A DNA stretch of 64,000 nt from Phialocephala subalpina (lineage: Eukaryota > Ascomycota > Leotiomycetes > Helotiales > Mollisiaceae), in assembly GCA_900073065.1 (NCBI GenBank), contig FJOG01000024.1, positions 407,048 through 471,047 of the forward strand, in the 5' to 3' direction. A program made the position numbers and the translations under genes. Shown in pieces: positions 1 through 64,000 of this stretch. The notes beneath the pieces are model-generated. The model searched no databases. It had not been told where the DNA came from and was given only the letters and a program-made list of their open reading frames with translations. The stretch's first letter is position 1. Each line of letters starts with the position of its first letter.

Positions 1-430
1 TATAAAACTAAAGATAAAACACTTTAAAGGTATAATTATATTTAATTATAATATAAAAATTAAAAATTAAAGAATTAATATTTATTTAATAAATATATTT
101 TTCAATTTTAATAATTTATATTATAATAAATAAAATAATTATAAAAACTTGGTTTAATATATTAAAATATAATTTAATTAATTAATTATAAATTGAAATT
201 TTAAAAGTAAAAAAATTAAAATTAAATTAATTATTATTTATTTACTATTAATTTATAATTAAATTTTCAAAGAATTTTATTATTAAGAATATTTAATATT
301 AAAAGATTATAATTATATTCTTATTAATAAAATTAGATTTCAAATTAAAAAAATTTAAATTAAATAATTAAAATTTTAAGAGTAAGGATTGAAATAATAT
401 ACAATAATCCTTACTCTTATAAAATCTATA
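1..430. other. AT-rich non-coding block
   Basis: Almost pure A/T with no reading frame of note. It changes abruptly to balanced composition at about position 430, just 3' of the FAD oxidase gene. Such blocks in ascomycetes are usually repeats degraded by C-to-T mutation (RIP). No repeat unit or coding relic can be recognised here, so its origin is open. Confidence 0.7.
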
Positions 431-454
431 CTTTTTCACAAATACTATTTACAT

Positions 455-2509
455 CTAAATTCTACAAAGCTTTCCATTCCCGCTAGGCAATCCATTCGCA
501 GTCACTACTTGCCAGTCTTCACTTCCTACCGCCGTCTGCGCAAAGAAAACATTTTTTGGATCAAGCGCCTTCTTAATGCTCAACAACCTCGGATACGAGG
601 TGCCATAAAAGCTCTGCTGGAAATTCGGCTCGAGAATATCGCTCTCACCTAGATAGGAACCCGCGCCCGGCGAAACATCACGCCAGCGCTGCATATGGCC
701 GAAGGTAAAATTGTGCCTCGTCTCGAGCTGCACGGCGGCGCTGGCGCCTGCAGCCCAGTTGACAGATTGAAGGACATGCGCGTAGGTGTTGCGCCAGGCA
801 GGGTTGACGGCGTTGTCAGGGTAACCGCCATTCTTGAGGTTGGGGTCGATGATGAAGGCAATGATGGTGAGACCGGCTTGGGATGAGGTCTTGATTGCGT
901 TGAAGGTTGCGTCGAGTTTGGAGGTTGTGCTCCAGTTTTCTTTCGGGAAGAGACGAGAGCCGGTGGCGACATGGGTCTTTGAAACGGCTTCAAGAGGGAA
1001 GGATGCCAGCCATGCGGGGTAGAAAGAGTCATAGTGGACGGTTTTTGGTGTGAAGGTGATGTTTAGGGCATTTAGTTGGGCAAACCAGGGAGCCAGGAGG
1101 GCGTTGGTATCCGCTAGTGATTTTCCAGGAGCCCAGAATGGCTGCATGAGGAACATTGGCCCAGTTGAGGTGTTTATTATGAACCAATAAGCATAGATGC
1201 CTTGAGCCGAGAGAGATGGGAAGTAGTCCATATAATTTCTCACCCCAGTCCAGAAGTTGTCAGAAGTGATGGTACCATTGTTCCCGCCCACGGTGAAGGA
1301 GAATGTTGATGCTGTGACAGCCATGTCGGGGTAAGCCTTGACAGTAACGGATGTAACGACGCCAAAAGTGCTACCGCCTCCTCCGCGGAGAGCCCAAAAT
1401 AGATCCGTATTTTGATCGAAATCTGCTGTGACGAAGCGTCCATCCGCAGTGACCACTTCCAGTGACAGTACGTGGTCAGCAGCCATGCCATAGATAGAGC
1501 TTAGGGGCGAGTGGCCGCCGCCTTGAATATAGCCACCCATGACACCAACAGTCTGCAATGCATTAGTGCCCGAAATGATAAGAGTAAGGATACGGCCATG
1601 TTACCTGGCCTTCACCACAAACTACAACCAATCCTCTATCATGTGCCTCCTTATAGATCTCGAATGCTTGGACACCGGCACCCAACTTGAACGCAGGGCC
1701 ATCGTATCCGCAGCCCTGACTAGTGTACTTTGGAAAATACTTGACATCCTTCAAATTGTGCGTCCAGATGCTGAGAGCACCCGCACCGCCTGACTTCCCG
1801 GAAAAGTCATGGCCCGTATTCTTGATCACTAATCGAAGTCCCATGGTTCTCGCAAAGTTGATCCCCAACTGAATTTGAGCAACATTTGAGACGTTGATGG
1901 CATAGAAAGGGAATGCCCCTAATGTGCAGTTTTGAGTTGGATCCGTAGTTACTTCACAAGTGAGGCCTTGGTAGACAGGAGACATCATTGATGTTGGATC
2001 TGTCATACTAGCGTAAATCAGCAACTATTCGTCTCTATCTTTACTATCTTGACTTACTGAAGGTATGAATTGGTCCAATTCGAAGTCAAAGCGGCGCATT
2101 TGGCTTGGTTGTAATACATTCCATAATAGCAAGGGGAAGCTAGAGGAACAGTCTTGATGAGAGCATTGTTTCCAAGGACCCAATCCAAAGTATTCCAGAT
2201 GAAATCAGAAGGCCAGGACTTGTCGGTTGGGAATATTCTACAGGACGAGGAAGTCCGGCGGGTGAGGTTGGCCGAGATATCGGTGACATCGGTATCGTCG
2301 AACTGGAAGAGTGCAGCGGTACTACTATCGAGAGCTGATAGACAATCATCAGTCAATTGGACAGTCTCGTACTTGAAGTACGTTGTATTGTCAATTGGAA
2401 CTACGGTTGCGGCTGCAGTTTGAACATCGTCTGTGGAGGATGCGGCCGGCGTGGCGGTAGCGAAGACAAAGTATAGGCTTGCAACGAGCAAACTTGCACA
2501 TCCCACCAT
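455..2509 (-). CDS. Secreted FAD-binding oxidoreductase (berberine-bridge/isoamyl alcohol oxidase type)
   Basis: Three exons, complement(455..1552, 1605..2007, 2058..2509), give 650 residues; both introns (about 50 bases) have GT and AG ends and keep frame. The start is an ATG followed by a hydrophobic signal peptide of about 22 residues. An FAD-binding PCMH/VAO fold is indicated by the NTGHDFSGKSGGAG motif near residue 215; its His is the usual site of covalent FAD attachment. The GEGQTVGVMGGYIQGGG stretch follows. The C-terminal YPRLLSIKKALDPKNVF matches the berberine-bridge (BBE) domain. Family members oxidise alcohols or sugars with O2, and fungal relatives include isoamyl alcohol oxidases and secondary-metabolite oxidases. 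The substrate cannot be told. No biosynthetic partners lie nearby. The second covalent Cys of bicovalent members was not found. Confidence 0.9.
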
Positions 2510-3064
2510 CTTTGGACGTAGGGCTGATTGGTTGTAACGCGGAATATTATTTTATCTACCGCCGATGAAGTCTTGGCCCAAACGGTCAATGTCAAAAATA
2601 AAATTTAAAATAAAATAAAATAAAATATATGAGTATTGACAATGATGGAAACAGGCGCATGAACAAACAGGCTCGGGCCCGGATGAATGCAACGTGCTAG
2701 AAGAGTGTAATTGATAGATGGCGATGAAGGGATGGGAAAAAGGAAAACATCGGGCATGGAACGAAACTTTAAAGCAAATTAAGCCAACGCGGAGCAACAA
2801 TCAGTATTGGGCAAGGTATCCACTTTATCTCCGTCACATTCCGTCAGTTCGTGGGGTAATTATCGTGAGAATTGGTAGGGCAGGCGGACTTAACCTTAAA
2901 AAATTACTTTACGAAGGGTTTCGAGATTTCGGTGAGGCGAACAAATTCTTGAGAGATTCTCTAAGTATAATCTCTCTAAACTTCGTGCATCGTCCAGTTT
3001 TGTTGAGAAATATGGAGAATTTCGAGTAATTTGATGATGAATGTTTAAGGGGCAGAGTTAAGCG

Positions 3065-3189
3065 TACTTCGTATCTACCCAAACAGCTGTGGGGCGGGAA
3101 AGGGTATTTAAACCAATTTGGGTGATTTTCCGGCCCGGAACCCCCCAGTCTCGCTACAGCTGTTTGGGTAGATACTTTGGCACGAAGTA
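3065..3189. repeat. Inverted repeat, possible small MITE-like hairpin
   Basis: An 18-bp arm at 3073-3090 (ATCTACCCAAACAGCTGT) is repeated perfectly in reverse complement at 3156-3173. Outside it, TACTTCGT (3065-3072) pairs with ACGAAGTA (3182-3189), with 8 unpaired bases on the right arm. Total length is about 125 bp with a loop of 65 bp. This is the size and shape of a small MITE or a solo hairpin. No target duplication could be identified. Confidence 0.65.
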
Positions 3190-3651
3190 TCCGCGGAACT
3201 CGAAATAAGGTTTTGGCTTAATTTAATGCTGCGCAGCAGACGAATGAAGAACGCGTCCAGCATCATGATACTTTGGTCTATGACCTAATTAGGTTCACAC
3301 TAACTACGATAATGCTAGTGCTGTAACTACTCTCCCCCTTGAATGAACCTTGAGTTCCTGTAAACTGTGGAAGACGTGCTCTGAGTGGTGGAAACTCTGC
3401 TGGCCTCGTGGCCCTCAACGGCACAATATTAAAGTTTTTTTTGTATCTCATGAAGAACTCTGCGAAGGATCAGATTCCTTGCATCCCAAAGTTGTCAGAA
3501 CAGGGATATGGAGACCCGGGCCCGGAACAGGCAGGCGGAAGACGTGCATAGCATAATTAAAGTTCTTGCCGCCTCCCAAATACGCTCTTAGGTCCAAAAT
3601 ATGTCTGAACCAGACATATCAAATGATTCAAAGGGAGGGGGGCTTGCGCTG

Positions 3652-3699
3652 ATCGTTCGGTTAGTAGCTGATTGGGTGAGGACGTGCTAACCGAACGAT
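3652..3699. repeat. 13-bp perfect inverted repeat
   Basis: ATCGTTCGGTTAG (3652-3664) and its exact reverse complement (3687-3699) are separated by 22 bases. It lies about 140 bp upstream of the SAT4-type gene start, so it could be a protein-binding palindrome in that promoter or a chance hairpin. Confidence 0.5.
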
Positions 3700-3837
3700 T
3701 AGTGTTTGTTGGTGTGTTTCCATACTGTGGTGACCGTCGTGAAGGTTTTCATATATCTTTGACAGAAAGTTGAGGAATTAGGTTGCCAGAGTACCAGCAG
3801 TTTTGTTCTGTTACAACTCTTTGGAAACCCTGCAGCC

Positions 3838-5387
3838 ATGGTCGACACGCAACAGCCGGAGGCGCTGGCCATCATTGGCGTCTTCTTGAGCATTACCACG
3901 ATCTTTGCTGCTTTGAGAATCTGGGCGAGGGTTATCGGGTGCAAGAATGGGATCCGGTGGGATTCTTATATGATGTGGAGTAAGTTGTTTTGAAGCTGCT
4001 TCCTTGGTCGTGGTGTCCATTGTTGCGCTCAGAAGAGCAAGGAGACCACAGGCTGTTCAATGCTTATTTCTCATCTAGTTCCGTTGCATTGTGGCAATGG
4101 GTTTCATTACACTTGTAACCATTGCAATACATATTGCTTCATACACTGACAGATGTACAGGCGACGGTCTCATTGCACTTGCATATGTAAGGCATCAGCT
4201 GTGGACGAGCAATTTGGATATCGGAGATTCTAACCCAAGATAGGCCCTCGTCGCTACGGAGTCATATGCCTCCATCAAATGTTTGCAATATCCCCCTCGA
4301 CTGCTTGAAAAAGACGCTGATCATCCATTTAGATACTCTCTACACCTGGCAGGGTTACCACTTGGTGGACATTCCGAAACTGAGCATTGCCGACCAGGTT
4401 AGGGGACAGAAGTACAACCTCGCCAACCAACTCCTTTACAACCCCATTCTCGCCCTAGTGAAAGCATCGGTGATCCTCTTCCTCCTTCGCATTGGTGGTG
4501 CGAAACCTATCGCAAAGAAGGCCCTCTGGACTACCTTCGTGCTCAATTTGTTGTTGGCAATCGCCATCTTCTTCGCAGATGCATTCCAATGTACACCATT
4601 CAACTATGTGTACGACTATCCTATGATGGATCTAACAGCTCAAAAAGCAGCTGGTGCCGACAGCAAAGGCCAGGTTAATGGCGTCACGATAAAGGGAGGA
4701 AAATGTATTGATCAGATCAATTTCTTCCTCATCTCTGCCGGACTCGCTGTTGGCACTGATCTGCTGGTCGTTGCAATTCCGACAGTTATCATATGGGACT
4801 TGAAGATGGCGCGTCGGAAGAAGATTGCCGCTGGTGCAATCCTTAGTGTTGGGGTTCTGTGAGTCAACATCAATGAGTGCCAGTGCTTGAAGTGCTTCAT
4901 GCTAATCCTTCATTACAGTGTAACTGCAGTTTCCATCGCCCGCCTCATCATCTACCACTGGCGATTCTCGCCCAAGAACCATGATCGTACATATGGAGTC
5001 GGCTACACCGTCTCGTCCATGGAAGCCAACCTTGCGATTACCACGGGCTGCGTGCCATCTCTTGGGCCCCTTGTGCGACGCATTGCACCCCGGATTCTTG
5101 GGTCGACAGGCAACTATCCCTCTCGTCCCACTCCATCAGGATATGTACAGCAGACCGGCGAAGGAAATGAAGGGAAGGGCGGCCAAGTTTCACTCGAGAC
5201 TTTCGGTGCTAGAACAACAGGCTGGAAGGGCTCCAGGAGTCAAGTGGAGGTGGAGGCATGGTCAAGCGATGAAAATATTCTGCCGCCAGAACCGGAGCAG
5301 ATTCGGAAAGCTGTCAATGTCGATGTTACCTTCAGCGACGCATCGTCAATCGAGGGGAGGAAGGTTCAGGGTAAACCTGCTTTTTAA
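3838..5387 (+). CDS. SAT4/rhodopsin-domain integral membrane protein (PTH11-like)
   Basis: Predicted as join(3838..3979, 4161..4186, 4244..4280, 4333..4858, 4919..5387), 399 residues. All junctions have GT/AG and keep frame. The protein has seven hydrophobic segments separated by short charged loops. It carries family hallmarks: a first helix ending IWARV, a WQGYH segment, a K-S-rich helix 3, a conserved Cys before helix 4 and the KMARRKK loop. This is the fungal SAT4/rhodopsin-fold family, whose PTH11-like members are plasma-membrane sensors; there is no N-terminal CFEM domain. The C-terminal 110 residues are polar and cytosolic-looking. The weak point is the 181-base first intron and 26-base second exon; another exon arrangement around 3980-4160 is possible, but the third and later exons are firm. 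Ligand unknown. Confidence 0.8.
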
Positions 5388-5736
5388 AGTCTTATGAAGT
5401 AGTTGCGCAATCAGGCAATTGCGCTTACAATCGTAAATCCTCATTATCTCGCTCATTGCTCGACCCTTCAACTGCCCCGTAGCCCAACGATCTAAAAATT
5501 CTAACCTGTCGGGCAATGTCTATCGCATCTGCTCTTGCACCAGGACATTTCTGTTATGGAGAAGCGGCTTTATAATGCAAATATGTTCAGCGGGTAAAAA
5601 TGGCTGCGCTTTTTCAGGAACTGCATACCATCCACCTTGAACTACGTAGCTGAAGTCGCGATAAATCTGTGGAGCTATTTGATACGGAACTTTTGGCTAT
5701 GCTGACAACATGGATCTAGAACCTCATTGGTAGGGC

Positions 5737-6568
5737 ATGAGGGCTGCTTCCACCGCCCTCAGCCCGCACACCCCCAGCATCCCCACAGCCCCCACCGCAG
5801 GTATGACCACAATAACCCTTATCCCCAAGATCGTTGATGGTATCCTCTTCTGCTCCCGTGGCTCTTCGACACCCTACCGGCGTCTGGCGGAGATACTGTA
5901 CGCTCAAACTCCCTCTTGGGGAATAAAGAATCGAGCTGGTATTGACTCCCAGCTTGGGTATCAGGCTATGTATGAGATTTATGACCGGTTGTCACCCATG
6001 CGGCAATTCCCAGAAGGGTTAACTGCAACGCATGACAAGAGAAATTCCTCCTTGAAGAAGCGGGACGGCAGGGAAATCCATTGCGAGATGGTGTTCGTGG
6101 ATCGCCCCTGAACTACGGATCTTCGCTTGAAGCAGTGCATCCAGTTATTCGCACAAATCGTTAGTTGTTCCATCCGCGGACTCAAGAACATGCTACTGAA
6201 TTAACTCAAAGTTGTGACTGGATGGATGCCGGTGTTTGTGAACAAAGGCTTCACTAGGCGCATAATGGCTTGACAGGAGATGAGTCTGATCTTCTGCTGA
6301 CGTATCTGATCAACCCCGTACGCAAAATCATTATGCTCAGGTGCGATTTAAATGGAGGAAGAACGGTCTTGTAATATGGGACAATAGGAGTAATTGGTAC
6401 TGTGCGACGTATGATGATGGAGCCACGCGAGCGGGAGATAGGGTGTGCTCGTTGGGGGAAGCGCTGTACTTGGACTTCGAGCTGGCGAGAAGAATTGAGG
6501 CTCCAACTTTGCTCTTGGGGTATATCAAGAAATTATCTACAAAGCGCAATCATGAAAAGACTTGGTGA
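5737..6568 (+). pseudogene. Relic of a TauD/TfdA-type 2-oxoglutarate dioxygenase
   Basis: Two open pieces in different frames resemble consecutive parts of fungal TauD-type dioxygenases. The first (to 6111) contains TPSWG and an AMYEIYDRLSP...EGLTATHD stretch, matching the central helix where members read YDxLSP...GLxAxH. An HPVIRTN fragment lies near 6140. The second (6341-6568) contains GLVIWDNRSNWYCATYDDG, matching the C-terminal WDNR...H segment, but the metal-binding His is replaced. The pieces are joined by stops and frame changes with no obvious introns. I read this as a decayed gene. Assignment rests on motif order only. Confidence 0.5.
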
Positions 6569-6692
6569 TGGTAGATGGGCATATATATTTTAATCCCGGG
6601 TGCGCCCAAGTTGAGTTTCATGATACGCTCGCCACTAGACGAATCGTCCCCAAGGCTCATGCCTTCAACTGTCCCCATATCTTACCCCAGAA

Positions 6693-7650
6693 CTAGAGCT
6701 GCGGAATTCTCCAGTCATCCAATTTGACCGCACTGTTCCAAACTCTGAACATGAAATTGCTTGGACTTTTGGAGTATTCTGGCCAGGCAGGTACTCCCTG
6801 AACATTGTGATTATTGGGATTCAGATTGCGCACAAACGATACCCAGGATCTTGACATAAGGTTGGAGAGCTCATAGTACTCGGGATATGGGCTAATCCAA
6901 TTAGTGAGGTTCTGGCTGACACTTAGATCGATGTTAAAGACGAAGCAAATCTTGGTAGCTATTAGTAACCGAACGTTTCCACTATTCGAATAGTAGAGTG
7001 AACATACTTCTGAGTAATGGGTCGAGAAGACTGGCGCCATAGTAGCTACCAATACGTCAATTCCGTTTCACGGAGATTAATCAAAACGACAGCTGTATAC
7101 TGGATTCCGTATATGTCCTAGCATGGACGAGTAACATTCGGTGACAAAACGACGTCTAGTATAAATGGCCTCGTCTTTAACGATAGCAGCTCTACGTTTG
7201 TAAGATCTTACATGTAAGCTTAATCAGCAAATCGCTCCGACCCGGTATCAAATGGATATCTTTGAGCCGGATCATCAGGGTAGAGCTCTATTATCTTGGA
7301 GATTATGCCGTTGCTAATATCATTGCCTATCCCCGCGAGCAAAGTATGAACACCCTTATCCGTATTTAAAGTATCCCAGGGGCCGAAAAAGGTTGCGGTA
7401 CCCTCATCCGTGTTCGACCCGGCCAGAATCACAACGTCTGCTACTAACCCTTTGTGCAAACGATTCAGAAGGGGAGCCGTGAGAGGAATTGACCGTCGAG
7501 TATGGCGTCATGACGAATGGCGAGAATGTTGCAAAGAGCTTTCCGTAAGGGATGGTACGAAGGCAGGCGAGAGAATCTACCGCATTACGTGCGCATTAAT
7601 GCTCATCATGATTTTGACCCCTGGGCGCAGCCTGTAGCACTATCCCTACG
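6693..7650 (-). pseudogene. Relic of a type-B carboxylesterase/lipase
   Basis: On the minus strand, pieces of a type-B carboxylesterase occur in the correct order. A degraded serine-elbow-like DSATG lies near 7630. An ILDGQFL (usual DGxFL) lies near 7500. The GSNTDEGT motif, which carries the acidic catalytic residue region, is near 7400. The C-terminal WVSFVRNLNPNN...WPEYSKSPSNF segment is in 6693-6900. The pieces are in different frames with in-frame stops, and the spacing between the first two is far shorter than in intact enzymes. The gene is therefore broken and partly deleted. Together with the TauD relic it makes 5.7-7.7 kb a graveyard of decayed enzymes. Confidence 0.6.
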
Positions 7651-8075
7651 GAGGCATCATTTATGGCTGATTAAATGGGTTGTGTCGGCGGTGACGCTTA
7701 TACATAGTGCGTCATCTGCCTTTAGATTTAGCCCAAGTCCTTGGGAGACGGCCAGGGCACACCTTGTGATAGCGGAGTCGAACCCTCGAGTGAGGTTTCA
7801 GCGTCGTCTTCCGCAGATTGCACGAAAAGGTACGCCGCTAATATAGTATGTATGACTCGATTCTTCGCCTACTTGGAAATCGTGATCAACGATATAGACA
7901 CACCCACCACCCAAACGTGTTCTAAGCTTACATTATAGGCTTCCCCCTTCTCATCCTTACTTACATCTTGGCGAATCTTCAAGCTGGTGCCTCTTCCTGT
8001 TCTATATCATCGATGGCAAGCGGGAGAAAATGCTCAGTAGCTCTTCACACAATCAAAGAATAGTGATGTCGATCG

Positions 8076-10054
8076 CTACTCCCACTCGTAGTCCGCAGGC
8101 ACAGAGCTATAGTCCGTGCTCTTGTCGTTATCATCTGTAGAAGCTGGATCTGGAGGATACTGCGTCCAAGGCTGAAATTGCCCTGCTGAAGCTCGCACAT
8201 GCCTAGCTGTTTCATTTTCAGCCCTTATCTGCATGTCAGCTGTTAACCCGAAGCTCTCGTGTCCTAGAACAGCGGTGCGCCGAAGCGTCATCGATCTGGT
8301 GGTGACTTGAGAGTCTTGGACTGATTTTTGAAATGCCTCTTGCTCGGTCTCACCCGCCTCTCTGGAACATTTTCGACGTTTGTACGAGGAATCCCGCTCG
8401 CCCATATATCCGTAAGAGCTATCGTGAGAATCATGGAGCGCATTGGTAGCCAAAACTGGAGCACGTAGCAACGGCTGATCTCGAGGACCTGGGCCCGGAG
8501 GTTCAACTTCAACGGTCAACCTTTTGGGAGCTCCAGCGCGCTTCAGATTAATTATCATGCCCACACTGTTCTCTATCCACCGCCAAACTCGATCCCGGGC
8601 AACGACAGGCAGAGCTTTGGCTAGAGTTGGCCTCCTGAGTGCCTCTTCCAGGGGCCGCAATGCCTCGACATCAATTGGTCGGTGGGTTCTGCCTTCCACT
8701 TCTAAAGACTGGGTCAACCGGCTTTCCCTTGACTCTAATTCAACCAGCCACTCCTCTATTTCAACCCTTGCATTGTGTATGCTCCGGAGCTCAGCTTCTG
8801 CCTCCTCCCTCTGGGAGTTTGTTGTTAATTGCAAGTGTGCGGCGAGGTTTTCCAACTCCTTGTGCCAGTGTAGGAGCTGCGTAGCTCGCAAGTCGTCTTG
8901 CAGTGCTTGAGAGAGCAACCAGGCGTCTCTGACCATTTCCTCTACTTTCTTGACAGGAATCTGTAGGCGACGATGAACGGCGCAGTTCCGGATATATATA
9001 GCGCGCTTGAACAGGACTGCTAGCGACTGGCCATGACTTAAAGCAATGGCTGTGGCAGGGATATCACATTTCGAGAGGGTCTTCCACCACTTAGTTAGTT
9101 CGACCGCCTCGGGTGCATCCCATCCATTGGCCTCCAACATGGACGGAAACCACTTTTCAGCGAAATTATAGCAGCATTCTTCTAGCAGTCGTTGAGTTTG
9201 GGTAAGGATCAAATGCTGAAGTCTGAAAGGGAGATGTGTGGGACTCGTCGGTATAATGTCGCAATCGCGTGTACGCTTAAGGGCCTTTTTGCGCTTCTCT
9301 CTGTCTGCAAAGATAGATCGTAGTCAGCGTTAATACTCCGAGAAGGATTATTAGGGAGACTTGTGCTTATACCTTCGTAGAAGACTTCCTTGGGCACAGC
9401 TTCCTTTCCTTCTCCTACTTGAAGTATGGCCCCTGTGGGTTTTGTCATGGCTTGAGTAGGCTTTCTGATACGCCCCGACGTTTCGCCAATGCGATGCTGT
9501 CTAACCGTCGGTGCACTCTCTGGGGAAGCGCCATTTGGCATAGAAGTATCGGGAGAATGGATGATATCCAGGGAAGGAGGGGCGTCGGGGTTTGTTCCAT
9601 CTCTCTGTCCATACTCGCAGTCCTCCACACACTTCACAGTCAGGGCTGTATCGTTTCCCAACTCTCTGGGAGAGAAGAGTGTTGGGAAAGTAGCTTTAGC
9701 TGCTGACTCTGATTCGAATAAACGCGCTGCTAGAAGATCACACAAAATCCTGCAAATTTTCTCCGAATCCATTGAATCGGCGAGTTGCTTATGGTGGAGG
9801 TGATCTTTGTGCTTCTCAACCACACTTCGTACCTTCTTCCGCTTCCTCATCTTCGCGAGTTTATCTTTGAAAATGTCGCGATAAGCAAGATACACCATCT
9901 TCTTATCAAGGTATGGATCCGACATGGTGGCGCCCGAGGACATAATTAAAGCATCTTGACAAAATCGCTGGAAGCGGGGTGAAGCTCCATTATGCCAGTT
10001 AGGCACACGTGCACGGACCTTGATTTTTTTTTTGGGGAAACCTGACCCCGCCAT
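8076..10054 (-). CDS. Unknown protein with coiled coil (636 residues)
   Basis: Two exons, complement(8076..9304, 9373..10054). The 68-base intron starts GTATAA and ends TTGCAG, and its removal fuses two long frames. The first ATG is at 10054; upstream codons in frame are non-ATG. The N-terminal third is basic, then comes a Ser/Pro/Thr-rich linker around residues 140-230. An alpha-helical half follows, with RNCAVHRR near residue 310 and a Glu/Arg-rich coiled coil at about 345-400. The tail is acidic and contains a KRRK nuclear-type signal. No catalytic motif is recognisable. Similar architectures occur in uncharacterised fungal proteins, but I cannot name a domain. Nuclear or chromatin-associated action is only a guess. 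Confidence 0.75.
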
Positions 10055-10174
10055 TTGACCTAGGCTAGCCGCCCACACCCAGCCCCAGAAATCTACTTCA
10101 AAGAACCATATTGATTGTCCTTCTAAGCCTAACCTTACAAGATATTGTCAGCCAGGCCTGAAACGTATTGAATA

Positions 10175-10975
10175 ATGCCCCAATCACAAAGTGTCATAGA
10201 TACGATTGCGCGGTAAGTTCCCTTTTGTGTAAGAACTGGCCATGGCTGATATGGGACAGGTGTTTCGACGATGATACCTATTCCGATCTGATCATTAAAT
10301 GTCGCGACTGCTCTTGGAATGTTCACCGTGTGATTGTTTGCTCTCAATCGAAGGTTTTGCATGCAGCATGTATGGCAGGCTTTAAGGTCGTTATCTCGAG
10401 AATGATCGTCATCTAGCTCGAATTCTCACTCTTCATAGGAGGCACATACAGGTGTCATTGATCTAGATGACGATGATCCAGTCCCTGTCGAAATAATGTT
10501 GAAATACTTCTATACTGGCAAATATAACGAGCCGATTTACGAGAGCGAAAAACTGGGTCTACAGTTGCAGGTTCAAGTTCTAACATACATCTTAGCCGAC
10601 AAATATGATGTACCGACTTTGATGGGGCTCGCACAGAAGATGTTCAAATCTACGCTCAGCGGGGGGGCCACATCAGAAGAATACCTATCCGTGGTTTCAG
10701 ATGTCTACGCCATATCTACATCAACCAACGCCCTACGGGCCATCGCTGTCGATCATGCTAGAACGAACTTTCGGGACATGATGCGAAGCGACGATCTTGA
10801 AATTTTGCGAGCCACGCTGGAGGATGTACCGGAGTTCGCTTTTGATGTACTTCAGCTGTTTGCCAACGCTCCCTTGAGAGGTCATTGTTACTCCTGTGGC
10901 CCAAACCAGACTGCCGAAGCCCTCCAGGCGCGTTGTACCAAATGCGGTAAGGGAGGGATTTCACTGACACATTGA
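10175..10975 (+). CDS. BTB/POZ-domain protein
   Basis: join(10175..10212, 10260..10386, 10439..10975), 233 residues. The BTB fold is clear: YSDLIIKC, then WNVHRVIVCSQSKVL (the conserved H-x-x-hydrophobic-L/S core), then VIDLDDDDPVPVEIMLKYFYTGKY, then LADKYDVPTLMGLA. Such small BTB proteins act as dimerisation or Cul3-adaptor modules. The second intron has a weak donor (GTCGTT), but the splice is supported by the restored BTB sequence. The C-terminus carries two CxxC pairs (HCYSCG and CTKCGKG), which could bind one zinc ion. That is less usual for these fungal BTB proteins. The gene is transcribed away from the unknown protein at 8-10 kb, with about 120 bp between the starts, so the promoter is probably shared. 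Confidence 0.85.
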
Positions 10976-11201
10976 TCAAACTTGGATGAGCTCTTTGATA
11001 GATGAAGGCGTGAGACGGGTTCTCTGCTATCGATGTAGGCTTTGAGACGCTGGGAAAAGCAAATGAGTTGTTCCCACATGCGGATAGCTAAACGCTAGGA
11101 AATATATGATTATGCTTGGGGGACAAGTTCTATCACTCACGGGAAGAGCATTCCCATGGACGACTGTGAGAACATTCTCATGGGAGCTAGTAGCTTCAAG
11201 A

Positions 11202-12077
11202 TCAATACTCCGCAGTCGAAATTTTGGCTATGAAAGCATACGGATGCATAGTTTCCTCAACCAGAGAGCGTAGCATTCCGTCTCTCTCTGCCCGTGAAAC
11301 GCTCCCATGACCACCATTGACAAGCATTTTTATGTTCGTCCACAATTCCCTCGTCTTTCTCTGAAGACTAAATCGTGGTTCATTTTTATCATTCTACTGA
11401 GCGAGAAGAGATTGGGCTTGACCAAGGAAGATACACGCATCGACATACAATTCCATCAAGTACGTTGTAATTAAACAAGCTCATCGCCTCGTTCACAAGG
11501 AAGAGATTCCCACCCTTCTCAATGAAACAGAAGTTTAATATTGCAGTCCGAACTTCAGGCTGCGATAATATAAGTTTGGCCAAATCCTTGGTGATATCCT
11601 TGAACGGGACAGGGTACGTCGAAGGGTGTGGGATTGAATGCCGATACACACCATATCCTATCCATTTGCTGTAGTTTTTGAGGTCTGTTGTTGTGATGTC
11701 GGACCAGGGGTCGATGAAAGACGCGGCGCAGCAGAAGATTGGCGGATGTTGTGGTCTCGGAAGTAGGTTATTGCATTGTCGAGTGCCAGAGCCAGTTCGA
11801 TATCTTGTTCGATGAGATCACGGTGCTCGTGAGGCTGGGACTAGATTTGCGTTAACAACGTCCGAGCAGGATGTCTGAAAGGGGTAGAGGACTTGCTATG
11901 CTTTCAAATTCCTCGATAGATCTTACTTCCACGCACTTTGACACTCCTTTTCTTGCTCAAATTAAATTCGACAAAAGTCCTGAGGCTCGAGGTGAGGACC
12001 GCGAGAATGTCTCAGCTACACAGCCACTCCACAAACGCCACAAGACCAATCACCAAAGTGAGGCGGACCTGCCTCAT
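11202..12077 (-). pseudogene. Family-1 member (i), probably degraded
   Basis: One of four related unknown genes in this window. A candidate first exon near 12077 encodes a short hydrophobic segment. A second block (from 11834) has a leucine/alanine-rich helix beginning PHEHRDL. A third (11389-11649) carries DITKDLAKLILSQPEVRTAI, the family core. After a possible intron, a final block ends at 11202. Between the second and third blocks the frame changes without an obvious intron, so the copy is probably broken. It is most similar to the neighbouring copy at 12386-13119. Function unknown. Confidence 0.45.
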
Positions 12078-12385
12078 TCAACCACATCGTTCAACCATCA
12101 ATAGCCTCCACAGAAATCATCGGCTTTCTTAACTTTCTCAGGCTCTCTTTAAACACCCTCAACGCGTTCGAAGAAAGGATGAAATCCTTCTTCTCACCCT
12201 AGCGTCCCTCTCTTGCGAACTCACCCCTGTGGCCCAAACCGCAACCAAGATTCCGCCCACGAGATTCGATGAATGAACTCAAAAGGTTGTAGTTTTTGCT
12301 ATCTTGAATGTACGTCCGTTAGTTTTGGCCCGTTCCGTGTTTCCATAAGCAGCCTGATCTTTTTTCTCCAAGGATTCAGCGGCTT

Positions 12386-13119
12386 CTATCTCAACCCATT
12401 GACCACGACACAAGCATCACTGTATAGATCCAAAAGAAATATCGTATATAACTTCAAGATTTTCGCTTCGAAAATCTCGTTGGGTTCCTCATTTTTAGCG
12501 GATGGCATGAGGCAGAATTTCCGGATCGCGTTACGGAGTCGAGGGTGTGATAAGGTGAGCTTTGCAAGATCCTTTGCAATGCTCTTCCAGACGTGCGCAG
12601 AGCTGTGGTGGAATGGTGTATAGGGATACCAAAGATACTTACGGGCATTTTCGGCGCGTGTCTTGTTCAATTTGCTAAAATCGATCATCGAGATCCCGCT
12701 ACACGAATCGGTAGATTGAAGTTTGTTCAGAGGATAATCTGAGAGAGGAGCGTGGATGCTCGTTAGATAGTCAGTGATTGCGAGGTCGAGCGCTGAAGAG
12801 AGTTCTGCGTCTTTGTCGTGAGGCTGGCTCAGCTAGATGTACTACTTAGGGTCAGACATCAACAGCTTGTCAGGAGGCCGACTTACTTTGTTTATTGGTA
12901 TCAAGACGAGTGCCCCATTTCTTGGTTCGAGCGACATAATTGAATTTGGTAGACTGAGACGGGGTGGCAGGTACTGAACTGAGTTGGAAGTTGAATATCC
13001 GGGAAGGAGCTTGGTCTCACATGCACAGCCTCACTTATCTCCAACGCATCAAACAGCGCCACAACACCAATCAGCAGCACAACTAAAAGACAAACGTTTG
13101 GTGGTACATTGAATTCCAT
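12386..13119 (-). pseudogene. Family-1 member (ii), probably truncated
   Basis: Tandem relative of the copy at 11.2-12.1 kb. A hydrophobic N-terminal segment begins at an ATG at 13119 (LLVVLLIGVVALFDALE). A helical block starts at 12823 (PHDKDAELSSALDLAI), followed by the core SIAKDLAKLTLSHPRLRNAI and a KLYTIFLLDLYSDA segment. A TAG at 12386 ends it early: sequence beyond the stop stays open for some 30 codons in the same frame. The splice before the core does not keep frame with the best sites. I read it as a decaying copy, though unusual exons cannot be excluded. Confidence 0.45.
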
Positions 13120-13549
13120 TGATGCATTTTGCTCGCCAAACGCCTGTAGAAAACCTCCGAGGTGCAATCTCGGCTCAGTCTGTATCCTGATCTATCCTAC
13201 TGCTCTTTCTAGTATATCCTAACCATCTAATAGCAAGGTTTAAGCTGCGCACTCTATCCTATGACGCTCTATCCTGGCGTGCGATCTATGTCATCTCGTT
13301 CTTCTGTCCATCTTCAGAGTTCATTGTTGAGGAAGTCCTCGATCGTGGCATGGGTACCAAATCAAAATCGCATGCAAAAGCAACGCTCAATCGCGAAAAC
13401 AACGATGGTATACATACCAAAACAATCTCCCTCGTCAGGAAGGACTTTGTCCGTGGTCTGCGCGCCGAGTCGATGATGGGTATTCGTTTTGTTCGTGGTA
13501 CACTGCTAAATGGGAAATCGTAGTCGTTGTCCTTGTCGTGATGAAACAT

Positions 13550-14790
13550 TTAGTCAATTTGGAGGTGGAAATACTCCGACTTCTTGCAAGCCTCGACGAT
13601 CTCAGCCGGGATCTCATGCTCTTTGTCGCTGACCACAATCTGACATTGCTGTCTAGCTAAAGTATGCTCGAGCGCGTAGCAAAGCAACTCGGCAATCTCC
13701 TCGTCTTCTCCAAGTCGGCCCAGCAGATTCAACTTCGTGAGAATGGGCGGCAAACCGACGGAATGGAGGCGAGGATGCCCGGATCCGATCAGCTGGTAGT
13801 CGCGAAGTGTGAGCGATTTCAGCACTTGGAATTCACGCAGCCGAAGGGCGTGCCTGGCGACCAAGGTGGGGAAATCAATGGTGATAACCTCAAGGGTTTG
13901 GCAGGCGGAGCTAAGCGCTGAGATGTAGTCTCCAATATCAAGAGGACTTTCCTCAAGCTCTGGAGACGGGTCGGCGACTTGTGTTATCGAGATTTTTTGC
14001 AAGGCTTCGGGATGAAGAAGGATATCAGAGAGTGCATCATCGTTGATGTCGCATTCCAGGAGATGCAATTCCTTCAGACCAGTGTTCTCAGGTCTCTCAA
14101 GACTGTCGAATCCGCGCGTATCCAACTTTGCGCGTCGGATTGTCAGAACCTCTAGAGTTGGGTGACTGAATATGTGAATGTTTTCTTGGAGATCCCAATA
14201 ACCGCCATCTTCGCGCTGATAGAACAGAGAGCCTGGTGCATGGTCAGCATTCCTTCCAAAAATGGATTCGGATATCACGTGAGGCGCAACTTACAAGTCT
14301 TCAAGCATGCAAGGTCGAAAGGGCCATTGAATAAATTGCCAATGCCATGAGCCAGTTTCTCTGGAACCGACACTTCCAGGTTCTCAAGATTGGACATCGT
14401 CGAGATCGTATGCGAAAAGTGATCGAACTTGAGGCGCTCAACAGGGCTTTCCGGAAGGGCCATGACCTCCGACAATTCCTCGCTGGGATACTCCAGTCGC
14501 ACCTCCTGAATCAGGGAACCGCGTCGCGGGCGTCGAGCCAGCGACTGTGAGAAAGATACATGATGCCGTGGGTGATCGAAAGCAACAGATTTGTGCAAGA
14601 TAGGGTCAGCAAGTTTATTCAGCTTCTTGCTGACAAGACATGCGCGGAAGAGGTCGCGCGCAGAGAGAGCTCCAAGGATTTGAATGAGGAGTTCATCAGG
14701 CAAGTTGCCGAGCGCGGGCGTCTTGTCGATGCTCATTGTGGAGGAGTGTGGGGATGGCGGGGTGATATCGAAGTTATTTGGAGATTTCAT
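13550..14790 (-). CDS. F-box protein with leucine-rich C-terminus
   Basis: Two exons, complement(13550..14232, 14295..14790), 392 residues; the 62-base intron starts GTAAGT and ends CAG. An F-box lies near the N-terminus (LGNLPDELLIQILGALS...LVSKKLNKLADPILHKS). It is followed by a long region of short leucine-rich segments (VERLKFDHF, LENLEVSVPE, LEVLTIRRAKL, LKELHLLECDI, LKSLTLRDYQL). This is the usual layout of fungal F-box/LRR proteins, which recruit substrates to SCF ubiquitin ligases through Skp1. The start could also be the ATG at 14736; I chose 14790 as the first ATG in the open frame. Substrate unknown. Confidence 0.85.
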
Positions 14791-14926
14791 GGGGCGACGA
14801 TTCTGGAATTTATCGAATTCCGGACCGCGCCACGTGAAACCGATACCTCGCCACGAATAGCGCCTGAGGCAGCAAGGTAAGACTCCAGCACGTGATGCTA
14901 AGTTTGTTTCCAAATACCGTGCCGCA

Positions 14927-15217
14927 TCAATCTATGCTATCGTCAAAAGTAGATGAGCGGATAGTCAAGTGTTGGCAGTCGGGATGACGTCGAACAAAGG
15001 ATGGTGGATGTTCTTTCAGTCCCTTGGACGATGCAAGAATCACTTCGGCTGGCTGAAAGGGGGCGGGCTCCAGCGCGGAAGTGGTACTCTTGTGGTATTT
15101 ACTGTTGTTACTTAACACAAGTGTATGATTTATAGAAGTTGATTTATCATCAAGATCGAGTTCAAATGAGTCCTTCAAGCATTGAATAATCGCTATGTTT
15201 GTCGCCGAATTAGTCAT
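14927..15217 (-). CDS. Small hypothetical open frame (96 residues)
   Basis: An ATG-started frame of 96 codons upstream of the F-box gene on the same strand. It is Ser/Pro-rich, with DLDDKSTS and FVRRHPDCQHLTIR. No domain, signal peptide or paralogue was recognised. It might be an exon of a larger unresolved gene or chance. Confidence 0.25.
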   Translation of the reverse strand: MTNSATNIAIIQCLKDSFELDLDDKSTSINHTLVLSNNSKYHKSTTSALEPAPFQPAEVILASSKGLKEHPPSFVRRHPDCQHLTIRSSTFDDSID

Positions 15218-15984
15218 CTAAGCAGAGGAATGGCTCGCTGCTCTACAGGGGTCACTCGCTAAGCATCCACAGGCTTCTCCTCGCTAATTTACAGGCCTCC
15301 TCTCACCGAATCTCAGTTAGCATTCCCTTATCAAAATCTGCCTCGTCATGCAAGCCAAGCATGTGCCAACAAGGCTGCGTGCAACTTCATGTGAGATATT
15401 CTTTTGTGGACCTCACTCAAGTGTATTCAGCTTCGACTTTTTTCTCTGTCTCAATTTCCAGCAAAAATCTTTGTTCCTCAACTTCCTCATATGGATTCAA
15501 TCACTTCCACGAGCAGGATCAACGGTGTCAGCCAAGATAAGCCACAAGAGGTAGGAGCCTGCTGTCATTACTTCCTCAGTGATATCTGATGACCCTCGCA
15601 GTACATCCTCTCCCATGTCCAAGAACAGAATCGCCTCGAGGAAGCCTTCGACGCAGCCATATCCCGCATCACCAATCTCGAAGCTCCAGGCTATGAGCCA
15701 CCAGTTTACCGTATAATTCCCACCCCAGAATTATTTTGTCCTGGCTCCGGACCGACTAAATCCAATAACTCCCCCTTGAGATTCTGGATTGCGGTTCAAG
15801 AAGTTGCAGGATTCATCCATCGAGATCCCGTTATTCGGGCTGCGACTCTCGAATTCGCCGGACTTTTGGACGAGGAATATCGGAAGAGCAACGAGCACAA
15901 GTTGTTTCATACCTTTGTCTCCAGCTTGTATGCAGAAGCCATTGTGCTTCTCGAATCTTATAACTACGGAGCGGAGCGTAGGTA

Positions 15985-17364
15985 CAGTCCCGACCCACTG
16001 CTATTTAGCGAGCAAAAAAACATCAGAATTCCAGCATTTTATTATTGCACTTAAATCCAAATAACTCAACAACTACTAATCCAAATACATTAAAACAACT
16101 ACTATATTAATCCTCGCAATCTCCTCTTCAATTTGAGCTACTAATCTCCTCAATCCATTAAGCACAGACCTCAATATTTTGTGTGCCACCCATCTGCTGC
16201 AATGCAAGCCTCAATCCGAGACGGCATACTCTCATATAAAACATCAAATAACTCTTTGTCCAATGTGTCCCATGCAGCTTGTAAACAAGACTCCAAGCGC
16301 TGTCTCGCATGCTCTGACTCTGATTTATCAGCTGCAACCTCTAAGAACATCTCAAAAACACGTGTTTTAAGAGCCCACCATATGTGCTCAATGGGGTTAA
16401 GATCTAGAGAGTATGGAGGCCAATTTAAGACAAGTGGGATGCCATGCTTAAAAAACCAAGCTTTGACTTTACCTGCTATGTGAATAGAAGCATTATCCTG
16501 CATGAATTCATAGCCTGGCTCCAAGTTCTCAAAAATTGGGCGTAGTTCAGCCTCTAAGACCTCTAAATAGCTCTCGGCAGAGTACCCATGCTTCTTCGAC
16601 TCAAAGTCTCGATCCATAATGTAAAGGTTGCTCCTCCCATAGTCCCAAAAGGCTCCCCAAACCATAACTTTCATGTTCTTATTTGTGCCATAAGTTTGTA
16701 CCATCTCCCGATCCCATTTCTGTGTAAGTGTGCGAAAGGCCCATTCGTCCCTTTTACCCCGCCCCCGCTCCACTGAACACTTATCACTCCATACCACCAT
16801 TCCCCATGTTTCCTTATTCCAATATCGATATGCGAGGCACCAAGCAAACCTTTTAGCTGCGTGAACTTCTGTGAGGTGTGGTCGGCGTTTGCAGTGCCAA
16901 TTGGTAATGCCATGTCTCTTGAGAATCCTTTTGATGGTAGAAGTCGAGCAAATGAGGGCGCAGGCGGTTTTAACTTGTTTGTAGGTGTCCTTTGGGTGTA
17001 GGCGTACATAGCGTAAGAGCATACGTTCTTCGGCCAAAGAGTAAGACTTTCTGCGAAGATCTTTTGGTAGAGTCGAACCTTCATGGCGTAAGTGGTCGAC
17101 AGAGAGGGTGTATCGAACGGTGGGAAGCCCGACATTTAGGCCTATTGCAATTTCGGTAGGACTAGAAGTAAAGAGGCGGCATCCTGCAATTTTACCGCGC
17201 ATATATGGAGTTAGATGCTATCCTTTGAGTCGATTCCTAGAGATCTCTCCCATAGGAGAACGTTGAGGTGGCATAATCGTGAGGTTTATGAAGAGAGGAG
17301 GAAACGCGTTTCCAAAAAAACGCGCTTTTACGCGTTTCGGCTAAGTAGGAGTGCACGGGCACTG
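15985..17364. mobile_element. Tc1/mariner-type DNA transposon, 1380 bp
   Basis: The element is bounded by TA at 15983-15984 and 17365-17366, the target duplication of this superfamily. The ends begin CAGTCCCG on the left and CAGTGCCCG on the right (reverse complement). They stay similar but imperfect for about 28 bp, both containing CACT and TTAGC. One intact minus-strand transposase frame fills the interior. The flanking gene becomes in-frame when the element is removed, which fixes the boundaries to the base. Confidence 0.92.
16171..17202 (-). CDS. Tc1/mariner-family transposase
   Basis: 343 residues from an ATG at 17202, no introns, no internal stops. The N-terminal half has helix-turn-helix character (TEIAIGLNVGLPTVRYTL and STSTIKRILKRHGI). 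The DDE catalytic domain is visible: first Asp in VVWSDKCSVERG, second Asp in FMQDNASIH, and the acidic partner in YSLDLNPIEHIW, 36 positions after the second Asp. The enzyme cuts and pastes the surrounding element at TA sites. Because the frame is open and both ends are present, the copy may be autonomous. Confidence 0.93.
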   Translation of the reverse strand: MRGKIAGCRLFTSSPTEIAIGLNVGLPTVRYTLSVDHLRHEGSTLPKDLRRKSYSLAEERMLLRYVRLHPKDTYKQVKTACALICSTSTIKRILKRHGITNWHCKRRPHLTEVHAAKRFAWCLAYRYWNKETWGMVVWSDKCSVERGRGKRDEWAFRTLTQKWDREMVQTYGTNKNMKVMVWGAFWDYGRSNLYIMDRDFESKKHGYSAESYLEVLEAELRPIFENLEPGYEFMQDNASIHIAGKVKAWFFKHGIPLVLNWPPYSLDLNPIEHIWWALKTRVFEMFLEVAADKSESEHARQRLESCLQAAWDTLDKELFDVLYESMPSRIEACIAADGWHTKY

Positions 17365-17988
17365 TATACCAAGCTGTCGGGAAAGTTGTCAAGGTTAGCA
17401 GGAACGGGAAAGTGGTCCACGAAGAATCCGAGATCTAAGCAGAAACAGTTGGAATTATTGAGGAAGTTGGATCAAGACCAGATATATATAAAGAGGAGTG
17501 ATTTTATGAAACCCATTCGGGGCGTTGAGTATTTAGATAAACGGACTAAGGGAAATAGTGGTGCGGATTGGCAAGGTGATAGGAAATGGCTGAAGGACTT
17601 CCCGAGATCTTCGAATGCGTTGAAGGAATTAAAGACTGAGTTGAAGAATTTGAAAGTGGAGAAGATAATCATCTATCCTGAAGCTTTAGAGAGTTGATAA
17701 AGAGAATACGGTAGCTTGTTGAAACGGAGAGTTTCGAGGCAGGTGAGTTACCTTCTCGCTTGTCTATGACACTTCGAAGTTTTCGAGTATCTGTTGAGCA
17801 TCAATAATTAAACCGATCACATCTAATATGTTTCTAGGGAAATCATCACCAAACTAAGTCCTCTTGACGAAAGGGCGTACCCTACCAAGGGATTTGTAAT
17901 TCTCTGCCGACCTCCTTCACGTGACTCGAACCACAAAGTCTCAAAGCCATTCGATCCTTCCTCGTTTCCACTCACCATATCAACCACC

Positions 17989-19038
17989 ATGTCTATCCCT
18001 AAACTACGCCGCATCTACCTCCGCAACGCCTCTAAACCTAACACCATCGAACTCTTAACCGAGCCCCTCCCAACCCTCACCCCAACCTCACTCCTCATCC
18101 GCATCCACTCCATCTCTCTCGAGTACCGCGACAAAAACATCCTCAGTACCACTAGCCCGTGGCCGGCCCACCCCATTGGAATCCCCTGCTCCGACCCCGC
18201 AGGCCAGATCATCTCCGTCGGCTGCTCCGTTTCTCGCTTCGTCATTAGAGACCGAGTGAGTACAATTTTCGATTAGAAAAATATCTATAGAAGGGAACAA
18301 GAGAGGGAATGGTTTAGCGGAGAAGTTTATGGTGCTTTAGGGAATTATTTAGTTGTTGATGGACAGAAGGTTGTCAAGATACCGGAATATCTGGGGTGGG
18401 AGGCGAGTTGTTTGCCTTGTGCAGGGGTTACGACGTGGAGTGGATTAGCTACGAATGGGGAGTTAGTGATGGGGAGGACGGTTTGATCGAAGGATCTGGT
18501 GGAGTGAGTTTGATGGCATTGAAACCACCGCTTACTGCTGGCTGCAAAGTGATCATCACTCCAGGCTCAGATGAGAAACTTGATAGAGTTCGGAAATTGC
18601 TGAGAGTAAAAATATTTTGACTATCAATTACAACACGACCACAGACTGGAAGTTGAAGTGTTGAGGTTAAATGGTGAGAGTGGAGTCGACATTGTGCTCG
18701 AAAATGGTGGTGCACCGTCTTTGATGAAGAGTATTGCTGCGACTGTAAAAGGAGGATTATCAGCCAAATTGGGTATCTTGGAAAAATAAGATCTGAAGGA
18801 TTTGGATGGCCTTCTTCATCTTTGATTGACAAAGCCATCACACTCCGGTATACCAGAACCCAGAAACCTCATTTGGTCTTGCTGACATATTCCCAGAGGA
18901 ATCAATGTCGGCTCTCGGTCAGACTTCGAAGCTCTGAACCGAGTGATAGAAGCCAATGAGATGAGGTTTAAGGACATCATCGATAGGAAGTTCCCATTCA
19001 GCCTGGTCGGAGAAGTGTTTAAGTATTTGAAGACGTAA
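17989..19038 (+). pseudogene. Broken zinc-type alcohol dehydrogenase / quinone-oxidoreductase-like gene
   Basis: The parts follow the order of an NADPH-dependent medium-chain dehydrogenase. The N-terminal GroES-like part starts at an ATG at 17989 and includes HPIGIPCSDPAGQIISVG. Then come NYLVVDGQKVVKIPEYLGWEAS and LPCAGVTTWSGLA. The nucleotide-binding LIEGSGGVSLMALK follows, then INYNTTTDWK, GVDIVLENGG and a C-terminal VGSRSDFEALNRVIEANEM. A GTGAGT intron begins near 18256. After it the frame changes at about 18483 (a single-base shift at the Rossmann motif), again near 18620 and again near 18650, with stops between. At least three lesions make this a pseudogene. Confidence 0.85.
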
Positions 19039-19481
19039 AAATACACATTGGAAAAGTAGTCATAGAGGTTCAAGGATGAAATGCGCAGCACGAAATCGGA
19101 AGAGGTGAGACGAGAGTACCTTGAAGACAGTAAGCGAGGCGGGGTATGGTCCTGCTTGAAGGACTTCCCAAGAAAGCCTCAAAAACAAATGCGAACCTTT
19201 AGACGAACGCCGGAATCTGTTTATTATTTGAAAAATTTCACGATGAATTTTGATTCCTTTGGCTATCCGAGTCTGCCTTGTCAGCACTGCGCAGGACTTG
19301 GCTCGGTGACCAATCGGCCTGTGAGTCCTGCACCAGGCATCCAACACGAGGCTGTGCCAAAACAGAACATCAAAAGATGCATTATTCCAGCCTCGTTTCT
19401 CGAAAATATTCAACATTAATTCAGAGAAAGCCAACTGTATAGACCCGACAGCGAGACAATTGGCGACAAAAATTGAAAGTG

Positions 19482-20249
19482 ATGAGGATGGCAGCTGAAC
19501 GTGGAGCGAAACGCCAATCGGCCTCAACAATGACAGAGGTATACATCCACCCCTTCTCCATTTCACACAAAACCTAACCAAACTTGCAGTCCCTATACAC
19601 AAAACCACATCAAAGCATCGAACTCACAGAAACCCACAGAGAAAACGAAAAGTTCACCTCCACTCTCCTCGCCCGCACCATCCGAGTCGGCGGCCCACAA
19701 TCAGGCCTCGTCTCATGGCCGCCCATCACCATCCAAGAAACACACTCACAAATGAAAGGCATCTTCCACTACGTCGCTGAATCAGTAGCAAGTCAAGTAT
19801 TACAGGATTCGGAAACACGAAAAGCTATTGAGGTGTTGATCGGCAACACCAATCCCGACTATTTCAACCGCGTCGTCCCACCAGTCTTTACGACATTCAT
19901 CGAGAACCTCGTCTTAGAAGCTAACTCCCTTCTCGAAATCGCAAAAAATCAGGAAGGATTACGAGGAAAAAGTCGTAGCTTCTTCGGAAGGATCCGGTAC
20001 TCGAAAGTAGAGAGGGAGCTGATGAATGAGCTTTCGAGATTCAAAGCGCAGAGGAGAAGTGTTGGTGAGTTGTTGGGTATGATCTGGGAACACCGAGCTC
20101 CAATATGGGATTTTCCCAAGCAAGATAATGAGGGGAGGAACTATTGGGCGAGTAACGTCGAGTGGGTGAGGGGGTCGAAGGCGATGGAGGGGTTGAAGAT
20201 TGAGTTGAGGGGGTTGAGGAAGGATTTTGTGGGTGTTGAAGCTGTTTGA
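19482..20249 (+). CDS. Family-1 member (iv), intact unknown protein
   Basis: join(19482..19538, 19590..20249), 238 residues; the 51-base intron sits at the same place and phase as in the element-split relative at 15.5 kb. The core is IFHYVAESVASQVLQDSETRKAI, followed by a helix with LVLEANSLLEIAKNQE. A basic stretch and a C-terminal helix ending ELRGLRKDF come next. No signal peptide or catalytic motif is seen. This is the only apparently undamaged copy of the family here, so it is the best reference for it. An ATG six bases further in (19488) is an equally good start. Confidence 0.7.
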
Positions 20250-20438
20250 TGACGGCAGAGAGTGCTGACAACTGTTGTGGATTTCTTTTTGTTGTATGAT
20301 TTCCATAATGATACCAAATTATTGAGCACTTTTATCGAAAATCGAATCTTCACTCCCTCCCTCCTTGCACCGTCCCGCAATCTTCTTCGTGGACAAAAAT
20401 GAAGTGGCTCAAGACAATCCAGGAGCATAACTTCATCC

Positions 20439-20747
20439 CTATCCCCTATCCCAATATCTCAACGCTGGATCTTGAAAGCTCAGATATTGGTCGATTTTCT
20501 CAAGTTCTTCGTTCAATGGTGTCGGTTCTTCGTTTGCCGACTGCCTCGACTCAATCTCACACTCAACCCACTCAACACCAGGATCCGATCGAATAATACC
20601 CAATAATTCACGGGTGACACCCGTCCCATAATATCCAACCCTCCCCTACTCCCCATCATCAACGAAGCTCACAACATGCGCCCCCAAATCCTCGCCAATA
20701 GCCCCAAAGATCTCCGCCTCATGCTCTTCATGGTAGTTGAACACAAC
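20439..20747 (-). pseudogene. C-terminal relic of a small fungal protein
   Basis: Minus-strand reading gives NYHEEHEAEIFGAIGEDLGA, a TAG near 20650, then GRVGYYGTGVTRELLGIIRS and DPGVEWVECE before a final stop. The pattern (aromatic, FxxH-like, AIGxDL, then IRxDPGVExVEC) resembles small propeptide-like proteins of fungi. It is also homologous in layout to the fragment at 24.75-25.2 kb. The N-terminal part is missing exactly where the CTCAG-rich block begins, and there is an in-frame stop, so this is a truncated relic. Confidence 0.45.
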
Positions 20748-20767
20748 TTTTTTTCTTCGTCCCAAGG

Positions 20768-20866
20768 TCGGTTAGTAAGCCTCGCCTCTTCTACTCAGGC
20801 GCTCGGCTCACCCTCAGCTCAATCAACTCACCCGAGCAACCTGAGCAACCTGAGCAACCTGAGCAA
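20768..20866. repeat. CTCAG-rich repeat block, left of the NLR gene
   Basis: Contains CGGTTAGT (20769), CTCAGGCGCT (20794), CTCACCCTC (20807) and then three exact copies of the 9-mer GAGCAACCT (20834-20860) plus a partial fourth. The first three blocks recur in the same order and near-identical spacing, inverted, at 48148-48191 inside the methyltransferase-bearing element. This marks both as termini of related sequences. Confidence 0.8.
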
Positions 20867-20890
20867 GATTTTTTCCTTTCCATTTTCTAG

Positions 20891-23877
20891 TCACTCACGC
20901 TGCTGAATCCGCCTTCTTTTGGATTCCCGTGTCGGCCTTTCTTCCTGTGTTTCGAGTAGGTTCCTTTTCTTGAGCCCCAATTCGTGTAGTAGCTTTGCCG
21001 TTGCATCTGGAAATAATGGCTCGAGAAATTCCCGCATAATATCTGCTGAGGAGTATGGTTGGTCCTTGTAGACAATGTACACGTCTTTCCCGGCATCCAA
21101 CGACACCAGTAACTTCATGATATGAATAGCCTCCTCCTCTGAATCTTGATCCAAGCTCACCGCATGATGTAGAATGCTTTCGCAGAGACTTTTCGAACTC
21201 AATGATAAGGATTTCGGGTCTGCACCGCATCGAAGAAGTAATAACACCATATCTATGCTGACAACCGGGACTTTCGTCGACTGACTTTGATGCAGCATTA
21301 GACGATGCAGTAGGGATGATGCAGTTGCAACGACCGATGATCGTTCTAAGTTTGACAATTTTTTACTCACATATCCAGTGAGGCTGTAGACTGCGGCGGT
21401 GTCAAGAAAGGTAACTTCTTTTGAGTGTAATAAAACACTGCTCCAGTAGGGGCCAGAATACAAGATCATAAACCGATCCAAATGGTCAAGGATTGAGGTC
21501 TGCAGCTTGTGAGTCTCGGTTTGCCGGTTTGCGCGGTGAGCATGGAGAAGAGCACAGTAGGACATATCCGAGAAAGCAGAGTTCCTTTCAAAATACGGTG
21601 TACCTTGGATCTGTGTCCACATAGTGCAGGCTTTCAGAAGAGCAACATGAGGATTAAAGGTGGTCCCTGCCGTGTGAGTCAAAAGTCGAGACCAGCATTC
21701 ATCTCTTTCAAGACATTCTCGAACAGTTCGGTGTAAGTACTGAATTGTGGAGTCAGGTGATACTTGTTCGAGATAGTCAAGGTTGGATACTTCCAGAAGC
21801 CCGGCGCACCTTGCAGTCAACTGCACTGCTGTATCTTCGTATCTTCGGCCGATTGAATCTTGATGAAGTCCCTGGATTGTATCAAGGCTGAGTTCTTCTT
21901 TGATGGCCAACAAAAATTTCAAAATACTGAGCGCAGTTCCACTGTCCCTTGAGTTTAGCGACGAGCCAGATGTTTCACCCCAAACATCTATTGAGGCCCG
22001 GATGATCTGAAACGCCTTTGAAGCCCATACTATATAGAAAGGCTCTATAAGTTTGAGAAGATGTTCATAGAGTGGCTCTAACTCCCTTGGTAGTAGACGG
22101 ACTCTCTCGCGGAGGATGGCAATATCGTCACGGTTCCTCACCCCTTCGATCAATGACTTGACTACAATTCGAACCCACAAAAAGACTCCATCCGCCTTCT
22201 CAACAATCTCGTGAACTAGCAAATCTACTGATTCAACAATTCCCGATAATAGTCGTTGAAATGCTAGGCTCTTTCTGAATTTGTTGTTGACGTAATACTC
22301 AATATCCGAGTAAGTTAGATCCTGGAGTCGCAAAGTTGGATAAGTGCGAAAATTATCTTTGAAAACCTGCCAAAGCCTGCTTGATACGCAAATTTTGACG
22401 TTATGTGACTTCACAATCTCCGTGAAAAGTTGTATTATTTCGTCGTAATCTCCATCGAATTCGTCAAGCCCGTCTATTAACAAGCACAGTTTGAGAGGTA
22501 TTCTTATCTGCTGAATGACTTTTCTGAATACAGATATAAGCTCCCGTAAATTCCATGACTCGTCGAAGTTGATCATGGTAATATTCATCAAGCATGAGTA
22601 TGTTCTTGCCCAACGTTCAGCCAGGACTATCGGAATAAGTTCCGGTGTGCTGCGGAGTATTTGGAAAAGTAGACCGCGGAAGAGTCCAGTTTGCGACTTC
22701 TGCTCTTGCGTTCCGCTATTCCAAAAAAATAACGAAGCAAGACAGAGCGGAATTGTAGTAGAGGGGTTAAGCGCTGCGCCGTTTGCCCACCCTCTTAAAA
22801 ACTTATAAGTCCGAGCATCATCGAATATATGCTTTATCAAAGTCGATTTCCCAGAACCGGCCTTTCCATTAATCCAATATATGCCCTCGCCACTCCTCAG
22901 CCATTGGGAAAGGTTACTCCATGGTCGCTGCTTCGTCTCTGAATCTCGAAAAGCCCACTCGAAAGTCTCAGGATAAGATTCGAGAACAGATTCGTAGCGA
23001 TGTGACATCGAGGGGTAGCTTAGACTCTGAAGGATTGCCTTCGTTACTGACTTCCGTAGCTTTATTTCTTCTTCGTCTGGTACATCGAGCATTTCAATCA
23101 TGCTTATAATCTCCTTCATTTCATCACCTTGATCGCTCCTATGACTTCCAATAATAGCAGCACGTGTACGAAGACGTTCATTCGGGCTAACAGTGTCAAG
23201 TCGCCGTACCATTTGAATCAGAGTCGCCAATTCGCCGCGGATTTCGTGCGTCACTGTATTTGTATCTTTGGCCTGGATTTGGTTGTCGAGTAAGGATGAG
23301 ATGATATTTTGGGTCTGTTGCTCAAGGCGTTTGAAATATGAGGACATCTGGATTGATTGCGCGTCCATTGTTGCACTGTATCAAAGTCAGCGAGCCTCAA
23401 GGCAAAGGCTGGAACTATTTGCCTGATAGAGAATAACACTCTTGTTTCTAGAGCTTCCTTGAGATTTGCAAGTCGTTTCATCAGGGCCGCTATTTCTTCC
23501 TGTGACCAGGCACTCTTTACCGCTTGCCAAAAGCTCTCCCATTTTCGACCTTTGACACATTTCACCTTCAGCTTATGCAGCCGCTCTATGATCTCTTCGG
23601 CCGCAGTTACAGCGTCATCGCATATCTTCTCAAAGGTCTTCCGGTGCCATTGATCGTCCTTGATGAGAGAGCTAGACGGATCTGTCGGGCAGACCGATCT
23701 TCTCAGTTTGACGACGACCGCTTCAAGATCAACGGTAACAAGCTCAATTTCTTCATTGGCAGCTAGTGCCCCGCTGGTGGATTTGTACAGCTCCCGACAT
23801 CCAGAAAACAGCTTACAGCCAAAGTCTGCAAACTGTACTATTGTCCCGGCCACCGAAAGCGCAGTTAATGGATCCAT
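20891..23877 (-). CDS. NACHT-domain fungal NLR (STAND protein)
   Basis: Two exons, complement(20891..23375, 23438..23877), 974 residues. The start is the ATG at 23877 (MDPLTALSVAGTIVQFADFG, typical of fungal NLR N-terminal effector domains). The NACHT NTPase follows: Walker A GKAGSGKST near residue 320, Walker B LCLLIDGLDEF near 445 and VKICVSSR. Next comes the helical region FLWVRIVVKSLIEGV typical of this subclass. The C-terminus is short, with one ankyrin-like LLLRCGADP motif and a basic KRRR tail, but no WD40 or long ankyrin array. Such proteins are cytosolic switches in incompatibility or immunity. The 62-base intron has a weak donor (GTTATT) but is the only option that keeps frame; a one-base frameshift is the alternative. 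Confidence 0.82.
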
Positions 23878-24750
23878 CAATATGACTTAAGTAAACTGAC
23901 GAGTTTGATGAAAATGAAGAATGCGTCGTGGTGCGCCTTCCATTTGAGCGTTTATCATACAGCCGCACACGGATGACTTCGGTCGGTCAGCCCGAAAGCC
24001 TCGCGGAACGCCTGCAGGGAAGCACCAGCACTACGACATCTGATTTCCAGCCAAAGCAAACGTCGGAATTATGATTGCGCCTCAGATATCCCACCTTGGA
24101 CCCACTAGGGTGACCAAGTACACGGGATATCAACGAATGGTAAATTAGAAATTATCCGTTATCGACGCCTTCTGAGACCCTGATTATCTCGTGACAAATA
24201 ATGCCTACAAGTCCACAGTCGCGAAGCTCTGTCTTGACCAATCTCACAATATAAAGAAAAAGTGGCGTGCCAAAACTCCGTAGTCTAAATGACTCAAGAG
24301 TTGCTATTTTACTTGCTCGGAATCTATAATTTTCATTTTTTAAAACCCAATTTAAATCGAGTATTCGGACCTTTAGCGGCATAGCCCTGGTTTCATTCAC
24401 TGGAAAGTTTAGCCAGGGCACAAAAACGGTTCAAAATGAGGCCCGTAGTATGGTGGGCAGGCTGACTCCGGGAGTACTCAGGATGCTCAGGCTCGGCTCA
24501 GGCATACTCAGGCTCTGCTCAGGTTTGCTCACCTTTTAGCTCAAGTGAAAGCGGCCGCTGCCCACCTGGAGTTTATAGAGATTATATAAATACTTTACCA
24601 ATTTAATAATTTATTATGTTTATACTTAAAGCAAAAGATAGGGTTTAAATATATTATTCGCGAAAATTGGGCACTGTCCACTCTGGCCGCTATAGTGCGC
24701 CGTCGGAGGAGACTAAAACGGAACCAGCGAAAGAAAACGTTGAGTCTGAC
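23878..24750. other. NLR upstream region, no gene
   Basis: Holds the NLR promoter side, the CTCAGG cluster at 24452-24566 and an AT-rich stretch at 24580-24660. No frame with domain signatures was found. Confidence 0.5.
24452..24566. repeat. CTCAGG cluster within an inverted repeat, right of the NLR gene
   Basis: Between 24476 and 24534 the motif CTCAGG (or CTCAC/CTCGG variants) recurs about every 9-12 bases. The cluster is enclosed by the 9-bp inverted pair GGTGGGCAG (24452-24460) and CTGCCCACC (24558-24566). Read from outside inwards on the minus strand it shows GAGCAAACCTGAGC, resembling the GAGCAACCTGAGC units on the left of the NLR gene in the mirrored orientation. Confidence 0.65.
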
Positions 24751-25224
24751 TTATGTGGTATATCTAGGTCTAAGAAAAACAGTAACAGCCCCCTCAACCG
24801 TTTTCAGAATCGAAGCGCGATGTTGTTCAAATGTATGTCCCGGGAAGAGCCTGATCATAAAATCCCCTTCGATCACCAGTTCATCAAAATCTCGGAGTCG
24901 GTTTACTGCTTCTGTATTTTTCGAGAGCAAGATTCATGTCTTGAGAGTGCGTCTGGGGAATAGATGGAGTAAATATGGAGTGTTGACTCCTGGAGTCTGG
25001 GATAGGGGGAAAGGGCAAGGATTCTCTGAGAAATTGACACTTACGTCTTCTGGTGGTGCATTGCAGTAAAGCGTCGTTCCTCCCTCGAGAGGGTGAGGTG
25101 GTCTAGCGAGGGCGTTGAGGAAGGATTGATAGTCTTGAGTGAAATATGTCTTCTCTGAAATCATCCTTCCCAGTCCTCCCCAAATCATGCATACGAAGAC
25201 GAGCAATGTGAGGGGTCGACGCAT
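24751..25224 (-). pseudogene. Small secreted protein gene, truncated or disrupted
   Basis: An ATG at 25224 opens a signal-peptide-like MRRPLTLLVFVCMIWGG and about 60 residues, ending at a good donor (GTAAGT at about 25046). Further on, 24751-24930 encodes DELVIEGDFMIRLFPGHTF and then EQHRASI, resembling the propeptide-like family seen at 20.44-20.75 kb. No acceptor joins the two parts in frame, and the C-terminal IRxDPGVExVEC segment expected for the family is missing. I infer a damaged copy; an undetected exon is possible. Confidence 0.45.
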
Positions 25225-26008
25225 CGTGAATGCTAGGTCTCAGAGAATTGTGTCTGGATGGCGAAGACTCGCAGTGCTAACTTGGGAATTTGAGAATTTT
25301 AAAGCCGGCGGTGTGGCTTCTCGAGTGAGGACAGAGTGCATTGAATGGGGTGCCTCCTGTGTTGAGGCTATGATAGGCCAAGGCAACAAGGGTGGAACTG
25401 ATTGGACACCGCCGCAGGCTAGTTCAACAAACACAACGGGTGAGGCAGTGCAGGACTACAGCCTCAGCCTCCAGAGGATTTGCTTGAGCAATCTTCAAAT
25501 GTTGTTCAAGAATGGTAGCTCGCGCGCAATCTGAAACGAGCTGTACAGGACAGTGATTCTCGACGATGGTGAAAATCAGCTTAATTCAGAAAAGAAGATG
25601 AAGATATACTGTAGTGATTCTGCGACGAAGTAAGGAACAATAGTGAGGAACACCGAGACACACATCGCTCCACTAGGAGGAAACACAGATTAGAGCAATG
25701 ATCAGGGCAATGCAATTGAAAACCTGTGACCCGACGAAGGTCTGGGCCTGGCGAGGAGAAGAAACCTCAAGCTAACGAAGCAAAATATTGTTCTCTCGCT
25801 CGACTACAAATACCAAGAGAGCAGCGGCGAGAAAGGAAGAGCTATAAAGCTAGAAGTCTGATTTTTCAAAGATGAGCTCGCCACCTGATAAACACAATGC
25901 CCCCTAAACTGAAATCCTCCGCCACCAGTTCGTAAAAGCTGCCATGACATCGTCCCACCGAGGTATATTATTTCCACCTGCCCACCATAACTGAAAGGGT
26001 ATTCGCAT
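25225..26008. other. Intergenic, no gene recognised
   Basis: Short open frames only. The longest (25139-25534, plus) is antisense to the secreted-protein relic and has no domain or coding character. Nothing else identified. Confidence 0.5.
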
Positions 26009-26257
26009 CTAAGAACTGTCTTGTCCCATCAATAGAGTCATAACGCCGTATTTCATAGCCGTAAACACCAACTCCATCCCGTCTGTCTCCAACCCCCATT
26101 CCCTCTGAACGGCAACGCCGTATCCGTCTCCGATCATCTGTCCATGTATTCCATATTGATGTTCCCATGTGTAGAAAATGCATTCAACCTCGCCGAGGTA
26201 ATTGATGCGCATTCGTGTTAGACTCCTTGGTACGTGATATTCCCCTAGCATCCCCAT
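26009..26257 (-). CDS. Hypothetical protein (82 residues)
   Basis: ATG-started frame just downstream of the RdRP gene on the same strand (21 bp from its stop). It contains GEVECIFYTWEHQYGIHGQM and a methionine-rich end; no signal peptide or known motif. It could be a short gene, a relic, or part of the RdRP 3' untranslated region. Confidence 0.3.
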   Translation of the reverse strand: MGMLGEYHVPRSLTRMRINYLGEVECIFYTWEHQYGIHGQMIGDGYGVAVQREWGLETDGMELVFTAMKYGVMTLLMGQDSS

Positions 26258-26278
26258 TCAGACCACATCTTCACGCGA

Positions 26279-29200
26279 TCAGTCATCTTCTCGATCCTCC
26301 AGATCGTAGATGTTGACAACACTGGCAAGATCATCATCCACGCTGCCATACCCTTTGTCTTGCAAGCGTCGAATTATTGAAGGATCCGGCTTCCCAGTGA
26401 TGTACATAGCCGCGGTTACCAAATGAGGAGGTCCAGTGCCGCCAGCACGGAGACCCTTGAGAAAACAAAGCTGCTTCCCGCCCATCCACCAAACTAAATT
26501 GGAGACGTACTTACGGTTGTATAACGCGAAGAGTGTTGACGCTTTCAACAGCTCCCATCCCGAGAGCTCTGGATTGGAGCCATCGTTGCATAAGAGCGTT
26601 CTTGTGAAGAGGTTGTCATCCTGTGGTTTGATATCTCGGTATTCTTCGTATATCTCCGCAACATACGAAATGAATTCAGGCTTTGACTCGTCGTTCGGGG
26701 CGCGAGCAAAGTGGGCCGTCCAGGAATTCTTCAATACTTCAAGGTCTGCTTCTAAGTCGTTGAGCAACTTTGTTGCTTCTTTGTTCTTCTTCGTTCTCTC
26801 TCCGACATACATCTTGTAGCGCGCTACAAGGTCGTCATCGTACCATGAGCCCTCTTCCTTGAGCTCTTGTAGGGACTCGTTGATCGCTTCGTGCGCTACC
26901 CACAACAAGTGTTCGATGATATCAGACGATGGCTCCCGTGGGACCCAATTGCTGTCTTTTCGCCGAAGCTGTCTCGGTTTGTTGGTCTTGATGATGAGGT
27001 CTTTGAATGTTTGCCATCGCTCTTCGTCAAACTCGTACCCTTGCTTGGCCTGGTCCACAAGATTGCTGAGAAGTTGACTAAGGTAAAGGGCCTCTCTACT
27101 GCCGACTCTGCCTTGCGTATAGCATACGCTTTCTTTGTAGCTCGTACATATACCCAACATACTCGGTTGCATGTTGAATTGGAAGGACTTCTTCAGAAAC
27201 AATGAAGTAGCCGAAAGAGATGATTCGCTACGAATCAGATCTTCGTACTTCGTTGAGTCTTTAGTTAGAAAGCCCTCTAGGACGAGGTCTGGAACGGCTG
27301 GAACGTCAGCGCATGCAAAGTTGTCCACAATGGTAGGTTCCCAGCAGACCCATGCGATGTCTCCGTCATAGTCTCCTCCTGAAAGCTTGGCGGCGAGTGA
27401 GGGATTTCCAACGATAGGGAACACGATAACGTCCTTGAGGCCAACGAGTTCCTCTTTGACCACGGCCTTGACCTTTTGGATGTCGGAAACAAAGTGAGCA
27501 GGGCATCTTGCTACCAAAACATCTGCTCCACTGAGACTGGCGCCGGAGAAACCTGAAACATTATCAACAAAACTAGAGAAGTCGATGTAAACTTCATTCT
27601 CCTTCAGACAACCCCAGAAGTCTGGCACCATATAGGCATATGTAGACCTGCCAACAGTGATGCACATGCGTTCTTTCAGGTCATCACACTTCCTTTTGAA
27701 CACTTCTCTGGCCATCTTGTTCATGTAGAGCGAATTTTTGGGGTCGAATCCAGAATCCAACATGACATTGAGGCATTCTTCCTTGGTAACTGGTCTGCCG
27801 GTTCGGTAAGGGATTGCTCCATTCTTGAGTCTCTCATTGCTACCGGAGCTGCTTGCTCTGATCCAAAGCTTAAAGATTGGTGGCGACTCCATAGCTACTT
27901 GAATGTCCTCAACCTCTTGCTTCAAACCTTGTCGCAAGAGTTCCGCGATAGCGTCTCTCATTGCCTTGCCTCGACCAATAGCTTTAGCTCTGTCCATGAG
28001 CAGAGGCAGTAACTGTGTGTTCAAGTCTGCTGACTTCAGTGGACCGGAGTATCTGAGCACCTCGAATGCTCGATGGCTCCGATCGTCTGACTCTTCATTG
28101 AGTTCGCTACTCGGAGACCACTTCTGTTGCGAAGAGTAGACTTCGATCCAGTCCTCTCCGCCTGTGTTGGTATGATCGACGACCCAGAACCCCTTTGCTT
28201 CACCTAGTCGGGCCTGGAATCCACTAGGCAGATATGATAAACCAAGTTTTTGTGTCACCTTCAATGCGAGGCTCGGAGAAATGCGGCCGGCACCATCATT
28301 CATAACCTCGCCATTCTCTTTGAGGTCATCCTTGAATATTATCTGAGATCTCTCTAAAACAAGAGTTTCCTGGTTTCGGGATACAGCTAACACAATGTTA
28401 GTGACTGACGTGAAGACGGAAGTGGCTTCCTCACCCAGAGTCGTTCGATTGAAAAGCTTCAAGTAGCTTTGCCAGGTGTTTTCGCATGTAGGCCTAATCT
28501 TGTCAAGAAGACGATCAATACTTATTCTCGGGTGACCTATGCTTCGGTTGGGATAAGAGATCAAAGTGCTGTCCACGAAACCAAATCCATCAACAGCGAA
28601 AAAGAAAACCCGATATATGGCCTCGGAACTAGTGGCCTCGCGTCTCTTTGCTGTCCTTTCCTTGGGTTTGACGAAGAATGGCTTCCATATTCGTCCAAGG
28701 AGAGGATGCTTCGTATCAACTAACCAATCATAAAACTTGCCACGCCACACATCTACTCCAATTTTCTGCACTTGACGCTGTACAGCCGGTGGTACATGTC
28801 GGCCTGTAATCTGGGGCATAGATAGCTCTGCAAAGCGATCGTGGCCGAACCTTCGACCAAGTCTGTGGGAGTATTCCAGTTTCAGAGGGTCCAATCGAAG
28901 CTGCAGCAGTGAAGATTCATTGAAAGATAACGACCCAGAAAAGGAGACGGAGTAGAAACCCTTCTGAAAATCGTTCAAAGCGCAGGCCCAAACTTCCTCG
29001 CCGCACCTCTCAGGAAATGGTTTGCCTTTCAAGGGTGGAAGATTCTTGAGGAAGCTCCAAAGCGTATTGTAATCTTTCAAGCCGGAGGTCACTGGCGCGT
29101 CGAATTCGGATAGGGAAACTTCGGCATGTAGGAACACACGAGTGATTTCGTACAGTACGCACAAGGGGGCATCGTCGAGCGCCGTGGGGAGAGGAGCTAA

Positions 29201-30372
29201 TAATATTAGTGAGTCCTCAAGACACATAAGAATAACTTACGGAAAACATTATCGAGAGAAACTTTGAGCTGTTTCTCGGCTGGACTTAGTAGAGCGTCAT
29301 CGTCGTCAATGGTGTATCCATTAAGATCCTGGGATAGTTCTTCGGCCTCCGGAATGTCCTCACTAGGTATGGCATTTCCTGGGCTCAAGTTGAGAACTTC
29401 CTCTTGACATTCGGCCATCCTTCGTTCGAAGCTGGAAGAAGCGAATTCAGAAGAACTTTGGATGTGATCTGGTTGTCGAGTTGTGAACGCAGAAGACAAC
29501 GATTGTCGTGGCAATCGAGGCTCATCATCGGGGACAGTCTCTTGAGTGCTGGTAGGGAAAGAATTTAGGCCTTGGGAAAAGACGCTCGAGACATTCGCGG
29601 TTGATGCAAAGCTTGTGTTGGCACTTTTCGGAAGGCCTCCCTTCTCTTCTCGTGGGATCGGTCTACCACGGCCAAAAGACAGATCCGGTGGAGGCATATT
29701 ATTGGTGGAATTGGTTGATTTGGGTCGTAGAATGTCGTCTGACCGGGGCTTTTTGACAGGAGTAGCATCCTGCAGAGTGTCGTCCCTAGCGCGTTTGGAT
29801 TCTGCAGATGAACTTGCAAAGGAACCTTTCATCTTCGGGTAGGATATGTGTCCGCTCGGTCCTTCTTTATTTGGCGTCAAGGAGAAATGTATAGGACTGT
29901 CGTTTATGTTGGTATTCTCCGGAATGAATCTTTTGGGAGTCTTCTGTTTCTTGATCGGCTCCCAAGCAGCGGACAAGCGTTGATGCAGGCAGTCGAGGAG
30001 TTGTCCGCGCTCCTCGTCGGAAACCGGGCAGGGTCGATGTCTAGTCTTTTCAGGAACGGTTCCTCTTTCTGCTTTTGGCTTATTCACCCACCCTCTCCAT
30101 TTAGCGTAGGCTTCATTCTCAAACTGCTCTGCAACGTCAATTAAAGCCGGCTTATCCTTCCAACCGATTCCAATGATCATGATAACACATTGCTGCTCTA
30201 GAGTCGAATTTTCTCGGGAACTTGGTGACTCTTGTTCGGGGATCTTAAGATCAAAAGCCCAGCGATAGCATAATGACTGCACAATAGACTTGATTGTGTC
30301 TTTGGTGTTTTTAATCTTCCTTTCCCGAGATGCCGTGGTCTCGCTGGCTGAAAATTCCGTCGATGGTGCCAT
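26279..30372 (-). CDS. RNA-dependent RNA polymerase, QDE-1 type
   Basis: Two exons, complement(26279..29196, 29241..30372), 1,349 residues; the 44-base intron begins GTAAGT and ends TTAG. The cellular RdRP catalytic domain is clear: the metal-binding LSGGDYDGD motif lies near residue 985, preceded by DVLVARCPAHFVSDIQKVKAV and VFPIVGNPSLAAKLSGG. Length matches the QDE-1 class (about 1,400). The N-terminal 380 residues are disordered, Ser/Pro-rich and basic, apart from a helical start. The enzyme makes double-stranded RNA from aberrant transcripts for Dicer in quelling or RNAi. The start at 30372 is the first ATG; the frame is open upstream only from non-ATG codons. No Dicer or Argonaute gene lies in the window. 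Confidence 0.93.
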
Positions 30373-32615
30373 ACCGTCAAACCGACTTTGAGAGGCAGGC
30401 TGATGGATGCAAAGGGAAGGCAATGGAGTGTGCTTGTGGGTGATTAGGGTCAATGTAGCGCATATAGTGTGCGAGTGAGCGATAGGTTGGTGCCAGGGCG
30501 GTGACTGATTGTGCAAAGGTAGCCGGGTGGTGGTCGTCGGTGCGAAGGAGGGGTATTGTCTCGGAAGCTTATCAACAGGTGCCTGAACGACGGCGAGGCT
30601 GAGAAGCGCTCAATTATATGCCACAGTCTTGTAGATAAGGTATGAATATTCGAAGGTCACAAGAAGATGAAATCGGAATCTGCAAAGGAGTGTCGCTGCG
30701 ATTGAGCCGGAAGAGGGGATTCGAAGGGTGTGGAAGACGAGGCTGTAACCAACAAGCACACTGGTCAGTCCGAATCTGCGAGCGAAAGCGAAAGCCATTG
30801 AGTCTTACCAATCATATAAAAGCCAAAAGCGAAGCTAGACTCAAACAATTGAGCAAGAGCGGAGTCTCCCAAAGGAGAGGATCGCGAGCGAATGTCGTTG
30901 TGTGGTTGCTGAAGAAGAAAGGATTGCGGGACGACGCGTTTGGCCCAGTGGGTTCGGGCCATGCCGCACGCTAGCGGTGCTAGTGAGCCCCTAAAACTCA
31001 TCGCGTGGGGAAGTGATCACAGCATGTTTCTTCACGTTCCACTGCATCAAGACCGCATTTATTCAGCAAAGTTACATTTAATCGAACGGATGAGAGTGAG
31101 CGAACTTACCTCTGCAATCGGTGTTTCGGAGTGCAGGCCTGGACGACTCGACTCCTCGAAGCAAGGGCTTGTGCTTGTTGAGGCGTTGATCAGCCTGCTG
31201 CTTTGCAGATGTGAGGAGTCGAGCCGTCCAAGCCCACGTTGGATTTGGATGTGTTTGCTTGTTAAGGCTGTCAGGATGTACCTTGTTCCGTCTTGAGTTT
31301 CTGCACACCCTCTTGAAGAGGAGGCTGTGATTGAGGGTTGAAGGAATGACAAGATTTGTTGGAGAGTGGGGGTTGGGAGGTGGCATGACAATGAGGTTAC
31401 TGAGGAGTGCGACGGAAAGGCCCTTCGATTTGATAAGGTAGAAAGGATCAGATTTCGTCTCAAGTAGAGATGATGGTAGGCGCTCAGAGTTGAGAGTGAA
31501 TGTTGTGGAAACGAAATTAGTTCTCCTCTCAAAAGAGGGGCCATTTCAGCCTGGTCGCATATCATATGCAAGAACCCGCGGGAGCGCTGTTGCCTTCGAT
31601 CAGAAAGCCACCCCGCTCTCGCGATTGGCTGGCATTGGAATTCTGTTTGCATATCCGATTGAGGTCCTGGAAGACTCACATTCACTTTTGTGGTGTTGCA
31701 ATTCGTCCAACGGACAGACTTGGGATTGGTGAGAAGGCATGGGCCTTGTTCTTCCCGACAAGGAAAGAGCTGACAGCTCTATGAAAAGCTCTGAAAATGT
31801 CATAAAATTTTCTCTTGATCCAAATGCAGCTTGGGAGGGCGTCATTACTTCCTTTGAGAAGTTCACATTCAGTACAGACAAGATTCGATAGGCGCTTCCG
31901 CGCTTTCAGAAAAGCCTGGTTGCTCTTGCTTCATCTTGGACATAATGATACAAGTCACCTTCATTGTTGCCTCATCTTGGTCTCCACCAGTCTTTCTCAA
32001 TCAAATATCAATCGCCACGGGATTACTTTTGACCACTGCAGCTGTCATATGCACCTTCCTCCCCCTTCAAACCCACCGCCGGAACATCGACCCGAACCAT
32101 CGACCCGAACCATCCCAAGCACCTCACCTCCTCATCATTTTCATCCCATATATCCCATATATCCCAGCCCATCTCATCACCACACTCAATCTCAAGATCT
32201 CCCCATTCACCCATTGGTGGATCTCATTCGCTCGCCTCCCCTCGGCAGATCATCACCCCTCTCGGCTCTTCCCCGCATGCCCATTTCCCCATCCTTCACT
32301 CGCCCACAATTAAACTTTCAGGTGACACGACTCTCCGTACCTGCATATAACCTGCATATATCCACGATGCGCATCAATCAGACTTCAATGTTCAGCGGAT
32401 TGTCGGGTCTGTGACGGCATTGGAATGTCGAGTGGAGCTTATTTTGAGAAATAGTTCGGGTCAATATGAACCCAAGCTGGGGATGTCGGGGGAAGGAAAA
32501 GTTTTGCTCCGCAGTCCACTTCACGACTGCGGGGTTGAAGCTATGAGCTTTGCAAATATATATTGATTCCTACAACTGTAAGTCCTTTCCTTCGTGTCGT
32601 TCCGCAGTGGTCAAA
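30373..32615. other. Intergenic region, no supported gene
   Basis: Some 2.2 kb between the divergent RdRP and arabinofuranosidase genes. Several open frames of 60-200 codons exist on both strands but overlap each other, lack domains and are low in complexity. One long imperfect inverted repeat is listed separately (31140-31230). It probably contains both promoters. Confidence 0.5.
31140..31230. repeat. 17-bp imperfect inverted repeat
   Basis: GGACGACTCGACTCCTC (31141-31157) pairs with GAGGAGTCGAGCCGTCC (31213-31229), one mismatch in 17, with a 55-base loop. No further element structure seen. Confidence 0.55.
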
Positions 32616-34658
32616 ATGTTGTCAAGTCTCGTTCTCCTTCCATTTGTGGCTAGCATTGCCAGTGCAATCAACCTCACAGTCGCCAGCTCCGGCGGCAATG
32701 TCACTTCACCACTCCTGTACGGACTGATGTTCGAAGACATCAATCATTCCGGAGACGGTGGTATTTACGCAGAATTGATCCAGAATCGAGCATTTCAAGG
32801 CAGCACCGAACATCCATCAACACTCGAACCATGGGCAGCAATCGGGAACGCGACACTGAGTCTGCAAAACACCTCTGTACCGCTTTCCTCCGCTCTCCCA
32901 GTCTCCATCAATGTCGCTGCCGCATCAGAGAAAACAAAAGGAACAATCGGACTCTCGAACCCAGGATGGTGGGGTATCGATATCCAGCCCCAACCTTACA
33001 CCGGCAGTTTCTTTGCTCTAGGATCATACAAAGGGAAATTCACAATCAAGCTCAAGTCTGCCCTCACCTCGCAAGTCTTCGCCAGCCTCTCCATCCCCTC
33101 CTCAACCCAGGCCGATAAATGGGTAGAACATAAATTCGTCCTCGAGCCAAAAATCGCAGCACCAAATGTCAATAATACCTTCACAATCGAATTCGAGTCC
33201 GGACAAGGAAGCGTGAATTTCAACCTCATTAGTTTGTTCCCGCCTACATACAAGGGAACACCGAATGGGAATCGGCCAGAGCTCATGGCTGCGTTGAAGG
33301 GTTTGAATCCGAGTTTCTTGAGGATGCCTGGTGGGAACAACATGTCAGCTCCCTTCTCTCCCATCAATTCAACAAATACTGACTTTTAAACAGTGAAGGA
33401 GATTCCTACCACTACCGCTGGGCATGGAACGAAACCATCGGGCCCCTCACATCCCGACCAGGTCGACCAGGAACATGGGGCTACGAAAATACGGACGGGT
33501 TGGGGCTCATTGAATATTTCAACTGGTGCACAGATCTCGAAATGGAGCCTTTGCTTGCAGTCTGGTCTGGCATGTATCTCGGCACCAAAGATGTTTTGTC
33601 AGAAGCTGCTTTGGCACCATATGTCAACGACACATTGAACGAACTAGAATTCCTCCTCGGCGATGCATCAACACCATACGGCTCTCTCCGCGCATCTTTA
33701 GGATACCCGAAACCTTTCGAATTGAAATACGTCGAAATCGGAAACGAAGACAACCTTGAAGGTGGAGCTGGCTCTTACGCTTCCTACCGTTTCTCCATGT
33801 TCTTCAACGCAATCCATGCCAAGTATCCAGATATAACAATCATCTCCTCCACCGGCGACCTCACTGCCGTAGGCGACGGCTCAGCAACAGACTACCACGT
33901 CTACACCCTCCCCGACCACTTCGTCGCCAACTTCGACCTCTGGGACAACGTCCCCCGCACCCACAAAGTCCTCCTAGGCGAGTACGCAAACGTACAGTAT
34001 AATATCAAAGACCAACCCCTCGCTGGAGTCAACTGGAGTGCGGCGAAGTTGGAGTGGCCAATTTGGGCGGGAGCTATTAGTGAGAGTATTTGGAGTATTG
34101 GGGCGGAGAGGAATGGGGATGTAATCATCGGCCAAAGCTACGCGCCTGGATTCATGAACAGGAATTCGTATGAATGGAGTGTAAGTCTTTTTCTCCCTTT
34201 GATTTTGGAGGGATGGCTGACAAGAATTGGAACAATAGCCGGATTTGATATCCTTCACAGCGGATCCGGCACAGACTGTGCTTTCTACTTCTTACTACGC
34301 TATCGAACTCCTCTCCAACGCACGCTACAACGCCACCGTGCCCATCACTTCTGATACCGGCTTCGGTCCCGCATATTGGGTTGCTGGAGTTTCTGAGCCA
34401 GGGAAATACACTTTCAAGACTGCGATATACAACGCCACCTCGACAGTCCCATTCAACATCGCCTTCGAAGGACTGAGTGCTGGCTCAAAGGGAACGCTCA
34501 CGGTATTGACTGCTCCTGATGGATTAAGTAGCAACACACTCGTGGACGGAACTGTGGTGGACGTGGTGCAAAAGAAGGTCACCGAGTTGAAGGCTAGCAG
34601 CGCAGGCTCCTTCACCTTCGAACTCGAAAACTACAGCGTAGCAGTATTGACCACATAG
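32616..34658 (+). CDS. Secreted alpha-L-arabinofuranosidase, GH51
   Basis: join(32616..33343, 33394..34180, 34239..34658), 644 residues. A signal peptide (MLSSLVLLPFVASIASA) leads into the GH51 start NLTVASSGGNVTSPLLYGLMFEDINHSGDGG. The first splice rebuilds FLRMPGGNNIEGDSYHYRW, which confirms it. The acid/base Glu is in VEIGNED near residue 360 and the nucleophile Glu in LLGEYAN near 438. The C-terminal beta-sandwich is complete. The enzyme releases terminal arabinose from arabinan and arabinoxylan outside the cell. Several N-glycosylation sequons are present. It is intact and diverges from the RdRP gene. Confidence 0.95.
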
Positions 34659-34817
34659 CCAGCATTCACTCACAAAAGCTCAGGCGATGAGACATAATGT
34701 ATATGTAATGCATGCAATGTATATACAACCCCCATCCTATCCAATCCCATTCAAAAACCCGCAAAATGCTATGCCCCACCCACCACATCCCCATCTCCTC
34801 CCCAAGCCCCCTCACCA

Positions 34818-37800
34818 CTACCAAGGCACCGCAGTCTTCAAATCAAACCCCTCCCCCGCCCCCTTCAAATCCACCCAAACCGTCAACGGATCCCCACCTA
34901 ACTGCTCCGTAACCATCCTCCTCGTACTCTTCAACGGTCCTGGAACAGTAACTGGAATACTCGCTGCACATGTATCTCCATTCGCAGAACCAAGAGTGAA
35001 GCCTGTGATGGTTTTAGCGGTGGCGTCGAGAGAGAGGGTCATGGTGTAGTTGCAGTTGTCGCGGACCATGCGTTGGGCGAATGCGGAGGCTATATCGTCG
35101 TGTTTTAGGGATATTATTGGCCAGGTTACTCTGTGAGGCTTGTTAGCATGTGGTCTTGATGTTGATCGAAGATGTGGGGGTTTTTTGATATCCCAGCCTC
35201 GGAGGTATATTCTCAGAGTGAGGAAGCACAAGTAGACTTGGGATATTAAGAGGTTCCATCCTGCCCTCCGCTCCTCCTTCCCCTCCCTCCACCGCCAAAT
35301 GACCAAAATGAAAAGAGGCACTCACACCCTAACAAACTCCGCCAACACAACCTCAACCCACATCTGAAAAAGACTCCACTTCCCCGCCTTCGCCGTCAAC
35401 CCCTGCCCCAAAGTCGTATTCGCCACATCCGCCTGCCTCAAATTCGCCTGGTGGAACATAAACGCATCATGATGCAGACTCAACAAATGCCTCACGTTAG
35501 TAGCTTGTTCCAACGCTAGCAAATCGAGAATGGTGCCAGAGCCGGTAGCGATGGCTTTCCATTCTGCGACGTCGCAGGTCGTGGTGTCGCACTTTGGGAA
35601 TGTTAGGATGGGGAAGAGTGGGAGAGGGAAGGGAACTTGCGTTGTAGTAAATGTTCGTTGCCCAACGGGGTGTGATTTGGATACCCGCGAAGTTGTCTGC
35701 GGAGACCGTTGTGATTAAAGGCCAATGCTCGTTGATCTGTTCATCATCAGTGTCTTTTCCCAAGAATTCAAACGCTTCTCCTCCTTTCCAAAATGAAAGT
35801 ACTCACGGGATTCAATAACACAGGCCTCGTATTATCCCCTACCGCATTAACCAGCCCATTATCACTCCAAGCCTTTAACGCATCCCCATTATGCAACCCC
35901 GTGATCGCAGGAGGAATCAATCCCCTCCCACTAAACCATTTCGCTCCGTTGAGACCCCATTGAGCTATCCAGGCTTGGTTCCAGGAGATTTCTTTCATGA
36001 CGTCGGAGTAGGTTGCTGCGTCTTGGGCTTCGTGGGTGAAGGTGTGGGATATGTGCATGAATGCTACCACCAAAACACATCAGCCATCCCTCCCTCAATA
36101 ACTTCCTCTTCTCACTCAAAGGTGTGGAGTTTAGAAATGGATGGGGACTCACCATCTCGATTCGCAGGCTTCGCCCACCAATTCTGCAAAGGATCGAGTT
36201 GTACGCAGGCGAGGCTGTAGCCATAAGTAGTGGCATAAGAAGGCCACAAGGAAGTCCCGCTCCCAAGGGGCTTCACGTATTCCAAAGAAGCGGCAGTGGG
36301 GTCTGGCTGAGCAGCGTAATTAATCGGTCCATTGCCACAAGTTGGTGCAACTGCTAGATCAATATCGTTTGAGCTCTGTTTGGTGGCATTCTATTAGTAA
36401 GAGATTTTCAGTTTCATCCTACCTAAAATCAAAATGTTGAGGGTGAAAACAAGGAATGGAGGGGTACCAAAGGAGGTGGTTTGGTATTGTTGGTAGACGA
36501 AACGCAAGGCAGAACACAACAATCACATACTCCGATATTCCCATTCCCGTTATGGCCGACTTCCATTGTCCAGTTGGACCCAGGGGGGAGCTTGGCGTTC
36601 ACGGATGCCATCCAGGTTATGTGGGGGGCGAGGTCAGCGGGTTCGACGCGGAAGGTGCCGCCGGAGTAGATGGGAGAGGTGAGGAACATGTCGTCGACTG
36701 TAGCAGAAGTCAGTATGCGAGCTGTGACAAGGAAGAGGAGAGGGCGAGGGAGACAAACTCTGGGTGTTGAACATTACGCGTCTGTATCCTGCATCTATCT
36801 AATGTTAGATAACGGGTGAGGGAGGAAGGTGAAAGTGAGAAGTACATAATCCCCTCGTTGCCCAATGAATCCAAGCATGTTGGAGGATGATTGATGTCGT
36901 GCTCCAATCCGTCGCAAATCCCAAGAAAAAGACCATCTTTTCAATCAGCTTTCATCTCACCACCATAGGTACCACGCACCTGCTGTCTTCCACCCCCAAA
37001 ATTATTGATTACTCCTGCGACTGTATTTGATGTGAATCCTGTAGTGGTTCCAAACAAAGCGAACGCCGTTGCCAAAGTTGAGTTCGAAATCGATGCGGGG
37101 TAATGGTAGAGACCTTTTGTACTCAGTCCTGCTCCTCTGCAGAATGTCAGTTTCGTCCCAATTCAAAGGTGAGTTATACTCACACCACTATCCCTGCCGT
37201 AGGAAACTGCGACTGGTCACTAATAGCCATCCACTGTTCCAACGTCCCATCACAACAAGACCCCAGCGCCGTCGTCCCCGTCGCCGCAGAAGGCACAACA
37301 TCTAACCTCACCATCCTCGCGCCAAACGTCCTCTGGTACGTATACAGTGTATTCCACTGCGCGCTCGTGAGAGCAGATGCATAATTTCCATTCGCATCCG
37401 CATAGCTGACTTCAGACAGAATCACAAACCCGCCATAATTCCCCACCCCAGTCGCCGTGCTCAGCGGAGGCAGCGCCACACCACCAGCAGGCACGATCAA
37501 GACCTCAAATGGAATCCCATAATCATTCAGCCCGCTCTTGGCCGAATAAGCACTCGTCGCATCTCTCGCTATCACTAGAAATGTGCTTTTCGACTGCGTT
37601 ACGCCCGCTTGTCTCTTGACATGTTTCTCCGACGCATCTTCAGGAGCAATCGTGGATGTGTTCGCAATAATTGTAATATTCGGCGACACCTTCACCGGTT
37701 TCGGTTCCCAGAACGGAGGTCTCCAATGTCTCGACTGATTATTCATAACCATCGTCTCCGTAGGACCATGAAAATGCGTCGCCGTCGCATTTCTGCCATC

Positions 37801-37875
37801 GTATCCTCCCAGGACGACAGGAGCGAGTAAAAACAAGACGCCAAAGACATGATTGCGGAAGAAAAAGAAAACCAT
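34818..37875 (-). CDS. agd3: Agd3-like secreted polysaccharide deacetylase (CE18 type)
   Basis: Ten exons, complement(34818..35130, 35326..35591, 35641..35736, 35807..36063, 36153..36375, 36531..36697, 36759..36794, 36846..36936, 36980..37136, 37184..37875), 765 residues; every junction keeps frame. A signal peptide starts at the ATG at 37875. The N-terminal domain has FLVIARDATSAYSAKSGLND and YGIPFEVLIVP; the deacetylase core has NTQIDDMFLTS (metal Asp region, near 325) and HISHTFTHE (metal His pair, near 460). This matches Agd3, which deacetylates the GalNAc polymer galactosaminogalactan, a biofilm adhesin. The usual partner genes (gtb3, uge3, sph3, ega3) are not in the window. The intron at 35592-35640 begins GCAAGT, a GC-AG intron. 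Confidence 0.9.
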
Positions 37876-38669
37876 CTTGAAGGAGGACGTCGATCGGCGA
37901 AGAGTTTTCAAGGTAAGGCTGGGCAAGGAAACTAAATGTACAACAGATGGAAATTGAGCTGTCATCCGAGGACCCCGGATTGCGGTTCTGGATAGGAGTT
38001 CCGGATTCAGTGGTCCATATTGAGGTGCATTCTTCCCTCTTTCCAGAGTACGTATACGCCTTCAATTACGACTCAGCATATAGGCTAAGACTTCAAAATA
38101 GAATTAACAATACCAGTGATCTGAAATGAACAAATTAAGGTCTGCCGTGATCCGGAAGGACGCTCCATCCGAATTTTTGAAAGAACACATGGTAACGTGT
38201 GTTCGTAAGACGTGGCGGAAACTCGTCATTATTTTTGAACATTTGAGGTGCGGAGAACGGGTTCTTGTGTCGAGTTCCGCGTTTTTGAATTTGGATAAAT
38301 GGATGATGCTGAAAAAATGAAAATATGGTGAGACGGGGACAGGCCAAGACTTCAGCCGAGTGAACCAAGCGGAGTGACACGAGGGAATGATGTGCCAAGC
38401 AAATTGGGGGTGGGTGTCATGCAAAGTGTGGAGAAAGCTTGTTCGGGATGCTCATGGGGAAGGGGCTGAGATGAAATTATCTTTATATCGTTCCCGTGAG
38501 GTTCGTACATCATACTCCATACATTGCGTCTCCCCAAAGGCTCGTTATATCGCAGTAGAACATTTCCATCCAAAGAAAATACCTCCAAAATCATAGCTGC
38601 AGGTTCCGTACTTGTGTAGGCCTCGTACATCATCGAATATCATCGCACGCGCTGTCTTCCGGGTATCCT
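37876..38669. other. Intergenic, no gene recognised
   Basis: Promoter side of the Agd3-like gene and 3' side of the small secreted protein gene. Only short overlapping frames on both strands without domains. Confidence 0.5.
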
Positions 38670-39329
38670 CTACATCGCAGCAAAAATACCACCAGCAATA
38701 GCGACCGCGCCCATGATCGGAGCAGCAGTCCTCATCGGAGCAGCCGCTCCCGTCGAGCTGATTGTACCAAGGATCTTCGACGCCGCGCTGTCGATCGCAC
38801 TGATCTCTTCTGCTACTGCCGTTTGAACTGCGTGTGGTACCGATTTTGTATCTATCAGAAAGTCAGTAAAGTTCTTCGTGAGTTTCGAAAGTATAGTGTT
38901 CCAGAGGAGCTGGGACATGGATGCATTCAGCAGCGGTCCACGTCTGCAGCCTCCGCAGACCGAGAAATTCTAGGGGATTTGAGACTTACACCACGCCTGG
39001 CTTGTAATCTCCCGATAATAGTATCCCGACTTGCTGATCGAAGACAGAACGCTCGAAGGTGCTGCAGAGTAGATGGCCTCGTTGGCAGATGTGTATGCTG
39101 GACTGTCGCGCCAAGTAGTCTCGACGCTGTGGAGGGCAGAGGCCAGGGATGTCGATTGCGCGCCGTTGATCTTCGGTGTGGAATTGGGGTAGAAGGAAGA
39201 GATCACAGAGCCCCTAGAGGTGTTAGCAAAGCACAATTCAGGAGGTTGAAACACTTACACATTCAAGGAGGAATCTGCTGAAGCAACAGCTGCGCAGAGC
39301 GCAAAGGTCGAGATGACTGAGAACTTCAT
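38670..39329 (-). CDS. Small secreted, possibly GPI-anchored protein
   Basis: Three exons, complement(38670..38851, 38990..39213, 39259..39329), 158 residues. A signal peptide (MKFSVISTFALCAAVASA) is followed by a Ser/Thr/Ala-rich domain with two WxxxxAY/WY-type segments. The second splice creates SQAWYTKSVPHAV, a pattern I associate with small fungal surface proteins. The C-terminus is small-residue-rich followed by a hydrophobic tail (IMGAVAIAGGIFAAM), as in GPI-anchor signals. The 138-base second intron is long but gives the only in-frame join. It has no cysteines after the signal peptide, so it is not a typical disulphide-rich effector. Confidence 0.75.
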
Positions 39330-40795
39330 GTTGACGGTGATACTTTCTGACTGGGATTTGACGCGTAGATTTGACTGAGAGAAGGCAAACTGAATGAAAC
39401 AGTACTCGTTGGACCTACATGATGTTATATCCTTCTTGCTGCGCCGCTTCAAACTAATTTCCAGGCATTCCGAAGGCTGGATCTTACGCTACCAACAATC
39501 CCATTTGGCGAGCAGGCATCGCGAAGGACGGGGCTGTGTTGTGCCGATCTGACTGGTGCAAAACGGTGCTGTTCCTGACGTGAAATTCGATTTAGGGCTG
39601 TGACTGCAAGCCGGGATCCGGAAGCATCTTCAGATGGTTTGGCCAATGGTGAGATCGTGATGTTTCTAGGTCGAGGCTTGGTGTACGAAGAAGGAAAAGC
39701 GAAGCAATAGAGTTGATCTTAGCCTCGGAGGAAAGGTTGCGGCTAAAATGGGGACACCAATTATGACGCAAAGCTTGAGATAAAGGTGGAGTAAAGTCTA
39801 TTTTGGGCGCTTTAGCGAGAAGCTTGATTCTTTTGAATCTCGTGACTTGGATGCCTTCTTCCACCAAAGTAGCTTCCGTAAGAGTTTCCTACACATGTTC
39901 AAGCGTGTACATCGACTCTATTTACACATGTAAACATCAAGGTTGCGGAATTACAATGCTGAAGAGTGAAAAGTTGAATTTCGAACCTCGGTCCGCTGCG
40001 ACTCAACATGAAAATGCGGGGTAATGTTAACCTTACATGGTTACTCGGTGAGCATACCTGGAATAAACTCCTCTGGGCAATGACATATTGGTTGAAGCCT
40101 GGAAATCCATTTAGAAAAGCGCTTTCTTAGTACTTTCAATGAGGAATGTAATAGGTAGAGATGAGCCAATCAAGAGAATTCTCTAAGCGAGGATTTTAAG
40201 GGGGTATAATAGGGCAGTATTATCGCCTCAAAATCTCTACCCGAAAAGTTCGAAGATTATTTGAGATATAAATTCTCTAAGTAAACTTAATATACTTATA
40301 TAAATCTCTTCCAAAATATTTTTAATATTTAATAATTTTTGAATATTTAATAATTTTTGAATATTTAATAATTTTTAAATATTTAATATTTTTCAAATAT
40401 TTAACTTTTTTCAAATATTTACTTTTTTTTAAAATATTTACTTTTTTTTAAAAAACTTTTAATAATTTTCAATTATTTACTTTTTTTTTCAAATATTTAA
40501 CTTTTTTTTAAATATTTAATAATTTTTTTCAAATATTTAATTTTTTTTCAAATATTTAACTTTTTTTAAATATTTAATTTTTTTTAATATTTGAAAAAAA
40601 AAAAATTTAAATATTTAATTCTTTTCAAATATTTAACTTTTTCAAATATTTAACTTTTTTCAAATATTTAAATTTTTTAAATATTAGATTTTTTTTAAAT
40701 ATTTGTTTTTTTTAAATATTAGATTTTTGTAGAATCCAAATAAAAATCTCACTACTTAATAGAAGAGGCCAAGATAATTGGTTAGATGTGATAGT
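39330..40795. other. Intergenic region including an AT-rich tract
   Basis: No gene recognised between 39330 and 40300; the remainder is the AT-rich simple sequence listed separately. Confidence 0.5.
40311..40735. repeat. AT-rich low-complexity tract with a repeated AAATATTTAA unit
   Basis: About 425 bases of nearly pure A/T in which short units such as CAAATATTTAACTTTTTT recur irregularly at 18-30 base spacing. Occasional C residues mark each unit. It lies at the 3' edge of the family-2 array. Confidence 0.85.
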
Positions 40796-41433
40796 TTAAA
40801 GGCTTGGGATATTAACACCAGAAATTCCTTGTGCTAATGTCACGCCTTGACTAATCGCAGACATGCTCTTGACGCCCTCATAGAATCCCTGCAAGTAGAC
40901 TTTCTCAAATTGCTGTTCCTGTCTCTCATTGTTTCGCTTCTCCCAATCCTCAAAGAGTACCCATTCCCCAGTCTCCTTGTCTTGAAGCTCAACGCGCTTG
41001 AGATCCTCGATCGTAAGGCGTGTGACGTTTCTGACGGACAAAGCGTTGAGTCGAGGGCAACGATAGGTTTTCGAAGACTGCGACAAGGTTGGAGTAGCCT
41101 CGTGGTCTCGTGGGTTCGAGTTCAGGGAAGTCGCCTCGAGCCCTATCGCCAACTGTTGTTGACGGTTGGCAGCTAGTAGGAACAATAAGATTGAAGCTTA
41201 CAGAATGCGATCCAAGTCGCCAGACAGAAGCGCCATGCTATCCAATCCAGGACCTTAACGGTGAAATCGTTCTCTTGCCAGCCAAAATCATGGATCATGG
41301 CACCGACGCCAGGCTTGACGACTCTGGAGGCTTCGCTGATGAATCCACGTATGGCTGCTTCTGGATTGAGGTGCCCGTTTAATCGAGCTCGTGTAATAGT
41401 TGCTGATGCCAATAATGATTGGTATTCCGCCAT
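40796..41433 (-). pseudogene. Family-2 member A, probably frameshifted
   Basis: First of a tandem array of related genes on the minus strand. Exon 1 (41202..41433, ATG MAEYQSLLASATITRARL) holds the family's first module ending DWIAWRFCLATWIAF. Comparison with the sister genes favours a 49-base intron (41153-41201), giving ELEPTRPRGYSNLVAVFENL, the conserved start of the second module. That frame then runs out while the natural continuation (SVRNVTRLTIEDLKRVELQD) lies in another frame. This implies a frameshift near 41060. A 29-base intron (41173-41201) would avoid the shift and give 202 residues, but it loses the conserved segment. Function unknown. Confidence 0.55.
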
Positions 41434-41924
41434 CGTGGACTCAAGCTCTAGTGGTGAAAGTCTCGTAGTCTTGAAGTCTTGAAAAATCAAAGAGGTTTTT
41501 GTAGAAGATTTACTGTAACGTGGATTTTAGCGAGCGCAAAGGTGAGTGTTTTCACTGTTTGAATGTCCTTCCTCGATGGGGTCTTTAGAAACCGATGTTA
41601 GTGCTATATTCTGTCTAGAGTCATGTTGTTGTTAATGACAAAAAGAGGCTCATGCAAGAAGGGAGCTTGTCTGACGACTGTGGGGTCGCTCTGAGCCAAA
41701 AGAAAAATCAGTGATATGGGAGGTCAAAGAGTTTCATTTTATTTCTACTCAAAGACTACATTCAAGGGGCCTCAAATTGGAAGCTAATCTGATACAGGAA
41801 GTGCAAATGTCCCAGACAAGGAGAAACAATCGATTTGCGGTGATCTCGCCTAGAGCTAGATGTGTGCCCGGCACATCGACTGTGAAGCAGAGTCTTGGCT
41901 TTGGTGAAGGATTTCATCGGCCCC

Positions 41925-43136
41925 TCAACCCGAGGAGATCTTGAGGCTGCGGTTTTCTTGTGCCTTGAGGAAGTCTTGATAATGTTGCTCACGAAGCTCG
42001 TCATCATTGCGGACCTCTTCGAGCAACTCCTCCAAAAGTTCCTCCCGAGCTTCCTCGCGCATTCTTGCCAAGAAACCTTCCGTGCTCATTGCCTCGCCAG
42101 TGACTTTGTTGCGAACAGAGATGTCGTATTCGGGCTCAGCTTGTCCTGCTTGGTGATTTTTGTTCCTCTTGACTCGGCCCTCAGCAAACAATTCCATCTC
42201 TTCTGCAAGGCGATGGTTGTAGACTTCGAAGCCAGGATGAGCTTGACCGTTGTACTGAGCCCAGAATATATCGAAGTATGGGCCGAGCCTATGAGCGCGG
42301 TGTTCTTCTGCAGCGGCCTGGCGATATGCTACCAACAGGTTGTAGGCTCCGAGTACGCGAGCAGGGGCTGGCCGCATGGACTCGGTCTTTGTGCGTGCTT
42401 GAATCCATAAGGCGAATCGATCCTCAGCAACTTGGAAATTCGTCTGAACCTTGACTTTGTATTTTCCCTCCACTGGTAAAAGCGCACCACGACCCAAATG
42501 GAATATGTATTTGTGTAAACCTCGAGGGAGTTCGACTGCGTACTGGGTTTCCCCATTCTCGTCCTCCCAAGGCCAATGATAAGGGTTTTGATTGCCGACG
42601 TGTTGTGAGATTTCGGCTTGCTGAGATTCCTGATTAGATTGCTGAACGGCTGGCTCCGCAGTCACCGAGTGGTCGTTACCATCGAAGGTTTTAGGTTGAG
42701 GTTCGATGAGACTATGGTCTTGTTGAGCAAACGTGGGGTCGAAGCGAGTAACATTGCTCAATCCTATGCGGCAGAGATCATCGATTGGTGTCAAAGATAG
42801 ACTTTCGAAAGCGGCACAAAGCATTTGGTAGTTTTCTGGCCTCGTCGGTTCCTTGTATCGATGGGGTTTGGGACCGCCTACAAGAGGATCAGTCAAGCTG
42901 AATGCCTGGTATGTTTTGAACTTACTGCAATGGTTGAAGAGTGCTTCAGCCTGGCGCCAGAAGTACCAAATTTCGCGAGTCCGAGTGAGCGGATCCCAGA
43001 CATGCCCGTTTTGGAGAAGATAGGATTCAACGCCGGAATCGATTTCTTGGACGAGCCTGTTATATAAAACTTGTCCATAGTTGTACTCATCAGCCGACCA
43101 AGGATATTTGAGCTCGAGGGAGCGCGATTCGGCCAT
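41925..43136 (-). CDS. Family-2 member B, full-length unknown protein
   Basis: Two exons, complement(41925..42877, 42926..43136), 387 residues; the 48-base intron falls after HC, at the position seen in the sister genes. Three parts: an N-terminal helical module ending WYFWRQAEALFNHC; a short RPENYQMLCAAFESLSL segment and polar linker; then a module with PYHWPWEDENGETQYAVELP and FALWIQARTKTES. A Glu/Arg-rich coiled coil (REEAREELLEELLEEV) ends the protein. This appears to be the least damaged member and the best reference. No signal peptide, membrane segment or catalytic motif recognised. Confidence 0.75.
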   Translation of the reverse strand: MAESRSLELKYPWSADEYNYGQVLYNRLVQEIDSGVESYLLQNGHVWDPLTRTREIWYFWRQAEALFNHCSKFKTYQAFSLTDPLVGGPKPHRYKEPTRPENYQMLCAAFESLSLTPIDDLCRIGLSNVTRFDPTFAQQDHSLIEPQPKTFDGNDHSVTAEPAVQQSNQESQQAEISQHVGNQNPYHWPWEDENGETQYAVELPRGLHKYIFHLGRGALLPVEGKYKVKVQTNFQVAEDRFALWIQARTKTESMRPAPARVLGAYNLLVAYRQAAAEEHRAHRLGPYFDIFWAQYNGQAHPGFEVYNHRLAEEMELFAEGRVKRNKNHQAGQAEPEYDISVRNKVTGEAMSTEGFLARMREEAREELLEELLEEVRNDDELREQHYQDFLKAQENRSLKISSG

Positions 43137-43259
43137 CTTGGAGTTTGATTTCGATATTGTTATCAAAAGGAAGTGCCTCGTAATGGAGCGAAAAGGTTTT
43201 GCCGGGTCTAGGTTGCTAGCATGATTTAGGCGAGCGTAAAGATGAGCTGATCTATCCAT

Positions 43260-44126
43260 GACTTATATTGTGACATCACAAAGGAGTCTCGAATGTTCCA
43301 TGTATCGCAGGACCTTCAAGACTCGTTCCAAAACTTGGATTGAGATTTTCATCTTTCACTTCTTATGAAAAGGCGCTGCTCAATGTATTTCCCACGTTAG
43401 TACAATCTTGAATCTTGACATGTTGCTCTGATGCGGAATATCTTAATTCGTGGTGAAAGAAGGAGACCCCTAGTTTATTCTATGAATTTATTTACGAATG
43501 ATCAGAAGCAGACGAATGATGTTGATGCTGATCAGAGACCTTGCTCGACATATCAAACAAGACTCAATCAACTTCAGGATACACAACCAACTCTAATTTA
43601 TGGCACTTCCTCGCAACTCCTGCCCATGCTGTTCTTTCTCCACACCATCTCCTCAGAATGAGTGTGTAATTGTTCAATGACTCGTGCTTTTCCCGCACAG
43701 CTTTAGCTTTCATCGCAATCTCTCTCATGGCCCTGATCTCGGCTTTGGTTGGTGGAGGCTGCTTCTTCTGCTTCTTTTGAGAGCCTTGATTGGTTTATTT
43801 GGAGAGTCGGACAAGAGACGTCTTTTTGTCTGGGTGATGTTTGGCGTCGGGTTGGTGCTGGCTTGAAGATAAAGTTGGAGTTCGGCGATTTCCATTCCGG
43901 ATTGAGCAGCCATCCCCACATCCGTAGATCTTTTCTGGGTGGTGCCGGTGCGGCAGATAAAACGGACGTAGGGCTCGTAGGACTTGTTGGACTCGCTAGG
44001 GGAGAATGGAGAAGATGATCCATAGGCTCGAGTACGGTCGAGTTTTCGTCAAGTGTGGATGTTTGCTACTTTGTGGGATTGCCACTAGCGGAGACATAAC
44101 GATGAGAAGACGACAGAGCACTGGGC
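43260..44126. other. Gap in the family-2 array
   Basis: No gene supported. A frame at 43703-44023 (minus) is Pro/Ser/Thr-rich and could be decayed C-terminal sequence of the next array gene, whose frame stops at 44127 where member B continues for about 100 residues. Confidence 0.45.
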
Positions 44127-45322
44127 TCACCAGAAAACATCGATATATGGTCCATCCCCGTTTTTCTCTTCGGTCCACAAAACTTCTGAGTGATACTCCT
44201 TCAGGAAATTAAGGGCTTTCTGGGCATGGTCTGGTGGGGGCAGGAGTGATTTTCCCATTGTCTCTGCTTGGATCCACACCAGGAATGGCTTGTCCTCTTT
44301 GACGTGGAAGTTGTCTGCCTCGATGGTAATATTGAAGGATTCCTCTACCTGATCGAATCGAGCACGACCCTTCTTTGTGAACTTGTAGCGGTAGAATCTG
44401 TGCAGAAACTCAATCGACAATTTGATGTTTCCAGTTTGGTCCAGCCACGGCCATTGATTATCTGTTCGGTGAACAGCCATAAGATCTAGCTTGATTTCTG
44501 AGAATATGGCAGATAGTTGTGGGAGAAGTTCGAACGAGGGAGGCTCGGGCTCGCGAGATTCGTACGATTGTGGAGGAACTGTAAATTGTTAATCAATTGA
44601 CACGTGTGCCCGAGGCATCTACCCACAAGCATCTTTACAGAGGAAATCCCACGCCACCTTCTCGGTCTGACAGTCAAGCCAGTTTGCTATCTTTCGGGTA
44701 TTACCACTTTCTTCGTTCCACATCGCTCTTTGCAAGGGCATCTCACAGAGTTCCAAGAATTGTGGGACAACGATCCTAGCAACTTCGTCGAAGACTTTAT
44801 CTGTGGCATCTTCTGGAAGAGGTGTCCAAGCAGATCGGAATTTTGTGTTGATGATTTTCTTCGCCGAGCCTCTGCCCAGTCCCAGGCGACAAATGGGAGA
44901 CAGCTGCAGATTGCCGAAAATGACAGTCAAACGTTCGTAGTCCCTTGGTCTCGGAGCATCGCAGGAAACCAGGATATATTGCCGACTGGAATCAGATCAG
45001 CCACCATGAATCAACCAATGGAGGAGGGACATTACATGCAAAGACATTCCCACACAGCCAAGTCCATACGCCATGTACGCCAGTTCTGAATCTCTGCTGC
45101 GAAAGAGTCTCTGCAAATATATCCAGAGGTGGACAAGGACCATGAGTTTACCTCTACCTTGAAGTCGTCGCCGCTCCACTTAAGTTCTCGTGCGAGGGCA
45201 TCGAAGCGTGGCTGCACGATTCGCCGAATTTCGTCGTAGAGTCTCGCAACGACCCCGTCAGCACAAAGCGTACTCCTAGCTCGCGCAACTATGACAGTTT
45301 CGATAGAGTGGTACGTCAACAT
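44127..45322 (-). CDS. Family-2 member C, with a duplicated N-terminal module
   Basis: Four exons, complement(44127..44578, 44639..44985, 45036..45085, 45152..45322), 339 residues; introns of 50-66 bases, all in frame. The first module (ETVIVARARSTL...ENWRTWRMDLAVWECLC) is followed by RPRDYERLTVIFGNLQLSP. A second copy of the first module comes next (VFDEVARIVVPQFLEL...KIANWLDCQTEKVAWDFLC), then another linker (EPPSFELLPQLSAIFSEIKL). The last module has QWPWLDQTGNIKLSIEFLHR and FLVWIQAETMGKS. Sister genes have one copy of the first part. The frame stops at IDVFW with TGA, where member B goes on into a coiled coil, so the C-terminus is truncated. It may alternatively be two genes read as one. 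Confidence 0.6.
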
Positions 45323-46867
45323 CTTGTTCGGTGTTTTTGATGTGTTCTTGGAAGAAGCACGAGAAGATACCTATCGGCGCGTCTGGTGCGGGTTGCTAGC
45401 GTGAAATTAAGCGAGCGGAAAGGGGAGCGGGAACGATTTCCGCAGGCAAAGTATCGGGAATTCGGGGATATTCAAGAAATTTTTAAATTGTCAAGAATAA
45501 TAACATTAGGTAGTGGACGGTGGTATGTCACTTATCTATGCAATTCAAACATCAGAAGTTGGTGAGGGGGTCTCCTACACAAAGCTTCATTCATCCCTAA
45601 TATTTCAAATCGTGACGTGGAGTGATGGTATGCTTGATGAATTCTTTTCCTATTCCAAGTACAGAGAGTCAGAGAACGGATCACAAGACTTAAGATATGC
45701 TATAGTAACAACCGAAGAAACAATGCGACCATGAAGAATCTTGTTTCTGGAGAGTCGTGGAAAGACATCTGATCCCTAATCGCGACTCCACCGCTGTAAA
45801 TTCGCACACTCGAAGTTGGAAAGAAACACCTTCTGAAGACCGCCATGCTTCCGTGCCATAAACCGCAATGTTTACTGGTCTTGCATAAGTCCTAATGAAA
45901 CAAATCGCCGTTGCAAAGATTTGCGAAGCCCCTCAAGCTCACTCGGGTCAACTAAGGAACCCGCGTCGACTCGATTCTGCAGCTCCTCCTTCTCTCGTTC
46001 CAGTCCCTTGACCTTTCCAAGAAGTGGCTTCTCGCAGACTTTCATGTAGTCCTCTAAAATCATGCGTTCTCTAGTAACATCATCATATAGATAGCGGTGG
46101 ACGGCACTTAGCTCCAAGTTCTCAAACATGGCGGACAGTATATCATAGCATTTAGGTCGTCGGGGCTCGCGGGCTGTAAATGTGAATTTGACTGAGAGAG
46201 GAATTAGCAAAAAAAGAAAAAGTTGATGACAATGCAACACTCACAGAAATGCTCCCAACTTGCTAAATCAAGACGCCGATGGAACCAATTCGCAATCCTC
46301 TTCACAATACCATCATCGCTCCAGTCGATGTCGTGGCTTAAAAGCGCAAACTCGGCGAAAAGGGGCTCAATGGCTTCACAAACTTCCTATATAATCCCAG
46401 ACGACAATTTTTCCCACCAGAGTCCACTTCCGTCTTTGGACCTGAGCTGTCGCTGCTCTAACCTGAGCTAGGCAGTCCTGAGCGCGCTAATGAGTCAGCG
46501 GGATCTTGCTCAGGGGATCCACTTCTGGCTTCCTTGAGAATCGGTTATAGTTTCCATGTTGTCTAAATATAAATTGTGCTAATGCCTGTTGTCTAGAGCA
46601 CAGCCACTCATTTGAACCTATTAAGGTGGCCGGTGGAGATGTCCGTTCTAGCTCCCTGGTCAAACCTATAAGAATTAAGAATCCCTACCGGAGCCGATTT
46701 TGGATCCCTAGCGTATGGGAACGTACCTACAAGTAAGTTCTTAGGTGGGGCTCCCTGTGCCCAGAAGCTATACGAGGAGCTCTATTTATTTGCTGTTGGC
46801 CAAGTCGCTTATGCGAGTCACCTCTAGTAAGCAGTGGAAGGCACAGACGGGTCGCCGATACCCTCTC

Positions 46868-46876
46868 TATATAAAA
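46868..46876 (+). promoter_or_regulatory. TATA-like box upstream of the methyltransferase gene
   Basis: TATATAAAA lies 164 bp before the ATG at 47040, inside the mobile element, followed by a pyrimidine-rich stretch. This suggests the gene brings its own promoter. Position and sequence are typical, but there is no direct proof. Confidence 0.45.
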
Positions 46877-47039
46877 CATTAAACAAGTCGCTACTTAATT
46901 CTTACCATTACCGTCCCTGTGGCTTTTCATCTTATTCTCAACCTTGTTCTTGCTTTTAGTACGACTTACTCCCCCCATCGACCCCTGTTCAGTCCACGCT
47001 AACACTAAGTTAACCGGCGGCTCGGCCCTCGTCTTCAAG

Positions 47040-47894
47040 ATGGCTTCACAGGCCCAGCACCCGCACCTCCCCCTGCCTGACTACTTCTCCAAGTTCGCTA
47101 GCATTTACGTTCGCCAGACGGGTAACTCGACGCTCAACATTCTTGCCGACGTCATCACCGAAAATGTACAGACGTCCGCCCACCCTGTTCGCCCGGACTC
47201 GGTCGTCCACGACACAGCCGCGGGGCCTGGTATAGGCGCCGCGGCGCTCGTCGCCCGCCTCCCTAAGGACCAGCTACCAAAGGAGATGCTGGTCTCAGAC
47301 AATGTCGCGATGATGGTTTCGGCCGCGCGCGAATCCCTCGTCGCCTCCCCGCTACCCCACGTCGATTGCAAGGAGCTCGACTCGCAGGACCTATCGTCGG
47401 TGCCTGACAATTACTTCACCCACTCGATTAACAACTTTAGTATCTTTACCTTTGTCCGCCCCGCTGACGCCGTCCGCGAGACATACCGCACCCTCCGTCC
47501 CGGCGGCCTCGCCGTCGTTACCTGCTGGCGCCGCTTCGCACCCATGTTCATCGTACACGCCGCCCAGAAGAAGATCCGCCCGGACCTGCCACTCATGCCT
47601 ACACCAAGTCCGGAGTTCTACGAAGAGGGCGTGCTACAAAAGGTGGTCGAGGAGAGCGGCTTCGCCAAGGACGACATAACAATGATCGATAAGGTGTTGC
47701 TCGTCACCGACGACGAAAATATAGCTGGGCTTACTATGCTTATTTCGGGTCCTATGATGAGCAAGGCGCGCGATGGGTACACGGAGGAAGAGGAGGCTAG
47801 GTGGGTTGAGTCTGTTAGGCAGTCTGTGAAGGAAGAGGTAGAGCAGTTTGGAGGTATTAGGTTCGAGGCCTATATCCTCTTGGCTACTAAGTAG
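47040..47894 (+). CDS. SAM-dependent class I methyltransferase
   Basis: 284 residues, intronless. The frame is open further upstream, but MASQAQHPHLPLPDYFSKFA at 47040 fits the start of fungal small-molecule methyltransferases. SAM-binding motif I is VVHDTAAGPGIGAAAL near residue 57, where the usual glycine after Asp is replaced by T/A. A later YRTLRPGGLAVVTCW is the standard post-motif segment. No membrane segment or signal peptide. Codons are visibly richer in C/G at third positions than in the neighbouring array genes. The gene is oriented opposite to the gene the element split. Likely substrate is a small molecule; no biosynthetic partner is nearby. The frame is intact, so it could be expressed. 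Confidence 0.85.
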   Translation: MASQAQHPHLPLPDYFSKFASIYVRQTGNSTLNILADVITENVQTSAHPVRPDSVVHDTAAGPGIGAAALVARLPKDQLPKEMLVSDNVAMMVSAARESLVASPLPHVDCKELDSQDLSSVPDNYFTHSINNFSIFTFVRPADAVRETYRTLRPGGLAVVTCWRRFAPMFIVHAAQKKIRPDLPLMPTPSPEFYEEGVLQKVVEESGFAKDDITMIDKVLLVTDDENIAGLTMLISGPMMSKARDGYTEEEEARWVESVRQSVKEEVEQFGGIRFEAYILLATK

Positions 47895-48428
47895 AGCGAC
47901 TTGAGGGTATCTGCACGAGAAGAGGGAGACGCGAATCGAGAAGAATCTGCCTTAAGTTTAGAGAGATATATTTTGGGGAGAGGTGGGGATCCTATCGGGT
48001 TCCCTGGGAGCCGACTTGGTCCTCCTGGGTATAGTCGTATAGAGTTAACAAACTTTGGCATAGTAGGCGCGAATATTAAACATATTATGATTGGCTGCTA
48101 AGAGGAAAAGCAGGAACGTGACTGAGCAACCTGAGTAGAGGGTAGGCGAGGGTGAGTAGCGCCTGAGCAGAGCGGTGATGCTGACTAACCGCGTTGGAAG
48201 CGAATGTGAAGAAATGTCGTCTGAGACTTCCTTGAAAGTCTTCTCGGCTTCTCCCTCTTCATATGCGAACTCCCTAGCCTTCTGAGAGATCTTCCCTGCG
48301 ATAGACACGTATTCGAATTCCTCGCGCGTCCTCGCTTAATCTCAGCCCACAAATTTTCTCAATTTTGGATCCGTTTTTTGAGGAACTTCCCTCACTACTG
48401 TACAAGAGTGCATCAACGTCAAAGTCCA

Positions 48429-49884
48429 ATGAATCAAGATGTCACAGTAATCGATCAAAGCGCAATGATTTCGAAAGCATACTACGAGCTTGAACATCCA
48501 TTCTAAGGTGGCCCATCCAATAAACTTACCGAGGAGGTCTTGGACGCCATCGACGCTGCTATGTGGTGGTCAAGAGTCAGAGACGATACCGCGAGATGCA
48601 TCATTTGGCACCTCGATAAGCTTCACTTCCACTCTGATTGTAAGCAAAATCTAGTCTTTTGACATATGAGAAGTACAAACTAACACCACACCTCGTATCA
48701 TAGACTGTCGTTACGCTCAGTATTAGTACACCCCCGAACCCGTCCACCTCAGACCGCCATGTAACGCCAGCTTGACCCCAATTTTTGAAGAATGTTTGGA
48801 AAAGATGTCACTGAACGGAAATCAAACCAATGGCACAGGAATTTCGACCGCTATCAACGGCCAAATATCAACTCCAATATCTCGAGGCGGAAGCACTACA
48901 AGTCAAGGTCAACCTACAATTGCTACATCACGAGGTGGAAGCACTGTACGTCGAGGTCAAACCCCAGTTGCTACATCTCGAGGAGGTCCCATTGAAAGTC
49001 GCGGTCAGTCACTTCGGGCTCAGTATCAAGCTCCTGTCCAGAATGGCAATTTTGTTCTGGGATTTAGTGCACATGGTGGGGATGGGCTGGGTAGATACGT
49101 ATACGCTGGACTGCCCTTGGTGGATTCAGAAAGAATATCTTAGTTCAGAAACCCGTTTGGAGGTCCGAACATGACCACTTCCGTGGCTGCAGATTCTCCG
49201 AGTTACAACAAATCCACTTCTTGTGCAAATGCCACAAATACGCCGTCGCCTACTCACTCCTTTTCTTCTAATGACGCCGAAATGGATGCGTCATCCGACA
49301 TCAATGCACCTGCTGCCATCAACGATAACCTGCAGACAATGGCCAATCTCGATGCCGGAGTTAATACGAGCAACGAATCACTACAATCACTCAAACGCAA
49401 CAGGGACGGAACATTGAAACATGGCGTACAGCGAAATACTTACCAATCACTTCCGAATGATACATTGACAAAAGCCTCTCCATCAGCTGCAACAATAGAT
49501 GACGAGAATCTCCAAGCTCGTGGCAAACCTCGGAACGAACTCAGGCAGAGTGTAGATGACAACCCAGTTGACAAACAGGACAAAGTCGAGAACCTAGACT
49601 CCTCGGTAACAGAGAAGAACAGCCAAGAGACTCGCGATGTACTGCTCCCCGAAACTTGGAAGAAGGTACAGCAGGATTCTGAGCCGGAAGAAGTCGTAAC
49701 TTCTACTATAGCAATCCCAGTCCAGATTACAATGACTGAGGAAAACAAGGACCAGCAGAAGCCAGATAAAGTGGTGAAGGAAGACAAGACAGGTGACGAG
49801 AACGTTACTGAGGCGGCTTCACCTCCACATACTAGAGGCCTGTCCCACTACGTAGGATTCTTGCATCGTTTCTCTCGTGGCTAA
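48429..49884 (+). pseudogene. Unknown gene with 16-residue repeats, apparently broken
   Basis: From an ATG at 48429 the frame runs MISKAYYELEHPF, a TAA (48504-48506), and then in the same frame EEVLDAIDAAMWWSRVRDD and CIIWHLDKLHFHSD to a good donor (48640). The exon from 48704 meets a TAG (48724-48726) but continues in frame with YTPEPVHLRPPCNASLTPIF and the repeat region. The frame from the ATG at 49171 to 49884 (237 codons, polar, disordered, Lys/Glu-rich) probably belongs to the same gene through a further intron. Two stops in otherwise continuous coding suggest a recent pseudogene. The 49171-49884 part could still be translated alone. No domain recognised. Confidence 0.5.
48880..49011 (+). 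repeat. 48-bp in-frame tandem repeat (16 residues)
   Basis: Three diverged units encode SRGGSTTSQGQPTIAT, SRGGSTVRRGQTPVAT and SRGGPIESRGQS. The period is 48 bases and the SRGG and GQ positions are fixed. The unit is Arg/Gly/Ser-rich, as in RNA-binding or disordered linkers. Confidence 0.75.
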
Positions 49885-52270
49885 GTATTCTTGTCTAGCT
49901 GAAGATGTTGATTTTGTTTGAACTATCAGTCTACGATTCTCTGAAACCAATGGCGAAGCTGTAGGCTCTTATTACATTTGTACAAAGTCACCTTGCTATT
50001 GCAAGAACAATTTCTTGGTCTCGATTAGAGGCTCTTCGTAGAAATGAAATAATGTCTGTATTCTCACATGAGTTTGGTTATGGATCAACAGACGGAGAAG
50101 GTGCTACCATATCACTCAGCTTCACGTTCGTGTCTGTCGACGGATGTTCCTTCCGCATCCGAATCGGGGCCAACGCCACCAAGAAATTCCATCCCAAACC
50201 GTCAGTCCAGTTGATATGAACTTCCACAAATTCAAGGACTCGAATCAACCCTCTTTGCCCTTTTCTCAGCTCATCCCACAGTCCCAAATTTTTCTGAACA
50301 ATGAATAAACTTCACACACTTCTACATCCCGGTTCTGGGCTCCTGAGAGGGCCACGTAGTATCTGGTACTCACTTCAACTCGCACGCCGCACTCTCCTGC
50401 TTGCAAGCGCCTCCTACGCGATCAAACGCCACACATGGGCTCCCAGAGACACAGACACGGTCGCGGCGCAAGTTTGGATGCAGATATGCTTCACGATTCC
50501 CCTCCTTTAGTCGTCATCATGACCTTCTATAGAGCCATTCAATAGAGAGACTCTCATCGAATGAAAGAAGCCTCTCCAAATGACCTTTCTACACTACGCT
50601 ATAGAAAGTATCGAGTTGTTCAATCTACTGAGAAGTCAGGAATGCATGAAGACAAGAGAGGGAATAGAAGCTACTCGACGTCACAAACAAGTTTTTGCTT
50701 CATATCAGGCGAATCCGGAAACAGCTATCGGGTGTATCTACTCTAAAAGTGAAATAATAGCTCTTAACTGCATTCTGCTTTCTTGCTACCTCTTCGGTTA
50801 CGCATTGATGTACCACGTCAATTTGTGGACTCCTGATCTGGGAAGTGTAATGAAGAATGCTGGTCTTCAGTATCCTTGTATTCACACTCGCTTTCAGCAT
50901 GCAAAAAGCGATCAATATCGCTTGATACTGAGAGATGGGCGGTCTGGCGAGGAAGATGCGGGAGGGGTGCTCGAAAGAACAGCTGGCTGAGTGTGTTGAA
51001 GCGACTTTGAAGGAGTCCGGAGATGGAGTGAAGAGAAAGGGAGCGTGAACAAACAGTCATAAAGCACCATTGCCAGCATGAAGCAGCTTGTGTCGGTATA
51101 AATTTGGTTTCGAAGAGAATTTGGGGTTCGAGGAACGGTTGAGACTTGCGAAGGAGTCTGGATGTTCGAAGGGAATTGGTGTATTTAATTAATTTCAGAA
51201 GCCAATGCAACACTTGCAATTGAATCTTCTGTTCTAGAATATCAAAGAGCACAACGACGTTGTCTGGGGGTAACTTGGCGGCCAAAGCTCCCCTGAACAG
51301 ATAATTATTTGGGGAGAGAACCCTGAAAGTTCCAGGGTGTTTCAGGGCTTAAACCTCACGAATTAGCGATGAGATCCCTATAAAATGAAGCCGCAAAGCC
51401 CGAAAAGCCCCACTGAGCAGTCACTTGTCTCCTGGGTATTTTATGTGTATGTATTCTGGCTGAGGTTAGCGCTGATTGGTCAGCGTACTGATTTATTAGA
51501 GCTTTAGGCTTCTAGTCTTGAATAAATCAACAGTTCTACCTATAATAGAGGTATCCCGGTGAGTTTTCTCCACTCTGCGAAATAGTTTCTACATCATAGG
51601 GCCGGTCGGTGGAAAATTGACTATGATCACGAGGATAGGCGATGATTGCCTCGGTGGAAAGCGCCATTTAGAAGAGAGAGAATTTGTGTTGCGTCGTTCG
51701 TAATTAATTCGGTATAATTAATTCGGTCGACATCAGGATGCACCTCCCAACATTCTCATGTGGCTATATCAAAATCCAGTACCTAGACTGTCGCAAATTC
51801 TGGCTGAAGGCATTTCTTTCGAACTCTTGTTTGGCACAAGCCCAAAGCTGCGCATGAACTTGGACGTAGAATTTCGGGAAAACCCAATCAGCTGGACTTG
51901 AATTGTGTTCGATGCGGCTTCCTGCCATCTGGTGGCTTGAGAGGCACGAAATATTGTGGAAATATCCAATCATGATGCCTAACAGACGCGGGATCTGAGC
52001 ATACAAACCGGGCGAGCTGCTAGGGTCGGGATGCGGCGGTCTGAACCGTATTCCGTGCGCGATCTTGCCTTGCCAATAGGATTGCAACAGGGTAAGAAGT
52101 CAACACCCAACCTCGCACTTGCGGCGAACTTTGGTTTGAACCAACCTCGTGGATCTATGCTCACATCGAACTTCTCCAGACATCAATGCCCAACATCTGT
52201 CCTACCTCATCTCAGCATTTGTGCAGTCGACACACTGTCTATCTTTCGTGAAGTTTTCAAACGACCAACG
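49885..52270. other. Mostly non-coding, weak relics only
   Basis: No gene well supported. A minus frame at 50818-51285 begins (from a non-ATG codon) with AAKLPPDNVVVLFDILE, which faintly resembles an F-box. A minus frame at 50078-50287 encodes WNFLVALAPIRMRKEHPSTD and may be a last-exon relic. Neither has a start codon or partner exons that I can show. Confidence 0.4.
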
Positions 52271-55200
52271 ATGTCCGACACTCGAACGATCACAGATGCC
52301 GAGTGGGAAGTGCAAAAAAAGATTATCGAAAGGCTGTACCAGAACCAGACTCTTGGCGAAGTCATGTCTCTGATGGAGCAAGACCATGGCTTCATTGCAA
52401 AGTTAGTCGCCCAAAATCTAAACAAACACACAATCAATCTGACATAATTTGAAGGAAAGCTCAATATACCCGGAAATTCAAGCAATGGAACTTTTCGAAG
52501 AACTCTACAAGTGACAAATGGAAATTCGTGGCTCGAGAATTGGAGAAGCGGAAGCGCGATGGCAAGGAGAGCGAGACATATATCAACGGGAAACTAATCC
52601 CAAACAAGAAGATCAAGAAGGAAATATCAAGATATCTTCTCCCTTCCTATTACAGTACACTCGGCACAGGTAAGTGGTCGCTCGACAAGTAGCTCTTGAC
52701 AAAACCTCTAGTTGATATTCTTCAAGCACCGAGTCCACAACCACCTACTGGGGTCGAAGTTTGCACGCCACGAGGAGGAGAGTGGGAGCCTCGATTTGTG
52801 GACTACCTCCATATTCCGTGGTTTGAGTTCGAGGAATTTATTCAGAGAGATGATTTGTGCCCACTCTACATCTCTATTTGATCTCCTCTAATATGCCGCA
52901 GTTGACTTCCCGCAGAGCAATGCTCATCAACAATATCCTACATTCGTCCCTTGCGACGACTAGAACCTTCCTAAGTTTCTTAACATCTATAGCATCAACT
53001 CATCCATTCCTCAGTTCACACTGCCCGAGGAACAATGGAACTTCCACGAAATCGAAACAACTGCCCAGACAGGCTTTGCATTTGATTTTTCCGGCGATGC
53101 TCCCGCACGATGCTTAAGCCCGTCTGTCGAAGTAGCGGATGAAAACCAAAGTCCTTTGACTTCACACACCTCCAACGAAGAAGCACGATCAATATTCGCA
53201 AGTATAATAGGGGACCCTTATCTTTCAAATGATGAGGACGCCACCTACGCCGTTACTTCACGATTAGATGGATTCTTACCCGAGAGACAAGACGGGGAGC
53301 TCGTGCGGAATGTCAAAAAAATATTTGACTTATCATCGATGGTCGATGCGTCGCTTCAGCTTCTACGCTATACCGTTTTCCTCTCATCCAACGATCTCTT
53401 GTTCAGTTCACAAATTGATAAGTTGCTCAAGTGGATGATTAAGACTGATCAGTCCTTCCTCATCGAACGCTTGATCAAGATTAAGACACCATCAGTGGAG
53501 ATCTTCCTGTCCCACCTCCTCCTTAGTGCAACCAGACTGCAGGAGATTGATATGGTACTTGCTGTTCTCGCTCATGGGATAGATGTCAATACACCAATAG
53601 GCCGTGTACAAAAAAGCACTGCGCTATATGAGGCAACGAGGAAACGGGACGTGCATCTCGTTCGACTTTTGCTGAATGCAGGGGCAAACCCAAATGCAAG
53701 TATTACGTTCAGCCAAATGGAGTCTCCACTACAAGCTTCAGTAAGATCAGACAACAACCACGAATTGATCCAGATCTTGCTCGATGCAGGGGGTAACGCG
53801 AATGTTGCGCCTATCGACTCTTGGACTCCTCATACGCTATTGACCTCTGCGATATCGAACGGCGACGCGGCTCTGGTTCGAATACTCTTGGAGTCGAAAG
53901 CAGAGGTGAACATGATGACGAAGTATTCTATCACAGCACTACAAGCAGCAGCCTCGGTCAATGATGTGGAAATCGTGCAGATTCTTGTCGACGCCGGAGC
54001 TGACGTCGATGCTCCATTCGGAAACCGGTACGAAACAGCTCGTGTGGTAGCCGCGAAGAACGGCAAGTTCAAGCACCAGGTATCGCCGATTCAATTTGCA
54101 GCATATAATGACAACATCGAGATAGTTCAGATACTACTGGACCTGGAAGCGAATGTAGATGGGTACATCCAGTATCCAAGGGACGAATCTCTGGATGATG
54201 TGGATGAGGAGAACGATTATTTTGATGTCGCTTGCCTAAAGACACCGCTCCAACTCGCCGTATCGAACAAGAATATTATTCTTGTTCGTCTACTTTTGTT
54301 ATCAGGGGCTGATCCGAATGCACAGAATTATGGAGACACACCTTTACAAATAGCTGCGAGGAATGACGATATTGCATTGGTACGGCTCCTCCTCAGGAAT
54401 GGCGCCCACGTCAACACTGCTGCACGCAAAAATGGAGGAAGAACTGCCCTCCAGGCTGCGGCATACACTGGAAACGGCGGTGTTGTACAGATACTGCTAC
54501 ATGAGGGTGCCAATGTGAATGCACTTCCTGCATACAGACATGGAAGGACGGCCATGCAAGCTGCAGCCCAGGGAGGACACACAGAAATTCTGCGAACACT
54601 CAGGGAACTTGGAGGGGATGTTAACGCTAAGGCCAGCCCCAGAGGTGGAAGGACTTGCCTTCAAGTAGCCGCTGAGAATAGTGACACTGAGATGATCCGC
54701 CTTCTCTTAAAGTTTCGTGCCGAGGTCAATGCTCCCGCTGCCAGTGAAATGGGGAGAACTGCGCTCCAAGCGGCAATTCAAGGGTACGACAGCGCTTCAG
54801 TTGATATTCTTCTCAAATCGGGCGCAGATATCAACGCACCACCTAGTTTACTGGAGGGAATGTCTGCTCTTTATGGTGCTGTATGTAATAATGATCTGAC
54901 ACTAGCTCGCCAGCTCTTGGAAACTGCGGATCCCAACGGAGCAACAAGTCAACATCCGCCACTCGTCAAGGCCGCACAACGTGGAAACTCTGCTCTCGTC
55001 CGGTCTCTCATTGAGGCAGGCACCGATGCTAATGCTCTTGGACAAAAGAAAGGAAATTCACAGTTCGCATTGCAAGCAGCAGTCGAAGGTGGAAACATCG
55101 AAATTATTCGCATATTACTTGAAGCTCAAGCAGATGCCAATGCTTCCACACACGATGTACCTTCGAAGCCTTTGGTACTTGCAATCGGGGAAAACCGGAG

Positions 55201-55981
55201 GGACATGGTGCGCCTTCTGCTTGCAAATGGCGCAAACGTCAATCCGACGCCGAGTGTCAAAAGTCCCGCAACCACAGCCCTAGGTCACGCGTTAGCAAGA
55301 TTTGTGGTAAACGAAGACATCGTTGAGGATTTGATTGCGGCAGGCGCGGATGTTAATAGACAGAGTAGCGACTATGGCCTACCACTATCTACCGCCGCAT
55401 CAAAAAATCGTCGTTTGACCCAACGTCTTCTGGATGCGGGTGCAAATGTGAATGGGCAGTGGCCAGGTCGACCGACCGCTCTCCAGCAAGCATGCAACGG
55501 ACTCAATATCGACACTATTCAACTCTTACTGGATACTGGCGCTGATATAAATGCGCCCGCAAGTGCAGACATGGGGAGAACCGCTCTTCAAGCAGCGGTC
55601 CAACGTGGTCATGTGCCCATCATCAATCTACTTCTACAACATGGGGCAGACTGTAATGCGCTGGCGGCAGAGTCCTATGGTGGTACTGCACTTCAGTTTG
55701 CGGCGATGGAGGGCAGGATCTCTATTGTATTGTTACTCCTCCGTGCTGGGGCTGAGATAAATGCCGCACCATCAACAAGAGGAGGGAGGACTGCTCTGGA
55801 AGGAGCAGCAGAACACGGCCGTCTAGACGTGGTATCGTTGCTTCTGAAGAACGATGCTGATGAAGATGGGATCGATGCACGGTGTCAGAGAGCAGCGAAA
55901 TTGGCGGCAGCAAATGGCCATCTCGTCATTTCAAGAATTTTGAAACAGTACAAGAGAAAGGAAAGCGGGCAGAAGGATTAA
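52271..55981 (+). CDS. Clr5-domain ankyrin-repeat protein (1,169 residues)
   Basis: join(52271..52401, 52455..52669, 52712..52856, 52916..52945, 52993..55981); all junctions keep frame. The N-terminus is a Clr5 domain: TDAEWEVQKKIIERLYQNQT, VMSLMEQDHGFIAK, then after the first splice KAQYTRKFKQWNFSKN. After a linker and a helical region (residues about 230-350), more than twenty ankyrin repeats follow. Examples are VRLLLNAGANPNAS, VQILVDAGADVDAP, VQILLHEGANVNAL and INLLLQHGADCNAL, many starting with RTALQAA. Such fungal proteins are thought to be protein-interaction scaffolds, often linked to NLR-like systems. The 30-base fourth exon is small but is the only in-frame solution. No stops or frameshifts. 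Confidence 0.88.
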
Positions 55982-56649
55982 GGAGAGGACAGAGTGGCAT
56001 AATGATTTCATCTTTGCGCTAAATAAATACTCATTGTACATAATTAAAGCCAAACGGATGGGGAATCAAAGTCCCCCATAAAATAAGGAACATTCAAATC
56101 TTGCCGAGGTTAATATGCTTGTCTTAGATGCCATGCACTCGACTACATGACAACAGTCCTCTGCTCTTCTAATCCGTGGCTTCTCAGAAAGTAAAGTCGA
56201 AGTCGGATTCAATAAAAGAGAAAGGATCGCCTAGGCTCAATTTCTACATGTTGAGGCTCTGAGGGTATAATCAAGCTTCCTACCTTCCTCGAGATGGCAG
56301 CATTCATATCAATTCGAGAACTGCGAAGCCGATTCGGAGAATTGAGATGGTGGCTCTCTCTACTCGAAATGTAAGTCTCACGTTGAGGACGGGGAAGAGT
56401 TCATGCAAAGAGCTCATACGGTCGTTCAATAGCTACTTTTCTTCTCGTTCACCTCGCACCAGGTTTCGGGGAATCGAATCCAAATGACAGAACTAAATAG
56501 ACGGCCATATACACCCTACCCCAGGCCCCCAGAAAGGTGAAACAGCGACAAGCTGATATGTTCAAGGCAGCCCGGAATGAGAGCCACACGTACAAACAAG
56601 AGACATGACTATAGTTTGACTCCAATCTATCGAAACACTTGTATCCAGG
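55982..56649. other. Intergenic, no gene recognised
   Basis: 3' region of the ankyrin gene and AT-balanced sequence without coding signals. Confidence 0.5.
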
Positions 56650-57812
56650 ATGGCTTCGTTAACCGTTTCCGCCGCATTCGAAGGCTCTTTTATTACCGCG
56701 CCGAGCTCCTTGACCCACTTTCTCGAACTTCCGACGTTTCACTCCACAAATTGCCATTTGACGTTGCCGCACAAACAAAATGGACCTCAAAAGATCGTAT
56801 TCCTCATTCTCTGGTATCAGCTCCTCTCATACGCTCTCGAAAGCATCACCAATAAATCCTATCAAGATATGCTTCTCCATGACATAATCTAACCTCTCAA
56901 TCTCTCATCCACCAGTTACAACACACCCATGAACACCTCAAACGCTGTGATCCCCGGCACAGCAACAAACTCGGGCTGGAGCTTCAACTGGGGTAACTTC
57001 ACCACATCAGTCCTCTCTCCAAGTCCACTCACTCCCACTAACATCCCCCAGCGTAGGAGGCATCTCCTCACCCAATGACCTCGCCACCCTAGGGAAATCA
57101 ATCCTCTCCTCCCTCCTCCTCTCCCCGGACCTAACTCACCGCTGGCTCAAATCCCACTCCTTCACATCCAACCCCCTCCTCTCCGTCGGCGCACCATGGG
57201 AGATATACCGACTCCAAATTTCCACTTCCAATGCACCACGCATTGTAGATCTCTACACTAAGTCTGGTGACATCTCGGATTATCATTCAAACCTCGTTCT
57301 TGTTCCTGATTGGGACGTTGGGTTTGTGGTTTTGGAAGCTGTGGGAGAGGCGGCGGATGTGAAGAGAAATTTAATATCTGATATGATTGCGGAGATCTTT
57401 TTGCTTATTGTAGAGGTGGCTGCTAAGGAGGAAGCTGTGGTAAATTTTGCGGGACGGTATACCGGGGTGAGCTCGTCAGTGGTGATTGGGACTGAGGAGG
57501 GGGTTCTGGGATTGGGTGTTAATCTCGGATTATCATTCAAACCTCGTTCTTGTTCCTGATTGGGACGTTGGGTTTGTGGTTTTGGAAGCTGTGGGAGAGG
57601 CGGCGGATGTGAAGAGAAATTTAATATCTGATATGATTGCGGAGATCTTTTTGCTTATTGTAGAGGTGGCTGCTAAGGAGGAAGCTGTGGTAAATTTTGC
57701 GGGACGGTATACCGGGGTGAGCTCGTCAGTGGTGATTGGGACTGAGGAGGGGGTTCTGGGATTGGGTGTTAAACGGTTGGAGATGATGGAAAGGCGAAGA
57801 GTATTTCTCTGA
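56650..57812 (+). pseudogene. Broken beta-lactamase-like serine hydrolase gene
   Basis: The reading YQLLSYALESITNKSYQDML (56830 on) is the helix after the second conserved motif of fungal beta-lactamase-like proteins. An in-frame TAA (56890-56892) interrupts it, and NTSNAVIPGTATNSGWSFNW follows in the same frame. After a frame change come GGISSPNDLATLGKSIL and SVGAPWEIYRLQI, then VDLYTKSGDISDYHSNLVLV. The N-terminal part with the catalytic SxxK is not recognisable. An exact 250-bp tandem duplication (57272-57771) shifts the frame and adds stops. The gene cannot make a normal product. Confidence 0.8.
57272..57771. repeat. Exact 250-bp tandem duplication
   Basis: 57272-57521 and 57522-57771 are identical base for base as far as I can read. 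The unit starts ATCTCGGATTATCATTC and ends GGATTGGGTGTTA. It lies inside the beta-lactamase-like pseudogene. 250 is not a multiple of 3. Perfect identity means either a very recent duplication or an assembly error. Confidence 0.95.
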
Positions 57813-57863
57813 GGGGTTTCAATACGACTTTGCAGAGGGTTTGAACATGCTAGAGACATCTTG

Positions 57864-59053
57864 CTAGCCAAATAACTCATTCATCGAGCTAGCGACTTTC
57901 TTCCAAAGCTCCTCACATGCTTCAATCATATCCTCACTCAATGGCCCTTTCTTACACAACTCCACATTGCTCCTCAACTGATCAATTTTCGTTGCACCAA
58001 GAATAATCGCATCCCCTTTTCGGAGAACAGAATGATGCATGATCCACCTCAAACTGACCTCCGTTGGCGTCAACCCTGCTGCTTCGGACTTCTTGCAGAA
58101 TTCGATCATCGCGTTGTGGGTTGCTGGCTTGCCAAAAGCCTCGGGATAAATTGGAAATCGGCCAGGCTCCCATCTTCCTCCCGAGAGAGTGGAGGCTTCT
58201 GTCGCGAGCGAAACCTTGCCGGTGAGAAACCCGCCTGCCAGTGGCCTTGAGAGGATTAGTATGTCAGTCTCGAAAGCATTAGAAGTAGACTTACCCATAA
58301 GCAAAGATCTTGATGCCATGCTGGCGGAGTAATGGGTAAAGATCCTCTTCTGCGGTTCGTTTAATGGCGTTGTAGTGACCTTGATAGATGGTTGGCTTCA
58401 CGTAGTTGTGCTTCTCGCAGATCTCGAGCCACTCTTTCATTTGAGCGGTCGAGTAGTTGCAAAGACCGAGCTGTTCGAGCTTTCAGCAGTGTTCCTCTCG
58501 TTGTTCAGAATGATGGATAAATTCGACTGACCTGCTTGAAACGCCCAGCTCGATAATGCTTATCGAAAGCTCTCGCGCTTTCCTCAACTGGCACCTTCTC
58601 ATCCGGGACGTGCGAGTACAAGATATTAACCTGATCAACACCTAACAACTCAAAGCTCTTCTTGACACTTGCGTCAATGCCTGCTTCTGATAGACCGAGA
58701 CCTGAAATCTTGTCAACAATCGAGCTCAACGCCTCTGATCCCCATCATCTCGTCCATCTCTCTAGTCGACCACACAAGAAATTCAACTCACCACCTTGTG
58801 GACCCTGTGGCAAAATCTTGGTATCAACCAAAAACCCCTTCTGCACCGCCTTGCTCTCGCCCAACAACCCTTCCGTAACCCACGGACTACCAGGCGGATA
58901 AGCAGCACCCGAATCCAGCTCCAACAAATCCAACTCTTTCAAAACTTCGAGAAGCTCAGAAGCCTGTTCACCATTCACCCAAGTGTGAGAGATACGACCT
59001 TCCCCAATGCCGCCTGCGCCGAAAATGAGCTTGACTGGTGAGGAATTTGTCAT
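57864..59053 (-). CDS. Aldo-keto reductase
   Basis: Four exons, complement(57864..58245, 58295..58479, 58532..58701, 58792..59053), 332 residues, introns 49-90 bases. The AKR tetrad is visible: Asp and Tyr in LELDSGAAYPPG, Lys in VDTKILPQG and His in NILYSHVPD. Later motifs are RAGRFKQ-LEQLGLCNYS, VKPTIYQGHYNAI, FAYGPLAGGFLTGKV and ILGATKIDQLRSNV (NADPH binding). It resembles fungal aflatoxin-aldehyde-reductase-like AKRs that reduce reactive aldehydes with NADPH in the cytosol. The third acceptor gives KQ-LEQLGL where relatives read KxFGLSNY, a small local difference. The promoter runs into the assembly gap. Confidence 0.92.
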
Positions 59054-59204
59054 CTTGAGAGCTGAGGGTGGTTGATGTGGTGAGATGATCGTGATGGCGG
59101 GGCAATGACGGGGTCGTGAACTTGAGAAGTGAGGTGAGATCTGGAGGCACTCTCTTCCGATGTGTAAAGGGCTTGCGTGAGATACGACCGTGAAACGCAC
59201 TATA

Positions 59205-59703
59205 NNNNNNNNNNNNNNNNNNNNNNNNNNNNNNNNNNNNNNNNNNNNNNNNNNNNNNNNNNNNNNNNNNNNNNNNNNNNNNNNNNNNNNNNNNNNNNNN
59301 NNNNNNNNNNNNNNNNNNNNNNNNNNNNNNNNNNNNNNNNNNNNNNNNNNNNNNNNNNNNNNNNNNNNNNNNNNNNNNNNNNNNNNNNNNNNNNNNNNNN
59401 NNNNNNNNNNNNNNNNNNNNNNNNNNNNNNNNNNNNNNNNNNNNNNNNNNNNNNNNNNNNNNNNNNNNNNNNNNNNNNNNNNNNNNNNNNNNNNNNNNNN
59501 NNNNNNNNNNNNNNNNNNNNNNNNNNNNNNNNNNNNNNNNNNNNNNNNNNNNNNNNNNNNNNNNNNNNNNNNNNNNNNNNNNNNNNNNNNNNNNNNNNNN
59601 NNNNNNNNNNNNNNNNNNNNNNNNNNNNNNNNNNNNNNNNNNNNNNNNNNNNNNNNNNNNNNNNNNNNNNNNNNNNNNNNNNNNNNNNNNNNNNNNNNNN
59701 NNN
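59205..59703. other. Assembly gap (run of N)
   Basis: 499 unresolved bases. Nothing can be said about the content. Confidence 1.
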
Positions 59704-60356
59704 TCAATTTCCGGGTCACGTCACGAGGAATGGGTCAGTGGGATACACCCATCAGGCTGTTGGGGTCAATCTGTCAAGACAGTAATGTAAAAACAAGTAT
59801 TGTTCAAGAAGGGGTCAGCAGAAAAAAATTAGGGGAGTCAATAAAGATAAATAAGCACTCCTTACGACCAAGTAGTATTAAGTGGTTGATAAATGGCGAG
59901 CCAGCAAATCATGAAGAAGAAATGCGCTGCAGGCGCGTTCCAGAGACGGTTCTCACGCCAAGGAGAACCGCTCCAGGGGGCGAGTCCGGTGAAGCGAGCC
60001 ACTTACAGGGACCAAGCTGCCGCTAGCAGTGAGAAAGCGCCTGTTACGTGACATGGTGTCAGCACCGAGAATCGGTATTTAGGAAGGTGGGAAGGAGCGG
60101 AGAATCGGTAGATGTTTATCAGTCGGTTTATTGAGAGTCGAGGTATAAAGAAAATTGAAGGTGTGTCTTGTCAGACTTCATCTGGCCAATACCATAAAGA
60201 TACGGAAAACATTGCCTCTCATCTACCAGCGTGGGGTTCTCACGAATCATTGGTGATTTCGGTCCAGAGAGCAAAGATCCTGTGGAAACTTGTTTTTGAA
60301 TTTATTTCTCAGGATACGTTTTCTCATGAATTTCGTTCTATACCCTCCGCAAATCT
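59704..60356. other. Sequence between gap and amylase gene, no gene recognised
   Basis: No coding signature. The stretch 59930-60020 is GC-rich with short self-complementary runs (for example GGTTCTCACGCC and GGAGAACC), and the part next to the gap may be repeat sequence that caused the gap. Confidence 0.4.
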
Positions 60357-62218
60357 TCAGTACCCACACCATCCAGTTCCAGGGAGCAAGAAATATGGAT
60401 AGTAGACCTAATATGTGAGTCAGCAAAGTCATCAAAAGGATGACAGGAAGAAAGAAAACAATAGCAGCTTACCATCGGCAAACCTCCCACGAACGCAGCA
60501 GCCAAGCCCCCATTCGCATCGACAGTGACATTGTTACAACTCAGCACATCCACCACCGTCAACCCAGCCGGGAAGCCAACACTCGGCATCGTGACACTGT
60601 AATTTTCAGCCTGCTCTCCGAGATTGTTAACAACCATTAAGATCATGTAGCTGCTCGTTCCTTTCCTGAAAGCGACATTGTGAGCATCTGAATACACGAT
60701 CTGAGTATGCCAAGTCAGATAGTCGCTAGATTTGGCAATGGCGAGAGAGCGGATTGCGTTCATTTGTTTAGTCAACTCGTAGAGGGGTGCGGATGTGTCG
60801 TAGTTGGATGTCCAGAGGGCTTCGCGGTCGTATGGGTCTCCTGCACCGGAGAAGTGTTGTTCTTGGCCTTGATAGACTGCGATATTCTGTCAGTAGGGAA
60901 TGGTGAAGAAGAGGTTGAAGGGAACAGGACGTACCGATTGGAATCCCATCTTGGAGCATTGTGAAAACGAGGATGTTCCTAGCAAGAACGAGATCACTGG
61001 TGTAGTACGCGAATCGTGGCTGGTCATGATTCTCGCTGAACGAACCCAGGAGCGTGGTGTCTTTGCATTGAGAGTTCATAGCTTTGACTTCGTTGACGAA
61101 GTTCAATGAGGTAGCTGAGGTATCTGAAAAGAACTCGGTGGCTTGATAATATCTGGAAACGTGTTATGATCGGGACTTCAATGTTGGATTGGGTATACCG
61201 ACGTGGGGTAGGCAAGGACTCCATCCATGTAGTTTTGATATGGGCAGACATAAGGTACGTTTCCATCAGCAACCTCGCCGACATTATAGACGCCTGAAGC
61301 GGAGTTGAAGATGGACCAAAATGGCCCCTCAACGTGTTTGACTGTATCGACTCTGAGGCCATCGACTGTTGAGGAGTCAGTCATTGAGACCCGAATGTTC
61401 TTCGAGAAATTTCTCACTGGAGTATGTAGACACTAGATATTCAACCCACGAGCTGAACATGCTTCTAACATCCGTTCGTGTAGTGTTCAGATCTGGTAAT
61501 GGGTATTGGTCGTTCCCAAGCCAGCACTTCGACATGTTAGCCAGAACTCTCTCAATTTTTGGTTTTGGACCTACCAGTTCAACATTCGTTTGATTGTTGT
61601 AATCTGTGACCCAGCAAATGTCATGGAAGTACTTCTTGTCATTGAATGGATTGATGATCGTATAGTCGATAGACTCCGCCGCGTCGTCCGAGGCCATGTG
61701 ATTCGCCACAACATCGACCATGAGGTACGTCGAAATGTCAGCACAAGATTCAAGTAGGCCGGGATACTCTCACCATTCCTCGAGATTTCAGTGCAGCAGC
61801 TAAAGCTTTGAGGTCATCAGCACTCCCGAAGTTGGTGTTCACTGAATAAAGATCTTGAGCCGAGTAGCCGTGATATCCTCGACTCGGATCCGCGACTTGT
61901 TCGACGACTGGGGAGATCCAGATTGCCGTAAAGCCCATTCCCTAAAGTACCCAGATCAGAAGCGTTACTTTTCACGATACGAAGATTACTCACCTGGATG
62001 TAATCAAGCTTCGATATGATACCCTGCCACGTGCCACCACAATACCCACCATAACCAGAAGGACATGACGGCTTTGTCGTCGAATCTGTTGGTGCAAATC
62101 TATCTGTGAAGACCTGATATATTGATCGTCCCCGCCATTCTGCTGGAGTAGCCGAGAGTACTGTATCGAAAAGGAAAACGGACGCGATTGCGATGGCTGA
62201 GATTGTAGGAAACCTCAT
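60357..62218 (-). CDS. Secreted alpha-amylase, GH13
   Basis: Seven exons, complement(60357..60407, 60473..60876, 60935..61152, 61203..61365, 61418..61727, 61774..61941, 61994..62218), 512 residues, close to fungal Taka-amylase length. The signal peptide begins [19 protein letters not shown]13 motifs: [16 protein letters not shown] (nucleophile Asp), NVGEVADG (acid Glu) and SENHDQPRF (third Asp), with [15 protein letters not shown] and a C-terminal [16 protein letters not shown]. It cleaves alpha-1,4 bonds of starch outside the cell. The intron at 61728-61773 has GTGAGA and a CTGAC branch-like site, but its 3' end reads CG instead of AG. If splicing fails there the protein would lose the essential DVVANH strand. 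Confidence 0.88.
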
Positions 62219-63413
62219 GATGATAACAGCCAAGGTTGAATTGACGAAAGTTCAAAAGTTAGAGGGCACACAAACAAAGCTCCAAAAAAGAAACAAATAT
62301 TACAAGATCCGGACAAATTGAATGACATATGTTAGCTCATGAGGCTGTGAAATGATAAGTGGAGGCAGGATGAGCACTAGCAGCATCCTCCACCACACAA
62401 CATCCCAGATTCGGATTCAGAATCGAACGACGGAGTAGGTTCGGCCCTTCTGGCGAACCTGGATATCGTCCTGAGAGCCTCACGACTTTAAAAAGAACCT
62501 TTGTAGAAGGAAATGCACTTGGAATGCACGTTTTCGGCCCTTTCCACGTGGGGAGACTGCGGGGTATGTGGAGAAATATAGGCTGACCACGATCAGCACG
62601 TTGCATCTTAATGATGCATCAAGGCCAAGTCGTCGTGTTTGGGCAGCACGATGTGAGAACGACTGTCCATCTGGGTCACTGTCTGATGTATGCGATGCTG
62701 GACGTTGACGGTGGAGTGTTGAGGGAGGAGCAAAGAAATTATCAAGGACTGAAGGATTCATAAGTGCCGAGGAGTTTCACGTAAGTGAAAAGGCACGTGA
62801 AAGTTGAGGAAAGAGAAAGCACAGTAGGGTATGCTACTAGACTTAATAAGCTCAGACAACTTGCAATCTCATGTAGCAGGTTATCGATAGGGAGACTGCG
62901 CATATGAATGTCGAGATGGAATATTTCACGTGACGCCTATCAGGAAAGCATTTCTTCGATGCCTGCTCTGGATGAAGGTCACACCTTCATCATTCTCTTT
63001 ATTATTAAATGGCCCTGGGCTAGCCCCGAGGCACTTTTGTGTGTTGACAGTGTTGTGCAAAAGTAGGTTGGATGTTGGAGGACATTGCTTGTGAATGGAC
63101 TTCCCAGGAGACTTCGCGTTCGAGATACTTGTGTTGGAAATTGTACGCGCTGTCTGAGATTTTCACATACCAAGCTCGACTATATCTCGTGAGATCTTGT
63201 TTTCGTGCAAGGGCTTCGTAATTCTATCAAAGAGTGACTGTAGTACTATACATGTCGATCGGTGCTCCGGGTGTACTCTAGTGATCCAGCGAGTTACACT
63301 AGGTATGACAGTCGTACCTCCCGACATTGGATATACCAGCCTTACGATTTTTGACATGTCCCTCAAAGTCACCTCACTTCCTCGACCATCTTCTCCCACT
63401 CTCTATCCTCAAC
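62219..63413. other. Intergenic, no gene recognised
   Basis: Promoter region between the divergent amylase and secreted-protein genes. Only short overlapping frames; none has domain features. Confidence 0.5.
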
Positions 63414-63935
63414 ATGACGTTGAAAAGGCATCCTATCATGAACACTATCACCACAATCCTCATATCCTTAACACTTTTCATCGCTCCAACCACAGCCAAC
63501 TCGTGCCCCTCAACACGAACCATCGCCACCTCCCTCCCCTACAACTTCACCATCGACGTCGTCACCATTCAAAACCTCAACAGACATGGCGCACGCTACA
63601 TCTCCATTCACGACTACCAAGGCATCGGTTGGACTTGGATCGCCTCCAACTACCGCAGCTCCCAAACAATATTCTCCCTTCAACCATCGGGTCAACTACT
63701 TGCTTCTCCACATGAGTACCGGTATCAGAACTTGTGGTTAAATTGCAGTCTAGTATCGTCTCCATTAGGAGATATGACGGACCGAATCCCGAGTTGTCTT
63801 GCTGCTGACGAGAAACTTACTGTGGATATCGTGAGTAGCAGGTGGTTGTCAAACCTAATTGTGTGAAAATCCAGTCACAGGGACAGAAAACGGTATTTAC
63901 CCTGTTGCCTGACCTGCTAGGTCTTGCCAATCTTG
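63414..63935 (+). CDS. Secreted protein of unknown function (5' part only)
   Basis: join(63414..63830, 63875..63935) and then a further GTGAGT donor at 63936; the gene runs off the window. The start is an ATG at 63414 or 63438; both give a signal peptide (ITTILISLTLFIAPTTANS). The mature part begins SCPSTRTIATSLPYNFTIDV and contains at least four cysteines and sequons. The phrase NRHGARY recalls the histidine acid phosphatase motif RHGxRxP, but the Pro is missing and the context does not match. Function left open. Confidence 0.7.
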
Positions 63936-64000
63936 GTGAGTCAAACCCCCCATTCATGACTCTGTGCTAGAGAAAGATGAAGAGATATTGGTATTGGGAT

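What the first reader, a model, noticed from the sequence alone, without database searches (positions are those of the whole stretch)
46382..48232. A TIR element without transposase carries an intact methyltransferase gene and has split a tandem-array gene
Seen: 7-bp direct repeats ACTTCCT at both edges, inverted CAGACGACA near both ends, CTGAG-rich subterminal blocks and an intact 284-codon SAM methyltransferase inside. Removing the element rejoins a family-2 gene in frame (FKEV + CEAIEP), with the two halves matching consecutive parts of the sister genes. Known: Pack-type or cargo elements that move host genes are well known in plants and much rarer in fungi. Inference: this is a non-autonomous cargo element mobilised in trans, and the methyltransferase rides with its own promoter.
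Basis: partly seen in the sequence, partly recalled or inferred. Interest (0 to 1): 0.88.

Follow-up and report, generated by a model that had tools for sequence, protein, structure and literature searches.

The report
Captain-less fungal single-gene mobile cassettes
In a fungal genome that matches the root endophyte Phialocephala subalpina, a 1.8-kb element carrying one methyltransferase gene sits inside a predicted gene, and its ends recur at dozens of places in that genome around unrelated sequence, often other genes, which suggests a family of small gene cassettes likely moved by a site-specific recombinase like that of the giant Starship transposons.

Summary
The element is real. Its ends recur at 40 left-end and 39 right-end places. 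Fifteen complete elements (1.8-11.5 kb) share the ends around unrelated interiors; 8 of 15 hold a recognisable gene: methyltransferase, HET proteins, transcription factor, transporters, oxidoreductases. The repeat is 6 bp (consensus ATTACC), not random. At 7 of 29 left ends a right end precedes directly through one core copy; that junction has two 16-base arms pairing at 13-15 of 16 around a 6-bp spacer, the shape of a tyrosine-recombinase site. Host targets resemble the element's own left arm in exact register (0 of 20,000 shuffles); 12 of 20 fit TTAC(N7)A, the printed Hephaestus-family Starship site. No recombinase gene was found inside; of the DUF3435 captain genes elsewhere, those examined lack these ends. 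Both cargo genes tested have nearest named relatives partly or wholly in other fungal classes, suggesting horizontal transfer. Best reading: captain-less, Starship-like gene cassettes integrated by site-specific recombination in trans. The mobilising enzyme is inferred, not shown.

The parts
46382..46387 (+). left copy of the 6-bp core (ACTTCC, variant of family consensus ATTACC); base 46388 (T) also matches the right side, which across the family is at chance level
46392..46407 (+). left recombinase-type arm TAATCCCAGACGACAA (1 mismatch to the family arm)
46388..46711 (+). conserved left end block (up to about 330 bp; matched parts 71-91% to other copies) with CTGAG repeats
47040..47894 (+). 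intact 284-codon SAM-dependent methyltransferase (Methyltransf_11), GC3 0.73, no close paralogue found in the genome
47936..48225 (+). conserved right end block (up to about 290 bp) with CTGAG repeats
48214..48225 (+). right arm half ATGTCGTCTGAG, abutting the core
48226..48231 (+). right copy of the 6-bp core ACTTCC, followed by host target TTGAAAGTC
48228..48335 (-). upstream part of the interrupted predicted gene (minus strand, open from ARTREEF to TFKE; two stops lie just upstream)
46246..46386 (-). downstream part of the interrupted predicted gene (EVCEAIEPLF...WEHF), in frame across the empty site

Best explanation
[quoted passage not shown] Shown: shared ends, unrelated interiors, a conserved 6-bp core ATTACC at both edges, right-core-left junctions forming a near-palindromic two-arm site, and host targets that resemble the left arm. 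Inferred: a circular (or head-to-tail) form carries the joined ends as an attP-like site; the recombinase crosses over in the core at a target like ATTACCNNNAWAAT, leaving one core copy on each side; a second cassette can enter the junction of the first and build short arrays. Inferred for the window copy: it entered a predicted gene at an ACTTCC variant site, bringing the methyltransferase with it, probably after horizontal transfer.
For: Ends recur at 40 left and 39 right places; among 15 complete elements the interiors give only 13 internal alignments of 32-335 bp. Core repeat is 6 bp: agreement in 12-17 of 18 pairs at positions 1-6, 6 of 18 at 7, 1 of 18 at 8. Seven of 29 left ends follow a right end through one core; arms pair 13-15 of 16 around a 6-bp spacer; PMC3212892 (passages) gives 11-13 bp arms and 6-8 bp spacers as typical of tyrosine recombinases. 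Twenty non-tandem right flanks match TATAATCTC in the junction's register at 4.3 of 9 against 2.44 (sd 0.29), 0 of 20,000 shuffles. Thirteen of 20 have the final A of TTAC(N7)A (p 0.001) and 12 of 20 fit it in full; it is the Hephaestus site quoted in PMC12153272 (passages). CTGAG repeats stand at recurring distances from the ends. DUF3435 genes exist in this genome (25 matches, pieces of fewer genes).
Against: No recombinase or transposase was found in 24 ORFs scanned from 14 of the 15 complete elements (C71 has no ORF of 110 aa), and no captain flank examined has the arm at fewer than 4 mismatches of 16: the mobiliser is not identified. Eight of 20 targets do not fit TTAC(N7)A, the window's own among them. 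The left host flank shows no resemblance to the right arm (3.36 against 3.09 of 12, 1,066 of 5,000 shuffles as high). In 11 of 18 pairs the two cores differ in at least one of six bases, from mutation, wrong pairing or tolerated mismatch. No polymorphic empty site or circle could be examined.
Confidence: 0.68

Rival explanations
1. A cut-and-paste TIR (DDE) transposon family, Pack-type, with a strong 6-7 bp target preference, mobilised by an unseen transposase.
For: Inverted CTCAGACGACA-like repeats at both ends and equal direct repeats at the window copy; insertion into the preferred site of an older copy would also make R-core-L tandems.
Against: The inverted repeats are unequally placed (adjoining the right core, 8 bp inside the left core); the target preference extends on one side only and copies the element's own left arm; position 7 is not duplicated beyond chance; no parent gene for the methyltransferase found in the genome.
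Confidence: 0.17
2. Non-autonomous Cryptons: short tyrosine-recombinase elements with 6-bp direct repeats.
For: 6-bp direct repeats and a recombinase-type site; non-autonomous Cryptons are known in animals, one keeping 438 and 260 bp of its parent's ends (PMC3212892, passages), lengths like those here.
Against: The same paper says that Cryptons lack terminal inverted repeats. No GCR1_C match in this genome, but nothing rang in the 14 controls either, so that test is uninformative. The target fits the Starship motif in 12 of 20.
Confidence: 0.1
3. Relics of full-size Starships that lost their captains by internal deletion, so that each 'cassette' is the remnant of a different large element and is no longer mobile. 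(Not exclusive of the best reading for the original integration.)
For: 15 of 25 DUF3435 pieces are read through stops, some of which may be introns; ends are only 68-90% alike pairwise.
Against: Fifteen complete small units of many sizes, several with long open cargo frames, and repeated R-core-L junctions are not what independent deletions would be expected to give.
Confidence: 0.12

Closest known systems
Starship giant transposons, Hephaestus family (target TTAC(N7)A)
   Same: Short direct repeats that are part of a preferred target, terminal inverted repeats, TTAC-type target, host-like cargo (PMC12153272 and PMC11623301, passages). A captain about 350 bp from the 5' edge is reported for the Starship Sanctuary (PMC12506042, passages), about the length of the conserved left block here.
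   Different: No captain found inside, 1.8-11.5 kb instead of tens to hundreds of kb, one to a few genes, about 40 places with these ends in one genome.
Cryptons and their non-autonomous derivatives
   Same: 6-bp direct repeats, recombinase-type junction, non-autonomous copies keeping a few hundred bp of each end
   Different: Cryptons lack inverted repeats, and the passages I saw do not describe varied host genes as cargo (PMC3212892, passages)
Pack-type TIR elements (Pack-MULE, Pack-CACTA; recalled)
   Same: Non-autonomous ends carrying gene sequence
   Different: Whole open genes, no resident parent found for the methyltransferase, recombinase-type site rather than a random target duplication
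Bacterial integron gene cassettes (recalled)
   Same: Single genes framed by a recombinase site, joined head to tail
   Different: Two-arm site made by both ends, flanking ends of hundreds of bp, no integron platform seen; analogy only

Membership tests
Starship | DUF3435 tyrosine recombinase (captain) as first gene at the 5' edge | tested here: not met
   Genome-wide search gave 25 matches; compared by coordinates, none lies at a listed element; ORF scans negative
Starship | Short direct repeats that are part of the target site | tested here: met
   6-bp core ATTACC with flanking target preference
Starship | Terminal inverted repeats | tested here: met
   Arms TTGTCGTCTGAG / CTCAGACGACAA
Starship, Hephaestus family | Target TTAC(N7)A | tested here: inconclusive
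   12 of 20 non-tandem targets fit in full, 13 of 20 have the final A (background 0.29, p 0.001); the window copy fits neither part
Starship | Giant size, many genes | tested here: not met
   15 complete elements 1.8-11.5 kb; longer candidate pairs (C22, C53, C68) not read in full
Crypton | No terminal inverted repeats | tested here: not met
   Inverted arms present
Crypton | YR with or without GCR1_C in an autonomous relative | tested here: inconclusive
   PF12550 found nowhere, controls silent; PF00589 not found though 14 controls rang
DDE TIR transposon, Pack-type | Inverted repeats exactly at both termini next to the target duplication | tested here: not met
   Right arm adjoins the core, left arm is set 8 bp inside
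DDE TIR transposon, Pack-type | Transposase in an autonomous relative | tested here: inconclusive
   None in the ORFs scanned; not all ORFs or copies were read
DDE TIR transposon, Pack-type | Captured fragment of a resident gene | tested here: not met
   Methyltransferase: next best in genome 26-35%; other cargo not tested for resident parents

The most novel reading that the evidence does not exclude
Fungi have a mobile gene-cassette system: dozens of captain-less units, each one or a few whole genes between lox-like half-sites, that are circularised and inserted by Starship captains in trans, stack head to tail into arrays, and ferry single genes between fungal classes. It would be a eukaryotic counterpart of integron cassettes, and part of the swollen gene inventory of P. 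subalpina (20,173 gene models, 534 with HET domains) may have come in this way.
Probability: 0.35. Interest if true: 0.92.

Novelty: new variant of a known kind. Interest (0 to 1): 0.78.

Why it matters
Known Starships are large and carry their own recombinase. Small captain-less units with the same kind of target could be numerous and easily overlooked, because their interiors look like ordinary host genes. The P. subalpina genome paper reports transposable elements as only 5.7% of the genome and attributes its size to an expanded gene inventory (PMC5148876, passages). The right-core-left junctions bear on a question that PMC12506042 (passages) calls open, whether Starships pass through a circle. 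They also give a defined, testable recombination site.

Tried and rejected
Looking for the mobiliser: DUF3435 genes are present, but none of the flanks examined has the arm at fewer than 4 mismatches of 16; captains at C15, C39, C43, C45, C63, C64 and C81 were judged only by distance to the listed end matches. Phage_integrase (PF00589) gave no match; GCR1_C gave none anywhere, controls included, so it says nothing. A search of viral contigs for the methyltransferase found no relative. Long cargo ORFs of elements C115 and C45 have no PDB relative by sequence. RIP indices were computed and not used: short ends and small coding interiors give unstable values. A tree of 36 methyltransferases (of 120 listed, of 217 matches; picked by me among rows with a species name, unnamed rows and some named ones left out) is poorly resolved, 3 of 33 inner branches starred, so horizontal transfer rests on identity comparisons.

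Rows dropped before counts: of 30 right-end rows, 10 were set aside by hand (5 tandems with a first-type left end, 2 followed by a second-type left-end-like sequence, 1 without a core, 2 false rows), leaving 20; two of the 20 (L018, L054) share one target sequence. Of 35 left-end rows, 6 were dropped by hand, one of which (L009:6004) may be a real variant end. Some of the 18 left/right pairs may be wrong partners (C52, C115 and the 39.6-kb C68 pair above all); a nineteenth possible pair on C35 was not used.

Full report
WHAT WAS GIVEN. It read this as a TIR element mobilised in trans.

THE HOST. The window lies in a 68.1-Mb genome of 119 contigs. Its RNA-dependent RNA polymerase (26279-29227) is 100% identical over the searched part (residues 110-760) to a protein named Phialocephala subalpina; Mollisia scopiformis follows at 72%. 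The published P. subalpina assembly is 69.7 Mb with 20,173 gene models, 534 with HET domains, and 5.7% transposable elements (PMC5148876, passages). The host is therefore P. subalpina or a very near strain, a root endophyte in Helotiales, Leotiomycetes.

Repeats, inverted motifs, CTGAG blocks and the 284-codon ORF are there. A frame of 95 codons is open across the join when one copy of the core is kept (another frame is open for 58). The claim that both halves match sister genes is weak: only the part left of the element has short, low-identity patches. And the repeat is not a random 7-bp duplication, as shown below.

A FAMILY WITH COMMON ENDS AND DIFFERENT CARGO. The window element as query matches other places at its two ends only; no listed match covers its interior (40 of 84 candidates scored). 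Searched separately, the left 330 bp gives 40 places (40 of 51 candidates scored) and the right 297 bp 39, the window included; many matches are partial. Fifteen complete elements were read in full, 1,766 to 11,487 bp. Between their interiors there are only 13 internal alignments (32-335 bp). Families above Pfam's cut-off occur in 8 of the 15: methyltransferase (window), Pyr_redox_2 (C61), HET (C90), Fungal_trans (C87) with MFS_1, Sugar_tr (C34), FAD_binding_4 (C19), HET (C51a) and HET (C52). In the other seven no scanned ORF reaches a cut-off, or there is no ORF of 110 aa (C71). A sixteenth, partly read element (C53) carries a HAD dehalogenase. Among 24 ORFs scanned from 14 of the 15 there is no transposase or recombinase. 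Not every ORF was scanned.

THE ENDS FORM A RECOMBINASE-TYPE SITE. Aligned, the left end reads ATTACC-NNTA-TAATCTCAGACGACAA and the right end TTGTCGTCTGAG-ATTACC. Across 18 left/right pairs, positions 1-6 of the repeat agree in 12 to 17 of 18, position 7 in 6 (chance 0.31) and position 8 in 1 (chance 0.28). The repeat is thus 6 bp; the seventh base of the window copy is at chance level in the family. Seven of 29 usable left ends directly follow a right end through a single core. In these the arms pair in 13 to 15 of 16 positions around a 6-bp spacer. Tyrosine recombinases typically use 11-13 bp inverted arms 6-8 bp apart (PMC3212892, passages). CTGAG repeats stand at recurring distances from each edge (54, 75, 87, 94 on the left; 103, 94, 62, 4 on the right, not all in every copy), which could be accessory binding sites (inference).

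THE TARGET. For 20 non-tandem right ends, the host sequence after the core resembles the element's own left arm TATAATCTC at exactly the register of the junction: 4.3 of 9 against 2.44 (sd 0.29), 0 of 20,000 shuffles. Other registers give 1.65 to 3.2. The left host flank shows no such likeness. Thirteen of 20 carry A at the last position of TTAC(N7)A (p 0.001) and 12 of 20 fit the whole motif. PMC12153272 (passages) gives TTAC(N7)A as the canonical Hephaestus-family target; for the Aspergillus fumigatus Starships it reports direct repeats of 2-12 bp in 19 of 20 and inverted repeats in 18 of 20. The window's own site (ACTTCC TTGAAAGTC) is a variant that lacks both the TTAC and the final A.

THE MISSING ENZYME. 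DUF3435 gives 25 matches in the genome, pieces of fewer genes, 15 of them read through stops. By coordinates none lies at a listed element, and no examined captain flank carries the arm at fewer than 4 mismatches of 16. The captain that would act here is therefore inferred: it may sit in another strain, be lost, or carry diverged ends. PMC12506042 (passages) reports the Sanctuary captain about 350 bp from the 5' edge; the conserved left block here is of about that length.

WHERE THE CARGO CAME FROM. The methyltransferase has no close relative in the host genome (next 26-35%) and a third-position GC of 0.73 against 0.46-0.53 for three window genes. It is 93.0% identical to a Monosporascus protein (Sordariomycetes), 91.9% to Xylaria acuta and 91.5% to Hypoxylon crocopeplum and to Hyaloscypha variabilis (recalled: Helotiales), whereas X. 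acuta differs more from the five congeners in the tree (81.7-87.0%) and H. crocopeplum from its five (77.7-90.8%). The tree joins the window copy with the Hyaloscypha one (99/94) but is otherwise poorly resolved, uneven rates could contribute, and 97 of 217 matches were not listed. A second cargo gene, the C53 dehalogenase, has its best named relatives in Thozetella (82%, Sordariomycetes), Microthyrium (82%) and Tothia (80%, both Dothideomycetes); the other named proteins of other species among the 120 listed (of 1,369) are at 67% or less, the Helotiales species Hyphodiscus at 63%; unnamed ones reach 88%. Two of two cargo genes tested thus point to transfer across classes. Whether they moved as cassettes could not be tested.

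HOW IT LIKELY WORKS. Shown: common ends, unrelated interiors, conserved core, two-arm right-core-left junctions, arm-like targets. Inferred: recombination between the two cores releases a circle with the joined site; a captain-type recombinase inserts it at ATTACC-like targets or into the junction of an earlier cassette, giving short arrays. On contig C61 three left ends follow each other at 90.6, 96.1 and 100.7 kb, the last two of a second arm type.

NOVELTY. In nine searches of the open library no title, abstract start or passage that I saw describes captain-less single-gene Starship-like cassettes. The library lacks bioRxiv and most subscription papers, so this is not proof of absence; the original report on Hephaestus was not seen and is known to me only through the papers quoted. 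I file it as a new variant of a known kind: it works like a Starship but fails two of the features that define one (a captain inside, giant size).

On recount the number of targets fitting TTAC(N7)A in full is 12 of 20, not 13 (13 have the final A); the reasons for dropped rows and the distance of the left arm (8 bp) were corrected.

Noticed in passing
L013:6231-6342 (C61:96097 on), C84:457433, C52:297211, C54:121358, C61:100686: A second left-end type with the same core but the arm TAATCTGCRCCGAA (8 matches at up to 3 mismatches; reversed control 2), following a first-type element on C61.
   Followed up: partly
G000:C68:223892-263484: A left and a right end 39.6 kb apart in the right order; could be one large element or two unrelated ends. 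No DUF3435 match was listed between them.
   Followed up: no
L047:135, L066:73, L009:6004: A third kind of end with arm TAATCTCAGACGACTT followed by a T-rich stretch with TTTCTTT(C/T)GCT, not placed as left or right with certainty.
   Followed up: no
L018:9501 and L054:109: Two elements sit next to nearly the same host sequence (CGAAAGTCAGACTCTAAT...), so they probably entered copies of one repeated target.
   Followed up: no
window 46370-46380 and 47040-47050: The 11-mer ATGGCTTCACA occurs in the left flank beside the insertion and at the methyltransferase start; two copies in the window, possibly chance.
   Followed up: no
window 16171-17202, 20891-23368, 53156-55981: A Tc1-like transposase ORF, a NACHT/NPHP3_N protein and a long ankyrin-repeat protein in the same window.
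   Followed up: no
window 40001-41000 and 59001-60000: Two blocks of 25% GC in a 47% GC window.
   Followed up: no
G000:C32:279504-280799 and other places: 25 DUF3435 (Starship captain) matches, 15 of them with stops read through, which suggests that this fungus has or had full Starships.
   Followed up: partly
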